Origin: Candidatus Borkfalkia avistercoris
GTDB lineage: Bacteria > Bacillota > Clostridia > Christensenellales > Borkfalkiaceae
Direction: 5' to 3'
NCBI GenBank assembly: GCA_019115995.1
Contig: DXCL01000026.1
Span: 1-64,000, forward strand
DNA length: 64,000 nt
Below are positions 1 to 64,000 of the stretch, piece by piece; the stretch's first letter is position 1; every line of letters begins with the position of its first letter. The translations under genes were made by a program, and so were the position numbers. Below the pieces are notes generated by a model. The model had not been told where the DNA came from. It saw only the letters and a list, made by a program, of their open reading frames with translations, and did not search any database.

Positions 1-42
1 CGCGCCGCTGTTTTGTTATCCCGCTTTCGGAAGGGGAAGTTT

Positions 43-795
43 TCAGCCGATCACGTCGTGCATGTCGTATTTGCCCGCGGGCTTTCCCGCGATAAATTTT
101 GCGGCAGTTACTGCGCCCGCCGCGAACACCTTTTTGCTCCGCGCGCTGTGCGAAAGGGTAACGATCTCGTCTTCTCCCGCGAACATGACTTCGTGCTCGC
201 CGACGATCGTCCCGCCGCGCACCGCGTGAATGCCGATCTCTCTTTTATCGCGCGCGCCGACCATGCCTTCTCTTCCGTAAACAAAATTTTTGTTTCCCGA
301 GAACGCTTCGTTCGCGCTCTCTGCGAGCATGAGCGCCGTGCCGGAGGGGGCGTCTTTTTTGAGGTTGTGATGTTTTTCCACGATCTCGATGTCGAATGCT
401 TCCCCGAGGAAAGCCGCCGCTTCCTTTACCAGCTTTTGCAGGAGATTGATGCCCACCGAAAGATTCGCCGTTTTGAAAAGGGCAACTTTTTTGCTCGCCT
501 CGTCGATCTCTTTCAGGTCGGCGTCGGTATAGCCCGTCGCCGCGAGTACGGCGGGGCAGTTAAACTTTTTCGCGTACGCCAGCACGTTTTTGAGGTTTGA
601 CGCGCTGGAAAAATCGATGACGGCGTCCGCCTTTTCTTTTACGTCTGCAAAAGACGCATATACGGGCGCGCCGTTCATTTCGCCCGCCCTGAGGTCGACG
701 CCGCACAAGAGCGAGCAGTCTTTGTCCGCCTCTACGAGTTCGGCAACGTTTCTGCCCATATGCCCGAAGATACCGCTGATCAGAATTTTTATCAT
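43..795 (-). CDS. dapB: 4-hydroxy-tetrahydrodipicolinate reductase
   Basis: N-term MIKILISGIFGHMGRNVAELV (Rossmann), EKHHNLKKDAPSGTALMLAE motif; next to dapA and asd. Confidence 0.95.
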   Translation of the reverse strand: MIKILISGIFGHMGRNVAELVEADKDCSLLCGVDLRAGEMNGAPVYASFADVKEKADAVIDFSSASNLKNVLAYAKKFNCPAVLAATGYTDADLKEIDEASKKVALFKTANLSVGINLLQKLVKEAAAFLGEAFDIEIVEKHHNLKKDAPSGTALMLAESANEAFSGNKNFVYGREGMVGARDKREIGIHAVRGGTIVGEHEVMFAGEDEIVTLSHSARSKKVFAAGAVTAAKFIAGKPAGKYDMHDVIG

Positions 796-853
796 AGTCG
801 TTTTCTCCTTTATATTGTTTCACCCCGCGCGCCGCGCGGGGTGGGGTTTTGCG

Positions 854-1747
854 TTATGCGATGACTTTCAGCCCGAATGCGGACAGGATCTTCCGCATTT
901 CTTCCTTGTGCTGCGGTTCGAGTTCGGTAAGGGGGGCGCGCGGAACGCCGCCGCCCAGCCCGATCATCTCGGCCGCCGCCTTTGCGGGTATGGGGTTGAC
1001 CTCCATGAACATCGCGTCGATCACGGGGAGCATCCTGTCCTGTATCTCGTTTGCGGATCTCAGATCTCCCGCCTGAACGAAGTTATAAAGCATCTTCGTT
1101 TCCTTGGGAATGATGTTGGAAGCGACGGAGATGAGCCCCGCTCCGCCGATCGCGAGGATGGGCAGGTTCAGATTGTCGTCTCCCGAATAGAGGTCGCATT
1201 TTCCGCGGATCCGCCGCGCCGTTTCGCAGATCTGTTCCATGTTGCCGCACGCTTCCTTGATGCCCGCGATGTTTTTCAGTTCCGCGAGCCGTTCCATTGT
1301 GGCGGGGAGAATGTTCACGCCCGTGCGAGGGGGAACGTTATAGCAGATAATGGGAATGCTGACCGCATCGGAAATAGCTTTATAATATTCGTAAATGCCG
1401 TTTTGGGTGCATTTGTTGTAATAGGGGGTAACGGCGAGCAGTCCGTCGGCGCCGAAGTCCTGCGCCTTTTTGCTCGCTTCCACGGCGTGCGCCGTGCAGT
1501 TTGAGCCGCTGCCGAAAACGATTTTCGCCCTTCCCGCGATCTTGTCGGCGGAAAAGCGCATCACCTCTTCCTTTTCCTGCTCGCTCATGGTCGCGGGTTC
1601 GCCCGTCGTTCCCAGAATAACGAGCGCGTCCGTACCGTTTGCGATCTGGTATTCGATCATTTTTCCGAAGGAATCGAAGTCTACCTCACCGTTTTTTGCA
1701 AACGGCGTGATCATAGCCGTCGCCGTGCCGTTAAAAAAATTCGTCAT
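854..1747 (-). CDS. dapA: 4-hydroxy-tetrahydrodipicolinate synthase
   Basis: GTATAMITPF, LGTTGEPATMSEQEKEEV, YYNKCTQNGIYEYYKAI, YNVPPRTGVN motifs. Confidence 0.96.
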   Translation of the reverse strand: MTNFFNGTATAMITPFAKNGEVDFDSFGKMIEYQIANGTDALVILGTTGEPATMSEQEKEEVMRFSADKIAGRAKIVFGSGSNCTAHAVEASKKAQDFGADGLLAVTPYYNKCTQNGIYEYYKAISDAVSIPIICYNVPPRTGVNILPATMERLAELKNIAGIKEACGNMEQICETARRIRGKCDLYSGDDNLNLPILAIGGAGLISVASNIIPKETKMLYNFVQAGDLRSANEIQDRMLPVIDAMFMEVNPIPAKAAAEMIGLGGGVPRAPLTELEPQHKEEMRKILSAFGLKVIA

Positions 1748-1788
1748 GTTAAAGCTCTCCCATATAATTTATGCGGCATGCCGCCTTT

Positions 1789-2868
1789 TCAGTCCAAATA
1801 TCCCTTTGCGGCGAGCAGCTCAGCCATGAGCACCGCGCCGCCCGCGGCGCCCCGCAGGGTGTTGTGCGAAAGGCACACGAACTTGTAATCGAAAAGGATA
1901 TCCTCCCGCAGCCTGCCGACCGAAACCGCCATGCCGTTTTCCAGCATTCTGTCGAGCTTCGCCTGCGGGCGGTCGTTCTCCTCAAAATAGTGCAGGAACT
2001 GCCCGGGCGCGCTCGGGAGCTGCAATGCCTGCGGTTCGCCGGAAAATTCGCTCCATGCTTGCAAAATTTCTTCTTTGGTCGGCTTTTTTTCGAAAGACAC
2101 GAACACGGCCGCCGTATGCCCGTCGGAAACGGGCACGCGCAGGCACTGCGCCGTGATCTTGGGAGAAGACGCGTTCACGATCCTGTCTCCCTCGATGCTT
2201 CCCCAGATTTTGAGGGGTTCGAGCTCGGATTTTTCTTCCTCGCCGCCGATATAGGGGATCACGTTGTCGATGATCTCGGGCATTCTGTCAAAGGTCTTTC
2301 CCGCGCCGCTGATCGCCTGATAGGTGCAGACCGCCGCACATTTTACGCCGTATTTTTTAAGCGGGTGCAGGGCGGGCACGTAACTTTGCAGGGAGCAGTT
2401 GCTCTTTACGGCGATAAAGCCGCGCTTGGTGCCGAGGCGTTTTCTCTGCGCCGCGATGATTTCTGCGTGCTCCGGATTGATCTCGGGAATGATCATCGGA
2501 ACGTCGGGCGTGCCCCTGTGCGCGGAGTTGTTGGAAATGACGGGTACCTCCGCCTTTGCATATTTTTCTTCGAGGGCGCGGATCTCGTCTTTCTTCATGT
2601 TGACCGCGCAGAAAACAAAGTCGACGAGCGCCGCGATCTTTTCAAGATCCGCTTCCGCGTCGTAAACGGTCATATCCCTGAACTTTTCGGGTATGGGAGC
2701 GGTCATCGCCCAGCGGCCCTTTACGGCGTCTTCATATTTTTTGCCCGCGGAGGAGGGGGAAGCCGCCAGCGCGACTACGTTGAACCAGGGGTGATCTTGC
2801 AGGAGCAGGCAGAAGCGCTGCCCGACCATGCCCGTTGCGCCGATTACGGCTACGTTGTACTTTTTCAT
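1789..2868 (-). CDS. asd: aspartate-semialdehyde dehydrogenase
   Basis: MKKYNVAVIGATGMVGQRF, SNCSLQSYVPAL catalytic Cys region; start at 2868 preceded by AGGAGA. The ORF-track start at 2916 lies inside the leader terminator. Confidence 0.95.
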   Translation of the reverse strand: MKKYNVAVIGATGMVGQRFCLLLQDHPWFNVVALAASPSSAGKKYEDAVKGRWAMTAPIPEKFRDMTVYDAEADLEKIAALVDFVFCAVNMKKDEIRALEEKYAKAEVPVISNNSAHRGTPDVPMIIPEINPEHAEIIAAQRKRLGTKRGFIAVKSNCSLQSYVPALHPLKKYGVKCAAVCTYQAISGAGKTFDRMPEIIDNVIPYIGGEEEKSELEPLKIWGSIEGDRIVNASSPKITAQCLRVPVSDGHTAAVFVSFEKKPTKEEILQAWSEFSGEPQALQLPSAPGQFLHYFEENDRPQAKLDRMLENGMAVSVGRLREDILFDYKFVCLSHNTLRGAAGGAVLMAELLAAKGYLD

Positions 2869-2894
2869 TTTTCTATCTCCTAAAAAATGATAAC

Positions 2895-2920
2895 AAAAAA
2901 TGCGGAGCAAGAGCACCGCA
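2895..2920 (-). terminator. intrinsic terminator between lysine riboswitch and asd
   Basis: minus strand TGCGG...CCGCA stem followed by TTTTTT, directly after the riboswitch. Confidence 0.75.
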
Positions 2921-2965
2921 CAGCGTAAACCTTTCCGTTATTTTGCCCATATTGTAAGGCTCGGA

Positions 2966-3138
2966 CGAATAGTTCTCCACGTCGGTGACAGTCGCAGGGG
3001 TATTGACCCCGGCGCCCAGCGGCAGCGTCTGCGGAAGTTCGCGCTGCGCTTCGGCGGAGATGCCCTTTTTCGCCCCGCCGGAAACGACCGCTTTCCGTGC
3101 GGCAGGGGATACTATTGCTCGTCCGCTCCTCTATTTCG
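2966..3138 (-). promoter_or_regulatory. Lysine riboswitch (L box)
   Basis: minus strand reads CGAAATAGAGGAGCGG...AATAGTATCCC...GAAAAAGGGCATCTCCGCCGAAGCGCAG...CTGGGCGCCGGGGTCAATACCCCTGCGACTGTCACCGACGTGGAGAACTATTCG, matching the L-box core (GAGGNGCG, GCCGAAGC, CTGGG, GACTGTCA, GGAGNNCTAT); P1 CGAAATAG/CTATTCG; upstream of asd-dapA-dapB. Confidence 0.95.
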
Positions 3139-3145
3139 CACGGCT

Positions 3146-3174
3146 ATTTTATCACATACGCATATAAATGTCAA
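3146..3174 (-). promoter_or_regulatory. sigma-A-type promoter for riboswitch-asd-dapAB
   Basis: minus strand TTGACA-N17-TAAAAT. Confidence 0.85.
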
Positions 3175-3234
3175 AGGAAAAAACGAAATGTAGGTGAAAT
3201 GCCCGATTATTTTTTTATACGGGCGGCAATTTAA

Positions 3235-3263
3235 TTGAAAAATTTTCCGTTTTGTAGTAGAAT
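3235..3263 (+). promoter_or_regulatory. sigma-A-type promoter for the 3328 membrane protein
   Basis: TTGAAA-N17-TAGAAT. Confidence 0.55.
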
Positions 3264-3327
3264 ATCCTAAATAGCGTGTTTTCCGCGCCTTACGGAAAAT
3301 TTCGTTTGCTCTATTTACGGAGGTACT

Positions 3328-4632
3328 ATGGCACAGGGTGAAAAAAAGGGCTTTATAGCCAGAATGCTCGAAGGGAAAGAGCGCGACGAGGAATATGCGA
3401 GAAGCACTCTTCCGAGCAACCGCTGGGCGCTCTTTTGGGATATATTCAAGGGCAGGTTTTCCAAGCTCGTTATCGTGAACCTGCTGATGGTGTTGTTCTT
3501 CATTCCTCTGATCATCGTCATCGTGTTCAGAATGTCGTATATTTCGGCGCAGGGGGCGATGCTTCCCTTTTCGCAGTGGTTGCTCGTAAGCTATCCTGCC
3601 GTGCCGTCTATCGTAGGGCTTCCCGAACAGCTTACCGTGTCTACAAATCTTATGTTTGCGCCTTTTTTCCTGATCGGCGCGCTCATTGCGGGCATCGGAG
3701 TCTCGGGCGGCATGTACGTGATCCGCAACATGGTCTGGACGGAGGGCATCTTCGTCGCCAACGATTTTTGGCGCGGCATCAAGATCAATATAGGCGTGGT
3801 ACTGGGCTCGACCCTTTTCTACGGCGTGATGCTCGCGCTGATGCTGCTCGGCATCGGCTGGTCGGAGGTGTTTATCGCGACGGGTACGGGCAATGCGGTG
3901 CTCTTTACCATTTCGGAGGTCGTGGCCTACATCGCCATAGCGATCTTCACCATCATGTACCTTTGGATGCTCGCGATGGGCGGCAGCTATAAGCTGAAAT
4001 TCCATCAGCTCATCAAAAATGCATTTTTGATGACGTTCGGGCTTGTATTCCATAATATATTCTTTATCTTTCTGATGGCAATCCCGGTCATTCTCATTTT
4101 GCTCGGCTCCTTCTTCCAGATGATAGGCTTTGCGATCCTGATCCTGTTCGGTATTTCGCTCATGCTCCTTATCTGGCTGGACTACACGCAGTGGGCGTTC
4201 GATAAGTTCATCGAATCCAAGAGGGAGGGCGGCAAGGTCAACCGCGGCATTTACGAAAAGACGACCAGGAAGGGCGGCGCGCAGAGCAAGGCTGTGCAGG
4301 AGTATCAGCAGAATCTGGAAGCGGCGATGAGCGTGAAGTCAGACTTGTCTTCCCGTCCCATCAAGCCGATCACGGACGAGCTGAAAGTGTACGAGCTGCC
4401 GGAATCTTTCTCCCGCGACGACCTCAAAAAGCTGCGCGAATCCAAAGACGCGATCATGGAGGACACGCAAAAGTATGCCGAGGAGCATATGAACGACGAA
4501 AAGTACGTCACATATAACGCTCAGTTCGAGAATGCCGAGGAAGAGGAAGCCGGCAAGGAAAAGGGCAAGGGCAAAAAGAAGTCCAAAGACAAGAATAAAG
4601 AAAAATCGGACGGCGGCGAGGCTGAAAAGTAA
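3328..4632 (+). CDS. polytopic membrane protein (DUF624/YesL-like N-terminal region) with highly charged C-terminal tail
   Basis: several hydrophobic segments; C-term KEKGKGKKKSKDKNKEKSDGG; SD CGGAGG. Confidence 0.7.
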   Translation: MAQGEKKGFIARMLEGKERDEEYARSTLPSNRWALFWDIFKGRFSKLVIVNLLMVLFFIPLIIVIVFRMSYISAQGAMLPFSQWLLVSYPAVPSIVGLPEQLTVSTNLMFAPFFLIGALIAGIGVSGGMYVIRNMVWTEGIFVANDFWRGIKINIGVVLGSTLFYGVMLALMLLGIGWSEVFIATGTGNAVLFTISEVVAYIAIAIFTIMYLWMLAMGGSYKLKFHQLIKNAFLMTFGLVFHNIFFIFLMAIPVILILLGSFFQMIGFAILILFGISLMLLIWLDYTQWAFDKFIESKREGGKVNRGIYEKTTRKGGAQSKAVQEYQQNLEAAMSVKSDLSSRPIKPITDELKVYELPESFSRDDLKKLRESKDAIMEDTQKYAEEHMNDEKYVTYNAQFENAEEEEAGKEKGKGKKKSKDKNKEKSDGGEAEK

Positions 4633-5360
4633 TGGATCGGGCATATGCAAGGCTTGCCGACTGGTTTGAATATTTAAACGAAGACTGCGACTATGTAAAA
4701 TGGTCGCAGTATTTGCATGAACGGCTTTTATCTCTCGGCGTTTCGCAGGGGAGAGGACTCGACATCGGCTGCGGCAGCGGCTATTTTACCCGGTATTTTC
4801 AGCGGCTCGGTTACGACATGACCGGTTTTGACGTGAGCGCAGAGATGCTCTCCAAGGCGGATTCGCTCAACTGCGGCAGGGCAAAGCCGCAGTATGTTCT
4901 GGCGGACGTGAGAAAGTTGAAGATCGGCGGGCGCGCAGATTTTGCCGTAGCCGTAAACGACTGCTTCAATTATATCCCCGCGCGGGATATTCCCGCGGCG
5001 CTGCGGCGGGTGGCTGCGGCTTTGAAAAAAGGAGGGGCGTTCCTCTTTGACGTTTCTTCCGAATATAAGCTGCGCAATATCGTAGGGAACAACGTTTTCT
5101 GCGAAGACAGGGAAGAACTCTCCTATATGTGGTTCAACCGCCTTTTTGACGACCGCGTGGAGATGGACGTTACCGTGTTTGTTAAAGAGAAGGACGGCAG
5201 ATTTTCCCGCGGGGACGAAAGGCACGTGCAGTATATCCATTCGGAGGGGTTTTTGCGCGGAGAATTGGAAAAGGCGGGGTTTGTCTGCCTGAAAACGGAG
5301 GGCGCGTTCGGCAGCTCGCAGGATAAAACGCGCGTCAATTTTATCGCAAAAAGGGCATAA
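4632..5360 (+). CDS. class I SAM-dependent methyltransferase
   Basis: GLDIGCGSGYFTRYF motif I; overlaps the upstream stop. Confidence 0.85.
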   Translation: MDRAYARLADWFEYLNEDCDYVKWSQYLHERLLSLGVSQGRGLDIGCGSGYFTRYFQRLGYDMTGFDVSAEMLSKADSLNCGRAKPQYVLADVRKLKIGGRADFAVAVNDCFNYIPARDIPAALRRVAAALKKGGAFLFDVSSEYKLRNIVGNNVFCEDREELSYMWFNRLFDDRVEMDVTVFVKEKDGRFSRGDERHVQYIHSEGFLRGELEKAGFVCLKTEGAFGSSQDKTRVNFIAKRA

Positions 5361-5365
5361 TAAAC

Positions 5366-6244
5366 ATGAAAAAGGAAGACGTGATACTGCGCGGACTCAT
5401 TTATAACGAAGAAGTATCTCTTGCCGTGGCGGATACGACGGCGCTCGTGAACGAGGCGATCCGTATACACGGGCTTTCGCCGCTCTCTGCGGCGGCGCTC
5501 GGCAGAACGCTCACCGTGGCGGCATATATGTGTTCCTCTCTCAAAACGGAGGGGAGCGCCCTTTCCGTTACGATCAAGGGAGACGGAGTCGGCGGGCCCA
5601 TTTATGTGAGCGGAGATCGCCTGCTGCATATGCGCGGATATATCGATAATCCGCAGGCGGCGCTCCCGCCCAACGCTCTCGGCAAGCTCGACGTGGGCGG
5701 CTGCGTGGGCAGAAACGGTTATCTCTCCGTCGTGCGCGACGACGGAGAAAACAGGCCGTTCGTCGGGACGACGCCCCTCGTGAGCGGAGAGATCGGAGAA
5801 GATTTTGCCGCCTATTTTGCTTACAGCGAACAGCTCCCGACGGCGATCGCCGTCGGCGTGAAAATCTCGCGCGAAGGCATCTGCCTCGGTGCGGGCGGCG
5901 TGTTTTTGCAGCCGCTGCCGGGTGCGAGCGAGGAGAGCATTCAAAAAGCGGAAGAGGCGATCGGGCAATTCGGCGCGGTCAGTTCGCTTTTGCAGGAAAT
6001 GAGCGCGGAGACGCTTGCGGAAAAATATTTCGGGAATGTCACATTTTACAAGTTGAAGCCCGAATATAAGTGCAATTGCAGCAGAAATTATATAGAGGGG
6101 ATACTTGCGGCGATGGGTGAAGAGGAGCTCCGCTCCGTCGTTGCGGAGCAGGGAAAGATCTCCGTACATTGTCATTATTGCAATACAGATTACGAATTTT
6201 CGCCCGAGGAGGCGGAAGAGATCATAAAGAGATCCCGCGCTTAA
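5366..6244 (+). CDS. hslO: Hsp33 redox-regulated chaperone
   Basis: C-terminal CNC...CHYC zinc site, KTEGSALSVTIKGDGVGGPI. Confidence 0.95.
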   Translation: MKKEDVILRGLIYNEEVSLAVADTTALVNEAIRIHGLSPLSAAALGRTLTVAAYMCSSLKTEGSALSVTIKGDGVGGPIYVSGDRLLHMRGYIDNPQAALPPNALGKLDVGGCVGRNGYLSVVRDDGENRPFVGTTPLVSGEIGEDFAAYFAYSEQLPTAIAVGVKISREGICLGAGGVFLQPLPGASEESIQKAEEAIGQFGAVSSLLQEMSAETLAEKYFGNVTFYKLKPEYKCNCSRNYIEGILAAMGEEELRSVVAEQGKISVHCHYCNTDYEFSPEEAEEIIKRSRA

Positions 6245-6266
6245 AGCAAGGTGCGAGAGGTAACGA

Positions 6267-8006
6267 ATGGAAGAAAAGGTAGTAAAATTCGATCTGGGAG
6301 CGGAAAGGCTTTTGGATATTGCCGAAAAAAAACTGGACGAAAAGGATTATATCGGTGCCTTGCGCGTTTTGAGAAAATCCGTCGAAAGGAACGGCGCCAC
6401 GGCAGACGAGTATTCCATGTTCGCGGAGATTTACGATGAAATGGAGATATTCGAATACGCCGTCAATTCCTGGTACAAGTTTTTGGACGTATGCTCGGAA
6501 GAGGAAGCGGTAGACGCCTACGAGGGGCTTGCGGCCTGTTATTACAACATGGGCAGCGAGGCGCAGGCGGCGTTTTATTACAACATGATGATGCACGACC
6601 AATATGTATCGCCCGACAACAATATCGAAATGGGCGAAATGTTTTCCGCCCCGCCGAAGCGTCGTTTCCGCATCGTCTATCCCCCCGAGGAAGCAGATTT
6701 TTCGGAAGAGCTCGACGAGGGGCTCCGTGCACTGCGCGGCGGGGAATACGAAAAGGCGGATAAAATTTTTTCCGCCGTGCCGGACGGCGCTTCCTGCTAC
6801 GCTTCCGCGCAGAATTTTCTCGCGCTTTCGAAACTCATGCAGGGAGATACGGCGGGTGCGGAGGAGATCTGCAAAAAACAGCTTGCCAAAAACGAGAACG
6901 ACGTTGCGCTGCTCTCCACCTATGCGGCGGTGCTTACCGAATCGGGCAGGTCGGAAGAGAGCCGCGCCGCTGCGGAGAGGCTGGCGGCGCTTCCCGCAGA
7001 GAGTGCCGACGAACTGTACAAGATCGCCACGGTCTGTTGCGAAAACAAGCTGTATGACGAAGCTTACGAAAAATTTTGCATTCTCGAAGAGCAGGTCAGC
7101 TACGACCTTACGCTGCTGTACTTCAAGGCTGTGGCGGCGTTCAAGAGCGGCAGAGTGCGTGAGAGTTTGCAGGGCTTTGCGAAGATCGTCGATATATATC
7201 CCGACGCCGCGGTCGCCCGTTATTATTTTAACGAAGTGCGCCGCTATGCCGAAGAGGGCGGCGACGAACCGGAAACGGGATTTTTTTATCGGGTGCCGAG
7301 GAAGGAGCGCGAGGCGCGCGTCAAAATTATGGCGGCGCTCGCAGAGGTGCCGCTTGCCGAACTGCAAGCATATCTGGAACAGGCGGATATTACGGAATAT
7401 CTCGATTGGTGCTTCGACGAAGCAGACGGCGTAGACGCCGAGCTCATGCTTTTGGGGCTTCGCGTGGCCGTCAGGGCGGAAATGGACGACTTCGTGCGCG
7501 ATATATTGCTGGACAGTACGGTGAACGACGTGATCAAGATAGAAGCGCTCCGCTATCTCGCCGAGAGGAACAAGGATTTCGAGGCGGGCGTGGTAGTCGC
7601 GGACATTTACCGCTGCGCCACCTTTTATAAGCTCAATGTGGGCAGGGTACGCCGCGGAAAATTTACGGCGGCTTATGCGCTCTGCTTTGCGCGTTTCGCT
7701 TTCCTGACGGACGAGGGCTGCGAGCCGTTCAAGCGGGCAGCCGAGCACATTTACGCCGTGCTCGAAAGGGCGGATAAGCTCACGCTCGCATCCGATGCGG
7801 AGAGCTTGGCCTGCGCCGTTTGTTTTTTGGCTTCGGGCGGCGGAGCAAAGCGAACTCGCGAGGTGCTCGGTGCTTTGGGCGGCAACAGCATCACCGTTGC
7901 GGAAATTCTGCATGCGGTGAATGAAGAGGCCGCCAGAGAGATCGCCGCGGCGAACGCGGAAAACGAGGACGATCGCAGCGGTCAAGATAAAAACGGAGAG
8001 AATTAA
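6267..8006 (+). CDS. TPR-repeat protein, function unknown
   Basis: repeated TPR-like helices (LRVLRKSVERNGATADEYSMFAEIYDEM...); co-directional with 8009 CDS. Confidence 0.75.
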   Translation: MEEKVVKFDLGAERLLDIAEKKLDEKDYIGALRVLRKSVERNGATADEYSMFAEIYDEMEIFEYAVNSWYKFLDVCSEEEAVDAYEGLAACYYNMGSEAQAAFYYNMMMHDQYVSPDNNIEMGEMFSAPPKRRFRIVYPPEEADFSEELDEGLRALRGGEYEKADKIFSAVPDGASCYASAQNFLALSKLMQGDTAGAEEICKKQLAKNENDVALLSTYAAVLTESGRSEESRAAAERLAALPAESADELYKIATVCCENKLYDEAYEKFCILEEQVSYDLTLLYFKAVAAFKSGRVRESLQGFAKIVDIYPDAAVARYYFNEVRRYAEEGGDEPETGFFYRVPRKEREARVKIMAALAEVPLAELQAYLEQADITEYLDWCFDEADGVDAELMLLGLRVAVRAEMDDFVRDILLDSTVNDVIKIEALRYLAERNKDFEAGVVVADIYRCATFYKLNVGRVRRGKFTAAYALCFARFAFLTDEGCEPFKRAAEHIYAVLERADKLTLASDAESLACAVCFLASGGGAKRTREVLGALGGNSITVAEILHAVNEEAAREIAAANAENEDDRSGQDKNGEN

Positions 8007-8008
8007 AA

Positions 8009-8839
8009 ATGGAATTTATCGATTTTGACGAAATATTCAACAAGCGCATGGCAGACATGCTCGAAAAACACGCCGAAGAGCATACCGAAGAGGAATGGGA
8101 GGATCTGATCGCCGAGGCGTACCGCAAATTCGGCGATACGGTGATCCGCAAGATCGGCAAAACGCCGCGCCAATATTTTAAGCAGATGAGCGACGCGGGG
8201 CTGGTGGAAACGCTCAAAGAATACCTCCTAAAAGAGCTGCCCGTATCCGACTTTTTGTGCGAAGAGATCGAAGAACGCGGCATATTCCCCGAGCTTTTGT
8301 CTCTTTTGGAAGAGACGGACGAAGAGCTCGTGCATTACGCGATCAATCTGATCGGGGCGGACGCTTCGGCGCGCAAGCGCTATGCGGAAATGCTCGCTTC
8401 CGACGATTACGACGAGCATATCAAAGACGCCGTGGCAGACGTATTGAAGGGGTGCGCCGATTCGGTGCTGGAAGAAATGCTTGCCCTGAGCGATACCGAA
8501 AACAGGGAGTATGCGCTGGAAATACTCTCCAAACTCAAAGAAAAGGACGACCGCGCTTACACAAAGCTTTTGCACGCATTTTTGGAAAGCGACGATAAAG
8601 ACATGCCCCTCTATGCGGGGTATCTCGCCTCTTACGGAGACGAGCGCGCGCTTCCGTATCTGCTCGAACAGATCGAAAAAGACGTGGGCTATATTGCCTT
8701 CCAGGAGTTAAAATATGCGATCGAGGCATTGGGCGGAGAATATACGAAGCAGCGCGATTTTTCCGCCGATCCCGAATACATAGCCATCAAAAAGGCGAGC
8801 GGCGGTACCGATATTTTCGGCATGAACCGCAAAAACTGA
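8009..8839 (+). CDS. HEAT-repeat-like hypothetical protein
   Basis: helical repeats with paired Leu/Ala; 3 bp after the upstream CDS. Confidence 0.6.
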   Translation: MEFIDFDEIFNKRMADMLEKHAEEHTEEEWEDLIAEAYRKFGDTVIRKIGKTPRQYFKQMSDAGLVETLKEYLLKELPVSDFLCEEIEERGIFPELLSLLEETDEELVHYAINLIGADASARKRYAEMLASDDYDEHIKDAVADVLKGCADSVLEEMLALSDTENREYALEILSKLKEKDDRAYTKLLHAFLESDDKDMPLYAGYLASYGDERALPYLLEQIEKDVGYIAFQELKYAIEALGGEYTKQRDFSADPEYIAIKKASGGTDIFGMNRKN

Positions 8840-8854
8840 AAAGGAAAAAGAGTG

Positions 8855-8881
8855 AAAGGCTCCCGGCGAGGGGGCCTTTTT
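8855..8881 (+). terminator. intrinsic terminator
   Basis: AAAGGC-tCCCggcgaGGGg-GCCTTTTT. Confidence 0.8.
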
Positions 8882-8893
8882 ATAAAAAAATAC

Positions 8894-8922
8894 TTGACAA
8901 TATTGAGATTATATCGTATTAT
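8894..8922 (+). promoter_or_regulatory. sigma-A-type promoter of lipoprotein gene
   Basis: TTGACA-N17-TATTAT. Confidence 0.85.
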
Positions 8923-8976
8923 AAAAATGAAGAAGGGAACGTTCACTTCTTCAATAAAATTAAAGGAGAACGGAAT

Positions 8977-10038
8977 ATGAAAAAATTGATGGCTGTACTT
9001 ATGAGTACGGCATTGTTTTGTTCGTTCGCTTTGTTTACCGCCTGCAGCGATAAACGGGGAAACGGCGGCGGCAAATTGGACGGCGATTTCAGTACGGAAG
9101 CCACGGACGAAGAAGTTGCCGAGGCCCTGACGAAATTTCAGAATGCGGTCGAGGGGAATACGATCGTCGGCGATACGGAGGCGGACGACTGGTCTTTCGG
9201 TTTCGAATCCGACGCGGATATTTCTTTCAGCATGATCGGGGTTGAAGCCGGTGCCGGGGAAGGTGCGCAAAGCGACGTGAATCTGAATATCGATCTCGAC
9301 GTCGGATATAAGCTTATCATCGGCAATTCGGCGGTTTCCGGTGCGGGCGACCTTTCGCTGAAGGGGAGTGGCAGCGCGGTTGGATCGAATGCGGATTATT
9401 CCGCCAAAGTTTATAACGACGCCGATTATTTTTATGTGGATATGAGCTCGGTGCCCGGCATGTCGAAGGTGAAGATGACCTATGAGACGGTGGCGGGCGC
9501 GCTCGAGTCCGTCGGTTCCGGGGAATCGCAAACGCCTACAGATACTCCCGCAACGATGTCTGCCGATGTAGCGCCCGGTGCGGGCTCGGAAAATGAAGGC
9601 GGGCAGGGGACGGAAACCGCGCCTTCTTCCGAGATCGACGAGATCGTCGCGGGGCTGAAAGAGGTCGGTTGCAAAGTGTACATAGACGATTCGGACGGCT
9701 TGAAAGTGAAATTGAGCGTTTCCGAAGAAACCGTCGATATGATCTTGGCGGATATCGGGTTGGTTCCCGCGGAAGGCGCGGACGCACTGATCGATTTTTC
9801 GGTTTTCAGTTTCGACCTGTATTTTGCAATGACGGATGACGGCGTGTTCTCGCAAATCAGCGCGGACTTTGACATCAAAGTGAGCGTGGACCTCGGCGAC
9901 TATCTCGGCAAGTTTGACGCCGCATGCTCGGGATACGTTTGCGTGAAAGCTTACGACGGAACGGTCGAGCTTCCCGACGATCTGGATAAATATACCGAAG
10001 TGAATGAAGTACCTTCGTTCCCCACTCCGTCGGTTTAA
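8977..10038 (+). CDS. putative lipoprotein, unknown function
   Basis: signal peptide with lipobox (LFTAC); SD AAAGGAG. Confidence 0.75.
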   Translation: MKKLMAVLMSTALFCSFALFTACSDKRGNGGGKLDGDFSTEATDEEVAEALTKFQNAVEGNTIVGDTEADDWSFGFESDADISFSMIGVEAGAGEGAQSDVNLNIDLDVGYKLIIGNSAVSGAGDLSLKGSGSAVGSNADYSAKVYNDADYFYVDMSSVPGMSKVKMTYETVAGALESVGSGESQTPTDTPATMSADVAPGAGSENEGGQGTETAPSSEIDEIVAGLKEVGCKVYIDDSDGLKVKLSVSEETVDMILADIGLVPAEGADALIDFSVFSFDLYFAMTDDGVFSQISADFDIKVSVDLGDYLGKFDAACSGYVCVKAYDGTVELPDDLDKYTEVNEVPSFPTPSV

Positions 10039-10079
10039 CGGCGGCAAGCACAAGCATATTGCGGCAAACATATAAGGAT

Positions 10080-10107
10080 AAGGCGGGCTTTGCGGCCCGC
10101 CTTTTTT
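10080..10107 (+). terminator. intrinsic terminator
   Basis: AAGGCGGGC...GCCCGCCTTTTTT. Confidence 0.9.
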
Positions 10108-10139
10108 CAGGCTTTGCTTTCCGTGCCCCGCAACAAGCA

Positions 10140-10178
10140 AAAACGCTCCCCGCGCAAAATTGCGCGGGGAGCGTTTTT
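10140..10178 (-). terminator. bidirectional-looking terminator after serA
   Basis: AAAACGCTCCCCGCGCAAAATTGCGCGGGGAGCGTTTT. Confidence 0.9.
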
Positions 10179-10186
10179 GAACGGGT

Positions 10187-11344
10187 TTAACGGAAAACTC
10201 TTACGCGGATGACCGAATCGAAACTTTCGATGGCTTTGACGACCTTTTCGGGTACGTCCGCATCGAGATCTACGATCATGTAAGCCTTGTCTTTTTTGGA
10301 TTTATCGATGATGTTTGCGATGTTGATGCCGTTTTCCGAAATGACGGAAGTCACTTTGGAGATGACGCCTTCCACGTTGTTGTGCATCACGGCGATCCTC
10401 GCGGGGGTCGTGCGGGGCGCGCACACGTCGGGGAAGTTCACGCTGTGGGTGATGTTTCCGTTCTCGATATAATCGACGAGCTCCTTCGCCGCCATTTCCG
10501 CACAGTTGTCCTCCGCTTCGGGAGTGCTCGCTCCGAGATGGGGCACGCAGATCACGTTGGGCACGCCGATGAGTTCGTCGGAAGGGAAGTCCGTGATATA
10601 TCTTTCGAGCTTGCCGCTCTCCACCGCCGCAAGCACCGCCGCCGTATCGACGAGTTCGCCGCGGGAATTGTTGATGAGCACCGCGCCGTCCTTCATCTTT
10701 GCGAACGTATCCGCGTTGAACATCTTTTCGGTGTCGGGTGTAAGGGGAACGTGCACGGTGATGAAGTCGGAGGTTTTTACGAGCGTTTCGAGATCCGCCG
10801 TTTTTACCCTGTTGTCGAGGTGCAGGGCGCCCGCAACGGAAAGGTAGGGGTCGTGGCCGACGACGTTCATGCCGAGATCCACCGCGGTATTGGCAACCAT
10901 CACGCCGATCGCGCCGAGGCCGATCACGCCGAGCGTTTTGCCCGAAATTTCATGGCCGACAAATTTAGATTTGCCTTTTTCCACCGCTTTGCCGACGCCT
11001 TCCGTGCCTTTGAGCGTTTTTACCCAGTCGATCGCGTCGGTGATCTTTCTGCCGCCGAGGAAGAGTTCGCAGATGACCAGCTCTTTTACGGCGTTGGCGT
11101 TTGCGCCCGGGGTGTTGAACACGACGATGCCCTTTTCCGTGCAGGCGGGAATGGGAATGTTATTCGTGCCCGCGCCCGCGCGCGCTACGGCGAGCAGTTC
11201 GTCGTTGAGGGGATATTCGTGCATATTGAAGCTGCGAAGCATGATCCCGTCGGGATTTTTCGCGTCTTTCGAGAATGTATAGCCCGCGGGGAATTGTTTG
11301 TCCGCTACGGGGCTGATTTCGTTGAGTTTAAGAATCTGAGGCAT
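10187..11344 (-). CDS. serA: D-3-phosphoglycerate dehydrogenase
   Basis: GKTLGVIGLGAIGVMVANTA, INNSRGELVDTAAV, C-terminal ACT-like region; adjacent to serC. Confidence 0.95.
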   Translation of the reverse strand: MPQILKLNEISPVADKQFPAGYTFSKDAKNPDGIMLRSFNMHEYPLNDELLAVARAGAGTNNIPIPACTEKGIVVFNTPGANANAVKELVICELFLGGRKITDAIDWVKTLKGTEGVGKAVEKGKSKFVGHEISGKTLGVIGLGAIGVMVANTAVDLGMNVVGHDPYLSVAGALHLDNRVKTADLETLVKTSDFITVHVPLTPDTEKMFNADTFAKMKDGAVLINNSRGELVDTAAVLAAVESGKLERYITDFPSDELIGVPNVICVPHLGASTPEAEDNCAEMAAKELVDYIENGNITHSVNFPDVCAPRTTPARIAVMHNNVEGVISKVTSVISENGINIANIIDKSKKDKAYMIVDLDADVPEKVVKAIESFDSVIRVRVFR

Positions 11345-11380
11345 TTTTATCGCTTTCTCCTTGATCGCAAATGCGCCGTT

Positions 11381-12454
11381 TCAGGCGTTTTCCTTTTCAA
11401 ATTTCTTCATGAATTCGATGAGAGCCTTCACGCCTTCCACGGGCATCGCGTTGTAGATGGAGGCGCGCATGCCGCCGACGAGACGATGTCCCTTGATGGA
11501 AACCAGCCCTGCGGCTTTCGCTTCCTTTACAAACTTTTCGTCGAGCTCTTTGGAGCCGGTAACGAAGGGCACGTTCATGATGGAACGGTATTTTTTCTCC
11601 ACGCTGTTGGTGTAGAGCTTGGAGTTGTCGATAAAGTCGTACAAAAGCCCGGCTTTGTATTCGTTGACCTTGTTGATCTCCTTGATGCCGCCCAGTTTTT
11701 TGAGGTGGCGCAAAACGAGGTTCGCCATATAAATGGAGAAGCAGGGGGGCGTATTGTAGAGGGAACCGTTGTCTGCCTGCGTTTTCCATTTGAGCATGGT
11801 AGGGCAGCCGGGCAGCGGGTTTTCGATGAGGTCTTTGCGCGCGATGACGATGGTCACGCCCGCGGGGGCGAGGTTTTTCTGCGCGCCCGCATAAATGACG
11901 CCGAATTTCGTTACGTCGATTTCGCGGGAGAGGATCTCCGAGCTCATGTCGCATACGAGCGGCTTTTTCGTTTCGGGGAATTTGATATAACGGGTACCGA
12001 AAATGGTATTGTTCGAGCAGATGTGTACGTAGTCGGAATCGTCGTTGAAAGCGATCTTATCCACGTCAGGGATATAGGTGTAGTTTTTGTCTTCGGAAGA
12101 AGCTACCTTTCTCGCGTCGCCGAAGATCTGTCCCTCCTGCCAGGCCTTTTTGGAGAAGTTGCCCGTCACGATGTAATCCGCTTTGCCCGTGTGCATGAGG
12201 TTGAGGGGCACCGCCGCGAACTGCTGGCTCGCGCCGCCCTGCACGAAGATCACGCAGTAGTCGTCGGGAATATTCATCAGCTCGCGCATCAGCGCTTCCG
12301 CCTCTTCCACGATGGGGGCGAACGCTTTGTCGCGATGGCTGATCTCCGTAACGCTCATTCCCGTTCCCTGAAAATCGAGAAACTCTTTCTGTGCTTCTTC
12401 GAGTACTTCGATGGGAAGCATGGAAGGCCCTGCCGAAAAGTTGTAAACTCTCAT
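11381..12454 (-). CDS. serC: phosphoserine aminotransferase
   Basis: MRVYNFSAGPSMLPIEVLEEAQ, FVQGGASQQFAAVPLNL. Confidence 0.96.
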   Translation of the reverse strand: MRVYNFSAGPSMLPIEVLEEAQKEFLDFQGTGMSVTEISHRDKAFAPIVEEAEALMRELMNIPDDYCVIFVQGGASQQFAAVPLNLMHTGKADYIVTGNFSKKAWQEGQIFGDARKVASSEDKNYTYIPDVDKIAFNDDSDYVHICSNNTIFGTRYIKFPETKKPLVCDMSSEILSREIDVTKFGVIYAGAQKNLAPAGVTIVIARKDLIENPLPGCPTMLKWKTQADNGSLYNTPPCFSIYMANLVLRHLKKLGGIKEINKVNEYKAGLLYDFIDNSKLYTNSVEKKYRSIMNVPFVTGSKELDEKFVKEAKAAGLVSIKGHRLVGGMRASIYNAMPVEGVKALIEFMKKFEKENA

Positions 12455-12523
12455 AATCAATATCTCCTTCGATTTCGACTACGAGGCTTTCATAAAAAGC
12501 CCGTGTTGATTCTGTACTTAAAT

Positions 12524-12552
12524 ATTATATAATAAAGTAAAAATTTTGACAA
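12524..12552 (-). promoter_or_regulatory. promoter of serC-serA
   Basis: minus strand TTGTCA-N17-TATAAT. Confidence 0.75.
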
Positions 12553-12735
12553 GTGTTTCCCCGAGGAAAAGGGAGCAAACGGCATTTTTTTTGAAAGGCG
12601 TATAAAAAGTTCGCCCGAATGTCAAAAAATAATCGGACAAAGTATTTACTTTTTTCCCTAAATGTAGTAAAATAATAAACGGAAAACTGTAAATCCACTA
12701 AAATGCGAAGCAAACAGCTTCGGAAAGGGGGCTAT

Positions 12736-14466
12736 ATGTCTGATTCCTTCAATAAAAAACTCAACGGCCTTTCTCCGGTGGAACGCTTGAAAGTGACGGA
12801 TAAATATCTTTCCGAACTGCGCGGCGTACTTATTCAGATGGACGAGATCGCGTCTTTCCGCGCAAAAAACGGGCAACCTGCGTCTGACGAGGTGGGCGGC
12901 TACAAGCGCTCCTCCGTCATGAATATGATCGAAGAGCTGGAAAAGCAAAAGGAGAGCATTCTCGCGGAGGTCGCCGCGGCGGAAAGCGCATCCAAAGAAA
13001 AGCTTTCGCCGAAGGCGGAAGCGCCCCGTGCGGCTGCGCCCGTTGTGCGCGAAAAGGCGGCGCCCGCTCCGAAGGCGGACAATGTGCCCGCAAAGCCCGA
13101 AAGCGCCGTCGCGAGTTTCAAACAGGGAGACAACGCCCTCGCCATCGAAAGCATGTATACGGGGCTTTCCATGGATATAGAAAAGATGCGCAACGATATC
13201 TTGCAGGAAATGAAGTATACCTATAAGCAGGATATGGCCATCTACGACGATCTTTCCGAAAAAATAGAGTCCATCAAGCAGATGGATTTCGCGGGGCTGG
13301 AAGAAAAGCTCAGGCCTTTGCAGGCGCTTGCGGCGCTCGCGGAAAAACTGGATAATTTGCAGCCGCTCGATTACGACGTTCTGGCGGATAAGGTGGCCGA
13401 AAAATTTATCGCTGCGGGCATCGATTACGACGCCCTTGCGGGAAAGGTCGCCGCACTCGTCTCGGGCGGGGCAGCCGCCGTGAACGGCGCGCAGCTCGCG
13501 TCCGTCGAGAACAAGATCGACGAAGTGCAGCGCACGCTGACCGGTGCGGTCAGCGTAAAGCAGCTGCCCGAATTCAAGAAGCTGGACGCGCTGATCGCGG
13601 AATATCTGAAAACGTGGTCGTACGATCTTCTGCCCGACATTTTGGTGGCGGCGGAGGCGATCAAGGAGCTTGCGGACCGCTATATTCTGAGCGGCAACGA
13701 CCTTCGCGGCGAAACGATGCTTTCCGATCTCCGCGTGCGCCTTACGCGCGTCAACGTGTGGGGCACCAACGCTTTGGCTGCGGTCAAAGACGCGATCAGG
13801 ACGAACAAACTGCCCGAGCTTTATTCGGAAGACGCCTATAAAGCTTTCGCAGAAGCTTGCGCGGAGCTCGAACAGGCGCCCGCCCTTGCGGACGACGAGC
13901 TGATGAGCAAGGTCGCCAGGGCAAAAGACGCGCTCTTTAACGACGCGGATCAGAGATCTTTGGACAGAGATACCGTTTCGGAAGCGGCGGCGATCCGCGA
14001 AGAGCTCGCAGGCGCCGCGCCCGACGAGGAAAATACGGCTGCGCTCATCGAACTGAAAAAAGAGCTGATGTCGTTCAATCTTTCCTATTTTATAGACCTT
14101 GCGCCGGCGATCGCGGAACAGCAGCAGAGCGCTTCCGCGGTAGATACGGAGGCGATACTCAGCGCGATACGCGGTCTCGGCAGCGCGGCCGCCGTGCAGC
14201 CCGCTGCCGCGGCGGAACCCGCCAAGCCTTTGGCGGAAAACGCGGAGATCGCGGGGCTTGCCGCGAAGAAGCCGCAGCTTGCCGTCAAAAAGCCGCGCGT
14301 ATTGCGCCCGGCGGTTTCCGCGAAAGACAATAAGACGGAGAAGACGGAGCAGCCTCTGCGCACCGTCCGCCGCAGTATCAAGATGAAGGACGAAAATCCC
14401 GATTCCCTCTCCAAAAAATTGGTGGAGGAACTGGCTTTAAAAATCGCCAACAGCCGCGTGCGCTGA
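12736..14466 (+). CDS. coiled-coil / Ala-Lys-rich hypothetical protein
   Basis: start at ATG after GGAAAGGGGG; long heptad-like region and Ala/Pro-rich linkers. Confidence 0.65.
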   Translation: MSDSFNKKLNGLSPVERLKVTDKYLSELRGVLIQMDEIASFRAKNGQPASDEVGGYKRSSVMNMIEELEKQKESILAEVAAAESASKEKLSPKAEAPRAAAPVVREKAAPAPKADNVPAKPESAVASFKQGDNALAIESMYTGLSMDIEKMRNDILQEMKYTYKQDMAIYDDLSEKIESIKQMDFAGLEEKLRPLQALAALAEKLDNLQPLDYDVLADKVAEKFIAAGIDYDALAGKVAALVSGGAAAVNGAQLASVENKIDEVQRTLTGAVSVKQLPEFKKLDALIAEYLKTWSYDLLPDILVAAEAIKELADRYILSGNDLRGETMLSDLRVRLTRVNVWGTNALAAVKDAIRTNKLPELYSEDAYKAFAEACAELEQAPALADDELMSKVARAKDALFNDADQRSLDRDTVSEAAAIREELAGAAPDEENTAALIELKKELMSFNLSYFIDLAPAIAEQQQSASAVDTEAILSAIRGLGSAAAVQPAAAAEPAKPLAENAEIAGLAAKKPQLAVKKPRVLRPAVSAKDNKTEKTEQPLRTVRRSIKMKDENPDSLSKKLVEELALKIANSRVR

Positions 14467-14514
14467 ACGGAGGCAAACAGAGAGAATTATAGGGCAGATG
14501 CCCGATAAAATAAC

Positions 14515-14612
14515 AAAAAAGTGCGGCAAAAGCCGCATCGTGAGCCGTCCCGCAGACCCATTACGGGAAAGAAACTTACAAAAGGCTGATTTTCCGTTCA
14601 GCCTTTTGTTTT
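14515..14612 (+). promoter_or_regulatory. structured 5' leader with terminator upstream of RNase J
   Basis: hairpins GCGGCaaaaGCCGC and CCCG...CGGG, then AAAAGGCTGA-ttttccg-TTCAGCCTTTT-GTTTTT. Confidence 0.5.
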
Positions 14613-14639
14613 TGACGGCAAGGCGAAAAGGAGTGTGTT

Positions 14640-16529
14640 TTGGAACAGAGAAGAGGCGGCAAAGCGCCGCAGAACAAAAAGGGCGGAACGGGGCGGATCG
14701 CGCCTCAGTTCATCGGAAACGCCAAAGACGCGCCGCAGAAGATCGCGGCAAAGGAGAGTGCGCCCGCGCAGAAACAAGGCGGCAGAAGAAACAGACGCGA
14801 GCCAGCCGCGCAGGAAGCGGGAAGGCATGAGATCGCGGCCGCGAAAAAGGATTTGAAAAAGGGCAAGCGGGGCAGAAATCCCGTCAAGGTCATATTTCTC
14901 GGCGGCGTGGGCGAGATCGGCAAAAACATGACCGCCATCGAGTACGGCAACGACATCATCGTCATCGACGCGGGGCTCACTTTCCCCGACGAGGAGTTGC
15001 CCGGCATCGACCTCGTTATTCCCGACATAAGCTATCTCGTACAGAATAAAAACAAGGTGCGAGGGATCCTCATCACGCACGGGCACGAAGATCATGTAGG
15101 GGGGCTTGCCTATCTGCTGAAAGAGATCCAGGCGCCCGTATACGGCACGAAACTGACGCTGGCGCTGGCGGATAACAAGCTGCGCGAACAGCGCATCAAC
15201 AAGGCGCATCTCATATGCGTCAAGCCGGGAGATAAGATCAAACTCGGCTGTTTCGGCGTAGAATTCATCAACGTGAACCATTCCATCGCGGGCGCGGTGG
15301 CTCTCTCCATCGATACCCCGCTCGGCAGGATATTCCACAGCGGAGACTTCAAAATAGACCTGACGCCCGTGGCGGGCAAGCCCATAGACCTCGCGCGCAT
15401 CGCGGAGATCGGCAGGGAAGGGGTAAAGCTTCTGCTCTGCGAATCGACCAACGTCGAGCGCCCCGGATATACCATGAGCGAAACGGTCGTGGGAACGACG
15501 CTCGATCATCTCTTTTCCGAAAATACGGACAGGCGCATCATCGTGGCGACTTTTGCCTCGAACGTGCACCGCTTGCAGCAGATCGTCGATCTCGCCGTAA
15601 AATACAGGCGCAAGGTCGCGCTGTCGGGGCGGAGCATGCTGAACGTTGTGGACGCGGCGAGCAAGATCGGCGAGCTATCCATACCCGAGGGCGTGCTCAT
15701 CGACGTGGAAAAGTCGAAAAACTTTTTCGACCGCGAGATCGTCATCGTATCCACCGGCAGCCAGGGCGAGCCGATGAGCGCGCTCACCCGCATGGCGGCG
15801 GGCGAATTCAACAAAGTTACCATCGGGCAGAACGATACCATCATCATTTCCGCGAGCCCGATCCCGGGCAACGAAAAGATGATCTACCGCGTCATCAACA
15901 ACCTTTACAGAAAGGGCGCGAACGTCGTCTATGAAACGCTCGAAAAGATACACGTTTCCGGGCACGCCTGCCAGGAAGAGCTGAAAATCCTGCACTCGCT
16001 GCTTTCGCCCGAATATTTTATTCCCGTACACGGAGAATACAGGCATTTGAAGCGCCATGCGCAGCTCGCCGTTGAGCTCGGTATGCGCGAGAGCAGTATC
16101 CTTTTGCCCGACATCGGCAATTGCGTGGAGCTTTCCAGAACGGGCATGCAGTTCGGGGAGAGCGTCTCCTCGGGTTCCCGCCTCGTAGACGGGGCGAGCC
16201 TGGAAGACAGGGAAAACAGCATCGTCATGAAGGACAGGAAGCACCTCTCCGAAGACGGGATCTTCGTGATCTCCGCATGCGTTTCCGAGAGGAGCGGCGA
16301 TCTTTTGAGCGATCCCGTCGTGGTCAACCGAGGGTTTGTTATGCCGGAAAATGCGGATTACCTCTCCGATATAAAGCAGATCGTCGTGAATTGTGCCGGG
16401 CAGACGGACGTGCGCGCGGACGTGGGCAATACGGAATTTGCCGCGGCGATCAAAAAGGCGGTCAAAAACTTTATCTATAAAAAGACGAAGCAGAACCCCG
16501 TCGTCATGGCGCTCATAACAAGGGTATGA
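14640..16529 (+). CDS. rnj: ribonuclease J (beta-CASP metallo-beta-lactamase)
   Basis: ITHGHEDHVGG, FHSGDFKIDLTP, VHGEYRHLKRHAQLA; TTG start preceded by AAAAGGAG. Confidence 0.95.
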   Translation: MEQRRGGKAPQNKKGGTGRIAPQFIGNAKDAPQKIAAKESAPAQKQGGRRNRREPAAQEAGRHEIAAAKKDLKKGKRGRNPVKVIFLGGVGEIGKNMTAIEYGNDIIVIDAGLTFPDEELPGIDLVIPDISYLVQNKNKVRGILITHGHEDHVGGLAYLLKEIQAPVYGTKLTLALADNKLREQRINKAHLICVKPGDKIKLGCFGVEFINVNHSIAGAVALSIDTPLGRIFHSGDFKIDLTPVAGKPIDLARIAEIGREGVKLLLCESTNVERPGYTMSETVVGTTLDHLFSENTDRRIIVATFASNVHRLQQIVDLAVKYRRKVALSGRSMLNVVDAASKIGELSIPEGVLIDVEKSKNFFDREIVIVSTGSQGEPMSALTRMAAGEFNKVTIGQNDTIIISASPIPGNEKMIYRVINNLYRKGANVVYETLEKIHVSGHACQEELKILHSLLSPEYFIPVHGEYRHLKRHAQLAVELGMRESSILLPDIGNCVELSRTGMQFGESVSSGSRLVDGASLEDRENSIVMKDRKHLSEDGIFVISACVSERSGDLLSDPVVVNRGFVMPENADYLSDIKQIVVNCAGQTDVRADVGNTEFAAAIKKAVKNFIYKKTKQNPVVMALITRV

Positions 16530-17170
16530 CGTCGGAATATATACGCTCGCTCACGCGGCTTCGCACGGACGGGCGTATCTCGAAACTGCGCGAAGCGTTG
16601 AAAGACAGGCGCAACCCCGTCTGCGAAGACGAGGTGCTGAATTATCTCCTCATGACGGTGCGCGCGCTCGCGCCCGCCGAGATCTTGGAGATCGGCACGG
16701 CGGAAGGGCTTTCTGGAGCGGCAATGCTCCTCGAAGCGCCCTCCGCGCGCCTTACGACGATCGAGGCGGACGAAGACAGATATCTGAAAGCGAAGGAAAA
16801 TTTTGCGGCGCTCGGGTTATCCTCGCGCGCCCGCTGTGTTTTTGGGGACGCCGCAGACGTGCTGCCCGCCCTTGACGGGCCGTTCGGTTTGATATTTTTG
16901 GACGGGCCGAAGGCGCAGTACGTGCATTATCTGCCCGATTTAAAGCGGCTCTTGCGGGAAGGCGGCGTGCTGATCGCAGACGACGTTCTTTTATACGGCT
17001 GGGTGGACGGACGGGAGCCCGCGCCGAAAAAACGCCATTCCCTCGTCGAACGGATACGCGAGTATCTTGTTGCCGTCGCGGAGGACGAAACGCTCATCAC
17101 TTCGGTGCTCGACATCGGAGAAGGCGTCGCCGTCAGCGTGAAAAAGCGGGGCTGTGAGTTACGGAAATGA
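16526..17170 (+). CDS. trmR: O-methyltransferase, likely TrmR (tRNA 5-hydroxyuridine methyltransferase)
   Basis: EILEIGTAEGLSGAAML, FLDGPKAQYVHYL; overlaps the U32 protein as in yrrM-yrrN-yrrO. Confidence 0.75.
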   Translation: MTSEYIRSLTRLRTDGRISKLREALKDRRNPVCEDEVLNYLLMTVRALAPAEILEIGTAEGLSGAAMLLEAPSARLTTIEADEDRYLKAKENFAALGLSSRARCVFGDAADVLPALDGPFGLIFLDGPKAQYVHYLPDLKRLLREGGVLIADDVLLYGWVDGREPAPKKRHSLVERIREYLVAVAEDETLITSVLDIGEGVAVSVKKRGCELRK

Positions 17171-18375
17171 AAAAACGTGCAGAGCTGCTCGCGCCTGCGG
17201 GCAATTTCGAAAAATTGAAAACGGCGCTCTGTTTCGGCGCCGACGCCGTGTATCTGGGCGGGAAGAGCTTTTCTCTCCGCTCTTTTTCGGATAATTTCGG
17301 AAAAGAAGAATTGAAAGAAGCCGTAGAATATGCGCACGCCCGCGGAAAAAAGGTGTATGTAACGGCGAATATTTTTGCGAAAAACGCCGATTTTGCGGCG
17401 CTTTCCGATCACTTGGCGTATTTGCAGGAGATAGGGGCGGACGCGGCGCTCGTGACCGACGCGGGCGTGTTGGCGCTCGCAAAAAAGGTCGCGCCGAAGC
17501 TCCCGCTGCATATTTCCACGCAGGCGAACACGACCAACAAATACGCTGCAAAGTTTTGGCAGGAGCAGGGCGCGGAGCGCGTCGTGCTCGCGCGCGAACT
17601 TTCCCTTGCGGAAATAAAGGAAATAAAGGATTTCTGCCCCGATCTGGAACTGGAAGTATTCGTGCACGGCGCGATGTGCATTTCATACAGCGGCAGGTGC
17701 CTTTTGAGCAATTACCTTGCGGGGCGCGATTCCAACCGCGGCGAGTGCGTACAGGCGTGCAGATGGAAGTATTTTCTGCGCGCGGAGGGCAAAGAAGGGG
17801 AGATCTATGCCGAAGAAGACGGGCGGGGCACGTACATTTTCAACAGCAAAGACCTGAATTTGTCTGCCCGCCTCGACGAGCTTGCGGCGGCGGGCGCGGA
17901 TTCCTTTAAAATAGAAGGGCGCATGAAGAGCGCCTATTACGTGGCGACCGTCGTGAACGCTTACCGCAGGCTCATGGACGGAAAGATGACCGCAGAAGAA
18001 GCCGCGCGGGAGCTGGATACCGCCGCTCACCGCGACTATACGGAGGCATATGCCTTCGGAAACAACGACAAAACGGTCAACTACGCCGATTCGCAGACGG
18101 CGGGCACGCGTATATATACGGCGAACGTGTTGGAGGGAGCGCATGCGGGCGGCGCGGCGCTCATAGAGATGCGCAACCGTTTCCGCCTGGGCGACGAATT
18201 GGAGATCCTTTCGCCGTCGGATAGCTTCGGCAGGCGTTTTGTCGTGGAAGAGATGCGCGGCGAAGACGGCGAGAGCGTTGCGGACGCGAAGCTCGTACAG
18301 CAGAAGCTGCGCGTTTTCTGCCCGTACGAATTGTGCGCGGGCGATATTTTGAGAAGGATCCCGAAAGGGGAGTGA
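17167..18375 (+). CDS. trhP: U32 family protein, likely tRNA uridine(34) hydroxylase TrhP
   Basis: ELLAPAGNFEKLKTALCFGADAVYLGG, VFVHGAMCISYSGRCLLSNYLAGRDSNRGECVQACRW. Confidence 0.85.
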   Translation: MKKRAELLAPAGNFEKLKTALCFGADAVYLGGKSFSLRSFSDNFGKEELKEAVEYAHARGKKVYVTANIFAKNADFAALSDHLAYLQEIGADAALVTDAGVLALAKKVAPKLPLHISTQANTTNKYAAKFWQEQGAERVVLARELSLAEIKEIKDFCPDLELEVFVHGAMCISYSGRCLLSNYLAGRDSNRGECVQACRWKYFLRAEGKEGEIYAEEDGRGTYIFNSKDLNLSARLDELAAAGADSFKIEGRMKSAYYVATVVNAYRRLMDGKMTAEEAARELDTAAHRDYTEAYAFGNNDKTVNYADSQTAGTRIYTANVLEGAHAGGAALIEMRNRFRLGDELEILSPSDSFGRRFVVEEMRGEDGESVADAKLVQQKLRVFCPYELCAGDILRRIPKGE

Positions 18376-18386
18376 CGGCGCAAAAA

Positions 18387-19679
18387 ATGGAAAGGACGGT
18401 CTTGCATTCCGATCTGAATAATTTTTATGCATCGGTGGAAAGAAAGCTTTTTCCCGAACTTGCGGGCAAGCCCGTTGCCGTATGCGGGGATAAAGAAGCG
18501 CGCCACGGCATCGTGCTTGCAAAGAGCGAGGAGGCAAAAAAGTTCGGAGTCAAGACGGGCGAAGTGATCTGGGAGGCGCAGAGAAAGTGCCCCGGGCTCA
18601 TCATTCGCCCCGCGCGCTTTTCCGAATACGTGCGCTGCTCCCGCGCGGTGCGCGATATTTATGCGCGCTATACCGACCTCATCGAGCCGTTCGGGATAGA
18701 CGAATGCTGGCTCGACGTAACGCACAGCAAAATTTTCGGCAACGGAGAAGAGATCGCCGAACGTATCCGGAAGGAAGTGAAAGAAGAGCTCGGGCTCACC
18801 GTTTCGGTCGGCGTCAGCTTCAATAAAGTGTTTGCAAAGCTCGCGAGCGACCTCAAAAAACCGGACGCCGTGACCCTCGTGAGGAGGGAAGACGTTGCCG
18901 AAAAAATTTGGCCTCTGCCCGTATCCGCCCTGCTCTTTGTAGGGAAGGCGACGGCGAAAAAGCTTTCGTCCGTGGGCATTGCCACCATCGGCCAGCTCGC
19001 GGCGGCGGAGCCCTCTTTTTTGAAAAGGTATCTCGGCAAATGGGGAGAAACGCTCTCCGTTTACGCGCGGGGAGAAGATCTGTCCCCCGTGCGCAACATG
19101 AACGACGCCGCGGATCTGAAATCGATCGGCAATTCCGTTACCTATCGGGAGGATATTTACAATTATCGCGATATAGAGAGGTTGCTGTACGTTCTGAGCG
19201 AGAGCGTGGCCGCCCGTCTTAGGAGCTCCGGCTTGGGGAAAGCGGATACCGTCCATCTTTGGGTGCGCGACAAGGAGATGGAAAATTATTCCTTTCAAAA
19301 AAAGGTGCGCCCGACGGCGCTTTGCGGAGAGATCGCGGAGGCGGCTTTTTTGCTTTTTAAGAGCCAATACAAAGCGCGGCGCGCCGTGCGGGGACTGGGC
19401 GTTACCGTTTCCGGCTTCGACAAGGGCGTCGAGCAGATGAGCATAGACGATCTTGCGGGCAGCTACGATAAGAAAGACCGCGTTGAGCGAGCCGTGGGCG
19501 AGATACGTAAAAAGTACGGGTACGGAACGATCCAGCGGGGCATCATGTATGAAGACCGCACCGCGCTTTCCATGGACGTGCGCGGCGAACGGCTCGTGCG
19601 CCCCGGCGGAGTAGACGGCGAGATCGCCTCGCAGGACGAGGGCGAGTTTGAAATTTCGCCCTTCGAAGACGAACGATAG
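18387..19679 (+). CDS. dinB: DNA polymerase IV (Y family)
   Basis: MERTVLHSDLNNFYASVERKL, PFGIDECWLDVT, KVFAKLASDLKKPD. Confidence 0.95.
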   Translation: MERTVLHSDLNNFYASVERKLFPELAGKPVAVCGDKEARHGIVLAKSEEAKKFGVKTGEVIWEAQRKCPGLIIRPARFSEYVRCSRAVRDIYARYTDLIEPFGIDECWLDVTHSKIFGNGEEIAERIRKEVKEELGLTVSVGVSFNKVFAKLASDLKKPDAVTLVRREDVAEKIWPLPVSALLFVGKATAKKLSSVGIATIGQLAAAEPSFLKRYLGKWGETLSVYARGEDLSPVRNMNDAADLKSIGNSVTYREDIYNYRDIERLLYVLSESVAARLRSSGLGKADTVHLWVRDKEMENYSFQKKVRPTALCGEIAEAAFLLFKSQYKARRAVRGLGVTVSGFDKGVEQMSIDDLAGSYDKKDRVERAVGEIRKKYGYGTIQRGIMYEDRTALSMDVRGERLVRPGGVDGEIASQDEGEFEISPFEDER

Positions 19680-19688
19680 GAGTACGCG

Positions 19689-20606
19689 ATGAAGTACAAA
19701 ATGAAGGATTTTGCCGCAAAGCATGCCCTTACTTTGGGGAAGCATTGCGTTTACGGCGTTTTCCGCGGATACCATATCCATGTAAAATATACGCCGATCG
19801 GCAACCCGCGGTGCCTCGTTACCGTGGTTACGGACGCGCGAGAAAAGCAGAAACAGCTCGAAAAATATCTGGATTCGAACAGGCAGAAACTGCACATTTC
19901 GAATTTCGGCGTGGTCAAAATCGGGCTCATGGTCTGCCCGCGCTTTACGGGGGAAGTTTTTGCGCGCGTCGAAACTCTTTTGGAGGGGATCTGCGCGCAT
20001 CTTAAAAAGGCGGGGTTTGCGGGCGCGGAGGTGTGCCCGTATTGCGGGCAATCCCTCGAAGGGGGCGGGATCCTCGCGACCGAGTCGGATATTCCTTTCC
20101 GCGTGCATGAAAAATGCTTTATGGGCGCGCTCGCTTCGGCAAGGCAAAAGGACGCGCAAAACGCAGCCAAACCGGATAAGAAGGCGCTCGGCGCTTTGGG
20201 CGGCACGCTCGGCGCGCTGTTCGGCGGCGTGCTCTTCGTTCTCACCTATGCGTGGTGGGGGTTCGGCGCGCTCGGCGCGGCGGCGGGCGTTCTTCTTGCA
20301 TACTTTCTTTTCCGCAAATTCGGCGGCAAGGCGTCGGCGTTTGCCGTGGCGTATTGCGGCGCGGCGGCGCTCCTTCTTTCTTTGGCCGGGTATGTTTTCG
20401 GATTGTATATGGATGCGCATGCCGCAGGGGGCGGTTGGAGCGAGCTGTTCTCCGCCGCGCTTGCGGACGGAGGAGGGCGGGCGCTCTTTATCGTCAACCT
20501 CGTTCTGACGGCGGTCTTTGCGGGCGCCGGTACCGTTTATAACGCCTGTTCTTATCGTAAAGACAGGCGCACGATCGCCGATAAAATGCGCCGTCTCGAC
20601 GGCTGA
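19689..20606 (+). CDS. membrane protein with N-terminal CPYCG zinc-knuckle domain, unknown function
   Basis: CPYCGQS...C; several C-terminal hydrophobic segments. Confidence 0.6.
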   Translation: MKYKMKDFAAKHALTLGKHCVYGVFRGYHIHVKYTPIGNPRCLVTVVTDAREKQKQLEKYLDSNRQKLHISNFGVVKIGLMVCPRFTGEVFARVETLLEGICAHLKKAGFAGAEVCPYCGQSLEGGGILATESDIPFRVHEKCFMGALASARQKDAQNAAKPDKKALGALGGTLGALFGGVLFVLTYAWWGFGALGAAAGVLLAYFLFRKFGGKASAFAVAYCGAAALLLSLAGYVFGLYMDAHAAGGGWSELFSAALADGGGRALFIVNLVLTAVFAGAGTVYNACSYRKDRRTIADKMRRLDG

Positions 20607-20678
20607 AAGCGAAGCGTTAGCCGCTCCGTTCGGAAGGCGGCAATTTATTCGGAATGCGGAAATTTATAAGGAGAAAAA

Positions 20679-21473
20679 ATGCTCATCGATTTTCATACCC
20701 ATGTATTTTTGGATAAGCTTGCGAAGGGGGCGGTCGCCTCGCTCGCGGCAAAGGCGCACTTTACGCCGTATACAGACGGTACCCTTTCCGCCACGAAAAA
20801 ACTCATGCGGGAACAGGGGGTGGACAAATTCGTCGCGCTCAACATAGCCGTCGTGCCGAGAACGGAGCGGCACGTGAACGATTTTGCGATTTCTCTTTTG
20901 CAGGAAAAAGACGTGATACCTTTCGGTTCGGTGCACCCGTATTCGGAGAACGCTTTTTCCGAGCTGGAACGCCTGAAAGGGGCGGGCGTAAAGGGGATCA
21001 AGTTCCACAATGAATATCAGGACGTGTTCGTCGACGATCCGAAAGCGGTGCAGATCTACAAAACCTGCGCCGAGCTCGGATTTATCATGCTCTTTCACGG
21101 CGGCGCGGACAGGGGCTTTGCCCCGCCCGTAAAGACTTCGCCCGAGCGCATGCGCCGAGCGATAGACGCCGTGCCGGGCGGCAAGTTTGTCGTCGCGCAT
21201 TTGGGCGGGCAGGACATGATCGCCGATTCGGTAAAATATCTCGCCGATTCGCCGGCGATGATAGACGTGAGCTTTTCCGCCAAGACAGCGGATCTGCATG
21301 AGGCGGAAGACTGTATCCGCGCGTTCGGATTCTCCCGCGTGCTGTTCGGCACCGACTGCCCGTGGGATACGCCCGAAAACACCCTCGCCTTCCTCAAAAA
21401 AATGCGGTTTTCGGACGAAGAATACGCGCTTATCTGTTCGGAAAACGCGCTCCGTCTTCTAACAGAAAAATAA
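20679..21473 (+). CDS. amidohydrolase / TatD-like metal-dependent hydrolase
   Basis: MLIDFHTHVF, FHNEYQD, AHLGGQDM, LFGTDCPWDTPENTLAFL. Confidence 0.85.
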   Translation: MLIDFHTHVFLDKLAKGAVASLAAKAHFTPYTDGTLSATKKLMREQGVDKFVALNIAVVPRTERHVNDFAISLLQEKDVIPFGSVHPYSENAFSELERLKGAGVKGIKFHNEYQDVFVDDPKAVQIYKTCAELGFIMLFHGGADRGFAPPVKTSPERMRRAIDAVPGGKFVVAHLGGQDMIADSVKYLADSPAMIDVSFSAKTADLHEAEDCIRAFGFSRVLFGTDCPWDTPENTLAFLKKMRFSDEEYALICSENALRLLTEK

Positions 21474-21566
21474 TGTGCGGGATTTTTGCAAAACATATGC
21501 AAAGCAGTTGCTTTTTCACATGCGTTATGATATGATAAATATATCAAATTCGTAAGGGGAGCAAAA

Positions 21567-21641
21567 ATGTCCGGCGACGACGGCGACAGTACCGCCGATT
21601 ACCCAATAGAAAATTTTACAGAACGAAGCTTTAAGGCATAA
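21567..21641 (+). CDS. 24-aa upstream ORF (MSGDDGDSTADYPIENFTERSFKA) ahead of the P-type ATPase
   Basis: ATG preceded by GTAAGGGGAGCAAAA (SD-like); followed by a hairpin and T-run. Confidence 0.4.
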   Translation: MSGDDGDSTADYPIENFTERSFKA

Positions 21642-21699
21642 CCGTATAGGCTATGTCTTTTTGTGTTATAATTTATTTTAGGAGGTGCTTTGTCCTTTT

Positions 21700-24426
21700 A
21701 TGGAAGAGCAACAACGAAGGCCTTGGCACGCGATGTCTTACGAAGAGGTAGAGAAAGTACTCGATACCTCGGAAGAAGGTCTGAGCGATGCCGAGGCTGC
21801 GGCAAGGCTTGCCAGATACGGCAAGAACAATTTGAGGCAGAACAAGCAGAAAAGCATTTGGAAGATGATCTGGGAACAATTGACCGACGTAATGGTCATT
21901 ATCCTGATCATCGCGGCTGTTTTTTCTCTTATGATGTATTTTGTGGACGGCGAAGGACTGGCGGAAAGCATCGTCATTTTCGTCGTCATCATATTGAACG
22001 CTACCATCGGCGTCATTCAGGAAAAGAAGGCGGCGAATGCGTTGGAAGCGCTGAAAAACATGACGGCGCCGACGGCGCGCGTCCTGCGGCAGGGTGAGGA
22101 GAGCGTCGTTCCCGCGAGCGATCTCGTGCCCGGAGACATCGTTTATCTTGAAGACGGCTGCATCGTCCCTGCGGATATGCGCATCATTCAGGATTCCAAC
22201 ATGAAAGTGCAGGAAGCGGCGCTTACGGGCGAGAGCGTTCCATCCGAAAAGGACGGCCCGACCGTTCTTTCCGAAGACGCGCCATTGGGCGACCGCGTAA
22301 ATATGGCGTACAGCTCGTCTATTGTCATGTACGGAAACGCGACGGGTATCGTCGTCGGAACGGGCATGAATACCGAGGTGGGCAAGATCGCGGATATGCT
22401 CGACGAACAAGACGAAACGGATACCCCGATCAAGCGCAAACTCAATTCCGTCGGCAAAATTCTCAGTCTCGTCGGGCTCATCGTCTGTGTGCTGATCTTC
22501 GCCATCGGGCTTATCAACGACGGTTGGAGCGCATGGGTGGATTATGTCTTTATCGCGATCTCTCTTGCGATCTCCATTATTCCGGAAGGTTTGCCCGCTA
22601 CGAGTACGATCGTAATGGCGCTCGGCGTGCAGCGCATGGCAAAAAAGAACGCGCTCGTCAAAAGTCTGCCTGCCGTGGAAACGTTGGGCAGCGCCACCGT
22701 CGTGTGCTGCGATAAAACGGGCACGCTGACCCTCAATAAAATGACGGTGACGCACGTTGCGGTCGCGGACGATTTCAATGAGGGGATCGCAACGCCCGTA
22801 GACGCGCTTTCCGCAAAATACGGCAAAGAAATGTACGGCGACATTATTTCTGCGTCCGCCCTCTGCGTCAATGCGAAAAAAGATCCCGACAATCCCGGCA
22901 ATATTTTGGGCGATCCTACGGAAGGCGCGCTCGTTTATCTGGCAGAAAAGTTCGGGATCGATTCGGAAGCGTATGAAGAAGATAACCCGCGTATGTTCGA
23001 GCAACCCTTTGACTCCGACAGGAAACGCATGACGGTCATCAACGAGATGAAGTCAGAAAGGGAGGGCTCCGCTTCGAAACTGATCGCCTACACGAAGGGT
23101 GCGGTAGACGAGATGCTGCCGCTTTGCACCAAATTTCAGACGGCTGACGGCGTGAGGGACATGACGGACGCCGACAGGGAAAAGATCCTTGCCCTCTGCA
23201 ACAAGATGAGTTCGGACGCGCTCCGCGTGCTCGGCTTTGCCAAAAAGGAGTGGGACGCCGTACCCGACGAAGAAGGCGCAGACATCGAATACGATATGAC
23301 TTTTATCGGCGTTACGGGTATGATCGATCCGCCGCGCAAAGAGGTCATCAAGGCGGTGGAGACCTGCCATGAGGCGGGTATCCGCGTCATCATGATCACG
23401 GGTGACCATAAGGTCACAGCCATGGCGATCGCAAAACAGCTGCACATCTTCCGCGAGGGGAATACCGTCATTTCCGGTTCGGAACTGGACGACATGACCG
23501 ACGAGCAACTTGACGAGGCGGTCAAAAACTGCGTCGTTTTTGCGCGCGTTTCTCCTTCGGATAAATTGCGCATTATCCAGTCGCTCAAACGTACGGGCGA
23601 AGTCGCCGCCATGACGGGCGACGGCGTCAACGATTCCCCCGCACTCAAAGAAGCGGATATCGGTGTCGCCATGGGCATCACGGGCACCGACGTCGCGAAA
23701 GATGCGGCGGACGTTATCCTGCTCGACGACAATTTCACGACCATAGAGTATGCGATACGCGAAGGGCGCAGGGTATACCGGAACATTCAGAAGGTCATTC
23801 AGTTTCTCGTTGCGGGCAACATTGCCGAAATACTTATTTTGTTTATTGCCGTTTGCGCGGGAATGAGCGAAATGCCGATCGAAGCAGTGCATATCCTGCT
23901 CATCAATCTCGCGACAGACTCGTTGCCGGCCGTGGCGCTCGGCGTCGATCCCGCGAGCGCGAACATCATGCGGCACAAGCCGATCAAGAGCGGTACTTTG
24001 TTTGAAAAGGGAATGATCTACCGGATCGTCCTGCACGGATTGTTTATATCCGCGGCGGCGTGGGCGGCTTACCTTATCGGAACGTTTTGCTTCGCGCACG
24101 ACCATATGCAGGCAATGACGATGACCTTTATCGTTCTGTCCGTTTCGCAGCTCGCGCACGCGCTCAACCAACGGTCGAATACCGATTCCATCTTCAAAAG
24201 CGGGCAGGGGCACAACAAGTTCCTGTTTATAGCGCTTGCGGCGTCGGCGGCGATCGTTGCGATCGTCGTGTTCATACCGCCGTTGCAGGGATTTTTCAAT
24301 CTTACAGACCTTACGTGGAAAGAATGGCTTGTCAGCCTGGCGCTGTCGCTGTTCCCGCTCGTTGCGGTGGAAATATCCAAAATATTTATCCGCCTGTATA
24401 ATAAGAAGCACAGAAAAATCGCATAA
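21700..24426 (+). CDS. cation-transporting (Ca2+-type) P-type ATPase
   Basis: CCDKTGTLTLNKM, ALTGESVPSEK, MTGDGVNDSPALKEADIGVAMG; in-frame ATG downstream of AGGAGG. Confidence 0.95.
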   Translation: MEEQQRRPWHAMSYEEVEKVLDTSEEGLSDAEAAARLARYGKNNLRQNKQKSIWKMIWEQLTDVMVIILIIAAVFSLMMYFVDGEGLAESIVIFVVIILNATIGVIQEKKAANALEALKNMTAPTARVLRQGEESVVPASDLVPGDIVYLEDGCIVPADMRIIQDSNMKVQEAALTGESVPSEKDGPTVLSEDAPLGDRVNMAYSSSIVMYGNATGIVVGTGMNTEVGKIADMLDEQDETDTPIKRKLNSVGKILSLVGLIVCVLIFAIGLINDGWSAWVDYVFIAISLAISIIPEGLPATSTIVMALGVQRMAKKNALVKSLPAVETLGSATVVCCDKTGTLTLNKMTVTHVAVADDFNEGIATPVDALSAKYGKEMYGDIISASALCVNAKKDPDNPGNILGDPTEGALVYLAEKFGIDSEAYEEDNPRMFEQPFDSDRKRMTVINEMKSEREGSASKLIAYTKGAVDEMLPLCTKFQTADGVRDMTDADREKILALCNKMSSDALRVLGFAKKEWDAVPDEEGADIEYDMTFIGVTGMIDPPRKEVIKAVETCHEAGIRVIMITGDHKVTAMAIAKQLHIFREGNTVISGSELDDMTDEQLDEAVKNCVVFARVSPSDKLRIIQSLKRTGEVAAMTGDGVNDSPALKEADIGVAMGITGTDVAKDAADVILLDDNFTTIEYAIREGRRVYRNIQKVIQFLVAGNIAEILILFIAVCAGMSEMPIEAVHILLINLATDSLPAVALGVDPASANIMRHKPIKSGTLFEKGMIYRIVLHGLFISAAAWAAYLIGTFCFAHDHMQAMTMTFIVLSVSQLAHALNQRSNTDSIFKSGQGHNKFLFIALAASAAIVAIVVFIPPLQGFFNLTDLTWKEWLVSLALSLFPLVAVEISKIFIRLYNKKHRKIA

Positions 24427-24461
24427 AAAAACGCCGCTCCGGAAAGGAGCGGCGTTTTTTT
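24424..24461 (+). terminator. intrinsic terminator
   Basis: AAAAAACGCCGCTCCGGAAAGGAGCGGCGTTTTTT. Confidence 0.9.
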
Positions 24462-24470
24462 ATGTTCGGT

Positions 24471-24698
24471 TCAAGCAAAAATGCGCAGATCTTTGGAAAT
24501 GATGACGGTAATAATATCCGCGACCCAAAAGAATAAAGTAATCGGCGGAATGAACTGCAGAATCCCGGTAATGATGTGCCCCCTGAGTATGCGCGTGATG
24601 CCGCCGAGGATCCAGCTCGTGACCGGAATGATCGCTAAAATGATGTTGAGGATCCAGGGGAGCCCCAAATTGAGATATCCTTTTCCGTGTTTTGCCAT
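24471..24698 (-). CDS. small hydrophobic membrane protein (75 aa)
   Basis: two hydrophobic segments; SD AAGGAGGG; strong upstream promoter. Confidence 0.75.
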   Translation of the reverse strand: MAKHGKGYLNLGLPWILNIILAIIPVTSWILGGITRILRGHIITGILQFIPPITLFFWVADIITVIISKDLRIFA

Positions 24699-24753
24699 AA
24701 AAAATCCCTCCTTAAATACGATCGTACAGAAGAGCCGATCTTTTTATACTTTC

Positions 24754-24782
24754 ATTATATACGTTCTTCGGAGCTTTGTCAA
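24754..24782 (-). promoter_or_regulatory. consensus promoter for the small membrane protein
   Basis: minus strand TTGACA-N17-TATAAT. Confidence 0.85.
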
Positions 24783-24837
24783 CCGTTGTACAAAAAAAGC
24801 ATGTGATTACAATGTCGGCATGCGCCGAGCAAATTAT

Positions 24838-24866
24838 TTGACAATCGCGCGGCAAAGGAATATAAT
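24838..24866 (+). promoter_or_regulatory. consensus promoter for glnN
   Basis: TTGACA-N17-TATAAT. Confidence 0.9.
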
Positions 24867-24947
24867 GAATACATATGTATTTACGGCAACGGAAAGTTTT
24901 TTCGCCCGTTTTTTACCCACGTTAAATTCTCAAAGGAGAGAAAGTAT

Positions 24948-27032
24948 ATGAAAGTGCCCGAAATATTCGGCGAAAACGTGTTTGATCTGCAAGTTATGCA
25001 GGATAAGCTCCCAAAAGAGGTTTTCAAATCTCTCAAAGAGACGATAGAAAAGGGGGCGCTGCTCGACGCGAGCATCGCGGGCGTGGTCGCCAACGCGATG
25101 AAAGACTGGGCAGTGGAGAAAGGGGCGACCCATTATACGCATTGGTTCCAGCCCATGACGGGCGTTACCGCCGAAAAGCACGACAGCTTTATTTCGCCCA
25201 CCAAAGACGGCAAGGCGATCATGGATTTTTCGGGCAAGGAGCTCGTCGTAGGGGAGTCTGACGCGTCTTCTTTCCCGTCGGGCGGGGTGCGCGCTACATT
25301 CGAAGCGCGCGGCTACAATGCGTGGGATCCCACTTCTTATGCGTTCATAAAAGACGGCACGCTGTGCATACCGTCCACCTTCTTTTCGTACAGCGGAGAG
25401 GTGCTCGATAAAAAGACGCCGCTCCTTCGCAGCATGCGCGCGCTCAACGAGCAGGCGCTGCGTATCCTGCGGCTCTTCGGCAATACTTCCGTCAAAAGAG
25501 TGTATCCGACGGTCGGCGCGGAGCAGGAGTATTTTTTGATCGACAGAAAAATGTACGACGCTCGCAAAGATCTGGTGCTTTCCGGAAGGACTCTCTTCGG
25601 GGCGAAGCCCCCGAAAGGGCAGGAGCTGGAAGATCACTACTTCGGGCCGATAAAACTGCGCGTGAGCGCCTTCATGAAAGAACTCGACGAAGAACTTTGG
25701 AAGCTCGGCATTTTCGCTAAAACGGAGCACAACGAGGTCGCGCCCTCTCAGCACGAGCTTGCTCCTATCTTTACGGTAACGAACCTTGCGTCCGACCAGA
25801 ATCAGCTCATCATGGAAACGATGAAAAAGGTCGCGAGCCGCCACGGGCTGTATTGCCTGCTGCACGAAAAACCTTTTAAGGGCGTCAACGGTTCGGGCAA
25901 ACACAACAACTGGTCGATGAGTACGGACAAGGGAGTGAACCTGCTCGATCCCGGCTCAACGCCCGCGGAAAACGGGCAGTTCATGCTCTTTTTGATGGCG
26001 GTCATCGCCGCTGTCGACGATTATCAGGATCTTCTCCGCCTTACGGTAACGAGCGCGGGCAACGACCACAGGCTGGGTGCGAACGAGGCGCCGCCCGCCA
26101 TCGTGTCTATTTATCTCGGCGAAGAGTTGCAGGAAGTGATCGACGCGCTCGAACATGAGGTAAAATATAAGGGGAAGAAGAAGCAGATCATGAAGCTCGG
26201 CGTCGACACGCTGCCCGAGCTTCCCAAAGACACGACGGACAGAAACCGCACGTCGCCCTTCGCGTTTACGGGCAATAAATTCGAATTCCGCATGCTCGGT
26301 TCCACATTCTCGATTGCGGGGCCGAACATCATCGTGAACACGATCGTAGCGGAGGAGTTGCGCCGTTTTGCCGACGAGCTGGAAGGCGCTTCCGACTTCA
26401 ACGCCGCCCTGCATTCGCTTGTCGTACGCACCATCAAGGAACATAAGCGGATCATCTTCAACGGAAACAACTATTCCGAGGAATGGACGAAAGAGGCGGA
26501 AAAGAGGGGGCTTTTGAACCTCAAAAACAGCGCCGAGGCGCTGCCCCGCTTTGCCGATAAAAAGAACGTGGAAATGTTTGAAAGGCACCACGTTTTCACC
26601 GAGCGCGAAGTGCATTCCCGCATGGAGATCATGCTGGAAAACTACTGCAAGGTACTCTGCATAGAAGGGCAGACGATGATAGAGATGGGCAGGCAGGACA
26701 TCTACCCCGCAGTCAATTCGTATATCCTGGAATTGTGCAAAGTCATCGAGCGCAAAGAAAAAATGTCGCTCCCCGCGGATTCGGAAAAGAAGGTCGTCGG
26801 GCGCCTGAGTGCGGACAACGAGGCGATGTTTGCCAAGGCGGAAGAGATCGAAAAGCTCCTCGCCGAAGCGAAAACGTATACCGAAACCGCGCAGCAGGCC
26901 AAGTTCTTTGCGGAAAAAGTGATACCCGTGATGGAAGAGATGCGCGCCTTTGCAGACGATATGGAAGGGTATACCGCCAAAAAATACTGGCCGTTCCCGA
27001 CATATGCGGATATATTGTTCAGCGTAATTTGA
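24948..27032 (+). CDS. glnN: glutamine synthetase type III
   Basis: 694 aa; [42 protein letters not shown]. Confidence 0.96.
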
Positions 27033-27067
27033 TTTTTGTTTGATCTGAATCTGATCTGAAAAATTTG

Positions 27068-27101
27068 GCCCCGCCGCGCATTTCAGCGCGGCGGGGCTTT
27101 T
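27068..27101 (+). terminator. intrinsic terminator after glnN
   Basis: GCCCCGCCGCGC-atttca-GCGCGGCGGGGCTTTT. Confidence 0.85.
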
Positions 27102-27177
27102 GATCGGCGAGACAAGAATAACCTGTGCTTATGGCTGCTATTCGAAATCGTGAAAAAACGCTTTTTCCGCCCGCGCT

Positions 27178-27206
27178 TGACTGAACGCGGCGCGAGAGGT
27201 ATAATA
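27178..27206 (+). promoter_or_regulatory. distal promoter upstream of purA
   Basis: TTGACT-N17-TATAAT. Confidence 0.7.
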
Positions 27207-27291
27207 AAAAAGGCAATGAGCGGACAGAGCCGTTTTATGGGGCGCGCTTGATAGAAATTCGCGGAAAATTTACGTTTTTGCGCGTTTTCGC

Positions 27292-27320
27292 TTTGCATGG
27301 AGCGAAAAATAAGGTATAAT
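27292..27320 (+). promoter_or_regulatory. proximal promoter upstream of purA
   Basis: TTTGCA-N17-TATAAT. Confidence 0.6.
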
Positions 27321-27393
27321 ATATTCTGTGATTTCACGGGGCGTTGCGCCCGGAAACGGAAAAATATTATATTTATCAAGCGAGGATCTGAAA

Positions 27394-28665
27394 ATGTTGA
27401 CTGCTATCGTCGGTATCAATTGGGGAGACGAAGGAAAGGGCAGAATGGTCGATCTTTTATCCAAGGATTACGACGTCGTCTGCCGCTATCAGGGGGGGAA
27501 CAACGCGGGCCATACCGTTATCAACGAACGGGGCAGGTTTATTCTCAACCTTCTGCCTTCCGGCATACTGCGCGAGGGAGTCGTATGCGTCATGGGCCCC
27601 GGCATGGTCATCGACATAAAGCACCTTGCGGGGGAAATGGCGCGCCTGAGAGAGGCGGGCATTGCGATCTCTCCCGAAAACCTGAAAATATCCGACCGCG
27701 CGGTCATCACCATGCCGTACAACGTACAGCAGGATTGTTTGGAAGAAGAGCGGCTTGCGGATAAAAAATTCGGCTCCACCAAGCGCGGCATAGCGCCCAT
27801 TTATGCGGATAAATATCTCAAAAAGGCGTTCCGCATGGGCGAGCTGAAAAATTTGGAACTGCTCAAAAAGCGCCTGCCCGATATCGTGGCATGGAAAAAT
27901 TTGACGATCGTGGGCGCATACGGTGCGGAACCCGTAAAAACGGAAGATATGCTCGCCTATTTTGAAGAATACGGCGCGCCCTTGAAGGATTACATCTGCG
28001 ATACGGGGCTTTATCTCAACAAGGTCAACAAAGAGGGGAAAAAGATCATGCTCGAAGCGCAGCTCGGCGCGCTTCGCGATATCGATTACGGCATCTATCC
28101 GTACACGTCTTCCTCGAACAATATCGCAGCCTACGGGCCGATCGGGGCGGGCGTTCCCAATTTGAAGCTGGATAAAACGATCGGCATCATGAAGGCATAT
28201 TCCTCCTGCGTGGGAGAGGGCCCGTTCACGGCGGAATACTTCGGGGATAAGGCGGAAAAACTGCGCAATGCGGGCGGCGAATACGGCGCCGCGACGGGAA
28301 GGCCGAGAAGGGTCGGCCCCTTCGACGTGGTTGCGTCGAAATACGGCATTCGCTGCCAGGGGGCAGACGAGATCGCCCTTACCAAGCTCGATATTCTTTC
28401 CGGGCACGACGAGATCGAGGTATGCGTCGCATACGAGCTGAACGGCGAAACGCTGACAGAATTTCCTTTCACCGACGTTTTGGACGAGTGCAAACCCGTA
28501 TTCAAAACGGTCAAGGGGTGGAATAAAGATATTTCAAAATGCCGCAAAAAGGAAGATCTGCCCAAAGAGGCGCTCGATTATATCCGCTTTATCGAAGAAG
28601 CGTGTGAGTGCAGGATAAGGTATGTCTCCGTAGGCGCGGAACGCGACGCATACATCGAACTGTGA
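27394..28665 (+). CDS. purA: adenylosuccinate synthetase
   Basis: AIVGINWGDEGKGRMVDLL, GGNNAGHTV, GPRRVGPFD-like (GRPRRVGPFDVV). Confidence 0.96.
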   Translation: MLTAIVGINWGDEGKGRMVDLLSKDYDVVCRYQGGNNAGHTVINERGRFILNLLPSGILREGVVCVMGPGMVIDIKHLAGEMARLREAGIAISPENLKISDRAVITMPYNVQQDCLEEERLADKKFGSTKRGIAPIYADKYLKKAFRMGELKNLELLKKRLPDIVAWKNLTIVGAYGAEPVKTEDMLAYFEEYGAPLKDYICDTGLYLNKVNKEGKKIMLEAQLGALRDIDYGIYPYTSSSNNIAAYGPIGAGVPNLKLDKTIGIMKAYSSCVGEGPFTAEYFGDKAEKLRNAGGEYGAATGRPRRVGPFDVVASKYGIRCQGADEIALTKLDILSGHDEIEVCVAYELNGETLTEFPFTDVLDECKPVFKTVKGWNKDISKCRKKEDLPKEALDYIRFIEEACECRIRYVSVGAERDAYIEL

Positions 28666-28773
28666 GCGGCGCATACTGCGCGGAAGAAAATGGAACATTG
28701 ATTTTTGTACAGCGGCATTTTTATATGCCGCTGTCGCCTTTTTAAAGACATGCGGACTGTGAGGAGGCTGTAT

Positions 28774-29604
28774 ATGCTGAAAAAGTTTGTTAAAATGCAC
28801 GGCGCCGGCAACGATTACATTTATTTTGATTGCCTTGCAGGGGAACTGAAAGACCCCGCAGCCGTTGCAGTCCGCTTGTCTGACAGGCACAAGGGCATCG
28901 GCGGAGACGGGATCGTCATGATCTGCAAAAGCAGCGTTGCCGACGCGAAGATGCGCATGTTCAACGCCGACGGCAGCGAGGGCAAGATGTGCGGCAACGC
29001 CATTCGGTGCGTGGGGAAGTATCTCTACGAAAGCGGCGCCGCGAAAAGGTGCGAGCTGCATGTGGAAACGCTTTCGGGCGTAAAGAAACTGCGCCTGAAC
29101 GTCGAAAACGGAAAAGTGGAGTCCGTCTGCGTGGATATGGGAAGAGCGGAATTTGCCCCGGATAAGATCCCCGTTCTTTCGGACGGAGAGGTCATAGGAA
29201 AGGAAGTGGAGCTCGCTGGGGGCAGGCATAAGATAACCTGCGTTTCCATGGGCAACCCGCACTGCGTGGTTTTTGAAGATCCCGACGTCGTCGAATTGGA
29301 AAAGATCGGCCCTCTCTTCGAAAATTCTCCTCTCTTTCCGGAACGGGTAAATACGGAATTTGTGAAGGTGCTCGGCAAAAACAAGCTGAAAATGCGCGTA
29401 TGGGAGCGAGGCAGCGGAGAAACGATGGCGTGCGGCACGGGCGCGTGCGCGGCGGCTGCGGCGGCGGTTGCGCTCGGTCTGTGCGATGCGGGGGAAGACA
29501 TAACCCTCGTATTGAAGGGCGGCGAGCTTACGATACGGGTCGGGGAGACGGTTTATATGACCGGCTCTGCGGAAACAGTATTCACGGGAGAGGTTGAATT
29601 ATGA
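28774..29604 (+). CDS. dapF: diaminopimelate epimerase
   Basis: [45 protein letters not shown]. Confidence 0.96.
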
Positions 29605-31238
29605 CAAAGTACATATTTGTAACGGGCGGCGTCGTTTCGGGGCTCGGCAAAGGCATCACGGCGGCGAGCCTCGGCAGGCTTTTGAAATCCCGCGGCTATA
29701 AAGTGGCTTCTCAGAAGCTCGATCCTTACATCAACATCGATCCCGGCACGATGAGCCCGTACCAGCACGGGGAGGTGTTTGTGACCGACGACGGCGCAGA
29801 GACCGACCTCGATCTCGGGCATTACGAACGGTTCATAGACGAAAATCTGAATAAATATTCCAACCTGACGACGGGCAAGGTGTATTGGAATGTGCTCAAC
29901 AAGGAGCGGAACGGAGAATATCTCGGGCAGACGGTGCAGGTCATTCCGCATATCACCGGGGAGATCAAATCCTTTATCTACAACGTGGGCAGACACAGCG
30001 ACGCGGACGTCGTGATCACAGAGATCGGCGGCACGATAGGCGACATCGAGAGCCAGCCTTTTATAGAGGCGATCCGTCAGGTGAGCATGGAGGTCGGTCG
30101 GGGCAATTGCTGCTTTATCCACGTGACGCTCGTGCCGTATATCACCGGTTCGTGCGAATTCAAATCCAAGCCCACCCAGCATTCCGTAAAGGAATTGCAG
30201 GGAATGGGGATCGTGCCGGACATCATCGTCGCGCGCGTCGACGCGCCGCTTCCCGACGACATCAAAAAGAAGATCGCCATGTTCTGCAACGTGGGGGCGG
30301 ATTGCGTTATCGAAAATCTGACCCTCCCGAATCTGTACGAAGCGCCCGTAATGCTTGAAAAGGCAAATTTATCTTCCATTGTGTGCCGTATCCTCGGGTT
30401 GGAAGCGGGCGATATAGACCTTTCCGAATGGAACGCGATGCTGCGGCGCGCGCACGGGCGGAACAAGACGGTGAAGATCGCGCTCTGCGGCAAATACGTA
30501 CGCCTGCACGACGCATATCTGTCCGTTGCGGAGGCGCTCACGCATGCGGGCTTTGAAAACGCCGCAAAGGTGGAAATAGACTGGGTGGATACCGAATCGC
30601 TCACGCCTGAAAACGCGGAAAAGATATTGAGCGATGCGGACGGCATCCTCGTGCCCGGAGGCTTCGGCGGCAGGGGGATCGAGGGCAAAATATTGGCGGC
30701 AAGGTTTGCTCGGGAACATCATGTGCCGTATTTGGGCATCTGTCTCGGCATGCAGGTCGCCGTCATCGAATACGCGCGCGGCGTGCTCGGCTATCAGGAC
30801 GCGAATTCTTCCGAGTTCGACCCGGACGGCGCACATTCGGTTATCGACATCATGCCCGATCAGCTCGGCGTAAAAATGGGCGGCACCATGCGCCTCGGCG
30901 CGTACCCCTGCAAGGTCGCAAAAAACAGCAAATTGTATGCGGCGTACGGGCAGCCGCTCATATCCGAACGGCACCGCCACCGCTTTGAATTCAACAACGA
31001 TTACCGCGCCGATTTTGAACAGGCGGGCATGAAGATCTCGGGTACCTCGCCGGACGGTTTGCTGGTGGAGGCTGTGGAACTTCCCGAAGAGGACTTTTAC
31101 GTGGGCGTGCAGTTTCACCCCGAATTCAAATCGCGCCCGAATGCGGCGCACCCGCTCTTCCGCGAATTCGTCGGGGCGGCGGTAAAGAGGGCGAAACAAA
31201 GAAAGACCTGTGAGAAGGCAGACGGAGCAAAAAAATGA
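29601..31238 (+). CDS. pyrG: CTP synthase
   Basis: [44 protein letters not shown] glutaminase domain. Confidence 0.97.
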
Positions 31239-32419
31239 ATTTGAATACGAATTATCTGAAACTGAACGAGAGCTATCTCTTTTCTACCATTGCAAAAAAG
31301 GTGAACGCCTATGCGGAGGCGCACCCGGATAAAAAGATACTGCGCATGGGCATAGGAGACGTTACCCTTCCGCTCGCGCCGGCGGTCGTTACGGCGATGC
31401 AGAGGGCCGCGGGGGAAATGGGCGTTAAAGAGTCTTTCCGCGGCTACGGCCCCGAACAGGGGTATCCGTTTTTGAAAAATGCGATCCGGGGTTATTACGC
31501 GGCGCGAGGCATATCCCTGGAAGAAGACGAGATTTTTGTTTCCGACGGCGCAAAGAGCGACGTGGGGAACATTCTCGATATTTTTGCCCGTGAGAATACG
31601 GTGCTCGTGCCCGATCCCGTGTATCCCGTTTATGTGGATACCAACGTAATGGCGGGGCGGAAGATCCTTTACGCCGACGCCACGGAGAAAAACGGCTTTC
31701 TGCCCATGCCCGATGAGAACGCAGACGCAGACATCATTTATATTTGTTCCCCGAACAATCCTACGGGCGCGGCGTATTCCGCCGAACAGCTTGCCGAATG
31801 GGTGGCGTATGCGCGCAAAAGGGGCGCGGTGATCTTGTATGACGCGGCATATGAGGCGTTCGTTGCCGAAAAGGGGCTTGCGCGCAGTATTTTTGAGGTG
31901 GAAGGAGCAAAAGAATGTGCGATAGAGTTCTGTTCCCTCTCCAAAACGGCGGGCTTTACGGGCACGCGCTGCGGCTACACCGTGGTGCCCCGCGCGTTGG
32001 TGCGCGGCGGCGTTTCTCTCAATAAATTGTGGCTGCGCAGGCAGACGACCAAATTCAACGGCGTTTCCTATATCGTGCAGCGCGGTGCGGAGGCGGTCTT
32101 CACCGAGGAGGGCATGGCGCAGATACAGGAAAATCTTGCCGTGTACAGGCGGAACGCCGCCGTTCTTTCGGCGTGCTTGGACGCTCTCGGCATTTTTTAT
32201 ACGGGAGGCAGAAATTCGCCGTACATCTGGCTGAAATGCCCGGGTTTTGCGGACAGCTGGAAGTTTTTTGATTACCTCCTGGAAGAAGCGAACGTGGTCG
32301 GAACGCCCGGGAGCGGCTTCGGCAAAAACGGTGAAGGATTCTTCCGTTTGACGGCGTTTGCGTCGGAAGAGGCGACCGCAGAGGCCGCAGAAAGGCTGAA
32401 AATTCTGTTTTCAAAATAA
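31235..32419 (+). CDS. dapL: LL-diaminopimelate aminotransferase
   Basis: [52 protein letters not shown]. Confidence 0.93.
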
Positions 32420-32561
32420 AAATAGCCATGACCCCGCGCAAGATCTGCTTTCCGCGGGGTTTTTTCCGCGCTTTTTGGGTATAACTTCCGAAAATCCCTT
32501 GCAAATTATATATTTTGTGATAAAATAGAAAGGAATACACAATATATACGGAGGGAATGCT

Positions 32562-34064
32562 TTGATGCGACCGCGTGAACGTGCTGCCGGGGTACTGCTG
32601 CACATTTCGTCTTTACCCGGAAAGGAGGGGATCGGCACCCTCGGGGAAAGCGCTTACCGCTTTGCTGATTTTCTTAAAAAGAGCGGGGCACGGTATTGGC
32701 AGGTGCTGCCGCTCGTGCAGACGGGGTTCGGAGATTCTCCCTATCAATCCGTTTTTACGTCTTCTGGCAATCCATATTTTATAGATCTGTTTGCACTCGT
32801 CAAGGAAGGACTGTTGAAGAGGCGCGAGATCGCGCCCGTCTGCCGCGGCGGGAAGGTGGATTACGGCTTTTTATACAGAGAAAAGTATAAAGTGTTGCGC
32901 CTTGCGTTTTCCCGTTTCGATATATCCGACCTCGATTTCGTTTCCTTTGTCGGGCGCGGCGAATTTGAGGATTACGCGCTGTATATGGCGATCAAGCAAA
33001 AGAGCGGAAACAAGAGCTTCGATCTTTGGGAAAAACGATTTAAATACCGCGACGCAGCTGCCCTCGCTTCGTTTAAGGAAGAAAATAAAGGCGAATACTT
33101 GTTCTGGCTGTTTTTGCAGTATAAATTTTTTGCCCAGTGGAACGCCTTAAAAAGTTATGTCAACGGGCTTGGGATACGCATCGTCGGAGACATTCCGCTG
33201 TACGTTGCGGCAGATTCCGCCGACGTGTGGGCAAATCCGCGTCTGTTCAAATTAAAAAACAATTTAAAGCCGAAAAAGGTCGCGGGGGTGCCGCCCGATT
33301 ATTTTTCCGCAACGGGTCAGCTTTGGGGTAACCCCGTTTACAACTGGAAGGTGCACGAAGCGGAGGGGTTCGTATGGTGGTGCGAGCGGATCCGCCGCGC
33401 ATTCGCAATGTATGATACCGTGCGTATCGATCATTTCCGCGGCTTCGACCGCTTTTACGAGATAGATGCGGGGGAGGATTCGGCGATCAACGGCAGATGG
33501 AAAAGAGGCCCCGGCATGGCGCTGTTTGCGGCGGTCAAAGAAAAACTCGGCAAACTCGATTTTATTGCGGAAGATCTCGGCACGCTGGACGCCGGCGTTT
33601 ATCGCCTCATGCGCAGGGCGGGGTATCCGGGTATGAAGGTGATACAGTTCGCTTTCGACGGCAATCCGAAAAATCCCTATCTGCCCGAAAATATCGGAGA
33701 AAACAGCGTATGCTATACGGGCACGCACGACAACGACACGATGGTAGGCTATCTTTCGGGCTTGAATGCGGAGGGGCTGCAATATTTTTATCGGCGCATG
33801 AAGGAACAGTTCAGAAAATTGGGCATCGCCCGCCGCTTTTCGGGCGTAAAGGGCGCGGCGAAAGCCGCGGCTGAACTCGCGTTTGCGAGCGAAGCATATC
33901 TCGCCGTACTGCCGATGCAGGATATCATGCTCACGGGTTCGGATACGCGCATGAATACGCCTTCCGTTCCTGTCGGCAATTGGCAGTACCGCCTGCGCGC
34001 GCTGCCCTCCGATAAGGAAGCGGAAGAATTATACGAACTTACGCGCAGTTACGGTAGATTATGA
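32562..34064 (+). CDS. malQ: 4-alpha-glucanotransferase (amylomaltase)
   Basis: RAAGVLLHISSLPGKEGIGTLG, RIDHFRGFDRFYEI, YTGTHDNDTMVGYL. Confidence 0.95.
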   Translation: MMRPRERAAGVLLHISSLPGKEGIGTLGESAYRFADFLKKSGARYWQVLPLVQTGFGDSPYQSVFTSSGNPYFIDLFALVKEGLLKRREIAPVCRGGKVDYGFLYREKYKVLRLAFSRFDISDLDFVSFVGRGEFEDYALYMAIKQKSGNKSFDLWEKRFKYRDAAALASFKEENKGEYLFWLFLQYKFFAQWNALKSYVNGLGIRIVGDIPLYVAADSADVWANPRLFKLKNNLKPKKVAGVPPDYFSATGQLWGNPVYNWKVHEAEGFVWWCERIRRAFAMYDTVRIDHFRGFDRFYEIDAGEDSAINGRWKRGPGMALFAAVKEKLGKLDFIAEDLGTLDAGVYRLMRRAGYPGMKVIQFAFDGNPKNPYLPENIGENSVCYTGTHDNDTMVGYLSGLNAEGLQYFYRRMKEQFRKLGIARRFSGVKGAAKAAAELAFASEAYLAVLPMQDIMLTGSDTRMNTPSVPVGNWQYRLRALPSDKEAEELYELTRSYGRL

Positions 34065-34113
34065 GCGTATACGGAAAGGGGGAAGCTGAGAATACGATTT
34101 TGGAGAAGTATTT

Positions 34114-35625
34114 ATGGAAAGAGGTCTTTTGACGCCCTTAAAAAAACTGAGAAGGCAGGTCTTTGTAGAACTGGCGCGGGTCGCGTACGAGAGCGACCGC
34201 GATACGATCAAAGACGACATCGAGGCGATCCCTTATAAGATCACTCCGGGGGATAAGCCGCTGTACCGCGAGAGCATCTGGCGGGAAAGGGCGATCTGCT
34301 CGGAGCGCGTGCGCCTTGCGATGGGGCTTTCTCTCCGCCCGGAAGACGCGCCCGTGCACGTTACGAGCGGGCTTTCCGGCAGCGATATCGCGGATAAATA
34401 TTACGAGCCGCCCCTCATGCAGGTCATACCATCGGCGTGCGCGGCGTGTCCGCCCAACCGGTATAAGGTGACGGATAACTGCCGCGGCTGTGTGGCGCAC
34501 CCGTGTACCACGGTTTGCCCTAAGCAGTGCATTGCCGTAACAGACGGCAGGGCGGTCATCGACGAGAGCCGTTGCATTAAGTGCGGTAAATGCAAGAGCG
34601 TGTGCCCGTACGGTGCGATCGCTCATCAGACGCGCCCCTGCGCGGAGGCGTGCGGCGTGAAGGCGATCGAGTCTGACGACCTCGGCAGGGCAAAGATCAA
34701 TCCGGAAAAGTGCGTGTCGTGCGGCATGTGCATGGTCAACTGTCCTTTCGGCGCCATAGCGGATAAATCTCAGTTCTTTCAGCTCATTCGCGCGATCCGC
34801 CGCGGAGACAATATCATTGCGGAAGTCGCGCCCTCCTATGTTGGGCAGTTCGGGGAAAAGGCGACGCCCGAAAAGTTCAAAGCGGCGCTTCTGGAACTCG
34901 GGTTCAAAGACGTGTACGAGGTCGCCCTCGGCGCGGATATGGGGGCGGCGACCGAAGCGGAACACTATGCCGAGAGAGTGGCGACGGGAAAACAACCCTT
35001 CATGCTCACCTCCTGCTGTCCGTCTTGGGCGATGCTGATCAGGCATTACTTTCCCGAATCGGCGGATAAAATTTCCAACACTCTCACGCCCATGGTCGCG
35101 ACTGCGCGAACCATCAAGAAAAAATATCCCGATCACCGCGTGGTGTTTATCGGTCCGTGCGCGGCAAAAAAATTGGAGGCGTCGAGAAGAACTGTCCGCA
35201 GCGACGTAGACTTCGTTATCACTTTTGAAGAACTTTCGGCGATCTTTGAGGCGAAAGGCATCGATTTTGAGACCTTCGACAAAAGAGCCGAGATGAACGA
35301 CGCGACCGGCGCGGGAAGGGGATACGCGGTGGCGGGCGGCGTTGCGGGGGCGATCGAAAAGTGCATCGCCAAATATTACCCCGAAACGCAGATGAATATA
35401 CAGCACGTGGAAGGGTTGGAAGACTGCCGCAAGATCTTGCTCCTTGCAAAGATGGGCAAGCTCAACGGTGCGCTCATAGAGGGCATGGGGTGCCCCGGCG
35501 GGTGCGTTGCGGGCGCGGGTACGAATATCCCCGTCAACAAAGCCGCAGCGCTCGTCAAAAAGACGGTGGAAAGCTCCGCGCAGGACGTTCCGCCCAAAGA
35601 ATTGGCGGAAATACAGCTGGATTAA
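34114..35625 (+). CDS. [FeFe] hydrogenase, group-B-like, with N-terminal ferredoxin domains
   Basis: H-cluster motifs TSCCPSW, GPCAAKK, EGMGCPGGCVAGAG; CIKCGKCKSVCPYGAI and CVSCGMCMVNCPFGAI 4Fe-4S motifs. Confidence 0.9.
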   Translation: MERGLLTPLKKLRRQVFVELARVAYESDRDTIKDDIEAIPYKITPGDKPLYRESIWRERAICSERVRLAMGLSLRPEDAPVHVTSGLSGSDIADKYYEPPLMQVIPSACAACPPNRYKVTDNCRGCVAHPCTTVCPKQCIAVTDGRAVIDESRCIKCGKCKSVCPYGAIAHQTRPCAEACGVKAIESDDLGRAKINPEKCVSCGMCMVNCPFGAIADKSQFFQLIRAIRRGDNIIAEVAPSYVGQFGEKATPEKFKAALLELGFKDVYEVALGADMGAATEAEHYAERVATGKQPFMLTSCCPSWAMLIRHYFPESADKISNTLTPMVATARTIKKKYPDHRVVFIGPCAAKKLEASRRTVRSDVDFVITFEELSAIFEAKGIDFETFDKRAEMNDATGAGRGYAVAGGVAGAIEKCIAKYYPETQMNIQHVEGLEDCRKILLLAKMGKLNGALIEGMGCPGGCVAGAGTNIPVNKAAALVKKTVESSAQDVPPKELAEIQLD

Positions 35626-35635
35626 AAGGCGTTTT

Positions 35636-35668
35636 GATACCGCCGCACGGCATTGTGCGGCGGTATCT
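35636..35668 (+). terminator. intrinsic terminator
   Basis: GATACCGCCGCAC-ggcatt-GTGCGGCGGTATCTTTG. Confidence 0.7.
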
Positions 35669-35735
35669 TTGCCGATTGCGCCGTTTTTGTCCGTTTTCTC
35701 TTTTCAAATTCTGTAAAACATGATACAATATAGCT

Positions 35736-37964
35736 ATGTGTGAAGTATTGGCTCCCGCGGGAGACGAAGCGGCGTTTTACGCCGCGATCAATTCCGGGGC
35801 GGACGCGGTCTATCTTGGCTTGACCGACTTTTCCGCCCGCAAATCTGCCGCGAATTTTTCGCTCGACAATTTAAAAGGATATATCGATCACGCGCACGCG
35901 CTCGGCGTTCGGGTGCACGTTGCGCTAAATACGCTCGTAAAGGAAGGGGAGACCGATCGCTTTTTTGAAAGCGTGCTCGGGGCGTGGAACGCGGGTGCGG
36001 ACGCGCTGATCATTCAGGATATTTTTCTCGGCAAGCGTATCAAGCAGGCATATCCGGAAATGACCCTGCATCTTTCCACGCAGGCGGGCGTATGCAATCT
36101 GTACGGCGCGCGCCTCGCAAAGCGCTGCGGTTTTTCGCGCGTTATTCTGGCGAGGGAAACGCCGATAGGGAGCGTTGCCGCGATCGCCAAAGAGATAGAA
36201 ACGGAGGTGTTCGTGCAGGGAGCGCTGTGTACCTGCTTTTCGGGGCAGTGCTATCTCTCCGCGTTTATCGGCGGCAACAGCGGCAACAGGGGGTTCTGCA
36301 AACAGCCCTGCCGCAAGAAATATGAGATAGACAGAGAAGGCTTCGGCGCGCTCTCGTATAAGCTGTCTCTCTCCGATCTGAGTGTGGGGGAAGACGTGAA
36401 AAAGCTCGCCGCGGCGGGCGTTGCCTCCTTTAAGATCGAGGGGCGTATGCGTTCGGCGGCGTATGTCGGCGCGGCAGTCCGTTACTATCGGGACATTTTA
36501 GACGGCAAGGGCGATCTGCGTGCCGACCTTTCCGACCTGAAACGCGCCTTCAACCGCGGAGATTACACAAAAGGGTATTTTTTCGGGCAGGACAAAAATC
36601 TGATCTCCTCCGCCGTGCAGGGGCATAAAGGAGAAAAGATCGGAGAGATCGCAAAGGACAAAAGGTTCGGAAAACTTGCATTCGTGCGCTCCTCGTATAT
36701 CCCGTCTCCCGGCGACGGTTTCAAGGTGATCCGAGGAAATACGGAAGTGGGAGGGGGCAGCTATTCGGCAAGCTTTGCAAAAGCCGCGGGCGGATTTTAT
36801 CTGCCTGCCGACGCAAAATATCGCGAAGGCGACGGGGTGTACCTGACGTTGGATACCTCTCTTTCCGAACGCGTGTCTGCTCGCCGCCGTTCGGTTCCCG
36901 TTTCGATGAGCGTGAAGATCGAAGAGGGAAAACGCCCGCATGCGATCGCGGAGGGAAAATTCGGCGCCAAAGAATATTTTGCCGACTTTGTTGCCGAACG
37001 TGCAAAAACGCGTGCGGTCGCCTTTGAGGAGGTCGCGCAGTGCTTTGCAAAGGCAGACGCCTATCCCTTTTCCGTTACGGTGAAAAACGTTGAGATCGGG
37101 GGGAGCCCCTTTGTCGTGAAGTCTGCGCTGAATGCGTTTCGAAGAGAGGTCTATGCGCGCCTTTATCGTGAACTTGCGGGAGAAAGGGCATGCCTTGCGC
37201 GCAGAGAGATCGGCAAAAAAAGCGCAAAAATTTCTGCTCCGGAATTTACAACTGCCGTGATCTCGGAAGATTTTTCCTTTGCAAAAGACGTCGGCGATAA
37301 AATCGGCGCCGCCGTATTTGCACCTAAAAATTATAAAAACACCGATGAGATTGACGGATTTTTTGAAATTTCAAAGTATTATGCCTGGCATAAATGGCTG
37401 TATTTGCCCGCATTCATGACCGATGAGGATATAAAGGCGGTGCAAAAATCGCTGGGCCGATTCGACGGCGCGTATGCGGAGGGCGCTTGGGCGGCAGAGC
37501 TTTGCAGAGAACGGGGTGTAAAGCTCTTTGCGGGCACGGGTTTCAATCTGTTCAATACCTGCTCTTTGTCGGCGCTTGCCGAAGAAGACGCGTTCAGCGC
37601 CGCCGCGATCTCTAAGGAGCTTTCGCAAAAGGAATGCGCCGTTTTTGAAAATGTTTTCCGCTTTGCGGGGGGCGCGATCAAGGTGATGGAGTTGGGGCAC
37701 TGTCCTTTCGGCAGAAGCTGCCTTGGTTGCGAGCGTAAAGACGTGTATAGTATGACGGACGAACAGGGGCGCGTTTTTCCGCTCAGGCGGTACGAGGCGT
37801 CATGCTGCCGCTTTGAACTGTTCAACTGCGCGCCGCTCGCGCCGCAGGCCGTCCGTTATGCGTTTTACGATCTGCGCACACTTCCTTTACAGGAGAAGAG
37901 CGCATGCCTTTCGGGGCGACTGCAAAGTGCGACGGCGGGGCTTTCTTCATCGGGAGTCCGGTAA
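35736..37964 (+). CDS. U32 family protein with DUF3656-like C-terminal region (RlhA-like)
   Basis: VLAPAGDEAAFYAAINSGADAVYLG, VFVQGALCTCFSGQCYLSAFIGGNSGNRGFCKQPCRKKY; 742 aa. Confidence 0.85.
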   Translation: MCEVLAPAGDEAAFYAAINSGADAVYLGLTDFSARKSAANFSLDNLKGYIDHAHALGVRVHVALNTLVKEGETDRFFESVLGAWNAGADALIIQDIFLGKRIKQAYPEMTLHLSTQAGVCNLYGARLAKRCGFSRVILARETPIGSVAAIAKEIETEVFVQGALCTCFSGQCYLSAFIGGNSGNRGFCKQPCRKKYEIDREGFGALSYKLSLSDLSVGEDVKKLAAAGVASFKIEGRMRSAAYVGAAVRYYRDILDGKGDLRADLSDLKRAFNRGDYTKGYFFGQDKNLISSAVQGHKGEKIGEIAKDKRFGKLAFVRSSYIPSPGDGFKVIRGNTEVGGGSYSASFAKAAGGFYLPADAKYREGDGVYLTLDTSLSERVSARRRSVPVSMSVKIEEGKRPHAIAEGKFGAKEYFADFVAERAKTRAVAFEEVAQCFAKADAYPFSVTVKNVEIGGSPFVVKSALNAFRREVYARLYRELAGERACLARREIGKKSAKISAPEFTTAVISEDFSFAKDVGDKIGAAVFAPKNYKNTDEIDGFFEISKYYAWHKWLYLPAFMTDEDIKAVQKSLGRFDGAYAEGAWAAELCRERGVKLFAGTGFNLFNTCSLSALAEEDAFSAAAISKELSQKECAVFENVFRFAGGAIKVMELGHCPFGRSCLGCERKDVYSMTDEQGRVFPLRRYEASCCRFELFNCAPLAPQAVRYAFYDLRTLPLQEKSACLSGRLQSATAGLSSSGVR

Positions 37965-38024
37965 ATTAAGTTTGGAAAAATTGCATGATAATGCGCGGCG
38001 CTTTCGGCGCGGGGTGATAAAGAT

Positions 38025-40418
38025 ATGGACGATAAAACGGTAGTAAAACTTGAATTGAATAAGATCCTTCGTGCGGCGGCCGCGTATGCGGCGCTGCCCG
38101 AAACGCGCGCCGCTTTGGAAAGGACGCTGCCCGAAACGCAGATGCGCGAGGCGCTGTACTTTCTCGATCTCACGAGCGAGGCGGATCTTTTGCTGTACCG
38201 CTACGGCGTGGGAAAGATCGAGGCTTACCCCGAGATTGCGGACGAGCCGGAACGGGCGGCGAAGGGCTCTACGCTCACATGCGGTGAGCTTCTTTCCGCG
38301 GCGGCGCTGCTGCGCTCTGCGCGCGTCGCGTATAAGGGGATCAAGGGGGTGGCCGACGACAAGATCGTGCACATGCGCGAGATCGCCGACCGCCTGTATT
38401 TCGACGAAGCGCTCGAACGGGACATAGGCGATAAAATTTTGTCGGAAGAGGAGATCAGCGACTATGCGAGCGAGGAGCTGTATAATATTCGCTCCTCGAT
38501 CCGCAGGCTCAACGAGCGTATCCGCAATAAGCTTTCGGAATATCTTAGCGGCGAAAACGCGAAATATTTGCAGGAAGGCATCGTTACGATGCGAGACAAC
38601 CGCTATGTGCTGCCCGTGCGCGCGGAATACAAATCGCGGGTGCGCGGATTCGTGCACGACCGTTCCGCGAGCGGCTCTACCTTTTTTATCGAGCCGGAAT
38701 ATATCCTGGAAATGAACAATGAGCTAAGGGAGCTTGCCGCCGCGGAAAAGGAGGAGATCGAGCGTATCCTCGCCGGGCTCTCCCGCAGGGTCGGCAATAT
38801 GGCGGCGCAGCTGCGGGAAGACATGCATCGGCTCTGCGAGCTCGACGCGGCGTACGCGAAGGCGGAATATTCCTATAAAAACAAGTGCGTGCGGCCTCGG
38901 CTGAACGATCGCGGCGTGATCTCGATCGAAAAGGGCAGACACCCGCTTCTGGACGCTAAGACGGCGGTGCCCGTTTCCGTATCTCTCGGCGGGGAATACA
39001 GGCTCCTGCTCGTTTCCGGGCCGAATACGGGCGGTAAAACGGTTACGCTCAAAATGTGCGGGCTCTTTTGCCTGATGGCTTGCTGCGGGCTGTTTATTCC
39101 CGCGGCGGAGGGCAGCGAGGTCGCCGTGTTCGACAAGGTGTTCTGCGACATCGGAGACGCGCAGAGCATCGAAGAGAATTTGTCTACCTTTTCTTCTCAT
39201 ATCAAAAACGTGATCGGCATTACGGAAGGCGCAGACGAAAAGAGCCTCGTACTCATAGACGAGCTGGGCGGGGGCACCGATCCCGACGAGGGGCAGGCGA
39301 TCGCAAAGGCGGTGCTTTCCTTTCTTCTCAAACGCGGGTGCCGCGGCATTGTGACCACGCACTATACCGCCTTGAAAGAGTTTGCGTACGCGGAAGAGGG
39401 CATAGAGAACGCGAGCATGGAGTTTGATATGTCTACGCTCCGTCCTCTCTATAAAATCAGTCTGGGCGTGCCGGGCAGCAGCAATGCGATCGCCATATCG
39501 CGCCGTTTGGGGCTTTCGGAGGAGATCTTGCGCGACGCCGTTTCCAACCTTTCGGAGGGCGCGCAGAGGTTTGAGAACATCATTCGCACGGCGGAGCAGA
39601 GCCGCGTCGAAGCGGAAGAAGCGAAGAAACAGTCGGAACGCCTCCGCGCGGAATGGGAGACTAAGCTTGCCGAAGTGAACGCCGAGCGGGAAAAACTCAG
39701 AAAAGAGCGGGAAAAACTGTATCTTACGGCAAAGGTGGAGAGCCGCCGTATCGTGAACGAGCGGACGGAGGAGGCGGAAGAGCTCCTCAAAGAGATCGAG
39801 GAGATCGCCGCAAAGAGCGAGCTCACGGAGGCGGATCTCATTCGCGCGAGAACGCTCAAAAACAAGATCGCGGACAAGGCGTACGGCATAGAGTTCGAAA
39901 AAGACGACGAACCGCGCCGCCGCGTTCCCGCAGACATCAACGCGCTCCGCGCGGGCGAGAGGGTGTTTGTGGGGGCGATGGAGAGCGAGGGTGAGATCGT
40001 TTCCGTAAATCCGCGCAAGAAGGAAGCGGAGGTGCTTGTGGGGAATTTGCGGCTCAATATCAAGGCGGCAGATCTTTATAAGCTCGTCGGCGGAAAGAGC
40101 GGGCGAAGCAAGGCGGCAAAGCCCGGCAAAGAAAGGGTGCAGGTGGTAAGGAACATTTCCTCGAATACGGGTGCCGTACAGACGGAGATCAATCTTTTGG
40201 GTCTCACCGTTTCCGAAGCGGTGGAGGAGGTCGACGCGTTTATCGACCGCGCCGTCCTTTCGGGGTTGGAGGAAGTGAAGATCGTTCACGGCGTCGGAAC
40301 GGGAAAGCTTCGCGAGGGGATACGCGAGCATCTGCGCAGGCACAAGAACGTTGCGGAATTCCGCTCGGGCAAGTACGGCGAGGGCGAGGCCGGCGTTACG
40401 ATCGTGAAATTAAAATAG
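38025..40418 (+). CDS. mutS2: MutS2 ATPase/endonuclease with Smr domain
   Basis: LLLVSGPNTGGKTVTLKMCGLF, LIDELGGGTDPDEGQAIAKA, C-term VKIVHGVGTGKLREGIREHL. Confidence 0.96.
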   Translation: MDDKTVVKLELNKILRAAAAYAALPETRAALERTLPETQMREALYFLDLTSEADLLLYRYGVGKIEAYPEIADEPERAAKGSTLTCGELLSAAALLRSARVAYKGIKGVADDKIVHMREIADRLYFDEALERDIGDKILSEEEISDYASEELYNIRSSIRRLNERIRNKLSEYLSGENAKYLQEGIVTMRDNRYVLPVRAEYKSRVRGFVHDRSASGSTFFIEPEYILEMNNELRELAAAEKEEIERILAGLSRRVGNMAAQLREDMHRLCELDAAYAKAEYSYKNKCVRPRLNDRGVISIEKGRHPLLDAKTAVPVSVSLGGEYRLLLVSGPNTGGKTVTLKMCGLFCLMACCGLFIPAAEGSEVAVFDKVFCDIGDAQSIEENLSTFSSHIKNVIGITEGADEKSLVLIDELGGGTDPDEGQAIAKAVLSFLLKRGCRGIVTTHYTALKEFAYAEEGIENASMEFDMSTLRPLYKISLGVPGSSNAIAISRRLGLSEEILRDAVSNLSEGAQRFENIIRTAEQSRVEAEEAKKQSERLRAEWETKLAEVNAEREKLRKEREKLYLTAKVESRRIVNERTEEAEELLKEIEEIAAKSELTEADLIRARTLKNKIADKAYGIEFEKDDEPRRRVPADINALRAGERVFVGAMESEGEIVSVNPRKKEAEVLVGNLRLNIKAADLYKLVGGKSGRSKAAKPGKERVQVVRNISSNTGAVQTEINLLGLTVSEAVEEVDAFIDRAVLSGLEEVKIVHGVGTGKLREGIREHLRRHKNVAEFRSGKYGEGEAGVTIVKLK

Positions 40419-40423
40419 AAACA

Positions 40424-40969
40424 ATGGATTTTGGCAGCAATACGCCTCTTTTGGAAACAAAGCGGCTCATTTTAAGAAAATTTGCCGCAGACGACTGCGA
40501 GGATCTGTTCCGTATCCTTTCGGACGAAAGGGTGAACGTGTTTTTGCCGTGGTTTCCGCATAAATCGCCCGAAGAGACGCGTGCGTTTCTCGAACGATCC
40601 GTCTTTGCCGACTATCGCAAGAAGATCGCTTATCGCTACGCGATAGAAATGCGCGGAGAAAACCGGGTGATCGGCTATCTTTCCTTGCTCGGCATAGATG
40701 AGGAAAGGCGGGGCGGAGACATAGGCTACGGGCTTTTGCGCGCGTATTGGGGACAGGGGATCATGACCGAAGTGGTCGGGGCTCTGCTCGCGCGGTTAAG
40801 GGCAGACGGCTTTCGCTATGCGACGGCGACGCACGACGTAAACAATCCCGCGAGCGGCCGCGTCATGTAGAAGTGCGGCATGCGTTATGTTTGCACTTAT
40901 CCGGAATTCTGGCAGCCGAAGGGCATACAGACGCAATTCAAATTGTATCGGATCGACTTACAGGATTGA
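40424..40969 (+). pseudogene. GNAT acetyltransferase interrupted by one in-frame TAG at 40868-40870
   Basis: ...DVNNPASGRVM*KCGMRYVCTYPEFWQPKGIQTQFKLYRIDLQD*: the same frame continues the GNAT C-terminus after the stop. Confidence 0.8.
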
Positions 40970-41057
40970 AAGCGGTTTCATATCTCGCCCTTTTTCCGAA
41001 TATACTGAAGGGAAACCAAGTTTTTTTGCAAAGTAATCGGAAAAAGAGGTAAACTAT

Positions 41058-41765
41058 ATGATGAGATCGGTCAAAGTGGCTGTTTTCACCAATGCGGTGC
41101 TCCTGCTGCTCGTCGTTGTCGTCGGGGCTGTGTGCTTTTTTCCGCTCGGCGCGGTGACCGCCGGAAACGTGAGCGACAGGGTCTACTATCGCGGAGACGC
41201 CGAGAGCGGCAAGGTGTCTCTCATGTTCAACGTATACGGCGGCGCCGACTATATTCCCGGCATACTCGATACGCTCGACTCGTTCGGCGTGAAGGCGACC
41301 TTTTTTATAGGCGGGTGCTGGGCGGACGATCATACGCAGACGCTGCGCGAGATCGCGGCCCGCGGGCACGAACTCGGCAACCACGGATATTTTCATAAAG
41401 ATCAAGACAAATTATCTCTGTCCGCGAACAAAGAGGAGATCTTGCGCTGTCATGATCTCGTAAAATCTTTGGCGGGCAAAGAGATGGGCCTGTTCGCGCC
41501 GCCCTCCGGCGCGTATTCCGAAAATACGGTAAACGCGGCGGAGTCTCTTGCCTATAAAGTGATCATGTGGTCTAAGGATACCATCGACTGGCGCGACCAC
41601 GACGCGACGCTGATCTTTTCCCGCGCTACGGCGGGGATAGAGGGCGGCGACCTCGTTTTGATGCACCCCACCGAAGAGACGGCAGAGGCACTGCCGTCCG
41701 TGCTCGCGTTTTATAAGGAGAAAGGTCTCGCGCAGTGTACCGTGAGCGAAACGCTCGGTTTATAG
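41058..41765 (+). CDS. polysaccharide deacetylase family protein (NodB domain)
   Basis: SLMFNVYGGADYIPGILDTLDSFGVKATFFIGG, ELGNHGYFHKD; N-terminal TM. Confidence 0.88.
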   Translation: MMRSVKVAVFTNAVLLLLVVVVGAVCFFPLGAVTAGNVSDRVYYRGDAESGKVSLMFNVYGGADYIPGILDTLDSFGVKATFFIGGCWADDHTQTLREIAARGHELGNHGYFHKDQDKLSLSANKEEILRCHDLVKSLAGKEMGLFAPPSGAYSENTVNAAESLAYKVIMWSKDTIDWRDHDATLIFSRATAGIEGGDLVLMHPTEETAEALPSVLAFYKEKGLAQCTVSETLGL

Positions 41766-41807
41766 GCTGCTGCGGGAAAAATAATTTACATAACGGAGAA
41801 AATCGAA

Positions 41808-43052
41808 ATGACGTATTACAAAAAGTTTCCGAGCGGTCTGCGCTTGGTAGTCAAAAAAATAGACGGGCTCTTGTCCGTCAGTATGGGGGCGATCGTGGGA
41901 ACGGGCTCCTGCTTTGAAACGGAAAAGGAGAACGGGATCTCTCACTTTATCGAACACATGATGTTTAAGGGCACGGCAAAGCGGAACGCCTTTGAGATTT
42001 CCGACGCGATGGACAGGATCGGCGCGCAGGTCAATGCGTTTACCTCGAAAGACATTACCTGTTATTATGCGAAATCGACTTCCGATCACGCGGGGGAGGC
42101 GTTCGAGATCCTTGCGGATTTTGTGCTCGGCTCCGTCTTTCCGGAGGAGGAAATGGACAGGGAAAAGGGAGTCGTGCTCGAAGAGATCTCCATGACGGAG
42201 GACACGCCCGACGATCTGTGCCTCGACGTGCTGGCGGAGGCGTATTTCGGAAAAACGGGCTACGGCAGGCCGATCCTCGGCCCGGCGGAAAACGTAAAGG
42301 GCTTTTCGAGAAAAGACCTGTTCGCATATATCGCGGAACGGTACGCGCCCGAAAATATCGTTATTTCTTTTGCGGGCAACATCGATCCCCGTTGCGCGGA
42401 AGATCTCGTGCAAAAGTACTTTGAAGAAAAGATCGAAAAGCGTGCGTTTATTCCTAGGGTCAAGGAGATCTCTCAAAGCGGCGGAAGTTTGTTCAAAACA
42501 AAAGATATCGAGCAAGTGCATATCGCGTTTGCATATCCGTCCTTGAAACGGGAAGATAAAATGATGGACGCGGCGCTCGTCATGAATACGATTCTGGGCG
42601 GCGGCATGAGCTCCCGGCTTTTCCAAAAGGTGCGCGAGCAGATGGGGCTTGCGTATACCGTGTACTCCTATATATCCTCCTTTACCGAAGGTGGGCTCCT
42701 GACGGTATATGCCGGCGTCAATCCCGCCAACGTGCAGAGGGCGCAGGAAGCGATCTTTGAAACGATCTCTCAATTTTGCAAGGACAAGTTTACCGACGAC
42801 GAGTTCCTCCGCGGCAAAGAACAGCTCAAATCCTCCGTCATCATGGGGCAGGAAAACACTGCGTCGCAGATGGTCGCGTACGGCAAGCATATGCTCTTTA
42901 CGGGCGAGGTGCTGGATCTTGAAAAGCGCGTGCGCGACATCACGGCGATGACGAAAGAGGATTGCGAAGCGGCGCTTGCCGTGAATTTTGACGAAAAAAT
43001 GATGGCTGCTGCCTGCGTCGGGCGCGTCGATAAACCGCTCGTCATTCGCTGA
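41808..43052 (+). CDS. M16 family zinc peptidase
   Basis: HFIEHMMFKGT (HXXEH), typical M16 length. Confidence 0.92.
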   Translation: MTYYKKFPSGLRLVVKKIDGLLSVSMGAIVGTGSCFETEKENGISHFIEHMMFKGTAKRNAFEISDAMDRIGAQVNAFTSKDITCYYAKSTSDHAGEAFEILADFVLGSVFPEEEMDREKGVVLEEISMTEDTPDDLCLDVLAEAYFGKTGYGRPILGPAENVKGFSRKDLFAYIAERYAPENIVISFAGNIDPRCAEDLVQKYFEEKIEKRAFIPRVKEISQSGGSLFKTKDIEQVHIAFAYPSLKREDKMMDAALVMNTILGGGMSSRLFQKVREQMGLAYTVYSYISSFTEGGLLTVYAGVNPANVQRAQEAIFETISQFCKDKFTDDEFLRGKEQLKSSVIMGQENTASQMVAYGKHMLFTGEVLDLEKRVRDITAMTKEDCEAALAVNFDEKMMAAACVGRVDKPLVIR

Positions 43053-43059
43053 AAAAACG

Positions 43060-43090
43060 ACAATCCGCAAAAAATTTGCGGATTGTTTTT
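43060..43090 (+). terminator. intrinsic terminator
   Basis: ACAATCCGCAAAAAATTTGCGGATTGTTTTT. Confidence 0.85.
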
Positions 43091-43116
43091 ATAATATTGC
43101 CATAATCGGAAGTACT

Positions 43117-43602
43117 ATGTCAGATATAATACAAGGTTTTTCTCCCGTTTTCGATGCGAGGAGCGAGGTTTTGATCTTGGGGAGTTTCCCCTCCGTAAAG
43201 AGCCGCGAAGTTTCCTTCTATTACGGGAACAGGCAGAACCGTTTTTGGAAAATGCTGTCTGAATTTTTCGGGGAGGCGATCGGAGAAGACGCCGAAAGCA
43301 GGCGCAAATTTGTGTTGGCGCACCGCGTCGCGCTTTGGGATATCGTCGCCGAGTGCGAGATCGTCGGCTCGTCTGACGCCTCTATCAAATGTTACAAGAT
43401 CGCAGAGATCGGGAAGGTTTTTGCGATCGCGCCCATACGCTCCGTTTTGCTCAACGGAAAGCGCGCGTATGAAATTTTTTGCGAACGCTACGGCGGCGTG
43501 CAGACGCCGTATTTCCTGATGCCGTCTACGTCGCCCGCAAATCCGCGCTACGATAAAAAGATCTGGTTTTCAGCTCTGCGAAACGCATTGCATGCGGAAT
43601 AA
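43117..43602 (+). CDS. DNA-deoxyinosine glycosylase / uracil-DNA glycosylase superfamily protein
   Basis: FSPVFDARSEVLILGSFPSVKSREVSFYYGNRQNRFWKML, LMPSTSPANPRY. Confidence 0.88.
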   Translation: MSDIIQGFSPVFDARSEVLILGSFPSVKSREVSFYYGNRQNRFWKMLSEFFGEAIGEDAESRRKFVLAHRVALWDIVAECEIVGSSDASIKCYKIAEIGKVFAIAPIRSVLLNGKRAYEIFCERYGGVQTPYFLMPSTSPANPRYDKKIWFSALRNALHAE

Positions 43603-43695
43603 AATTTGTGTCGGCGCGTTTGCGCTGACAATGTTCGATGGCGCGTACAATAAATACGTGTTCAACAAATTTTTACATATCCGGAGGAACGCAAA

Positions 43696-44391
43696 ATGAA
43701 GGAGTATGAGGAGATACTTGCCGAGCTTTCGGCAATGAAAGACGAAAAGTACAGGCTGTTCAATGAACGCATCGTCAATATACCCGCGGGGTCGAGCGTG
43801 GGGGTAAGAACGCCGCTTCTGCGCGATTACGGCAGGCGGCTCGTGAAGGAAGAGGGGTTCGATCTCGACGATCTGCTCGCATTCCCGAACGACGTTTTCG
43901 AGGTACGCCTGTTAAAATGTTTTGCCGTGGGCAACTGCAAGATGCCCTTTGAGCAGAAGATGAAATACATAGAAAGGTGTGTGCCTATCATAGACGGCTG
44001 GGCGGTATGCGATCTGTTCTGCTCTACCTTAAAGGAGGTCAAAAAGCATCGCGAAGCGTTTTTGCCCGAGATCAAAAAATACGTCGGGCAGGGCACGGAG
44101 TTTTCTCAGCGCTTCGGGTACATCATGCTTTTGGGGTGTTATATGGAGCGGGAATATCTGACAGATATTTTTGCCCTGCTCGGGCAGGCTCGCACCGAAT
44201 TTTATTACACGCATATGGGCGCGGCGTGGCTGATCGCGGAGGTACTCGTAAAGTTTTATGAGGAGGGCGTTGCGTATTTGCAAAGCTGTACGCTCGACGC
44301 AAAAACGGTCAATAAGGCGATCCAGAAGGCGCGCGAAAGTTACCGCCTGACGGAAGCGAAAAAAAATTATTTAAAATCTTTAAAAAAGTAA
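43696..44391 (+). CDS. DNA alkylation repair (AlkD-like) protein
   Basis: GVRTPLLRDYGRRLVKE, IDGWAVCDLFCSTLKEVKKHR. Confidence 0.88.
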   Translation: MKEYEEILAELSAMKDEKYRLFNERIVNIPAGSSVGVRTPLLRDYGRRLVKEEGFDLDDLLAFPNDVFEVRLLKCFAVGNCKMPFEQKMKYIERCVPIIDGWAVCDLFCSTLKEVKKHREAFLPEIKKYVGQGTEFSQRFGYIMLLGCYMEREYLTDIFALLGQARTEFYYTHMGAAWLIAEVLVKFYEEGVAYLQSCTLDAKTVNKAIQKARESYRLTEAKKNYLKSLKK

Positions 44392-44478
44392 TGAAAAACT
44401 TTTCGGAATGTGTTACAATATTAACAATGCTGCGGCAGAAGGGCCGCGGCAACGCTTTACTATAACACGGAGAGAGTC

Positions 44479-46665
44479 ATGGACATCGTAAAAAAGCTGA
44501 CGGAAGAATTCCCTTCCGTCAAACAGGACAAGGTTCAAAACATCATCGATCTGATCGACGAGGGGAACACGATCCCCTTTATCGCGCGCTACCGCAAGGA
44601 AATGACGGGCAGCTGCGATGATCAGGTGCTCAGGGAGTTCAACGACCGCCTTGCGTATCTGCGCAATCTCGAAAAGAGAAAGGAAGAGGTCGCCGGCTCC
44701 ATCACGGAACAGGGCAAAATGACCGAGGAGATCCAAAAAGCTCTGGACGCCGCCTCGACGCTCACGGAGGTCGAGGATATTTATCGGCCTTACAAGCAGA
44801 AAAAGAAGACGCGCGCGAGCGTCGCCATCGAAAAGGGTTTGCAGCCTTTGGCGGAATTTATACTCGCGCAGGATAAAAATGCCGACGTGAAAGCGGAGGC
44901 GGAAAAATATATCGATGCGGAGAAGGGCGTATCGTCTGCGGACGAAGCGATCGAGGGGGCAAAGGATATTATAGCCGAGATCGTTTCCGACGACGCGAAC
45001 GTACGCAAAAAGCTCAGAAACCTGTTCATGAAAAACGGCGAGGTCGTAACAAAGCTCGTCAACGCGGAAAAAGACGAGGCGAAAACGTACGAAATGTACG
45101 CCGATTACAGCGAGCTCGTGCCCGAGATCAAGAGCCACCGCGTTCTTGCCGTGAACCGCGGCGAAAAGGAAGGGTATCTCAAAGTTAAGGTAACTTTTAA
45201 CGAGGAGATCGCAAAGCGCATCGCGGGGGCAGGCTATCTGAAAGACGGCGGCTATTCCACAGAACTTGTAAAGGAAGCGGTAGACGACAGTTACGACCGC
45301 CTTATCTATCCTTCCATCGAGCGCGAGGTGCGCGCCGCGCTGACCGAATCGGCGAGCGAGCAGGCGATCAAGATCTTCGAAGTTAACTTAAAACCTCTTC
45401 TCATGCAGCCTCCTATGAAAGATAAGGTTACGCTCGGGCTCGACCCCGCGTACAGAACGGGCTGCAAGATCGCCGTTGTAGACGGCACGGGAAAGGTACT
45501 GGATAAAACGGTCGTCTATCCTACGCCCGGTCCCAAACAGAATATCGACGCGGCGAAGGCAAAGCTCAAAGAGCTCATCGCAAAATACGGCGTACAGGTC
45601 ATATCCATCGGCAACGGCACGGCCTCCAAAGAGAGCGAAATTTTCGTCGCCGAGCTGATCAAGGAGATCAAAGAGGAAACGGGCAGAACGGTGGAATATA
45701 TCGTCGTTTCCGAGGCGGGTGCGTCCGTCTATTCGGCAAGCCCCTTGGGTGCGGAGGAATTCCCCGATTACGACGTCGCGGAGCGCAGCGCGGTTTCCAT
45801 TGCGAGAAGATTGCAGGATCCTTTGGCGGAGCTCATCAAGATCGACCCGAAATCTATCGGCGTCGGGCAGTATCAGCACGACATGGATAAAAAGCGGTTA
45901 GACAGCGTGCTTTCCGGCGTGCTGGAAGACTGCGTAAACAGCGTCGGCGTCGATCTGAACACGGCGAGCGTCTCTCTCCTCAAATATGTAGCGGGCCTGA
46001 ACGCGGGCATCGCGAAGAATATCGTGGCATATCGCGAGGGCAACGGAAAGTTCCGTTCCCGCAAGGAGATTTTGAAGGTGCCCAAGCTGGGCGAAAAGGC
46101 GTTTACCCAGTGCGCGGGGTTCTTGCGCATTCCCGGGGGAGACAATATCCTCGACAATACCGCCGTGCACCCCGAATCGTACGGCGCGGCGGAAAAACTG
46201 CTTGAAATTTTCGGCTACACCGAGGAAGACGTAAAGGAGGGAAAAATCTCCGACCTCCCGCAAAAGGTCAAAGAATACGGAGAGGAAAAGGCGGCGAAGG
46301 AAGCCGGGCTCGACGTTCCCACCATGAAAGACGTGGTCGCGGAGATCGTAAAACCCGGGCGCGACATTCGCGACGCCTTGCCCAAACCCGTTCTTCGTTC
46401 CGACATCATGGACATCAACGACCTCGCTCCGGGCATGGAGCTTACGGGTACGGTGAGAAACGTTGTGGACTTCGGCGCGTTTATCGATATCGGCGTGCAT
46501 CAGGACGGCCTCGTGCACATTACCGAGATCACCGACAGGTACATCAAGCACCCCTCCGACGTACTGAAAGTCGGCCAGCGGGTAACCGTTTGGGTCAAAG
46601 ACGTAGACGTTAAAAAGAACCGTATCGGGCTCACGATGAAAAAACCGCGCGCAAAGGCGCAGTAA
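44479..46665 (+). CDS. tex: Tex-family RNA-binding transcription accessory protein
   Basis: NTIPFIARYRKEMTGSCDDQVLREF, LGLDPAYRTGCKIAVVD, C-terminal S1 domain. Confidence 0.95.
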   Translation: MDIVKKLTEEFPSVKQDKVQNIIDLIDEGNTIPFIARYRKEMTGSCDDQVLREFNDRLAYLRNLEKRKEEVAGSITEQGKMTEEIQKALDAASTLTEVEDIYRPYKQKKKTRASVAIEKGLQPLAEFILAQDKNADVKAEAEKYIDAEKGVSSADEAIEGAKDIIAEIVSDDANVRKKLRNLFMKNGEVVTKLVNAEKDEAKTYEMYADYSELVPEIKSHRVLAVNRGEKEGYLKVKVTFNEEIAKRIAGAGYLKDGGYSTELVKEAVDDSYDRLIYPSIEREVRAALTESASEQAIKIFEVNLKPLLMQPPMKDKVTLGLDPAYRTGCKIAVVDGTGKVLDKTVVYPTPGPKQNIDAAKAKLKELIAKYGVQVISIGNGTASKESEIFVAELIKEIKEETGRTVEYIVVSEAGASVYSASPLGAEEFPDYDVAERSAVSIARRLQDPLAELIKIDPKSIGVGQYQHDMDKKRLDSVLSGVLEDCVNSVGVDLNTASVSLLKYVAGLNAGIAKNIVAYREGNGKFRSRKEILKVPKLGEKAFTQCAGFLRIPGGDNILDNTAVHPESYGAAEKLLEIFGYTEEDVKEGKISDLPQKVKEYGEEKAAKEAGLDVPTMKDVVAEIVKPGRDIRDALPKPVLRSDIMDINDLAPGMELTGTVRNVVDFGAFIDIGVHQDGLVHITEITDRYIKHPSDVLKVGQRVTVWVKDVDVKKNRIGLTMKKPRAKAQ

Positions 46666-46730
46666 CATTTTTTTCGTCGGCAAAACATCTTAAAATTCGC
46701 CGTTTGCGGGCAGATTATTTAAAAAAAGTA

Positions 46731-46759
46731 TTGACAAAATTCCTCATATCGTGTAAAAT
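46731..46759 (+). promoter_or_regulatory. promoter of acpP
   Basis: TTGACA-N17-TAAAAT. Confidence 0.85.
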
Positions 46760-46788
46760 ATTTTCATAATGCAGGAGGATAGGTTATT

Positions 46789-47016
46789 ATGTTTGAAAAG
46801 GTAAGGGCAATGCTCGCGAAACAGCTGAATTTGCCGGCAGATAAGATCACTTTGGAGAGCGACATCATCAAAGATCTGGGAGCGGACTCCCTTGACGTTG
46901 TGGAGCTTCTCATTTCACTGGAAGACGATTACGGGATCTCTATTCCCGAAGACGACATCGTGGGCGTAAAGACGGTGAAAGACATCGTCGACATGATCGA
47001 AAAACTCGAAAAGTAA
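46789..47016 (+). CDS. acpP: acyl carrier protein
   Basis: DLGADSLDVVELLISLEDDYGI phosphopantetheine site. Confidence 0.96.
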   Translation: MFEKVRAMLAKQLNLPADKITLESDIIKDLGADSLDVVELLISLEDDYGISIPEDDIVGVKTVKDIVDMIEKLEK

Positions 47017-47031
47017 TCAAAATAATAAAAG

Positions 47032-47070
47032 AGGGCTTCCGCGCCGGGCGCGGAAGCCCTGTTGTTTTTT
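47032..47070. terminator. convergent terminator between acpP and nspC
   Basis: AGGGCTTCCGCGCCGGGCGCGGAAGCCCT then GTTGTTTTTT. Confidence 0.8.
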
Positions 47071-48178
47071 ACAACCGATTTTTAAAATCTTCGTAGCCGA
47101 AGCGTTTGATCTCTTCGACGTTGCCGCCTTGCCGTTTCAAATAAATGCCGGGGAGGGGCATACCGTTGAAGGTATTGGTTTTGACCATCGTATACAGCGC
47201 CATGTCGTCGAACACGAGTTCGTCGCCCTCCTTTAAAGGCTCGTCGAAGGAATAGTCTCCGATCACGTCTCCCGCAAGGCAGGTCGGGCCGCCGAGCCGA
47301 TAGGTGTGCGCTTTCTCTCCCGCTATGCCGCTCCCGTAAACGGGCGGGCGGTAGGGCATTTCCAATACGTCCGGCATGTGGCAGGCGGCGGAAGCGTCCA
47401 AAATCGCGATGTTCATGCCGTTTTTCATCACTTCCAGAACGCGCGCGTGCAGCGTGCCCGCGTTGAGGACGACTGCTTCGCCCGGTTCGAGGTAGATCTG
47501 CGCTCCCGTTTCGCCTCGCAGTCTTTTTACGATGTCTACGAGGCACTCCCTGTCGTAATCCTCCCGCGTGATGTGGTGACCGCCGCCGAGGTTGAGCCAC
47601 TGCATGTTCTTCGCGTAGCGCCCGAATTTGTCCATGAACGCCTCGACGGTCTTTTCCAGATCGTCCGCATTCTGTTCGCACAGGGTGTGAAAGTGCAGCC
47701 CGTCGAGAAGGGGCAGTATCTCTTCGTCAAAGTTTGCGAGCGTCGTGCCGAGGCGGGAAAAAGGCGCGCACGGGTCGTAGATCTCGTGCCCCTCCTGCGT
47801 GGAGCATTCGGGGTTGACGCGCAGCCCCGCCGATACGCCCGCCTCCCTGCAAGGGGGGGCGAATTTTTTGACCTGCGCGGGCGTGTTGAACACGATGTGG
47901 TCGGCGATCGTTACGAGCTGTTCGATGTCTTCTTCGCGGTAGGCGGGGGCAAAAACGTGTACCTCTTTGCCGAATTCTTCCCGCCCGAGCTTCGCTTCGA
48001 ACAGTCCGCTCGCCTCCGTTCCCGCAAGGTAGCGCGCAATGAGGGGATACGTCTGCCAGACCGAATACGCCTTCTGCGCGAGCAGTATCTTGCAGCCCGC
48101 GCGTTCGGCTACGTCCTGTAATATTTCGAGGTTTTGTACGAGTTTTTTTTCGTCGATGAGAAAATAGGGCGTGCGCAT
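47069..48178 (-). CDS. nspC: carboxynorspermidine decarboxylase
   Basis: MRTPYFLIDEKKLVQNLEILQDV, LNLGGGHHITREDYD, PLKEGDELVFDDMALYTMVKTNTFNGM. Confidence 0.93.
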   Translation of the reverse strand: MRTPYFLIDEKKLVQNLEILQDVAERAGCKILLAQKAYSVWQTYPLIARYLAGTEASGLFEAKLGREEFGKEVHVFAPAYREEDIEQLVTIADHIVFNTPAQVKKFAPPCREAGVSAGLRVNPECSTQEGHEIYDPCAPFSRLGTTLANFDEEILPLLDGLHFHTLCEQNADDLEKTVEAFMDKFGRYAKNMQWLNLGGGHHITREDYDRECLVDIVKRLRGETGAQIYLEPGEAVVLNAGTLHARVLEVMKNGMNIAILDASAACHMPDVLEMPYRPPVYGSGIAGEKAHTYRLGGPTCLAGDVIGDYSFDEPLKEGDELVFDDMALYTMVKTNTFNGMPLPGIYLKRQGGNVEEIKRFGYEDFKNRL

Positions 48179-49380
48179 CAGTCTACCAATACGGGGTCAA
48201 AGTCCTCTTTCCAGGGGAGCCCCCATTTGTTCAGCGCGTCCATGAAGGGATCGGGGTCGAACTCCTCGATGTTGTAAACGCCGGGCTTTGTCCATGTGCC
48301 GTTCATCACGAGCATCGCGCCGATCATTGCGGGCACGCCCGTCGTGTAAGAGATCGCCTGCGAGCCGACCTCTTTATAGCATTCTTGATGGTCGCATACG
48401 TTGTAGAGGTAATAGGTCTTGTCTTTGCCGTCCTTTTTGCCGCGGAAGATGCACCCGATGTTCGTTTTTCCCACCGTGCGCGGGCCGAGAGACGCGGGAT
48501 CGGGCAGCACCGCTTTCAAAAATTGCAGGGGCACGATCTCTTTTCCCTCGAAAAGAATGGGCTTGATCGAGGTCATGCCCACGTTTTCCAAACATTTCAG
48601 GTGGGTAAGGTAGCTTTGCCCGAAGGTCATGAAAAAGCGGATGCGCTTGATGCCGGGCACGTTGAGCGCGAGCGATTCAATTTCCTCGTGGTGCAAAAGG
48701 TACATATCCTTTTTGCCAACGCCGTCAAAGTCGTATTCCCGCTTGATCTCCATGGGCTTTGTTTCCACCCAATGCCCGTCTTCCCAATACGAGCCGTTTG
48801 CCGAAACTTCGCGTATGTTGATCTCGGGGTTGAAGTTGGTGGCGAAGGGATAGCCGTGGTCGCCGCCGTTGCAGTCGAGAATATCGATGTAATTGATCTC
48901 GTCGAAGTGGTGTTTGAGCGCGTATGCCGTAAACACGCCCGTAACGCCGGGGTCGAATCCGCTGCCGAGCAGGGCGCAGATGCCAGCGTCTTTAAAGCGG
49001 TCGCGGTACGCCCACTGCCATTTGTATTCGAACTTTGCCGTATCCTCGGGTTCGTAGTTCGCCGTGTCTACATAGTGCACTTTTGTTTTCAGGCAGGCGT
49101 CCATGATGGTCAGATCCTGATAGGGAAGCGCGAGGTTCAAAACGACGTCGGGTTTGAATTTTTCGATGAGCGCGACGAGCTCGTCCACGCTGTTGGCGTC
49201 TACCTTTGCGGTATGTATTTTGGTCTTGGTCGTGCTTTGCAATTTTTCTTTGAGCGCGTCGCACTTTTCCTTGGTGCGGCTGGCGATCATGATTTCAGAA
49301 AACTGTTCGCTGTTCTGGCAGCATTTGTGAATGGCGACGGAGGCGACCCCGCCGCAGCCGATGATGAGCGCTTTTCCCAT
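48178..49380 (-). CDS. carboxynorspermidine synthase (saccharopine dehydrogenase family)
   Basis: MGKALIIGCGGVASVAIHKCCQNSE, LGSGFDPGVTGVFTAYALKHHFDEI; adjacent to nspC. Confidence 0.9.
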   Translation of the reverse strand: MGKALIIGCGGVASVAIHKCCQNSEQFSEIMIASRTKEKCDALKEKLQSTTKTKIHTAKVDANSVDELVALIEKFKPDVVLNLALPYQDLTIMDACLKTKVHYVDTANYEPEDTAKFEYKWQWAYRDRFKDAGICALLGSGFDPGVTGVFTAYALKHHFDEINYIDILDCNGGDHGYPFATNFNPEINIREVSANGSYWEDGHWVETKPMEIKREYDFDGVGKKDMYLLHHEEIESLALNVPGIKRIRFFMTFGQSYLTHLKCLENVGMTSIKPILFEGKEIVPLQFLKAVLPDPASLGPRTVGKTNIGCIFRGKKDGKDKTYYLYNVCDHQECYKEVGSQAISYTTGVPAMIGAMLVMNGTWTKPGVYNIEEFDPDPFMDALNKWGLPWKEDFDPVLVD

Positions 49381-49465
49381 AATGTGTACCTCTCCTCGTA
49401 TAAATTTCAAATATTTTTCAGTTCCGCGCATTGCGGGCCGTTTTGCATGTATTTGCCGAGTGCAA

Positions 49466-50317
49466 TCATTTTAACGCGATCAGCATTTCCCGCACGATCT
49501 TGCAGGCGACCGCCGTAGACGCCCCGCTCGCGTCGTAGTGGGGCGAAAGCTCGTTCACGTCCGCGGCGACGACGTTCAGCGTACGGCAGGCGTCCGTAAC
49601 CGCCTTTCTGAGCGCGTCGAAGGATACGCCGCCCGGCTCGGGCGTGCCCGTGCCGGGGAACACCGAAGGGTCGAGCACGTCTAAATCGACGGTCAGATAT
49701 ACAGGTACGCCCGCGAGCGTCTCAAAAGCGTTTTGCAGCCCTTCAAAGTCGAACAGGCGGGTAAAAACGTGTTCCCGTCCCCAAACGAATTCGCTCTTGT
49801 CGCCCGAACGTATGCCGAACTGATAAATTTTACCGTCGCCCACGAGCTCGTGGCATCTGCGCAGCACGCACGCGTGCGAGAGCTTCTGCCCGAGGTAATC
49901 GTCTCTGAGGTCTGCGTGCGCGTCGAAATGAAGAATATGCAGGTCGGGGAATTTTTTGACCGCCGCGCGCACCGCGCCGAGGGTTACTAGGTGTTCCCCG
50001 CCCAGCATGAAGGGGCGCTTTCCGTCTTTCAGGACAGCCGCCGCCCGCTTTTCGATCATTTTGAGCGCGGGTTCGGGCGCGCCGAAGGGGAGCTCGATGT
50101 CGCCGCTGTCGAAAATTCTGCGGTCGGTGAGCTCTTTTCCCTGGTAGGGCGAATACAGTTCCAGCCCGAAAGATTCTCTCCGCATCGCGGCGCTCGCGAA
50201 GCGCGTGCCCGGGCGGAAGGAAGTGGTGCAGTCGTACGGCGCGCCGAACAGTACGGTGTCCGCCGTTTTATAATCGGCGTCGCAGCCGATAAAAGTTTCA
50301 ACGTTCGTTTTCAACAT
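49466..50317 (-). CDS. speB: agmatinase (ureohydrolase family)
   Basis: LGGEHLVTLG, FDAHADLRDDYLG, VYLTVDLDVLDPSVFPGTGTPEPGG. Confidence 0.92.
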   Translation of the reverse strand: MLKTNVETFIGCDADYKTADTVLFGAPYDCTTSFRPGTRFASAAMRRESFGLELYSPYQGKELTDRRIFDSGDIELPFGAPEPALKMIEKRAAAVLKDGKRPFMLGGEHLVTLGAVRAAVKKFPDLHILHFDAHADLRDDYLGQKLSHACVLRRCHELVGDGKIYQFGIRSGDKSEFVWGREHVFTRLFDFEGLQNAFETLAGVPVYLTVDLDVLDPSVFPGTGTPEPGGVSFDALRKAVTDACRTLNVVAADVNELSPHYDASGASTAVACKIVREMLIALK

Positions 50318-51158
50318 CTTTGAGCATCTCCTCAACGTACGCGGGCAGATAGAATGCGCCGCGGTGCAGCGTGGTCGTGTAATAGCGGCAGGAAAGCCCG
50401 CGTTTGTTCCATCTCTTTTCGTCTAAATCGCGCAGCGGGTGATATTTTTTTGTGGAAAACCCGAACAGCCAATGCCCCGAAGGGTAGGTGGGGATATGCG
50501 CCTGATAAATGCGCGAAAAGGGGAAGGATTCGATGATCCGCTTGTGCGCCCGCTGCATGGCGATGGCGTCCTGCTCGTAGAAGGGGCTCTCGTGCTGATT
50601 GACCATAATGCCGTCCTCTTTGAGCGCTTTATAGCAGTTGCCGTAAAATTCGCGGGAAAAGAGCCCCTCGCCCGGGCCGAAAGGATCGGTCGAGTCGACG
50701 ATGATGAGGTCGTATTCAGCCTTTTTTCTTCGCACGAATTTGAGCCCGTCTTCTATAAAAACGTGTACCCGCGGATCGTCTAATTTGCAGGCGGTGAAAG
50801 GCAGGTATTTTTTACTCACTTCAATGACCTGCCCGTCTATTTCCGCAAGGTCGATCCGCTCGATCTCCGGATATTTTGCGAGTTCGCGCACCACGCCGCC
50901 GTCGCCCGCTCCCACCACGAGCACGTCTTTCACGTGCGGGTGCACGGCCATGGGGGTGTGTACGATCATTTCATGATAGATAAATTCGTCTTTTTCGGTC
51001 AGCATCAGATAACCGTCTAATACCAGCATTCTGCCGAAGGCGGGGGTATCGAACACGTCGATGCGCTGAAATTCGCTCTTTCCGCTGTATATCTGTTTGT
51101 CTACGCGGATACTCAGCTTTACGTCCTTCGTGTGCTGTTCAGAAAACCAAAAATCCAT
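50298..51158 (-). CDS. speE: spermidine synthase
   Basis: MLVLDGYLMLTEKDEFIYHEMIVHTPM, VLVVGAGDGGVVRELAKYPEIERIDLAEID, DSTDPFGPGEGLFS. Confidence 0.95.
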   Translation of the reverse strand: MDFWFSEQHTKDVKLSIRVDKQIYSGKSEFQRIDVFDTPAFGRMLVLDGYLMLTEKDEFIYHEMIVHTPMAVHPHVKDVLVVGAGDGGVVRELAKYPEIERIDLAEIDGQVIEVSKKYLPFTACKLDDPRVHVFIEDGLKFVRRKKAEYDLIIVDSTDPFGPGEGLFSREFYGNCYKALKEDGIMVNQHESPFYEQDAIAMQRAHKRIIESFPFSRIYQAHIPTYPSGHWLFGFSTKKYHPLRDLDEKRWNKRGLSCRYYTTTLHRGAFYLPAYVEEMLKDVENER

Positions 51159-51204
51159 ATGTCAAAATTTCCTTATCGATTCGCGCCGCGGGCTGCGGGG
51201 CGGT

Positions 51205-52662
51205 TCACGGTTTGATCTCCAATACGTTCAGGCGCTCGATCTTCGCGTCCTCCGTGCCGGTCATCTGGCACCCCTTTTCTTTGGCGTAGCGGATATAGTC
51301 GAGTATCTTTTTCGTGACCCGCTCTCCGGGTGCCAGAATGGGGATCCCCGGCGGATAACACATGACGAACTCCGAACAGATCATGCCCTCCGTCTCCTCG
51401 ATGGGGAGGGATCTCTTTTTTGCGTAAAAGGCAAATTGCGGCGTAACCGCAACGTCGGGCGCGATATATTCGTTTTCCATCAGGCCCGTTTTGTCTTTAG
51501 AGTACAGCCGTTTGATCTCGCTCATCGCGCTTACGAGGCGCTCTACGTCTCTTTTTCTGTCGCCGATGGAGAGATAGGCGAGTATGTTGCCGAGGTCGCC
51601 GAATTCGATCTGTATATCGTATTCGTCGCGCAGAATGTCGTACACCTCGATGCCCGCCAGTCCTATGTCGAGGGTGTGCACCGAAAGTTTGGTGCGGTCG
51701 AAGTCGAAAATGCTGTCTCCGTTGACGAGCTCTTTGGAATAGGCGTAATATCCGCCGATGTCGTTGATCTCCTCGCGGGCATAATCGGCAAGCTCTATAA
51801 CGTCGGCAAAGGCTTCTCTGCCGCGCAGCGCAAGGTTCCTTCTCGAAATATCCAGGCTGGAAAGGAGCAGGTAAGAGGCGCTCGTCGTCTGCGTCAGGTT
51901 GATGATCTGGCGCACGTGGTCGCCGTTGACCCGCTCACCCGCAAGCAGAAGTGAGCTTTGCGTGAGGCTTCCGCCCGATTTGTGCATGGAGACCGCCGCC
52001 ATATCCGCGCCCGCAGCCATGGCGGAAACGGGGAGACCTTCTCCGAAGTAGAAGTGCGTGCCGTGCGCCTCGTCTGCAATGACGAGCATGCCGTGCTCGT
52101 GCGCAAGTTTTACGATGGAGCGAAGATCCGAGCAGATGCCGTAATAGGTAGGGTTGTTTACGAGTATCGCCTTCGCTTCGGGGTGGCGGGCGATCGTGTC
52201 TTTCAGTTGGGAAAGGCTCATGCCGAGGGGAATGCCGAGCTGCGCGTCGCATTCGGGGTTGACGTATACGGGCACCGCGCCGCAAAGAACGAGCGCTCCC
52301 ACAACGCTCCTGTGCACGTTGCGCGGAAGAATGATCTTTTCGCCCGCTTTCACGACGGACATCACCATGCTCTGCACGGCGGAGGTCGTGCCGCCCACCA
52401 TCAGAAAAGCGTGCGCCGCGCCGAACGCGTCGGCGGCGAGTTTTTCCGCGTCGCGTATCACAGATACGGGGTGGCAGAGATTGTCGAGCGGCTTCATGGA
52501 GTTCACGTCCATGCCGACGCACTTTTCGCCGAGCAGTTTTGCGAGCTCGGGGTTACCCCGCCCGCGTTTATGCCCCGGCACGTCGAAGGGCACCACCCGC
52601 ATTTTTCCGAATTTTTCCAGCGCCTCGTAGATGGGGGCGCGCTCCTGTGCTTTTCTGTCCAT
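51205..52662 (-). CDS. speA: Orn/Lys/Arg decarboxylase, fold type I (likely arginine decarboxylase)
   Basis: VPGHKRGRGNPELAKLLG, VADEAHGTHFYFGEGLP, SMHKSGGSLTQSSLLL PLP-Lys site; next to speB and speE. Confidence 0.88.
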   Translation of the reverse strand: MDRKAQERAPIYEALEKFGKMRVVPFDVPGHKRGRGNPELAKLLGEKCVGMDVNSMKPLDNLCHPVSVIRDAEKLAADAFGAAHAFLMVGGTTSAVQSMVMSVVKAGEKIILPRNVHRSVVGALVLCGAVPVYVNPECDAQLGIPLGMSLSQLKDTIARHPEAKAILVNNPTYYGICSDLRSIVKLAHEHGMLVIADEAHGTHFYFGEGLPVSAMAAGADMAAVSMHKSGGSLTQSSLLLAGERVNGDHVRQIINLTQTTSASYLLLSSLDISRRNLALRGREAFADVIELADYAREEINDIGGYYAYSKELVNGDSIFDFDRTKLSVHTLDIGLAGIEVYDILRDEYDIQIEFGDLGNILAYLSIGDRKRDVERLVSAMSEIKRLYSKDKTGLMENEYIAPDVAVTPQFAFYAKKRSLPIEETEGMICSEFVMCYPPGIPILAPGERVTKKILDYIRYAKEKGCQMTGTEDAKIERLNVLEIKP

Positions 52663-52666
52663 GCGT

Positions 52667-53425
52667 TCAGTAAATGTTTCTCCCGTTAAAAATCTCTATC
52701 ATCTCTTTCCGTAAGCTGTCCAAAATTTCCTGCTTTTTCGCGGGGGGCAGGTCGTTTTCGTCGAGGTTGAACAGGTAATTTTTGAGGTCGATCTCCCGAA
52801 GCAGCATCTTCGTGTGGAAGATGTTTGCCGAATATACGTTCACGTCTACGGCGTCGTATTTTTTCAGGGTCTTGTCCGAAATAAAATTCTGAATGGAGTT
52901 GATGCGCAGGTCGTTGAACACCTTGCGCCCGTCTATGCTTCGGGTAAAGCCGCGCACGCGGTAGTCCATCGTGATGATGTCGGAATCGAAGGAGCCGATG
53001 AGGTAATCGAGCGTGGAAAGGGGGGTGATGGTGCCGCAGGTCGCAACGTCTATATCCACGCGGAAAGTGGCGAGCGACGTTTCGGGGTGATACTCGGGGT
53101 AAGTGTGCACGGTTACGTGGCTCTTGTCGAGGTGCGCCACCTGCGTTTTGCCCTGCGCCGGGATCATGGAAAGGTCGGATATGAGCAGGGTAACGGAAGC
53201 ACCCTGCGGATCATAATCCTGCCCCGAGATGTTCAGCACGCGCGCGCCGATCATAGACGTAAGGTTTGTAAGGATTTCCGTAAGCCTTTTGGAGTTGTAT
53301 TGTTCGTCGATATATGCGATATATTCTCTGCGTTCCTTGGGCGATTTTGCGTAGCATATATCGTAAATATTGAAGCTTAAAGATTTTGTTAAATTGTTGA
53401 ATCCGTACAGTTTGAGCTTTGCCAT
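52667..53425 (-). CDS. speD: S-adenosylmethionine decarboxylase proenzyme (E. coli-type)
   Basis: [61 protein letters not shown]. Confidence 0.94.
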
Positions 53426-53449
53426 GACCTTTCTCCCAAAATTCCGAGC

Positions 53450-53484
53450 AAAAATAAAAGCGTGCAGGCTTGCCGCCTGCACGC
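53450..53484 (-). terminator. strong intrinsic terminator in the speD leader
   Basis: minus strand GCGTGCAGGC-ggcaa-GCCTGCACGC followed by TTTTATTTTT; 10-bp perfect stem. Confidence 0.9.
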
Positions 53485-53773
53485 TGTCAAAAAGTCAGAA
53501 TCCAACAGAAAAACAGCATTATTCCGTAAGGACTGTACTATCGCATGGTAAATACTTCTGCGCTTATTGACCGTTTCACAAGTTTGTGCGGGCTGCACGC
53601 GGTTATAAAGTAACCAACTTATAAAATTCGAGCTTTTAACTCGATCAATAAGGCGGCTGCGCCGCCGATCGGCATTCGACCCGGCTGTCCGTATGGCCTT
53701 GACCCGAAAAGGGGTGGTCGTGTATTTGCATGCGACGTTATTCCCGCCCCGCGGCGGAAAGTCCATTGCTATC
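53450..53773 (-). ncRNA. uncharacterised structured leader RNA of the polyamine operon
   Basis: promoter at 53780-53808; long-range stem GCAUG/AAAUAC (53722-53733) with GUAUUU/CAUGC (53543-53555); hairpins UUCCGCC/GGCGGGAA, CGATC-GGCGGC-gca-GCCGCC-..-GATCG, CGAG/CTCG, GTGC/GCAC; ends in intrinsic terminator. Confidence 0.6.
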
Positions 53774-53779
53774 GTCTTG

Positions 53780-53808
53780 ATTATACGAAATTTTGCGGGC
53801 AAAGTCAA
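53780..53808 (-). promoter_or_regulatory. promoter of speD leader/operon
   Basis: minus strand TTGACT-N17-TATAAT. Confidence 0.88.
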
Positions 53809-53942
53809 ACCATTCAAAGCTTTTCGACAAAGTTTTTTAAAAAGATCGGCCGAAGCGCAGGGCGTTTTTTATATTATGGAAAACGAAAGAGAAAAAACGC
53901 AAAAAATATTTAAAAAACAGAGAAAAAACTTGTAAAAAACGG

Positions 53943-53971
53943 TTGCCCGAATCGTTTTTTTATGATATAAT
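53943..53971 (+). promoter_or_regulatory. promoter of tRNA-Glu
   Basis: TTGCCC-N17-TATAAT. Confidence 0.7.
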
Positions 53972-53991
53972 CATTTGGCAAGTTTGGATAT

Positions 53992-54066
53992 GGCCTCATG
54001 GTCAAGCGGTTAAGACGTCGCCCTCTCACGGCGAAAACCGGGGTTCGAGTCCCCGTGGGGCTACCA
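53992..54066 (+). tRNA. tRNA-Glu(CTC)
   Basis: GGCCTCATGGTCAAGCGGTTAAGACGTCGCCCTCTCACGGCGAAAACCGGGGTTCGAGTCCCCGTGGGGCTACCA; loop CTCTCAC gives anticodon CTC; encoded CCA. Confidence 0.95.
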
Positions 54067-54069
54067 GAA

Positions 54070-54099
54070 AGCGCACAGGATCTCCGGTGCGCTTTTTTT
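54070..54099 (+). terminator. terminator of tRNA-Glu
   Basis: AGCGCAC...GTGCGCTTTTTTT. Confidence 0.85.
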
Positions 54100-54191
54100 G
54101 CTGTAAAAAAATCTTATCGGACGGCGGGCGTGCGATGAAACGCTTTTTCTGTAAATAATCACGGGCGGAGCTATGCTCCGCCCGTATTTTA

Positions 54192-54387
54192 CAAAAGGGG
54201 ATCCGCCTGTGCCGCAGAACGAAAAAGTGTTAACCCGCTTCTCGCAGGTGGGTGCGCCGCTTGCCGCCTCAGCCTTTCCGTTCAAAAACAGACCTCGCCT
54301 ATCGGCATAGACCATTTCGATAGCGCTCCCGTAATTACATTGTGGATTAAGATAATTCGAACTCCGTACACCGCAGATCGTGTTTAC
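54192..54387 (-). ncRNA. ssrS: 6S RNA candidate
   Basis: promoter TTGAAT-N17-TATACT at 54394-54422; ~195-nt irregular single hairpin: closing stem GAUCUGC/GCGGAUC, then CGGAGUUCGAA/UUCGUUCUGCG, then UUAAUCC/GGGUUAA around an open bulge; no convincing ORF. Confidence 0.62.
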
Positions 54388-54393
54388 ATATAT

Positions 54394-54422
54394 AGTATAT
54401 ACGAAATTTCGGAAAAATTCAA
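54394..54422 (-). promoter_or_regulatory. promoter of 6S-like RNA
   Basis: minus strand TTGAAT-N17-TATACT. Confidence 0.65.
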
Positions 54423-54475
54423 GGGGTAAGACGCAATTTTTACAAAGTATTCACAAAATATTTTGCGGAAGCGTT

Positions 54476-55318
54476 TTATTTTGCCGCTTCGTTCAGCGCT
54501 TTGAGGTATGCGTACATCTGGCTTTCGGAATTCAAGCCGTAGCGCGCTTCCGTTTTGTCGAGCGCGGTCTGCCTGATGGAATTTGTGGTAAACTCCGCAG
54601 AGATCTTGACCGCCGTATCCGTATCCACGCCGCGGGCGAGGCAGCCGACGAGGGCGCTCGCATACACGTCTCCCGCACCGTGAAAGGCGCCTTCGATCTT
54701 TTCGGTCGCATAGCTCTTCGTTTGCCCGTGCTCGTCGGTATAAAACACGCGGCTCTCCGCTTTGCCGCCGTTCTTTACGTCGCAGCCGGTAACGGAAGGG
54801 CGGGGGCAGAGCTGTTTCAGCTTTTCGATGACGGCGGGGTAATCTTTTTCCGTAACGCCCGCATAGTCGGTATCCGTCAAAAAGCAGGCTTCCGTAAGGT
54901 TGGGCACGATCACGTCCGCCGTGCGGCAAAGTCCCTTCATCTCTTCCACGAATTTTTTGTCGAAGTGAGAGTAGAGGATCCCGTTGTCGCCCATGACGGG
55001 ATCGACGATCATCAGGCCGCCCTCTTTGAGGAAGTCCTTTTTCGTGCTCTTGACCATCTCGATCTGGTCGATGCTGCCGAGGTAGCCGCTGATAATGATG
55101 TCGTATTTGAGTCCGAGAGATTTCCAATGCGCGAGCACGGCGGGTATGTCTTCGCTCAGATCGCGGAAGGTATACCCCGCGAAACCGCCCGTATGAGTGG
55201 AGAGAATGGCGGTGGGCAAGATGTCGCAGGTAACGCCCGAAGCGGAAATGATGGGCAGGGCGACGGTAAGAGAACATTTGCCGACGCAGGAAATGTCGTT
55301 GATAGCAAGTACGCGCAT
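54476..55318 (-). CDS. pyridoxamine/pyridoxal kinase
   Basis: MRVLAINDISCVGKCSLTVALPIISASG, VDPVMGDNGILY, GAGDVYASALVGCLARG. Confidence 0.9.
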   Translation of the reverse strand: MRVLAINDISCVGKCSLTVALPIISASGVTCDILPTAILSTHTGGFAGYTFRDLSEDIPAVLAHWKSLGLKYDIIISGYLGSIDQIEMVKSTKKDFLKEGGLMIVDPVMGDNGILYSHFDKKFVEEMKGLCRTADVIVPNLTEACFLTDTDYAGVTEKDYPAVIEKLKQLCPRPSVTGCDVKNGGKAESRVFYTDEHGQTKSYATEKIEGAFHGAGDVYASALVGCLARGVDTDTAVKISAEFTTNSIRQTALDKTEARYGLNSESQMYAYLKALNEAAK

Positions 55319-55439
55319 GATGGTTTTTCTCCGTAGCAGATATTATTGCATGATTATAATGCGCGGGGGCTGTTTTGTCAAGCGGATTTAGTAATATTTT
55401 TATGCCGTGGCATGAGCCGTCGGGCAGATGGTTCGATGT

Positions 55440-55847
55440 TTATTTATCTATTGCATAATTGTCAAAAGCGACTAAAATTTCATCTCGGAATATCGCCGTT
55501 ATTTCGCGTTTTCGTATGCCGAAAAACATGCCTTTGAAGAGCCCTTCATCGTTTTGCCAGTGGAGTATTTCGGCGCCGTCTTCGGCTAAACCGATCGAAT
55601 CCGGGTCTCCCAGCATCTGCACGACTTTCTGTTTGGGCAATCCCGTCGCAAGAAGTTTGTATGCTTTACGCATGGTGCGTGCATTGATTGCCTGCATAAT
55701 CGCCAAAACGAGCAGTCCGAGATATGCGCCGAACAAAATTCCGATATAAATGGTAAAAACAAGTTTTTCAGTAATCAACATATAAATGAGAACTGCTATT
55801 GCTATCGTAAACAGTATCATCAAACTTACTCCATATGTTTGATACAT
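55440..55847 (-). CDS. small membrane protein with BamE/SmpA-like C-terminal domain
   Basis: hydrophobic N-terminus; LLATGLPKQKVVQMLGDPDSIGLAEDGAEILHWQ resembles SmpA/OmlA fold. Confidence 0.6.
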   Translation of the reverse strand: MYQTYGVSLMILFTIAIAVLIYMLITEKLVFTIYIGILFGAYLGLLVLAIMQAINARTMRKAYKLLATGLPKQKVVQMLGDPDSIGLAEDGAEILHWQNDEGLFKGMFFGIRKREITAIFRDEILVAFDNYAIDK

Positions 55848-55869
55848 TTAGTGTATTTTTCCTGTAAGC

Positions 55870-55890
55870 ATTATACACAAAATGTATAAT
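55870..55890. promoter_or_regulatory. palindromic operator in divergent promoter region
   Basis: ATTATACA-CAAAA-TGTATAAT perfect 8-bp inverted repeat containing the -10 of the minus promoter (TTGACA-N17-TATAAT, 55870-55898) and a plus-strand TATAAT. Confidence 0.8.
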
Positions 55891-55913
55891 TGTGTCAAGG
55901 GAATAAAATAAAC

Positions 55914-56135
55914 ATGGAAAAAAATCTTAAAGAAGAGGTAGGAAACAGGTTTAAAGAATGCCGTCTGCAATTGGGCATGTCGCAGAGGGAAGTAGCCGCT
56001 GCAATCGGCGTCGCGCAGCCTGTATATCAACGTTTTGAAAAGGGAGTGTTTGAGTGCACTTACTTGCAGCTTGTTTCGCTGTGCAAATTGTTTGACGTTT
56101 CAGCGGACTATATCCTGGGGTTGAGCGAATATTGA
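55914..56135 (+). CDS. XRE-family HTH transcriptional regulator (73 aa)
   Basis: RFKECRLQLGMSQREVAAAIGVAQPVYQRFEKGVFECTYLQLVSLCKLFDVSADYILGLSEY. Confidence 0.92.
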   Translation: MEKNLKEEVGNRFKECRLQLGMSQREVAAAIGVAQPVYQRFEKGVFECTYLQLVSLCKLFDVSADYILGLSEY

Positions 56136-56255
56136 TTTACTCCGAGTGCGGCAGTCAACCGATAAAGAAGTATAGGTATTATGATGGAAATCTTGACAAT
56201 ATGTTAACGTTGTGATAGAATGACTATACACAACAAAATATAGAAGGAGAGAATG

Positions 56256-57716
56256 ATGAATTGTCAAAAATGCGGGGCTGAGCTCGCGGACGACGCAAAG
56301 TTCTGTCCGCAATGCGGCGCGCGGGTAGACGGTAAAACGGAGTGCCCGGGCTGCGGGCGGGAGATCGCGGAAAATTCCGTTTACTGTACCTATTGCGGAA
56401 AGCGGATCGACGGGAAAAAAGTTTGCAAGAAGTGCGGAGAAGTCTATGACGGCGTTTTCTGCCCGCAATGCGGCGAACCCGCTTCTGCGGGAGTACGGCG
56501 CGATGCGCCGCGGGCGGCTGTGCAGGCAGGCGCGGCGCCCGCATCGATGAACGTATCCGCTTCGGGAGATGCGGCTGTCGCGGCCGAGGAGCGCAAAGCG
56601 GCTGCAAGAATGCGCGCGAACCGCGTTATGTCTGTTATCAAACAGAGCCTGCTTTACGGTGCGCTCTTCGTGCTGTTCATATGTTCCTTCTTCGTTACTT
56701 TTTCCATGACGGCTACGGTGGGCGGAGAGAGCGAAAGCATTGGTGTAAACAGTACTTCGTTTTATTTTCTCATCGACATATTCGATGAAGTGAAAGACAC
56801 GTTGGCGGCGATGGGCACATTCGGTGAGGATTATTACGCCGAAATGGAAATATCGCTCTATCTGGCGGCGGGGCTGAGCGCCGCGTCTGCCGCCGCGATC
56901 ATATTGATCTGCCTCGGTTACTTTATAGCGGGCACCATTGCCTACGTACGTGCGATGACCGCCAAGCGGGAAATTGCCATGAGCAAATATGTGATAACGC
57001 CCGCCGTGCTTTCGCTCGTGCTGATGATCTTTTTGAAGGGGCTGTTCAACTTTTTTACCGATGAGGCGGGCGTAGAGCAAAAATTGACGTTGGGCGCAGG
57101 GCCTGTCGCCAACATCGTGCTCGTTTCCGTCATGCTTGCTGGCGCCGCAGTCTTGCATATTGTCATAGGCGGAAGATCGGAAAAGCAGAACGCGCTCGGC
57201 TATGCTTTGCAGGCTTCGGGAACATTGCTCGCGTTTTTGGCGATCGTTTTGTTGCCGCTGAGCGTAATTGTGGGGGAAGAGGGGCGTACTTCTGTCGGCT
57301 TATCGGCGCCCGCGATGTTCTTCGGTTTCCTCGGTTCGGTCGGTTTGATAAGCGATGAAACGCAGATTGCTGCGGTGCGAGACGCATTGATCGATTCTGC
57401 GGTCGTTTTCGCCTTATATGTTGCGGTGTTTGTATTGGCAGCCGTTGCAATGGTGGCGTTTGCGAAAGGGATCGTAAACAAGAGCGGTTCCTGCCGCACG
57501 GCCGCATGTGTATTTTCGGGAGTGGCTTTGGGGGTATCCGTCGCATATCTTGCGATGAGTATTGTTTTGTGCAATGATTCGGAGACTGCACAGGTCGGCG
57601 CTTCCCCGATCTGCGCGTTGATCTTTACCGTGTTTGCTTTGGTAATGTCTATCGTGAATATCTGTCTTCTGCGCAAAAAGAGAGAGGAGCCTGTTCCCGG
57701 GGAATATACCGAATGA
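56256..57716 (+). CDS. zinc-ribbon membrane protein, unknown function
   Basis: N-term repeated CxxC ribbons (CQKCG..CPQCG, CPGCG..CTYCG, CKKCG..CPQCG) plus multiple TM segments. Confidence 0.8.
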   Translation: MNCQKCGAELADDAKFCPQCGARVDGKTECPGCGREIAENSVYCTYCGKRIDGKKVCKKCGEVYDGVFCPQCGEPASAGVRRDAPRAAVQAGAAPASMNVSASGDAAVAAEERKAAARMRANRVMSVIKQSLLYGALFVLFICSFFVTFSMTATVGGESESIGVNSTSFYFLIDIFDEVKDTLAAMGTFGEDYYAEMEISLYLAAGLSAASAAAIILICLGYFIAGTIAYVRAMTAKREIAMSKYVITPAVLSLVLMIFLKGLFNFFTDEAGVEQKLTLGAGPVANIVLVSVMLAGAAVLHIVIGGRSEKQNALGYALQASGTLLAFLAIVLLPLSVIVGEEGRTSVGLSAPAMFFGFLGSVGLISDETQIAAVRDALIDSAVVFALYVAVFVLAAVAMVAFAKGIVNKSGSCRTAACVFSGVALGVSVAYLAMSIVLCNDSETAQVGASPICALIFTVFALVMSIVNICLLRKKREEPVPGEYTE

Positions 57717-57886
57717 CGATACATCACGATAAATTGGCTTACGGAAAATTATCTTCCTTGCGGGAGGAGCTTTCGGAAGACAGGCTGATCGAAATGGCAA
57801 AGGCGCTTTCCGGACAGGAAGACGGCGGCAAAAAAGAGGAAAAGGGGAAGGACGGATCTGTCTCGCCCCGAAAAACAAGTAAATAA
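57713..57886 (+). CDS. 57-aa hypothetical protein, translationally coupled
   Basis: ATGA overlap with upstream stop; MTIHHDKLAYGKLSSLREELSEDRLIEMAKALSGQEDGGKKEEKGKDGSVSPRKTSK. Confidence 0.6.
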   Translation: MTIHHDKLAYGKLSSLREELSEDRLIEMAKALSGQEDGGKKEEKGKDGSVSPRKTSK

Positions 57887-57980
57887 GCATAAAGCAAAAA
57901 GCGCGGCGGCAATTTTGACGCCGCGCTTTACAACGCTCTTATTTTATGGTACAATAAACGGAAGAAGCGAGGAGCGGCGT

Positions 57981-58784
57981 ATGCAGACGGAAGAAAAGGG
58001 CAATTTTACGTTTATCAGCGGAGCCACGGGCGGCGTGGGCAGGGCGTTCGCCTTTGCCTGCGCGCCGGAAGGGGCGCTCTTTCTTACGGGCAGAAGCGGG
58101 GAAAAACTTGCCGCGCTGAAAGAGGCGCTGCTCGCCGATTTTCCGTTCTGCCGCGTGGAATGTTGCCCGGCGGATCTTACCGACGGAAACTCCCGCAGGG
58201 CAATGTATGCATATATAGAGGAGCGCGGATTTACCTTCCGCCGCCTCGTCAACGTTGCGGGGGCGGATATACAAAAGGCGTTTGAAAAATATACCGAAGA
58301 AAAACTCGTATTCCAGTGCCGCGTCAATCTGGAGGCGGCGCTCTCGATCACCCGTTTTGTGCTCGGGCGCAGGGAAAACGGGTTGGAAATTATAAATATA
58401 AGCAGTGTTTCGGGCGTATACCCCATGCCGTATTTTGCGGTATACAGCGCCACCAAAGCGGCGCTTACGAGTTTTTCATCTTCCTTGCGCCTTGAACTCA
58501 AAAAGAAAGGCGTAAAGGTCACGGCGATCGAGCCGGGCGGCATCTATACCCGCCCCGACGTATGCAAAGACATCGAAGGGCAGGGGCTTTGGGGAAAACT
58601 CTCCGCAAAAAAGCCCGAATATGTCGCGAAAAAGAGCCTTGCCGCCGTAAAGAAGAACAAGCGGGTCTGCCGCCCGGGATTCTGGAACAAATTTATCGCC
58701 GCCGTGCCGCGCGTTCTGCCGCTCGGCGTGCGCATGCGCTTTATCGCAAGGCGCTGGTCAAAGTTGGAAAAAGACGCGTTCTGA
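57981..58784 (+). CDS. short-chain dehydrogenase/reductase
   Basis: TFISGATGGVGRAFAFACA, NISSVSGVYPMPYFAVYSATKAAL (YxxxK). Confidence 0.92.
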   Translation: MQTEEKGNFTFISGATGGVGRAFAFACAPEGALFLTGRSGEKLAALKEALLADFPFCRVECCPADLTDGNSRRAMYAYIEERGFTFRRLVNVAGADIQKAFEKYTEEKLVFQCRVNLEAALSITRFVLGRRENGLEIINISSVSGVYPMPYFAVYSATKAALTSFSSSLRLELKKKGVKVTAIEPGGIYTRPDVCKDIEGQGLWGKLSAKKPEYVAKKSLAAVKKNKRVCRPGFWNKFIAAVPRVLPLGVRMRFIARRWSKLEKDAF

Positions 58785-58817
58785 GCGGCTTTGAAGCCGC
58801 GTTTCGCGGAGGGGAAA

Positions 58818-60308
58818 ATGGAGAAGAAATACATTGCGGCGTTCGATCAGGGAACGACCAGTTCCCGCGCCATACTGTTCGATGCGCACGGCAGAGCCGT
58901 CGCGAGCGGACAGAAAGAATTTAAGCAATATTATCCGAAGCCGGGTTGGGTCGAGCACGATCCGAAAGATCTGCTCGGCTCTCTTTTGGAAAGTTGGAAT
59001 GCGGCGCTCCGCGCGGGCGGTATCCGCGCGGAGGAAGTGGCTGCGATCGGCATTGCCAATCAGAGGGAAACGGTCGTCGTGTGGGACAGGTTCACGGGTA
59101 AGCCGGTATACAACGCGATCGTATGGCAGTGCAGACGCACGTCTGCATTTTGCGAGTATCTCAAAGCGGAACGCGCGCAATTCATTTATGAGCGCACGGG
59201 GCTGCCCGCGGACGCCTATTTTTCCGCTTCCAAAATCAAGTGGATATTGGATAACGTGCCCTTTGCCCGCAGCCGGGCGGAAAAGGGGGAATTGCTTTTC
59301 GGCACGGTCGATACATATCTCGTCTGGAAGCTTACGGGGGGCAGGGTGCACGCGACGGATTATACGAACGCTTCCCGCACCATGCTCTTTAATATCCATA
59401 CGCTCGAATGGGACGGCGAGCTGTGCGCGCTGTTCGGCGTGCCGATGCGAATGCTGCCCGAGGTCAGACCGTCGGGCGGAGATTTCGGGGAAGCGTCTTC
59501 CGAGCTTCTGGGCGCCAAAATCCCGATCTGCGCTGCCGTCGGCGATCAGCAGGGCGCGCTGTTCGGGCAGCGATGCGTAAACGAAGGAGATGTAAAAAAC
59601 ACATACGGAACAGGCTGTTTTTTGCTGATGAACACGGGCAGGCGTGCCGTGCGTTCGGAAAACGGGTTGGTTACGACGCTCGCGGCGTCGCTTTCAAAGC
59701 CCGATTACGTATTGGAGGGGAGCGTTTTTGTCGGCGGGGCGGTCGTGCAGTGGCTGCGCGACGAAATGGGGCTTATTTCTTCCGCTGCGGAATCGGAAAA
59801 GCTCGCCCTGTCTGTTCCCGATACGGGCGGCGTGTGCTTCGTTCCCGCCTTTGTCGGGCTGGGCGCGCCCTATTGGGATTCCGACTGCCGCGGCATGATC
59901 TACGGGATCACGCGGGGCACGGGGCGGGCGCACATCGTCCGCGCGGCGCTCGAATCCGTCGCCTTGCAGACCTTTGACGTAGTGCATGCGATGGAACAGG
60001 ATTTGCGCGCGAACATATCCAGGCTGTGCGCGGACGGAGGGGCGAGCGCGAATGCGTTTCTGATGCAGTTTCAGGCAGACGTGCTCGGCGTTCCCGTCGA
60101 GCGACCTGCGATCACGGAGACGACCGCGCTCGGGGCGGCGTTTCTTGCGGGGCTCGCCTGCGGCTTTTATAAGGATCTGGATTCCGTCGCGCAGAGCGCC
60201 GCCGTGCCGACGGTTTTCGAACCGAAGGCGGACGACGCGGCGCGGGCGGAAAAGCTTTCCGCCTGGGAGCGCGCTTTGGATAGGGTGCTCCTGCGCAAAA
60301 ACGGATAA
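58818..60308 (+). CDS. glpK: glycerol kinase
   Basis: [64 protein letters not shown]. Confidence 0.96.
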
Positions 60309-60330
60309 ACATAGAACGGAGGCTGAATTT

Positions 60331-60981
60331 ATGACGCAGAAAGAGAGAATGCAAAAGGGGCTCGTGTACTACCCCGCGGACGAGGAGATCATGCGGGAAC
60401 AGACGAAATGTCTGGAACTTTTGTACGATTATAACCGTACCCGCCCGAGCGAGGGCGAAAAACGCGCCGCGCTCATCAAGCAGATGTTTGCGGAGGCGGG
60501 CGATGGGTGTTATTTCGAACCGCCCCTGTACAGCAATTTCGGCGGGCGGCACGTACACCTCGGCAAAAACGTATATGGGAATTTCGGGGTTACGTTTGTA
60601 GACGACGCCGATATTTATGTCGGGGACGGCGTGATGTTTGCGCCGCACGTGGTGGTGGCGACGGCGGGGCACCCCATTTTGCCCGAGCTGCGCGCCTGCG
60701 CCGCGCAGTACAACCGCTCCGTACGCATCGGGAACAATGTGTGGATCGGCGCGAACGCGGCGATCATGCCGGGGGTAACCATCGGAGACAACACGGTCAT
60801 CGGCGCAGGGAGCGTCGTAACGAAGGATATTCCCGCGAACGTCGTGGCGGTGGGGAGCCCCTGCCGCGTACTGCGCGAGATCGGCGAGCACGACAGGGAG
60901 TTCTTCTTCAAAAACGATAGGTTCGATATCGATCCCGAACAGCTGATCCGTGAGATCGAGGAGACGAAAAAAGGGAGATAA
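60331..60981 (+). CDS. maltose/galactoside O-acetyltransferase (left-handed beta helix)
   Basis: [58 protein letters not shown]. Confidence 0.92.
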
Positions 60982-60983
60982 GC

Positions 60984-61814
60984 ATGAGCAGGGCAGACGA
61001 AATTTTTATTAAAAATTGCAGAGATATTCTTGAAAACGGCACTTGGGATACGGACAGGGAGGTGCGCCCGCGCTGGCAGGACGGCGCGCCCGCGCATACG
61101 ATCAAAAAGTTCGGGCTGGTATCGAGGTACGATTTGCGCGAGGAGTTTCCTATCCTCACCGTGCGCCGCACCTATCTGAAATCCGCCATCGATGAAATTC
61201 TTTGGATCTGGCAGAAGAAGAGCAATAACATTCATGACCTTTCCTCGCATATCTGGGACAGCTGGGCAGACGAGAGCGGGTCGATCGGCAAGGCGTACGG
61301 CTATCAGCTCGGCATCAAATACGACTTTCCCGAAGGGAGGTTCGACCAGGTCGACAAAGTGCTGTACGATCTGAAAAACAATCCCGCCAGCAGAAGGATC
61401 ATCGCGCATATGTACAACGTTGCAGATCTTAAAGACATGCACCTGTACCCCTGCGCCTATTCGATGACGTTCAATGTAACGGGCAACACGCTCAACGGCA
61501 TTCTCAATCAGAGGAGCCAGGACATGCTCGCCGCGAGCAACTGGAACGTGGTGCAGTACAGCATATTGCTGATGATGTTCGCGCGGGCGGCGGGACTGGA
61601 AGCGGGGGAGCTTGTGCACGTCGTTGCGGACGCACACATCTACGACCGCCATGTGCCGATCGTGGAAAAGCTGATCGAGAAAAAGCAGTATCCCGCGCCC
61701 GAGCTGATCGTAGATCAGAACGTTCGGGATTTTTACGCTTTCACCAAAGACAGCTTTACACTGAAAAATTATCAGTACAGCGAATTTACAGATAAAATCC
61801 CGGTTGCTATCTGA
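60984..61814 (+). CDS. thyA: thymidylate synthase
   Basis: LHPCAYSMTFNV-like (LYPCAYSMTFNV), QRSQDMLAASNWNVVQYSILLMMFAR. Confidence 0.95.
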   Translation: MSRADEIFIKNCRDILENGTWDTDREVRPRWQDGAPAHTIKKFGLVSRYDLREEFPILTVRRTYLKSAIDEILWIWQKKSNNIHDLSSHIWDSWADESGSIGKAYGYQLGIKYDFPEGRFDQVDKVLYDLKNNPASRRIIAHMYNVADLKDMHLYPCAYSMTFNVTGNTLNGILNQRSQDMLAASNWNVVQYSILLMMFARAAGLEAGELVHVVADAHIYDRHVPIVEKLIEKKQYPAPELIVDQNVRDFYAFTKDSFTLKNYQYSEFTDKIPVAI

Positions 61815-61869
61815 AAAATGCGGTAATTATAGTATTATGTCAGACATAAACGCTTAAAAAGGAGAAAAA

Positions 61870-62370
61870 ATGAAGGCGATCGTAGTAGTGGATAAAAACT
61901 GGGGGATCGGCAAAAACAACGATCTTCTGTTCCGCCTGCCCGCGGATATGAAGCATTTTCGGGAAACGACGTCGGGCAAGGTCGTCGTGATGGGGAGCAA
62001 TACGCTCCTGTCTTTTCCCGAAGGAAAGCCCTTAAAAAACCGCAGGAACATCGTCCTTTGGCCGGGCGGAGAAAAGAGGGAAGACTGCGTTATCGTCGGC
62101 TCCCTGCAAGAACTGTTCGGGGAGATCGGAAAGTATCCTGCGGACGACGTGTTTGTCGTGGGCGGGGCGATGATGTACAGAACGCTGCTGCCTTATTGCA
62201 AAGAGGTTATTGCGACCAAGGTCGACGCCGACGGCGGCGCGCAGGTCTTTTTTGAAGATCTCGACCGCCTGCCGGGTTGGTCGCTCGAAATGGAAGGGGA
62301 GCCGCTCGAAACGAACGGCTACACGATCCGCTTCTGCGTCTATAAAAATTCAGACGTGAAAAGTTTTTAA
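61870..62370 (+). CDS. folA: dihydrofolate reductase
   Basis: MKAIVVVDKNWGIGKNNDLLFRLPADMKHFRETT, VVGGAMMYRTLLP. Confidence 0.95.
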   Translation: MKAIVVVDKNWGIGKNNDLLFRLPADMKHFRETTSGKVVVMGSNTLLSFPEGKPLKNRRNIVLWPGGEKREDCVIVGSLQELFGEIGKYPADDVFVVGGAMMYRTLLPYCKEVIATKVDADGGAQVFFEDLDRLPGWSLEMEGEPLETNGYTIRFCVYKNSDVKSF

Positions 62371-62403
62371 GGAGGGCTGCGCTTCGGCAGATCGGGAGTT
62401 TTT

Positions 62404-63321
62404 ATGGACTATGTTTTAGAGACGCAGGATCTTACAAAAGCCTATGCGGGCGTGCCCGTCGTGAACGGCGTGTCCATGCGCATCGGGCGGGGTGAGATTT
62501 ACGGCTTTGTGGGACGAAACGGAGCGGGAAAAACGACGCTCATGCGGTTGATCGGCGGGTTGATCGCAAAGAGCGGCGGCGCCTTTTCTCTGTTCGGCTG
62601 CCCCGATTCCGACGCGCGCATCGACGGCGTTCGGAGAAAGGTCGGTGCGATCATCGAGGCCCCCGCGGTCTACCCCGCTTTTACGGCTTATCAGAATCTG
62701 AAAATGCAGTGCCTCGCTTGCGGAACGGAGCAGGACGATCGCGCCATCAAAGAAGCGCTCGATCTGGTGGGGCTCGGCGGCACGGGCGATAAAAAGGCGA
62801 AAAATTTTTCTCTCGGCATGCGCCAGCGGCTGGGGATCGCGTCCGCCCTGGTCACGCGGCCGGAGTTTCTGATCTTGGACGAACCCGTAAACGGATTGGA
62901 TCCGCAGGGCATCGTGGAAATGCGCGAACTTCTCAAAAGGCTCAACAGGGAGAGGGGCATCACGATCTTTATATCTAGCCATATTCTCGGAGAGTTGGCA
63001 AAACTGGCTACCTCTTTCGGCTTTATAGAGCGGGGCGTTCTCTTGAAAGAATTGTCTGCCGCGCAGTTGGAGCAAGCATGCCGCAAAAGCATGATTTTGC
63101 ATATGAACGGCATCGTGCGCTTTGCCGACGCGATGAACGCGCTCCGTATCGCAGAATACAGAGTACTCTCTCAGACAAGTGCGGAGGTCTTTGCCGACGT
63201 ATCCGTTTCGGCGCTCGCCTTTGCCCTCAAAGACGCGGGACTCGAACTTTTGCGCGTTACGGAAAACGACGTTGACCTCGAAGGATATTTTATGAACATG
63301 ATCGGAGGGGCGAACAGATGA
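62404..63321 (+). CDS. ABC transporter ATP-binding protein
   Basis: GFVGRNGAGKTTLMRL Walker A, LGMRQRLGIASAL signature, LILDEPVNGLDP. Confidence 0.96.
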   Translation: MDYVLETQDLTKAYAGVPVVNGVSMRIGRGEIYGFVGRNGAGKTTLMRLIGGLIAKSGGAFSLFGCPDSDARIDGVRRKVGAIIEAPAVYPAFTAYQNLKMQCLACGTEQDDRAIKEALDLVGLGGTGDKKAKNFSLGMRQRLGIASALVTRPEFLILDEPVNGLDPQGIVEMRELLKRLNRERGITIFISSHILGELAKLATSFGFIERGVLLKELSAAQLEQACRKSMILHMNGIVRFADAMNALRIAEYRVLSQTSAEVFADVSVSALAFALKDAGLELLRVTENDVDLEGYFMNMIGGANR

Positions 63322-64000
63322 AACAGCTGCTCCGTGCGGATTTTTACCGCCTTTTACGCTCCAAATTTTTCTATATTCTGCTGGCGGTCGCATTCGGGCT
63401 TTCCCTGATCTCCTTTTTGCTGTATTTGGCGATAGCAAGGCTTGCGGAGGAAGATCTGTTCGCGCTTCTCCTTACGGCGGAGGATTTGCAGATTCTCTCC
63501 TTCGACGGTACCGTGGGATACTGCGCGGCGATTGCCGCGGCGATCTTTATCTGCGGCGATTACTCGGGCGGCGGCATGCGCAACAAGATCGTTGCGGGCT
63601 GCGGGAGGAGAAAGATCTTTTATTCCAAACTGATCGTCTGCTCCGTCGTTTCCGTAGCCGTCTACCTCGCCATGCAGGTCGTCGTCTTTGCCTTCGGCGG
63701 GGCGGCGTTCGGCTGGCAGGGCGTTTCCGGGTACGACGTGGCGTGCCGTTTCGTGGCGGGGTTGTTCATGTCACTCGCATACGCGGCGATCTTCGCCTCT
63801 TTCGCGCTGTTGCTGCAAAAGCTCTCTTCCGCGCTCGTTCTCGGCGTCGTATGCATTTTTGCCGTTACGCTCGTTACCAGTCTTTTGGCCGTTGCGGAGC
63901 AGTCGCTGGATATGGCGGCTTTCGAGTGGCTGTATAAGATCTTCGCGCACCTTACGCCGATGGGCCACAATTCGCTCATACAGACGGGTGCCGGCAATTT
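63318..64000 (+). CDS. ABC transporter permease (partial, runs off window)
   Basis: ATG overlaps ATPase stop; MKQLLRADFYRLLRSKFFYILLAVAFG... multi-TM. Confidence 0.85.
   Translation, partial: MKQLLRADFYRLLRSKFFYILLAVAFGLSLISFLLYLAIARLAEEDLFALLLTAEDLQILSFDGTVGYCAAIAAAIFICGDYSGGGMRNKIVAGCGRRKIFYSKLIVCSVVSVAVYLAMQVVVFAFGGAAFGWQGVSGYDVACRFVAGLFMSLAYAAIFASFALLLQKLSSALVLGVVCIFAVTLVTSLLAVAEQSLDMAAFEWLYKIFAHLTPMGHNSLIQTGAGN

Follow-up and report, generated by a model that had tools for sequence, protein, structure and literature searches.

The window analysed here is a 64,000-nucleotide stretch of the genome of Candidatus Borkfalkia avistercoris (contig DXCL01000026.1, positions 1 to 64,000). Its minus strand carries a polyamine operon (47069-53425) preceded by a structured leader (Table 1). 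The operon encodes both routes to spermidine, SpeD/SpeE and CASDH/NspC, an arrangement suggestive of redundancy or of a further polyamine as its target. A short way upstream of the leader lies an ordinary 6S RNA (RF00013, 48.1 bits, cut-off 46.4; 54196-54382, minus strand), and a tRNA (53992-54063, plus strand) is located between the two. Elsewhere in the window, an ordinary Lysine riboswitch (RF00168, 59.1 bits; 2962-3141, minus strand) precedes ORFs that look like asd, dapA, and dapB, which indicates that the organism uses riboswitches for amino-acid supply.

Table 1. Features of the polyamine operon and its leader, in order of transcription.
Feature	Position	Strand	Basis
Promoter TTGACT-N17-TATAAT	53780..53808	-	11/12 consensus matches; similar promoters at same place in relatives
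P1 5' strand GTCGCATGCAAATAC, outer closing stem	53722..53736	-	MFE fold, own-strand pairing test
Conserved core domain P2-P9	53563..53720	-	Covariance model R1, 167.8 bits, E 6.5e-45; covariation
RF02440 SpF59_sRNA (ldcC RNA) match	53669..53720	-	Rfam scan
P2 (53720-53716 with 53681-53677), encloses P2a and P3	53677..53720	-	Covariation
P2a (53715-53712 with 53705-53702)	inside P2	-	Covariation
P3 (53698-53696 with 53685-53683)	inside P2	-	Covariation
P4 hairpin GGCGGC-GCA-GCCGCC	53652..53666	-	Covariation
P5 long helix, TTATTGA (53651-53645) with TCAATAA (53570-53564), encloses P6-P9	53564..53651	-	Covariation
P6 hairpin TCGAG..CTCGA	53628..53644	-	Covariation
P7, ATAAGTT (53622-53616) with AACTTGT (53584-53578), encloses P8 and P9	53578..53622	-	Covariation
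P8	53615-53601	-	Inside P7
P9	53599-53586	-	Inside P7
P1 3' strand GTATTTACCATGCGA	53541..53555	-	MFE fold, own-strand pairing test
Linker, P1 to terminator	53486..53540	-	Nascent-RNA ensemble folding
Intrinsic terminator hairpin and U-tract	53449..53485	-	Sequence and folding scan
speD ribosome binding region GGGAGAAAGGTC	53426..53437	-	Sequence
speD, S-adenosylmethionine decarboxylase (ATG at 53425)	52667..53425	-	TIGR03331, 396.8 bits
Orn/Lys/Arg decarboxylase (speA/ldc type)	51205..52662	-	PF01276
speE, spermidine synthase	50298..51158	-	NF002010
speB, agmatinase	49466..50335	-	TIGR01230
Carboxy(nor)spermidine synthase/dehydrogenase (CASDH, Lys9-like)	48178..49431	-	NF043000 (below its cut-off), PF03435, PF16653
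nspC, carboxynorspermidine decarboxylase	47069..48178	-	TIGR01047

A preliminary description of this DNA had listed a promoter, a structured domain, a terminator, and the speD start as elements of the leader. All of these are present, and the element as a whole is larger than was noted. The near-consensus promoter sits where it had been placed, and 50 of 135 homologues have a TTGAC/TATAAT-like promoter ahead of the core, compared with 0.6 expected from shuffles. The entire leader folds with -115.7 kcal/mol (z = -3.87), and none of 100 shuffled sequences folded equally well. In the MFE fold, P1 is formed by pairing of GUCGCAUGCAAAUAC (53736-53722) with GUAUUUACCAUGCGA (53555-53541) over 8 + 6 bp with an internal loop; the closing stem had thus been recognized correctly, its length of 11 bp being slightly short. 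Within the P2/P2a/P3 region (53677..53720), GGCCATACGGACAGCCGGGTC is near-invariant. The terminator, previously given as a 10-bp GC-rich stem with a U-rich tail, is a hairpin of 11 bp here (AGCGUGCAGGCGGCAAGCCUGCACGCU, 53485-53459) followed by the U-tract, and the end of the hairpin is indeed 34 nt from the speD ATG.

Part of the leader turned out to belong to a catalogued family. The Rfam model RF02440, "Streptococcus sRNA SpF59 (ldcC RNA)," matches with 68.9 bits (gathering cut-off 37.2; window-wide E = 2.6e-10), a match that the preliminary description had missed. The leader is therefore a known Rfam sequence family and not an unknown sequence, and the earlier label "uncharacterised" is only partly apt, since 54 nt of the element are covered by this model, which is typed sRNA. 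The literature searched revealed neither a function for RF02440 nor where its alias "ldcC RNA" comes from. The view that the leader carries no known riboswitch core was borne out, since besides RF02440 no Rfam family (T-box, lysine, cobalamin, M-box, ykkC, and others) reached its cut-off, and at E values up to 10 the leader region gave only RF02440 and sub-threshold noise. A match to the trpB motif was rejected because it scored 26.9 bits against a cut-off of 59 and the matched segment is the terminator hairpin. In 20 homologous loci the only other Rfam family to reach its cut-off was a tRNA, which lies beyond the leader.

Homologues are widespread. Of 61 genomes from the genus and order to which the window belongs, 22 carry RF02440, counting the window's own genome, and an exact-pattern scan of named genomes returned at least 118 stretches. 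Among the matches listed are Paenibacillus, Bacillus, Neobacillus, Kurthia, Blautia, Faecalibacterium, Flavonifractor, Acidaminococcus, Phascolarctobacterium, and many Clostridia MAGs, as well as single MAGs labelled Synergistaceae and Spirochaetes; viral contigs gave no match to the pattern. The stretch conserved in these homologues, approximately 230 nt, extends far past the 54-nt Rfam fragment. To avoid choosing loci by eye, we built a covariance model, R1, and ran it on evenly drawn genomes. Matches were obtained in 20 of 399 genomes drawn from the phylum, 36 of 400 drawn from the class of genome G367, and 54 of 393 drawn from the window's class, that is, in 5-14% of the sampled genomes, with slight overlap between the draws. 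Each searched genome held one strong copy, and a multi-operon regulon within one genome was thus not seen. Two members (L256 and L258) are shortened and match model positions 73-160 only; they lack P2-P4, including the Rfam core, and retain P5-P7 and their location before a speA operon. Because such members exist, the boundary of the aptamer is uncertain.

The genes that follow these leaders are uniform in function. Where enough downstream sequence was available to judge the context, the first gene in the pattern-matched loci listed was speD, speA/ldc, or the CASDH gene of a CASDH-nspC pair, and 12 listed loci with long downstream sequence and none of these genes had potA, mostly with potBC visible too. 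PotABCD is a spermidine/putrescine importer. R1 matches preceded speD, speA/ldc, CASDH-nspC, or potABCD in 20 of 20 loci of the first draw and in 83 of 84 further loci. In the sole exception, L263, an IS200-type transposase gene directly follows the terminator and parts the leader from any polyamine gene; at L260, the weakest R1 match, speD does not come until about 2.3 kb downstream. L263 aside, the inspected leaders are confined to polyamine supply genes.

The preliminary description had proposed covariation in homologues as a check, and this check supports the eight core helices (43 pairs in the structure tested). In a structure-free analysis of 113 non-redundant homologues (MAFFT alignment, APC-corrected G-test), pairs of P2, P2a, and P4 ranked at the top, with a top score of 100.7 compared with a shuffled maximum of about 21, and pairs of P6 scored 22-27. 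In a MAFFT alignment of 65 sequences (A1), 95.1% of cells were paired, compared with 26-46% for slid versions of the structure, and none of 500 shuffles did as well; double changes occurred in 17 of the 43 pairs. In 100 model-aligned sequences that include divergent members (A2), double changes occurred in 36 of 43 pairs, with at least two such pairs per helix, a count favoured by the fitting of this alignment to the model structure. The outer stem P1 was assessed without an alignment: strands paired with a mean of -24.3 kcal/mol within their own locus, -17.5 kcal/mol when swapped between loci (a comparison that still includes sequence relatedness), and -13.6 kcal/mol when shuffled. P1 thus co-evolves across loci.

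A folding-based scan showed that 120 of 128 loci have, ahead of the gene, a hairpin of -8 kcal/mol or lower followed by a U-tract. Strict unbulged hairpins were found in 75 of 118 loci compared with 35 of 590 shuffled regions, using a start point that is ill-suited to leaders of the window's genus. Three loci (L060, L118, and L134) lack a terminator and have the sequence CCATC-TTGGAAA-GGATGG close to their start codon, a sign that in these members the RBS may be sequestered and control may be translational rather than transcriptional.

Strands that might compete with the terminator differ between leader types. The 5' arm of the terminator is complementary to the 3' strand of P7 in 18 of 40 speA-type leaders and to the 3' strand of P1 in 14 of 17 CASDH-type leaders, whereas shuffling leads one to expect approximately 1-3 cases in all 104 leaders. 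A common partner was not found for the speD- and potA-type leaders, nor did ensemble folding of the nascent RNA reveal a partner shared among leaders. Since the partners are class-specific and none is common, the switching helix appears to be lineage-specific. In the window, ensemble folding gave the linker as the best partner of the terminator 5' arm, and ATGCTGT in this linker (53486..53540) is a candidate local antiterminator. The antiterminator proposed previously drew on a repeat that does exist, with a second copy of GCGTGCAG at 53600-53593 and CTGCACGC at 53467-53460; of the 13 same-genus loci that have a terminator, however, only 2 allow this P9 segment to pair with the terminator 3' arm, and the pairing is not conserved.

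The leader thus combines a structured, aptamer-like 5' domain that shows covariation, an expression platform downstream in the form of the terminators, and genes tied to one metabolite, through polyamine biosynthesis and import. These being the computational criteria for a riboswitch that we applied, the leader is a candidate polyamine riboswitch. Its occurrence across the Firmicutes only before genes for polyamine synthesis or import indicates that it is probably a polyamine-sensing riboswitch that has so far gone unrecognised. The original idea, that a structured, terminator-bearing leader controls the polyamine genes and makes a good riboswitch candidate, is strengthened by the homologues, the covariation, and the gene context. 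We put the probability at roughly 0.7 that the leader acts in cis to switch the operon OFF in response to a polyamine, most likely as a riboswitch with P1-P9 as its putative aptamer and spermidine as its presumed ligand. When polyamine is plentiful, it would bind and stabilise the domain (P1/P5/P7), the downstream hairpin would form, and RNA polymerase would stop before speD. Under polyamine scarcity, the terminator 5' arm would instead be paired with strands from the domain or the linker, and the operon would be transcribed; depending on the subclass, the pairing strand would be the 3' strand of P7 (many speA-type leaders) or of P1 (CASDH-type leaders). Polyamine riboswitches have long been expected, and to our knowledge those validated so far are rare SAM-I variants only (13 examples).

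Spermidine is favoured as the ligand because it is the product common to all types of target, which comprise the SAM-dependent route (SpeD, SpeE), CASDH-NspC alone (in Paenibacillus and Bacillus relatives), and import by PotABCD alone. It seems unlikely to us that the leader is a riboswitch for a different compound of the pathway, be it putrescine, carboxyspermidine, agmatine, arginine, SAM, or decarboxylated SAM; most of these compounds are made or used by the operon in the window, but where the targets consist of CASDH-nspC alone or potABCD alone, the product they share is spermidine (along with putrescine in the case of import), not SAM, arginine, or agmatine. The many members preceding such targets disfavour arginine, agmatine, and SAM, which had been among the ligands suggested earlier.

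The same anatomy would be expected of an attenuator that responds to polyamines through an RNA-binding protein of the PyrR/TRAP kind instead of binding a small molecule directly, and gene context and terminators fit such an attenuator equally well. The domain is large, however, and its 42 positions conserved at 97% or more are spread over loops, junctions, and stems in an aptamer-like manner; moreover, no protein gene is so far known to co-occur with it. We therefore regard protein-mediated attenuation as improbable.

RF02440 and the papers on pneumococcal sRNAs assume that the terminated transcript, of 54-330 nt, is itself the functional product and acts in trans. The pneumococcal RNA, known as F59, SN20, srn235, or Spd_sr49, is a discrete RNA of 318-327 nt located between SP0915 and SP0916 and directed toward SP0916 (PMC3395615, PMC2887815, PMC12323649); an FMN switch was guessed for it in 2010 (PMC2887815). 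The accumulation of a discrete RNA and the Rfam type agree with a trans-acting sRNA, but the size is also as expected for a terminated leader. A trans-acting RNA would have no need to remain immediately ahead of various polyamine operons in distantly related lineages, nor does that role account for a terminator near the start codon in most loci. We thus consider action in trans as the main function to be very improbable, whereas a by-product role of the leader RNA in trans, alongside control in cis, is possible. Rfam accordingly holds a fragment under a label, sRNA, that the evidence presented here does not favour, given that conservation spans approximately 230 nt and that the element stays in cis to polyamine operons.

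Published expression data bear on control in cis by an OFF switch. SP_0916 is the arginine decarboxylase gene speA, and a ΔpotABCD pneumococcus has lower spermidine and putrescine (PMC7531197). In such a mutant, qRT-PCR showed SP_0916 speA up 16.9-fold and SP_0918 speE up 14.4-fold, a rise that is absent from the RNA-seq data of the same article (PMC8540371). The authors do not appear to link the change in expression to the leader RNA (PMC8540371, PMC7531197). The direction of the qRT-PCR change fits an OFF switch that represses when polyamines are available.

Ribosome-mediated attenuation, in which translation of a leader peptide would sense polyamines or arginine/ornithine, has a precedent in the ornithine/polyamine control exerted by the speFL leader peptide in enterobacteria, but we rejected it as very improbable, because although most leaders contain, by chance, ATG-initiated ORFs 12 or more codons long, these share no position (24 starts in the most populated 10-nt bin across 137 leaders), and because the core contains stop codons and indels and its conservation tracks base pairs.

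If the leader is indeed a polyamine riboswitch, it would explain how spermidine synthesis is balanced with import in Clostridia of the gut, in Paenibacillus and Bacillus relatives, and in pneumococcus, the last being included on the basis of published work and RF02440. It would also provide a natural RNA for studying selective recognition of a flexible polycation. The element described here also corrects an Rfam entry that spans one quarter of it and is labelled as a small RNA gene.

The odc1, potE, and potC motifs resemble the leader in being candidate structured RNAs near polyamine genes, and Rfam reported none of them in the window's leader or in the 20 homologues. The odc1 motif, from alpha-proteobacteria, consists of one hairpin and a pseudoknot, and potE occurs in Veillonella only (PMC8632094). 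Likeness to RF02440 and pneumococcal F59 extends from the sequence match to the shared site ahead of a polyamine operon, which in pneumococcus is that of SP_0916; the family is, however, 54 nt long and typed sRNA, whereas the element in the window, at approximately 230 nt and with a terminator in addition, has the look of a cis-regulatory RNA. We found no paper treating this RNA as a riboswitch in the open-access journal literature searched. A close functional parallel is the spermidine riboswitch that is a variant of SAM-I, of which 13 examples have been reported, and which resembles the leader in its targets (ldcC, speB, speD, and speE), in being an OFF switch that acts by transcription termination, and in occurring in Firmicutes (PMC10853860). 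The two differ in core sequence and helix layout, and no SAM-family match was obtained in the leader at E values up to 10 or, at the gathering cut-off, in the 20 homologues; the two RNAs are unrelated. While the SAM-I variant is known from those 13 examples, the leader RNA occurs in 5-14% of the sampled genomes. We consider it more likely than not that the leader represents a second class of candidate riboswitch for a polyamine (spermidine), one that has no structural relation to the first and is much more widespread. Its putative aptamer would span approximately 160-230 nt, and the riboswitch, represented in Rfam by a 54-nt sRNA fragment, would govern both synthesis and uptake of polyamines in Firmicutes, including streptococci.
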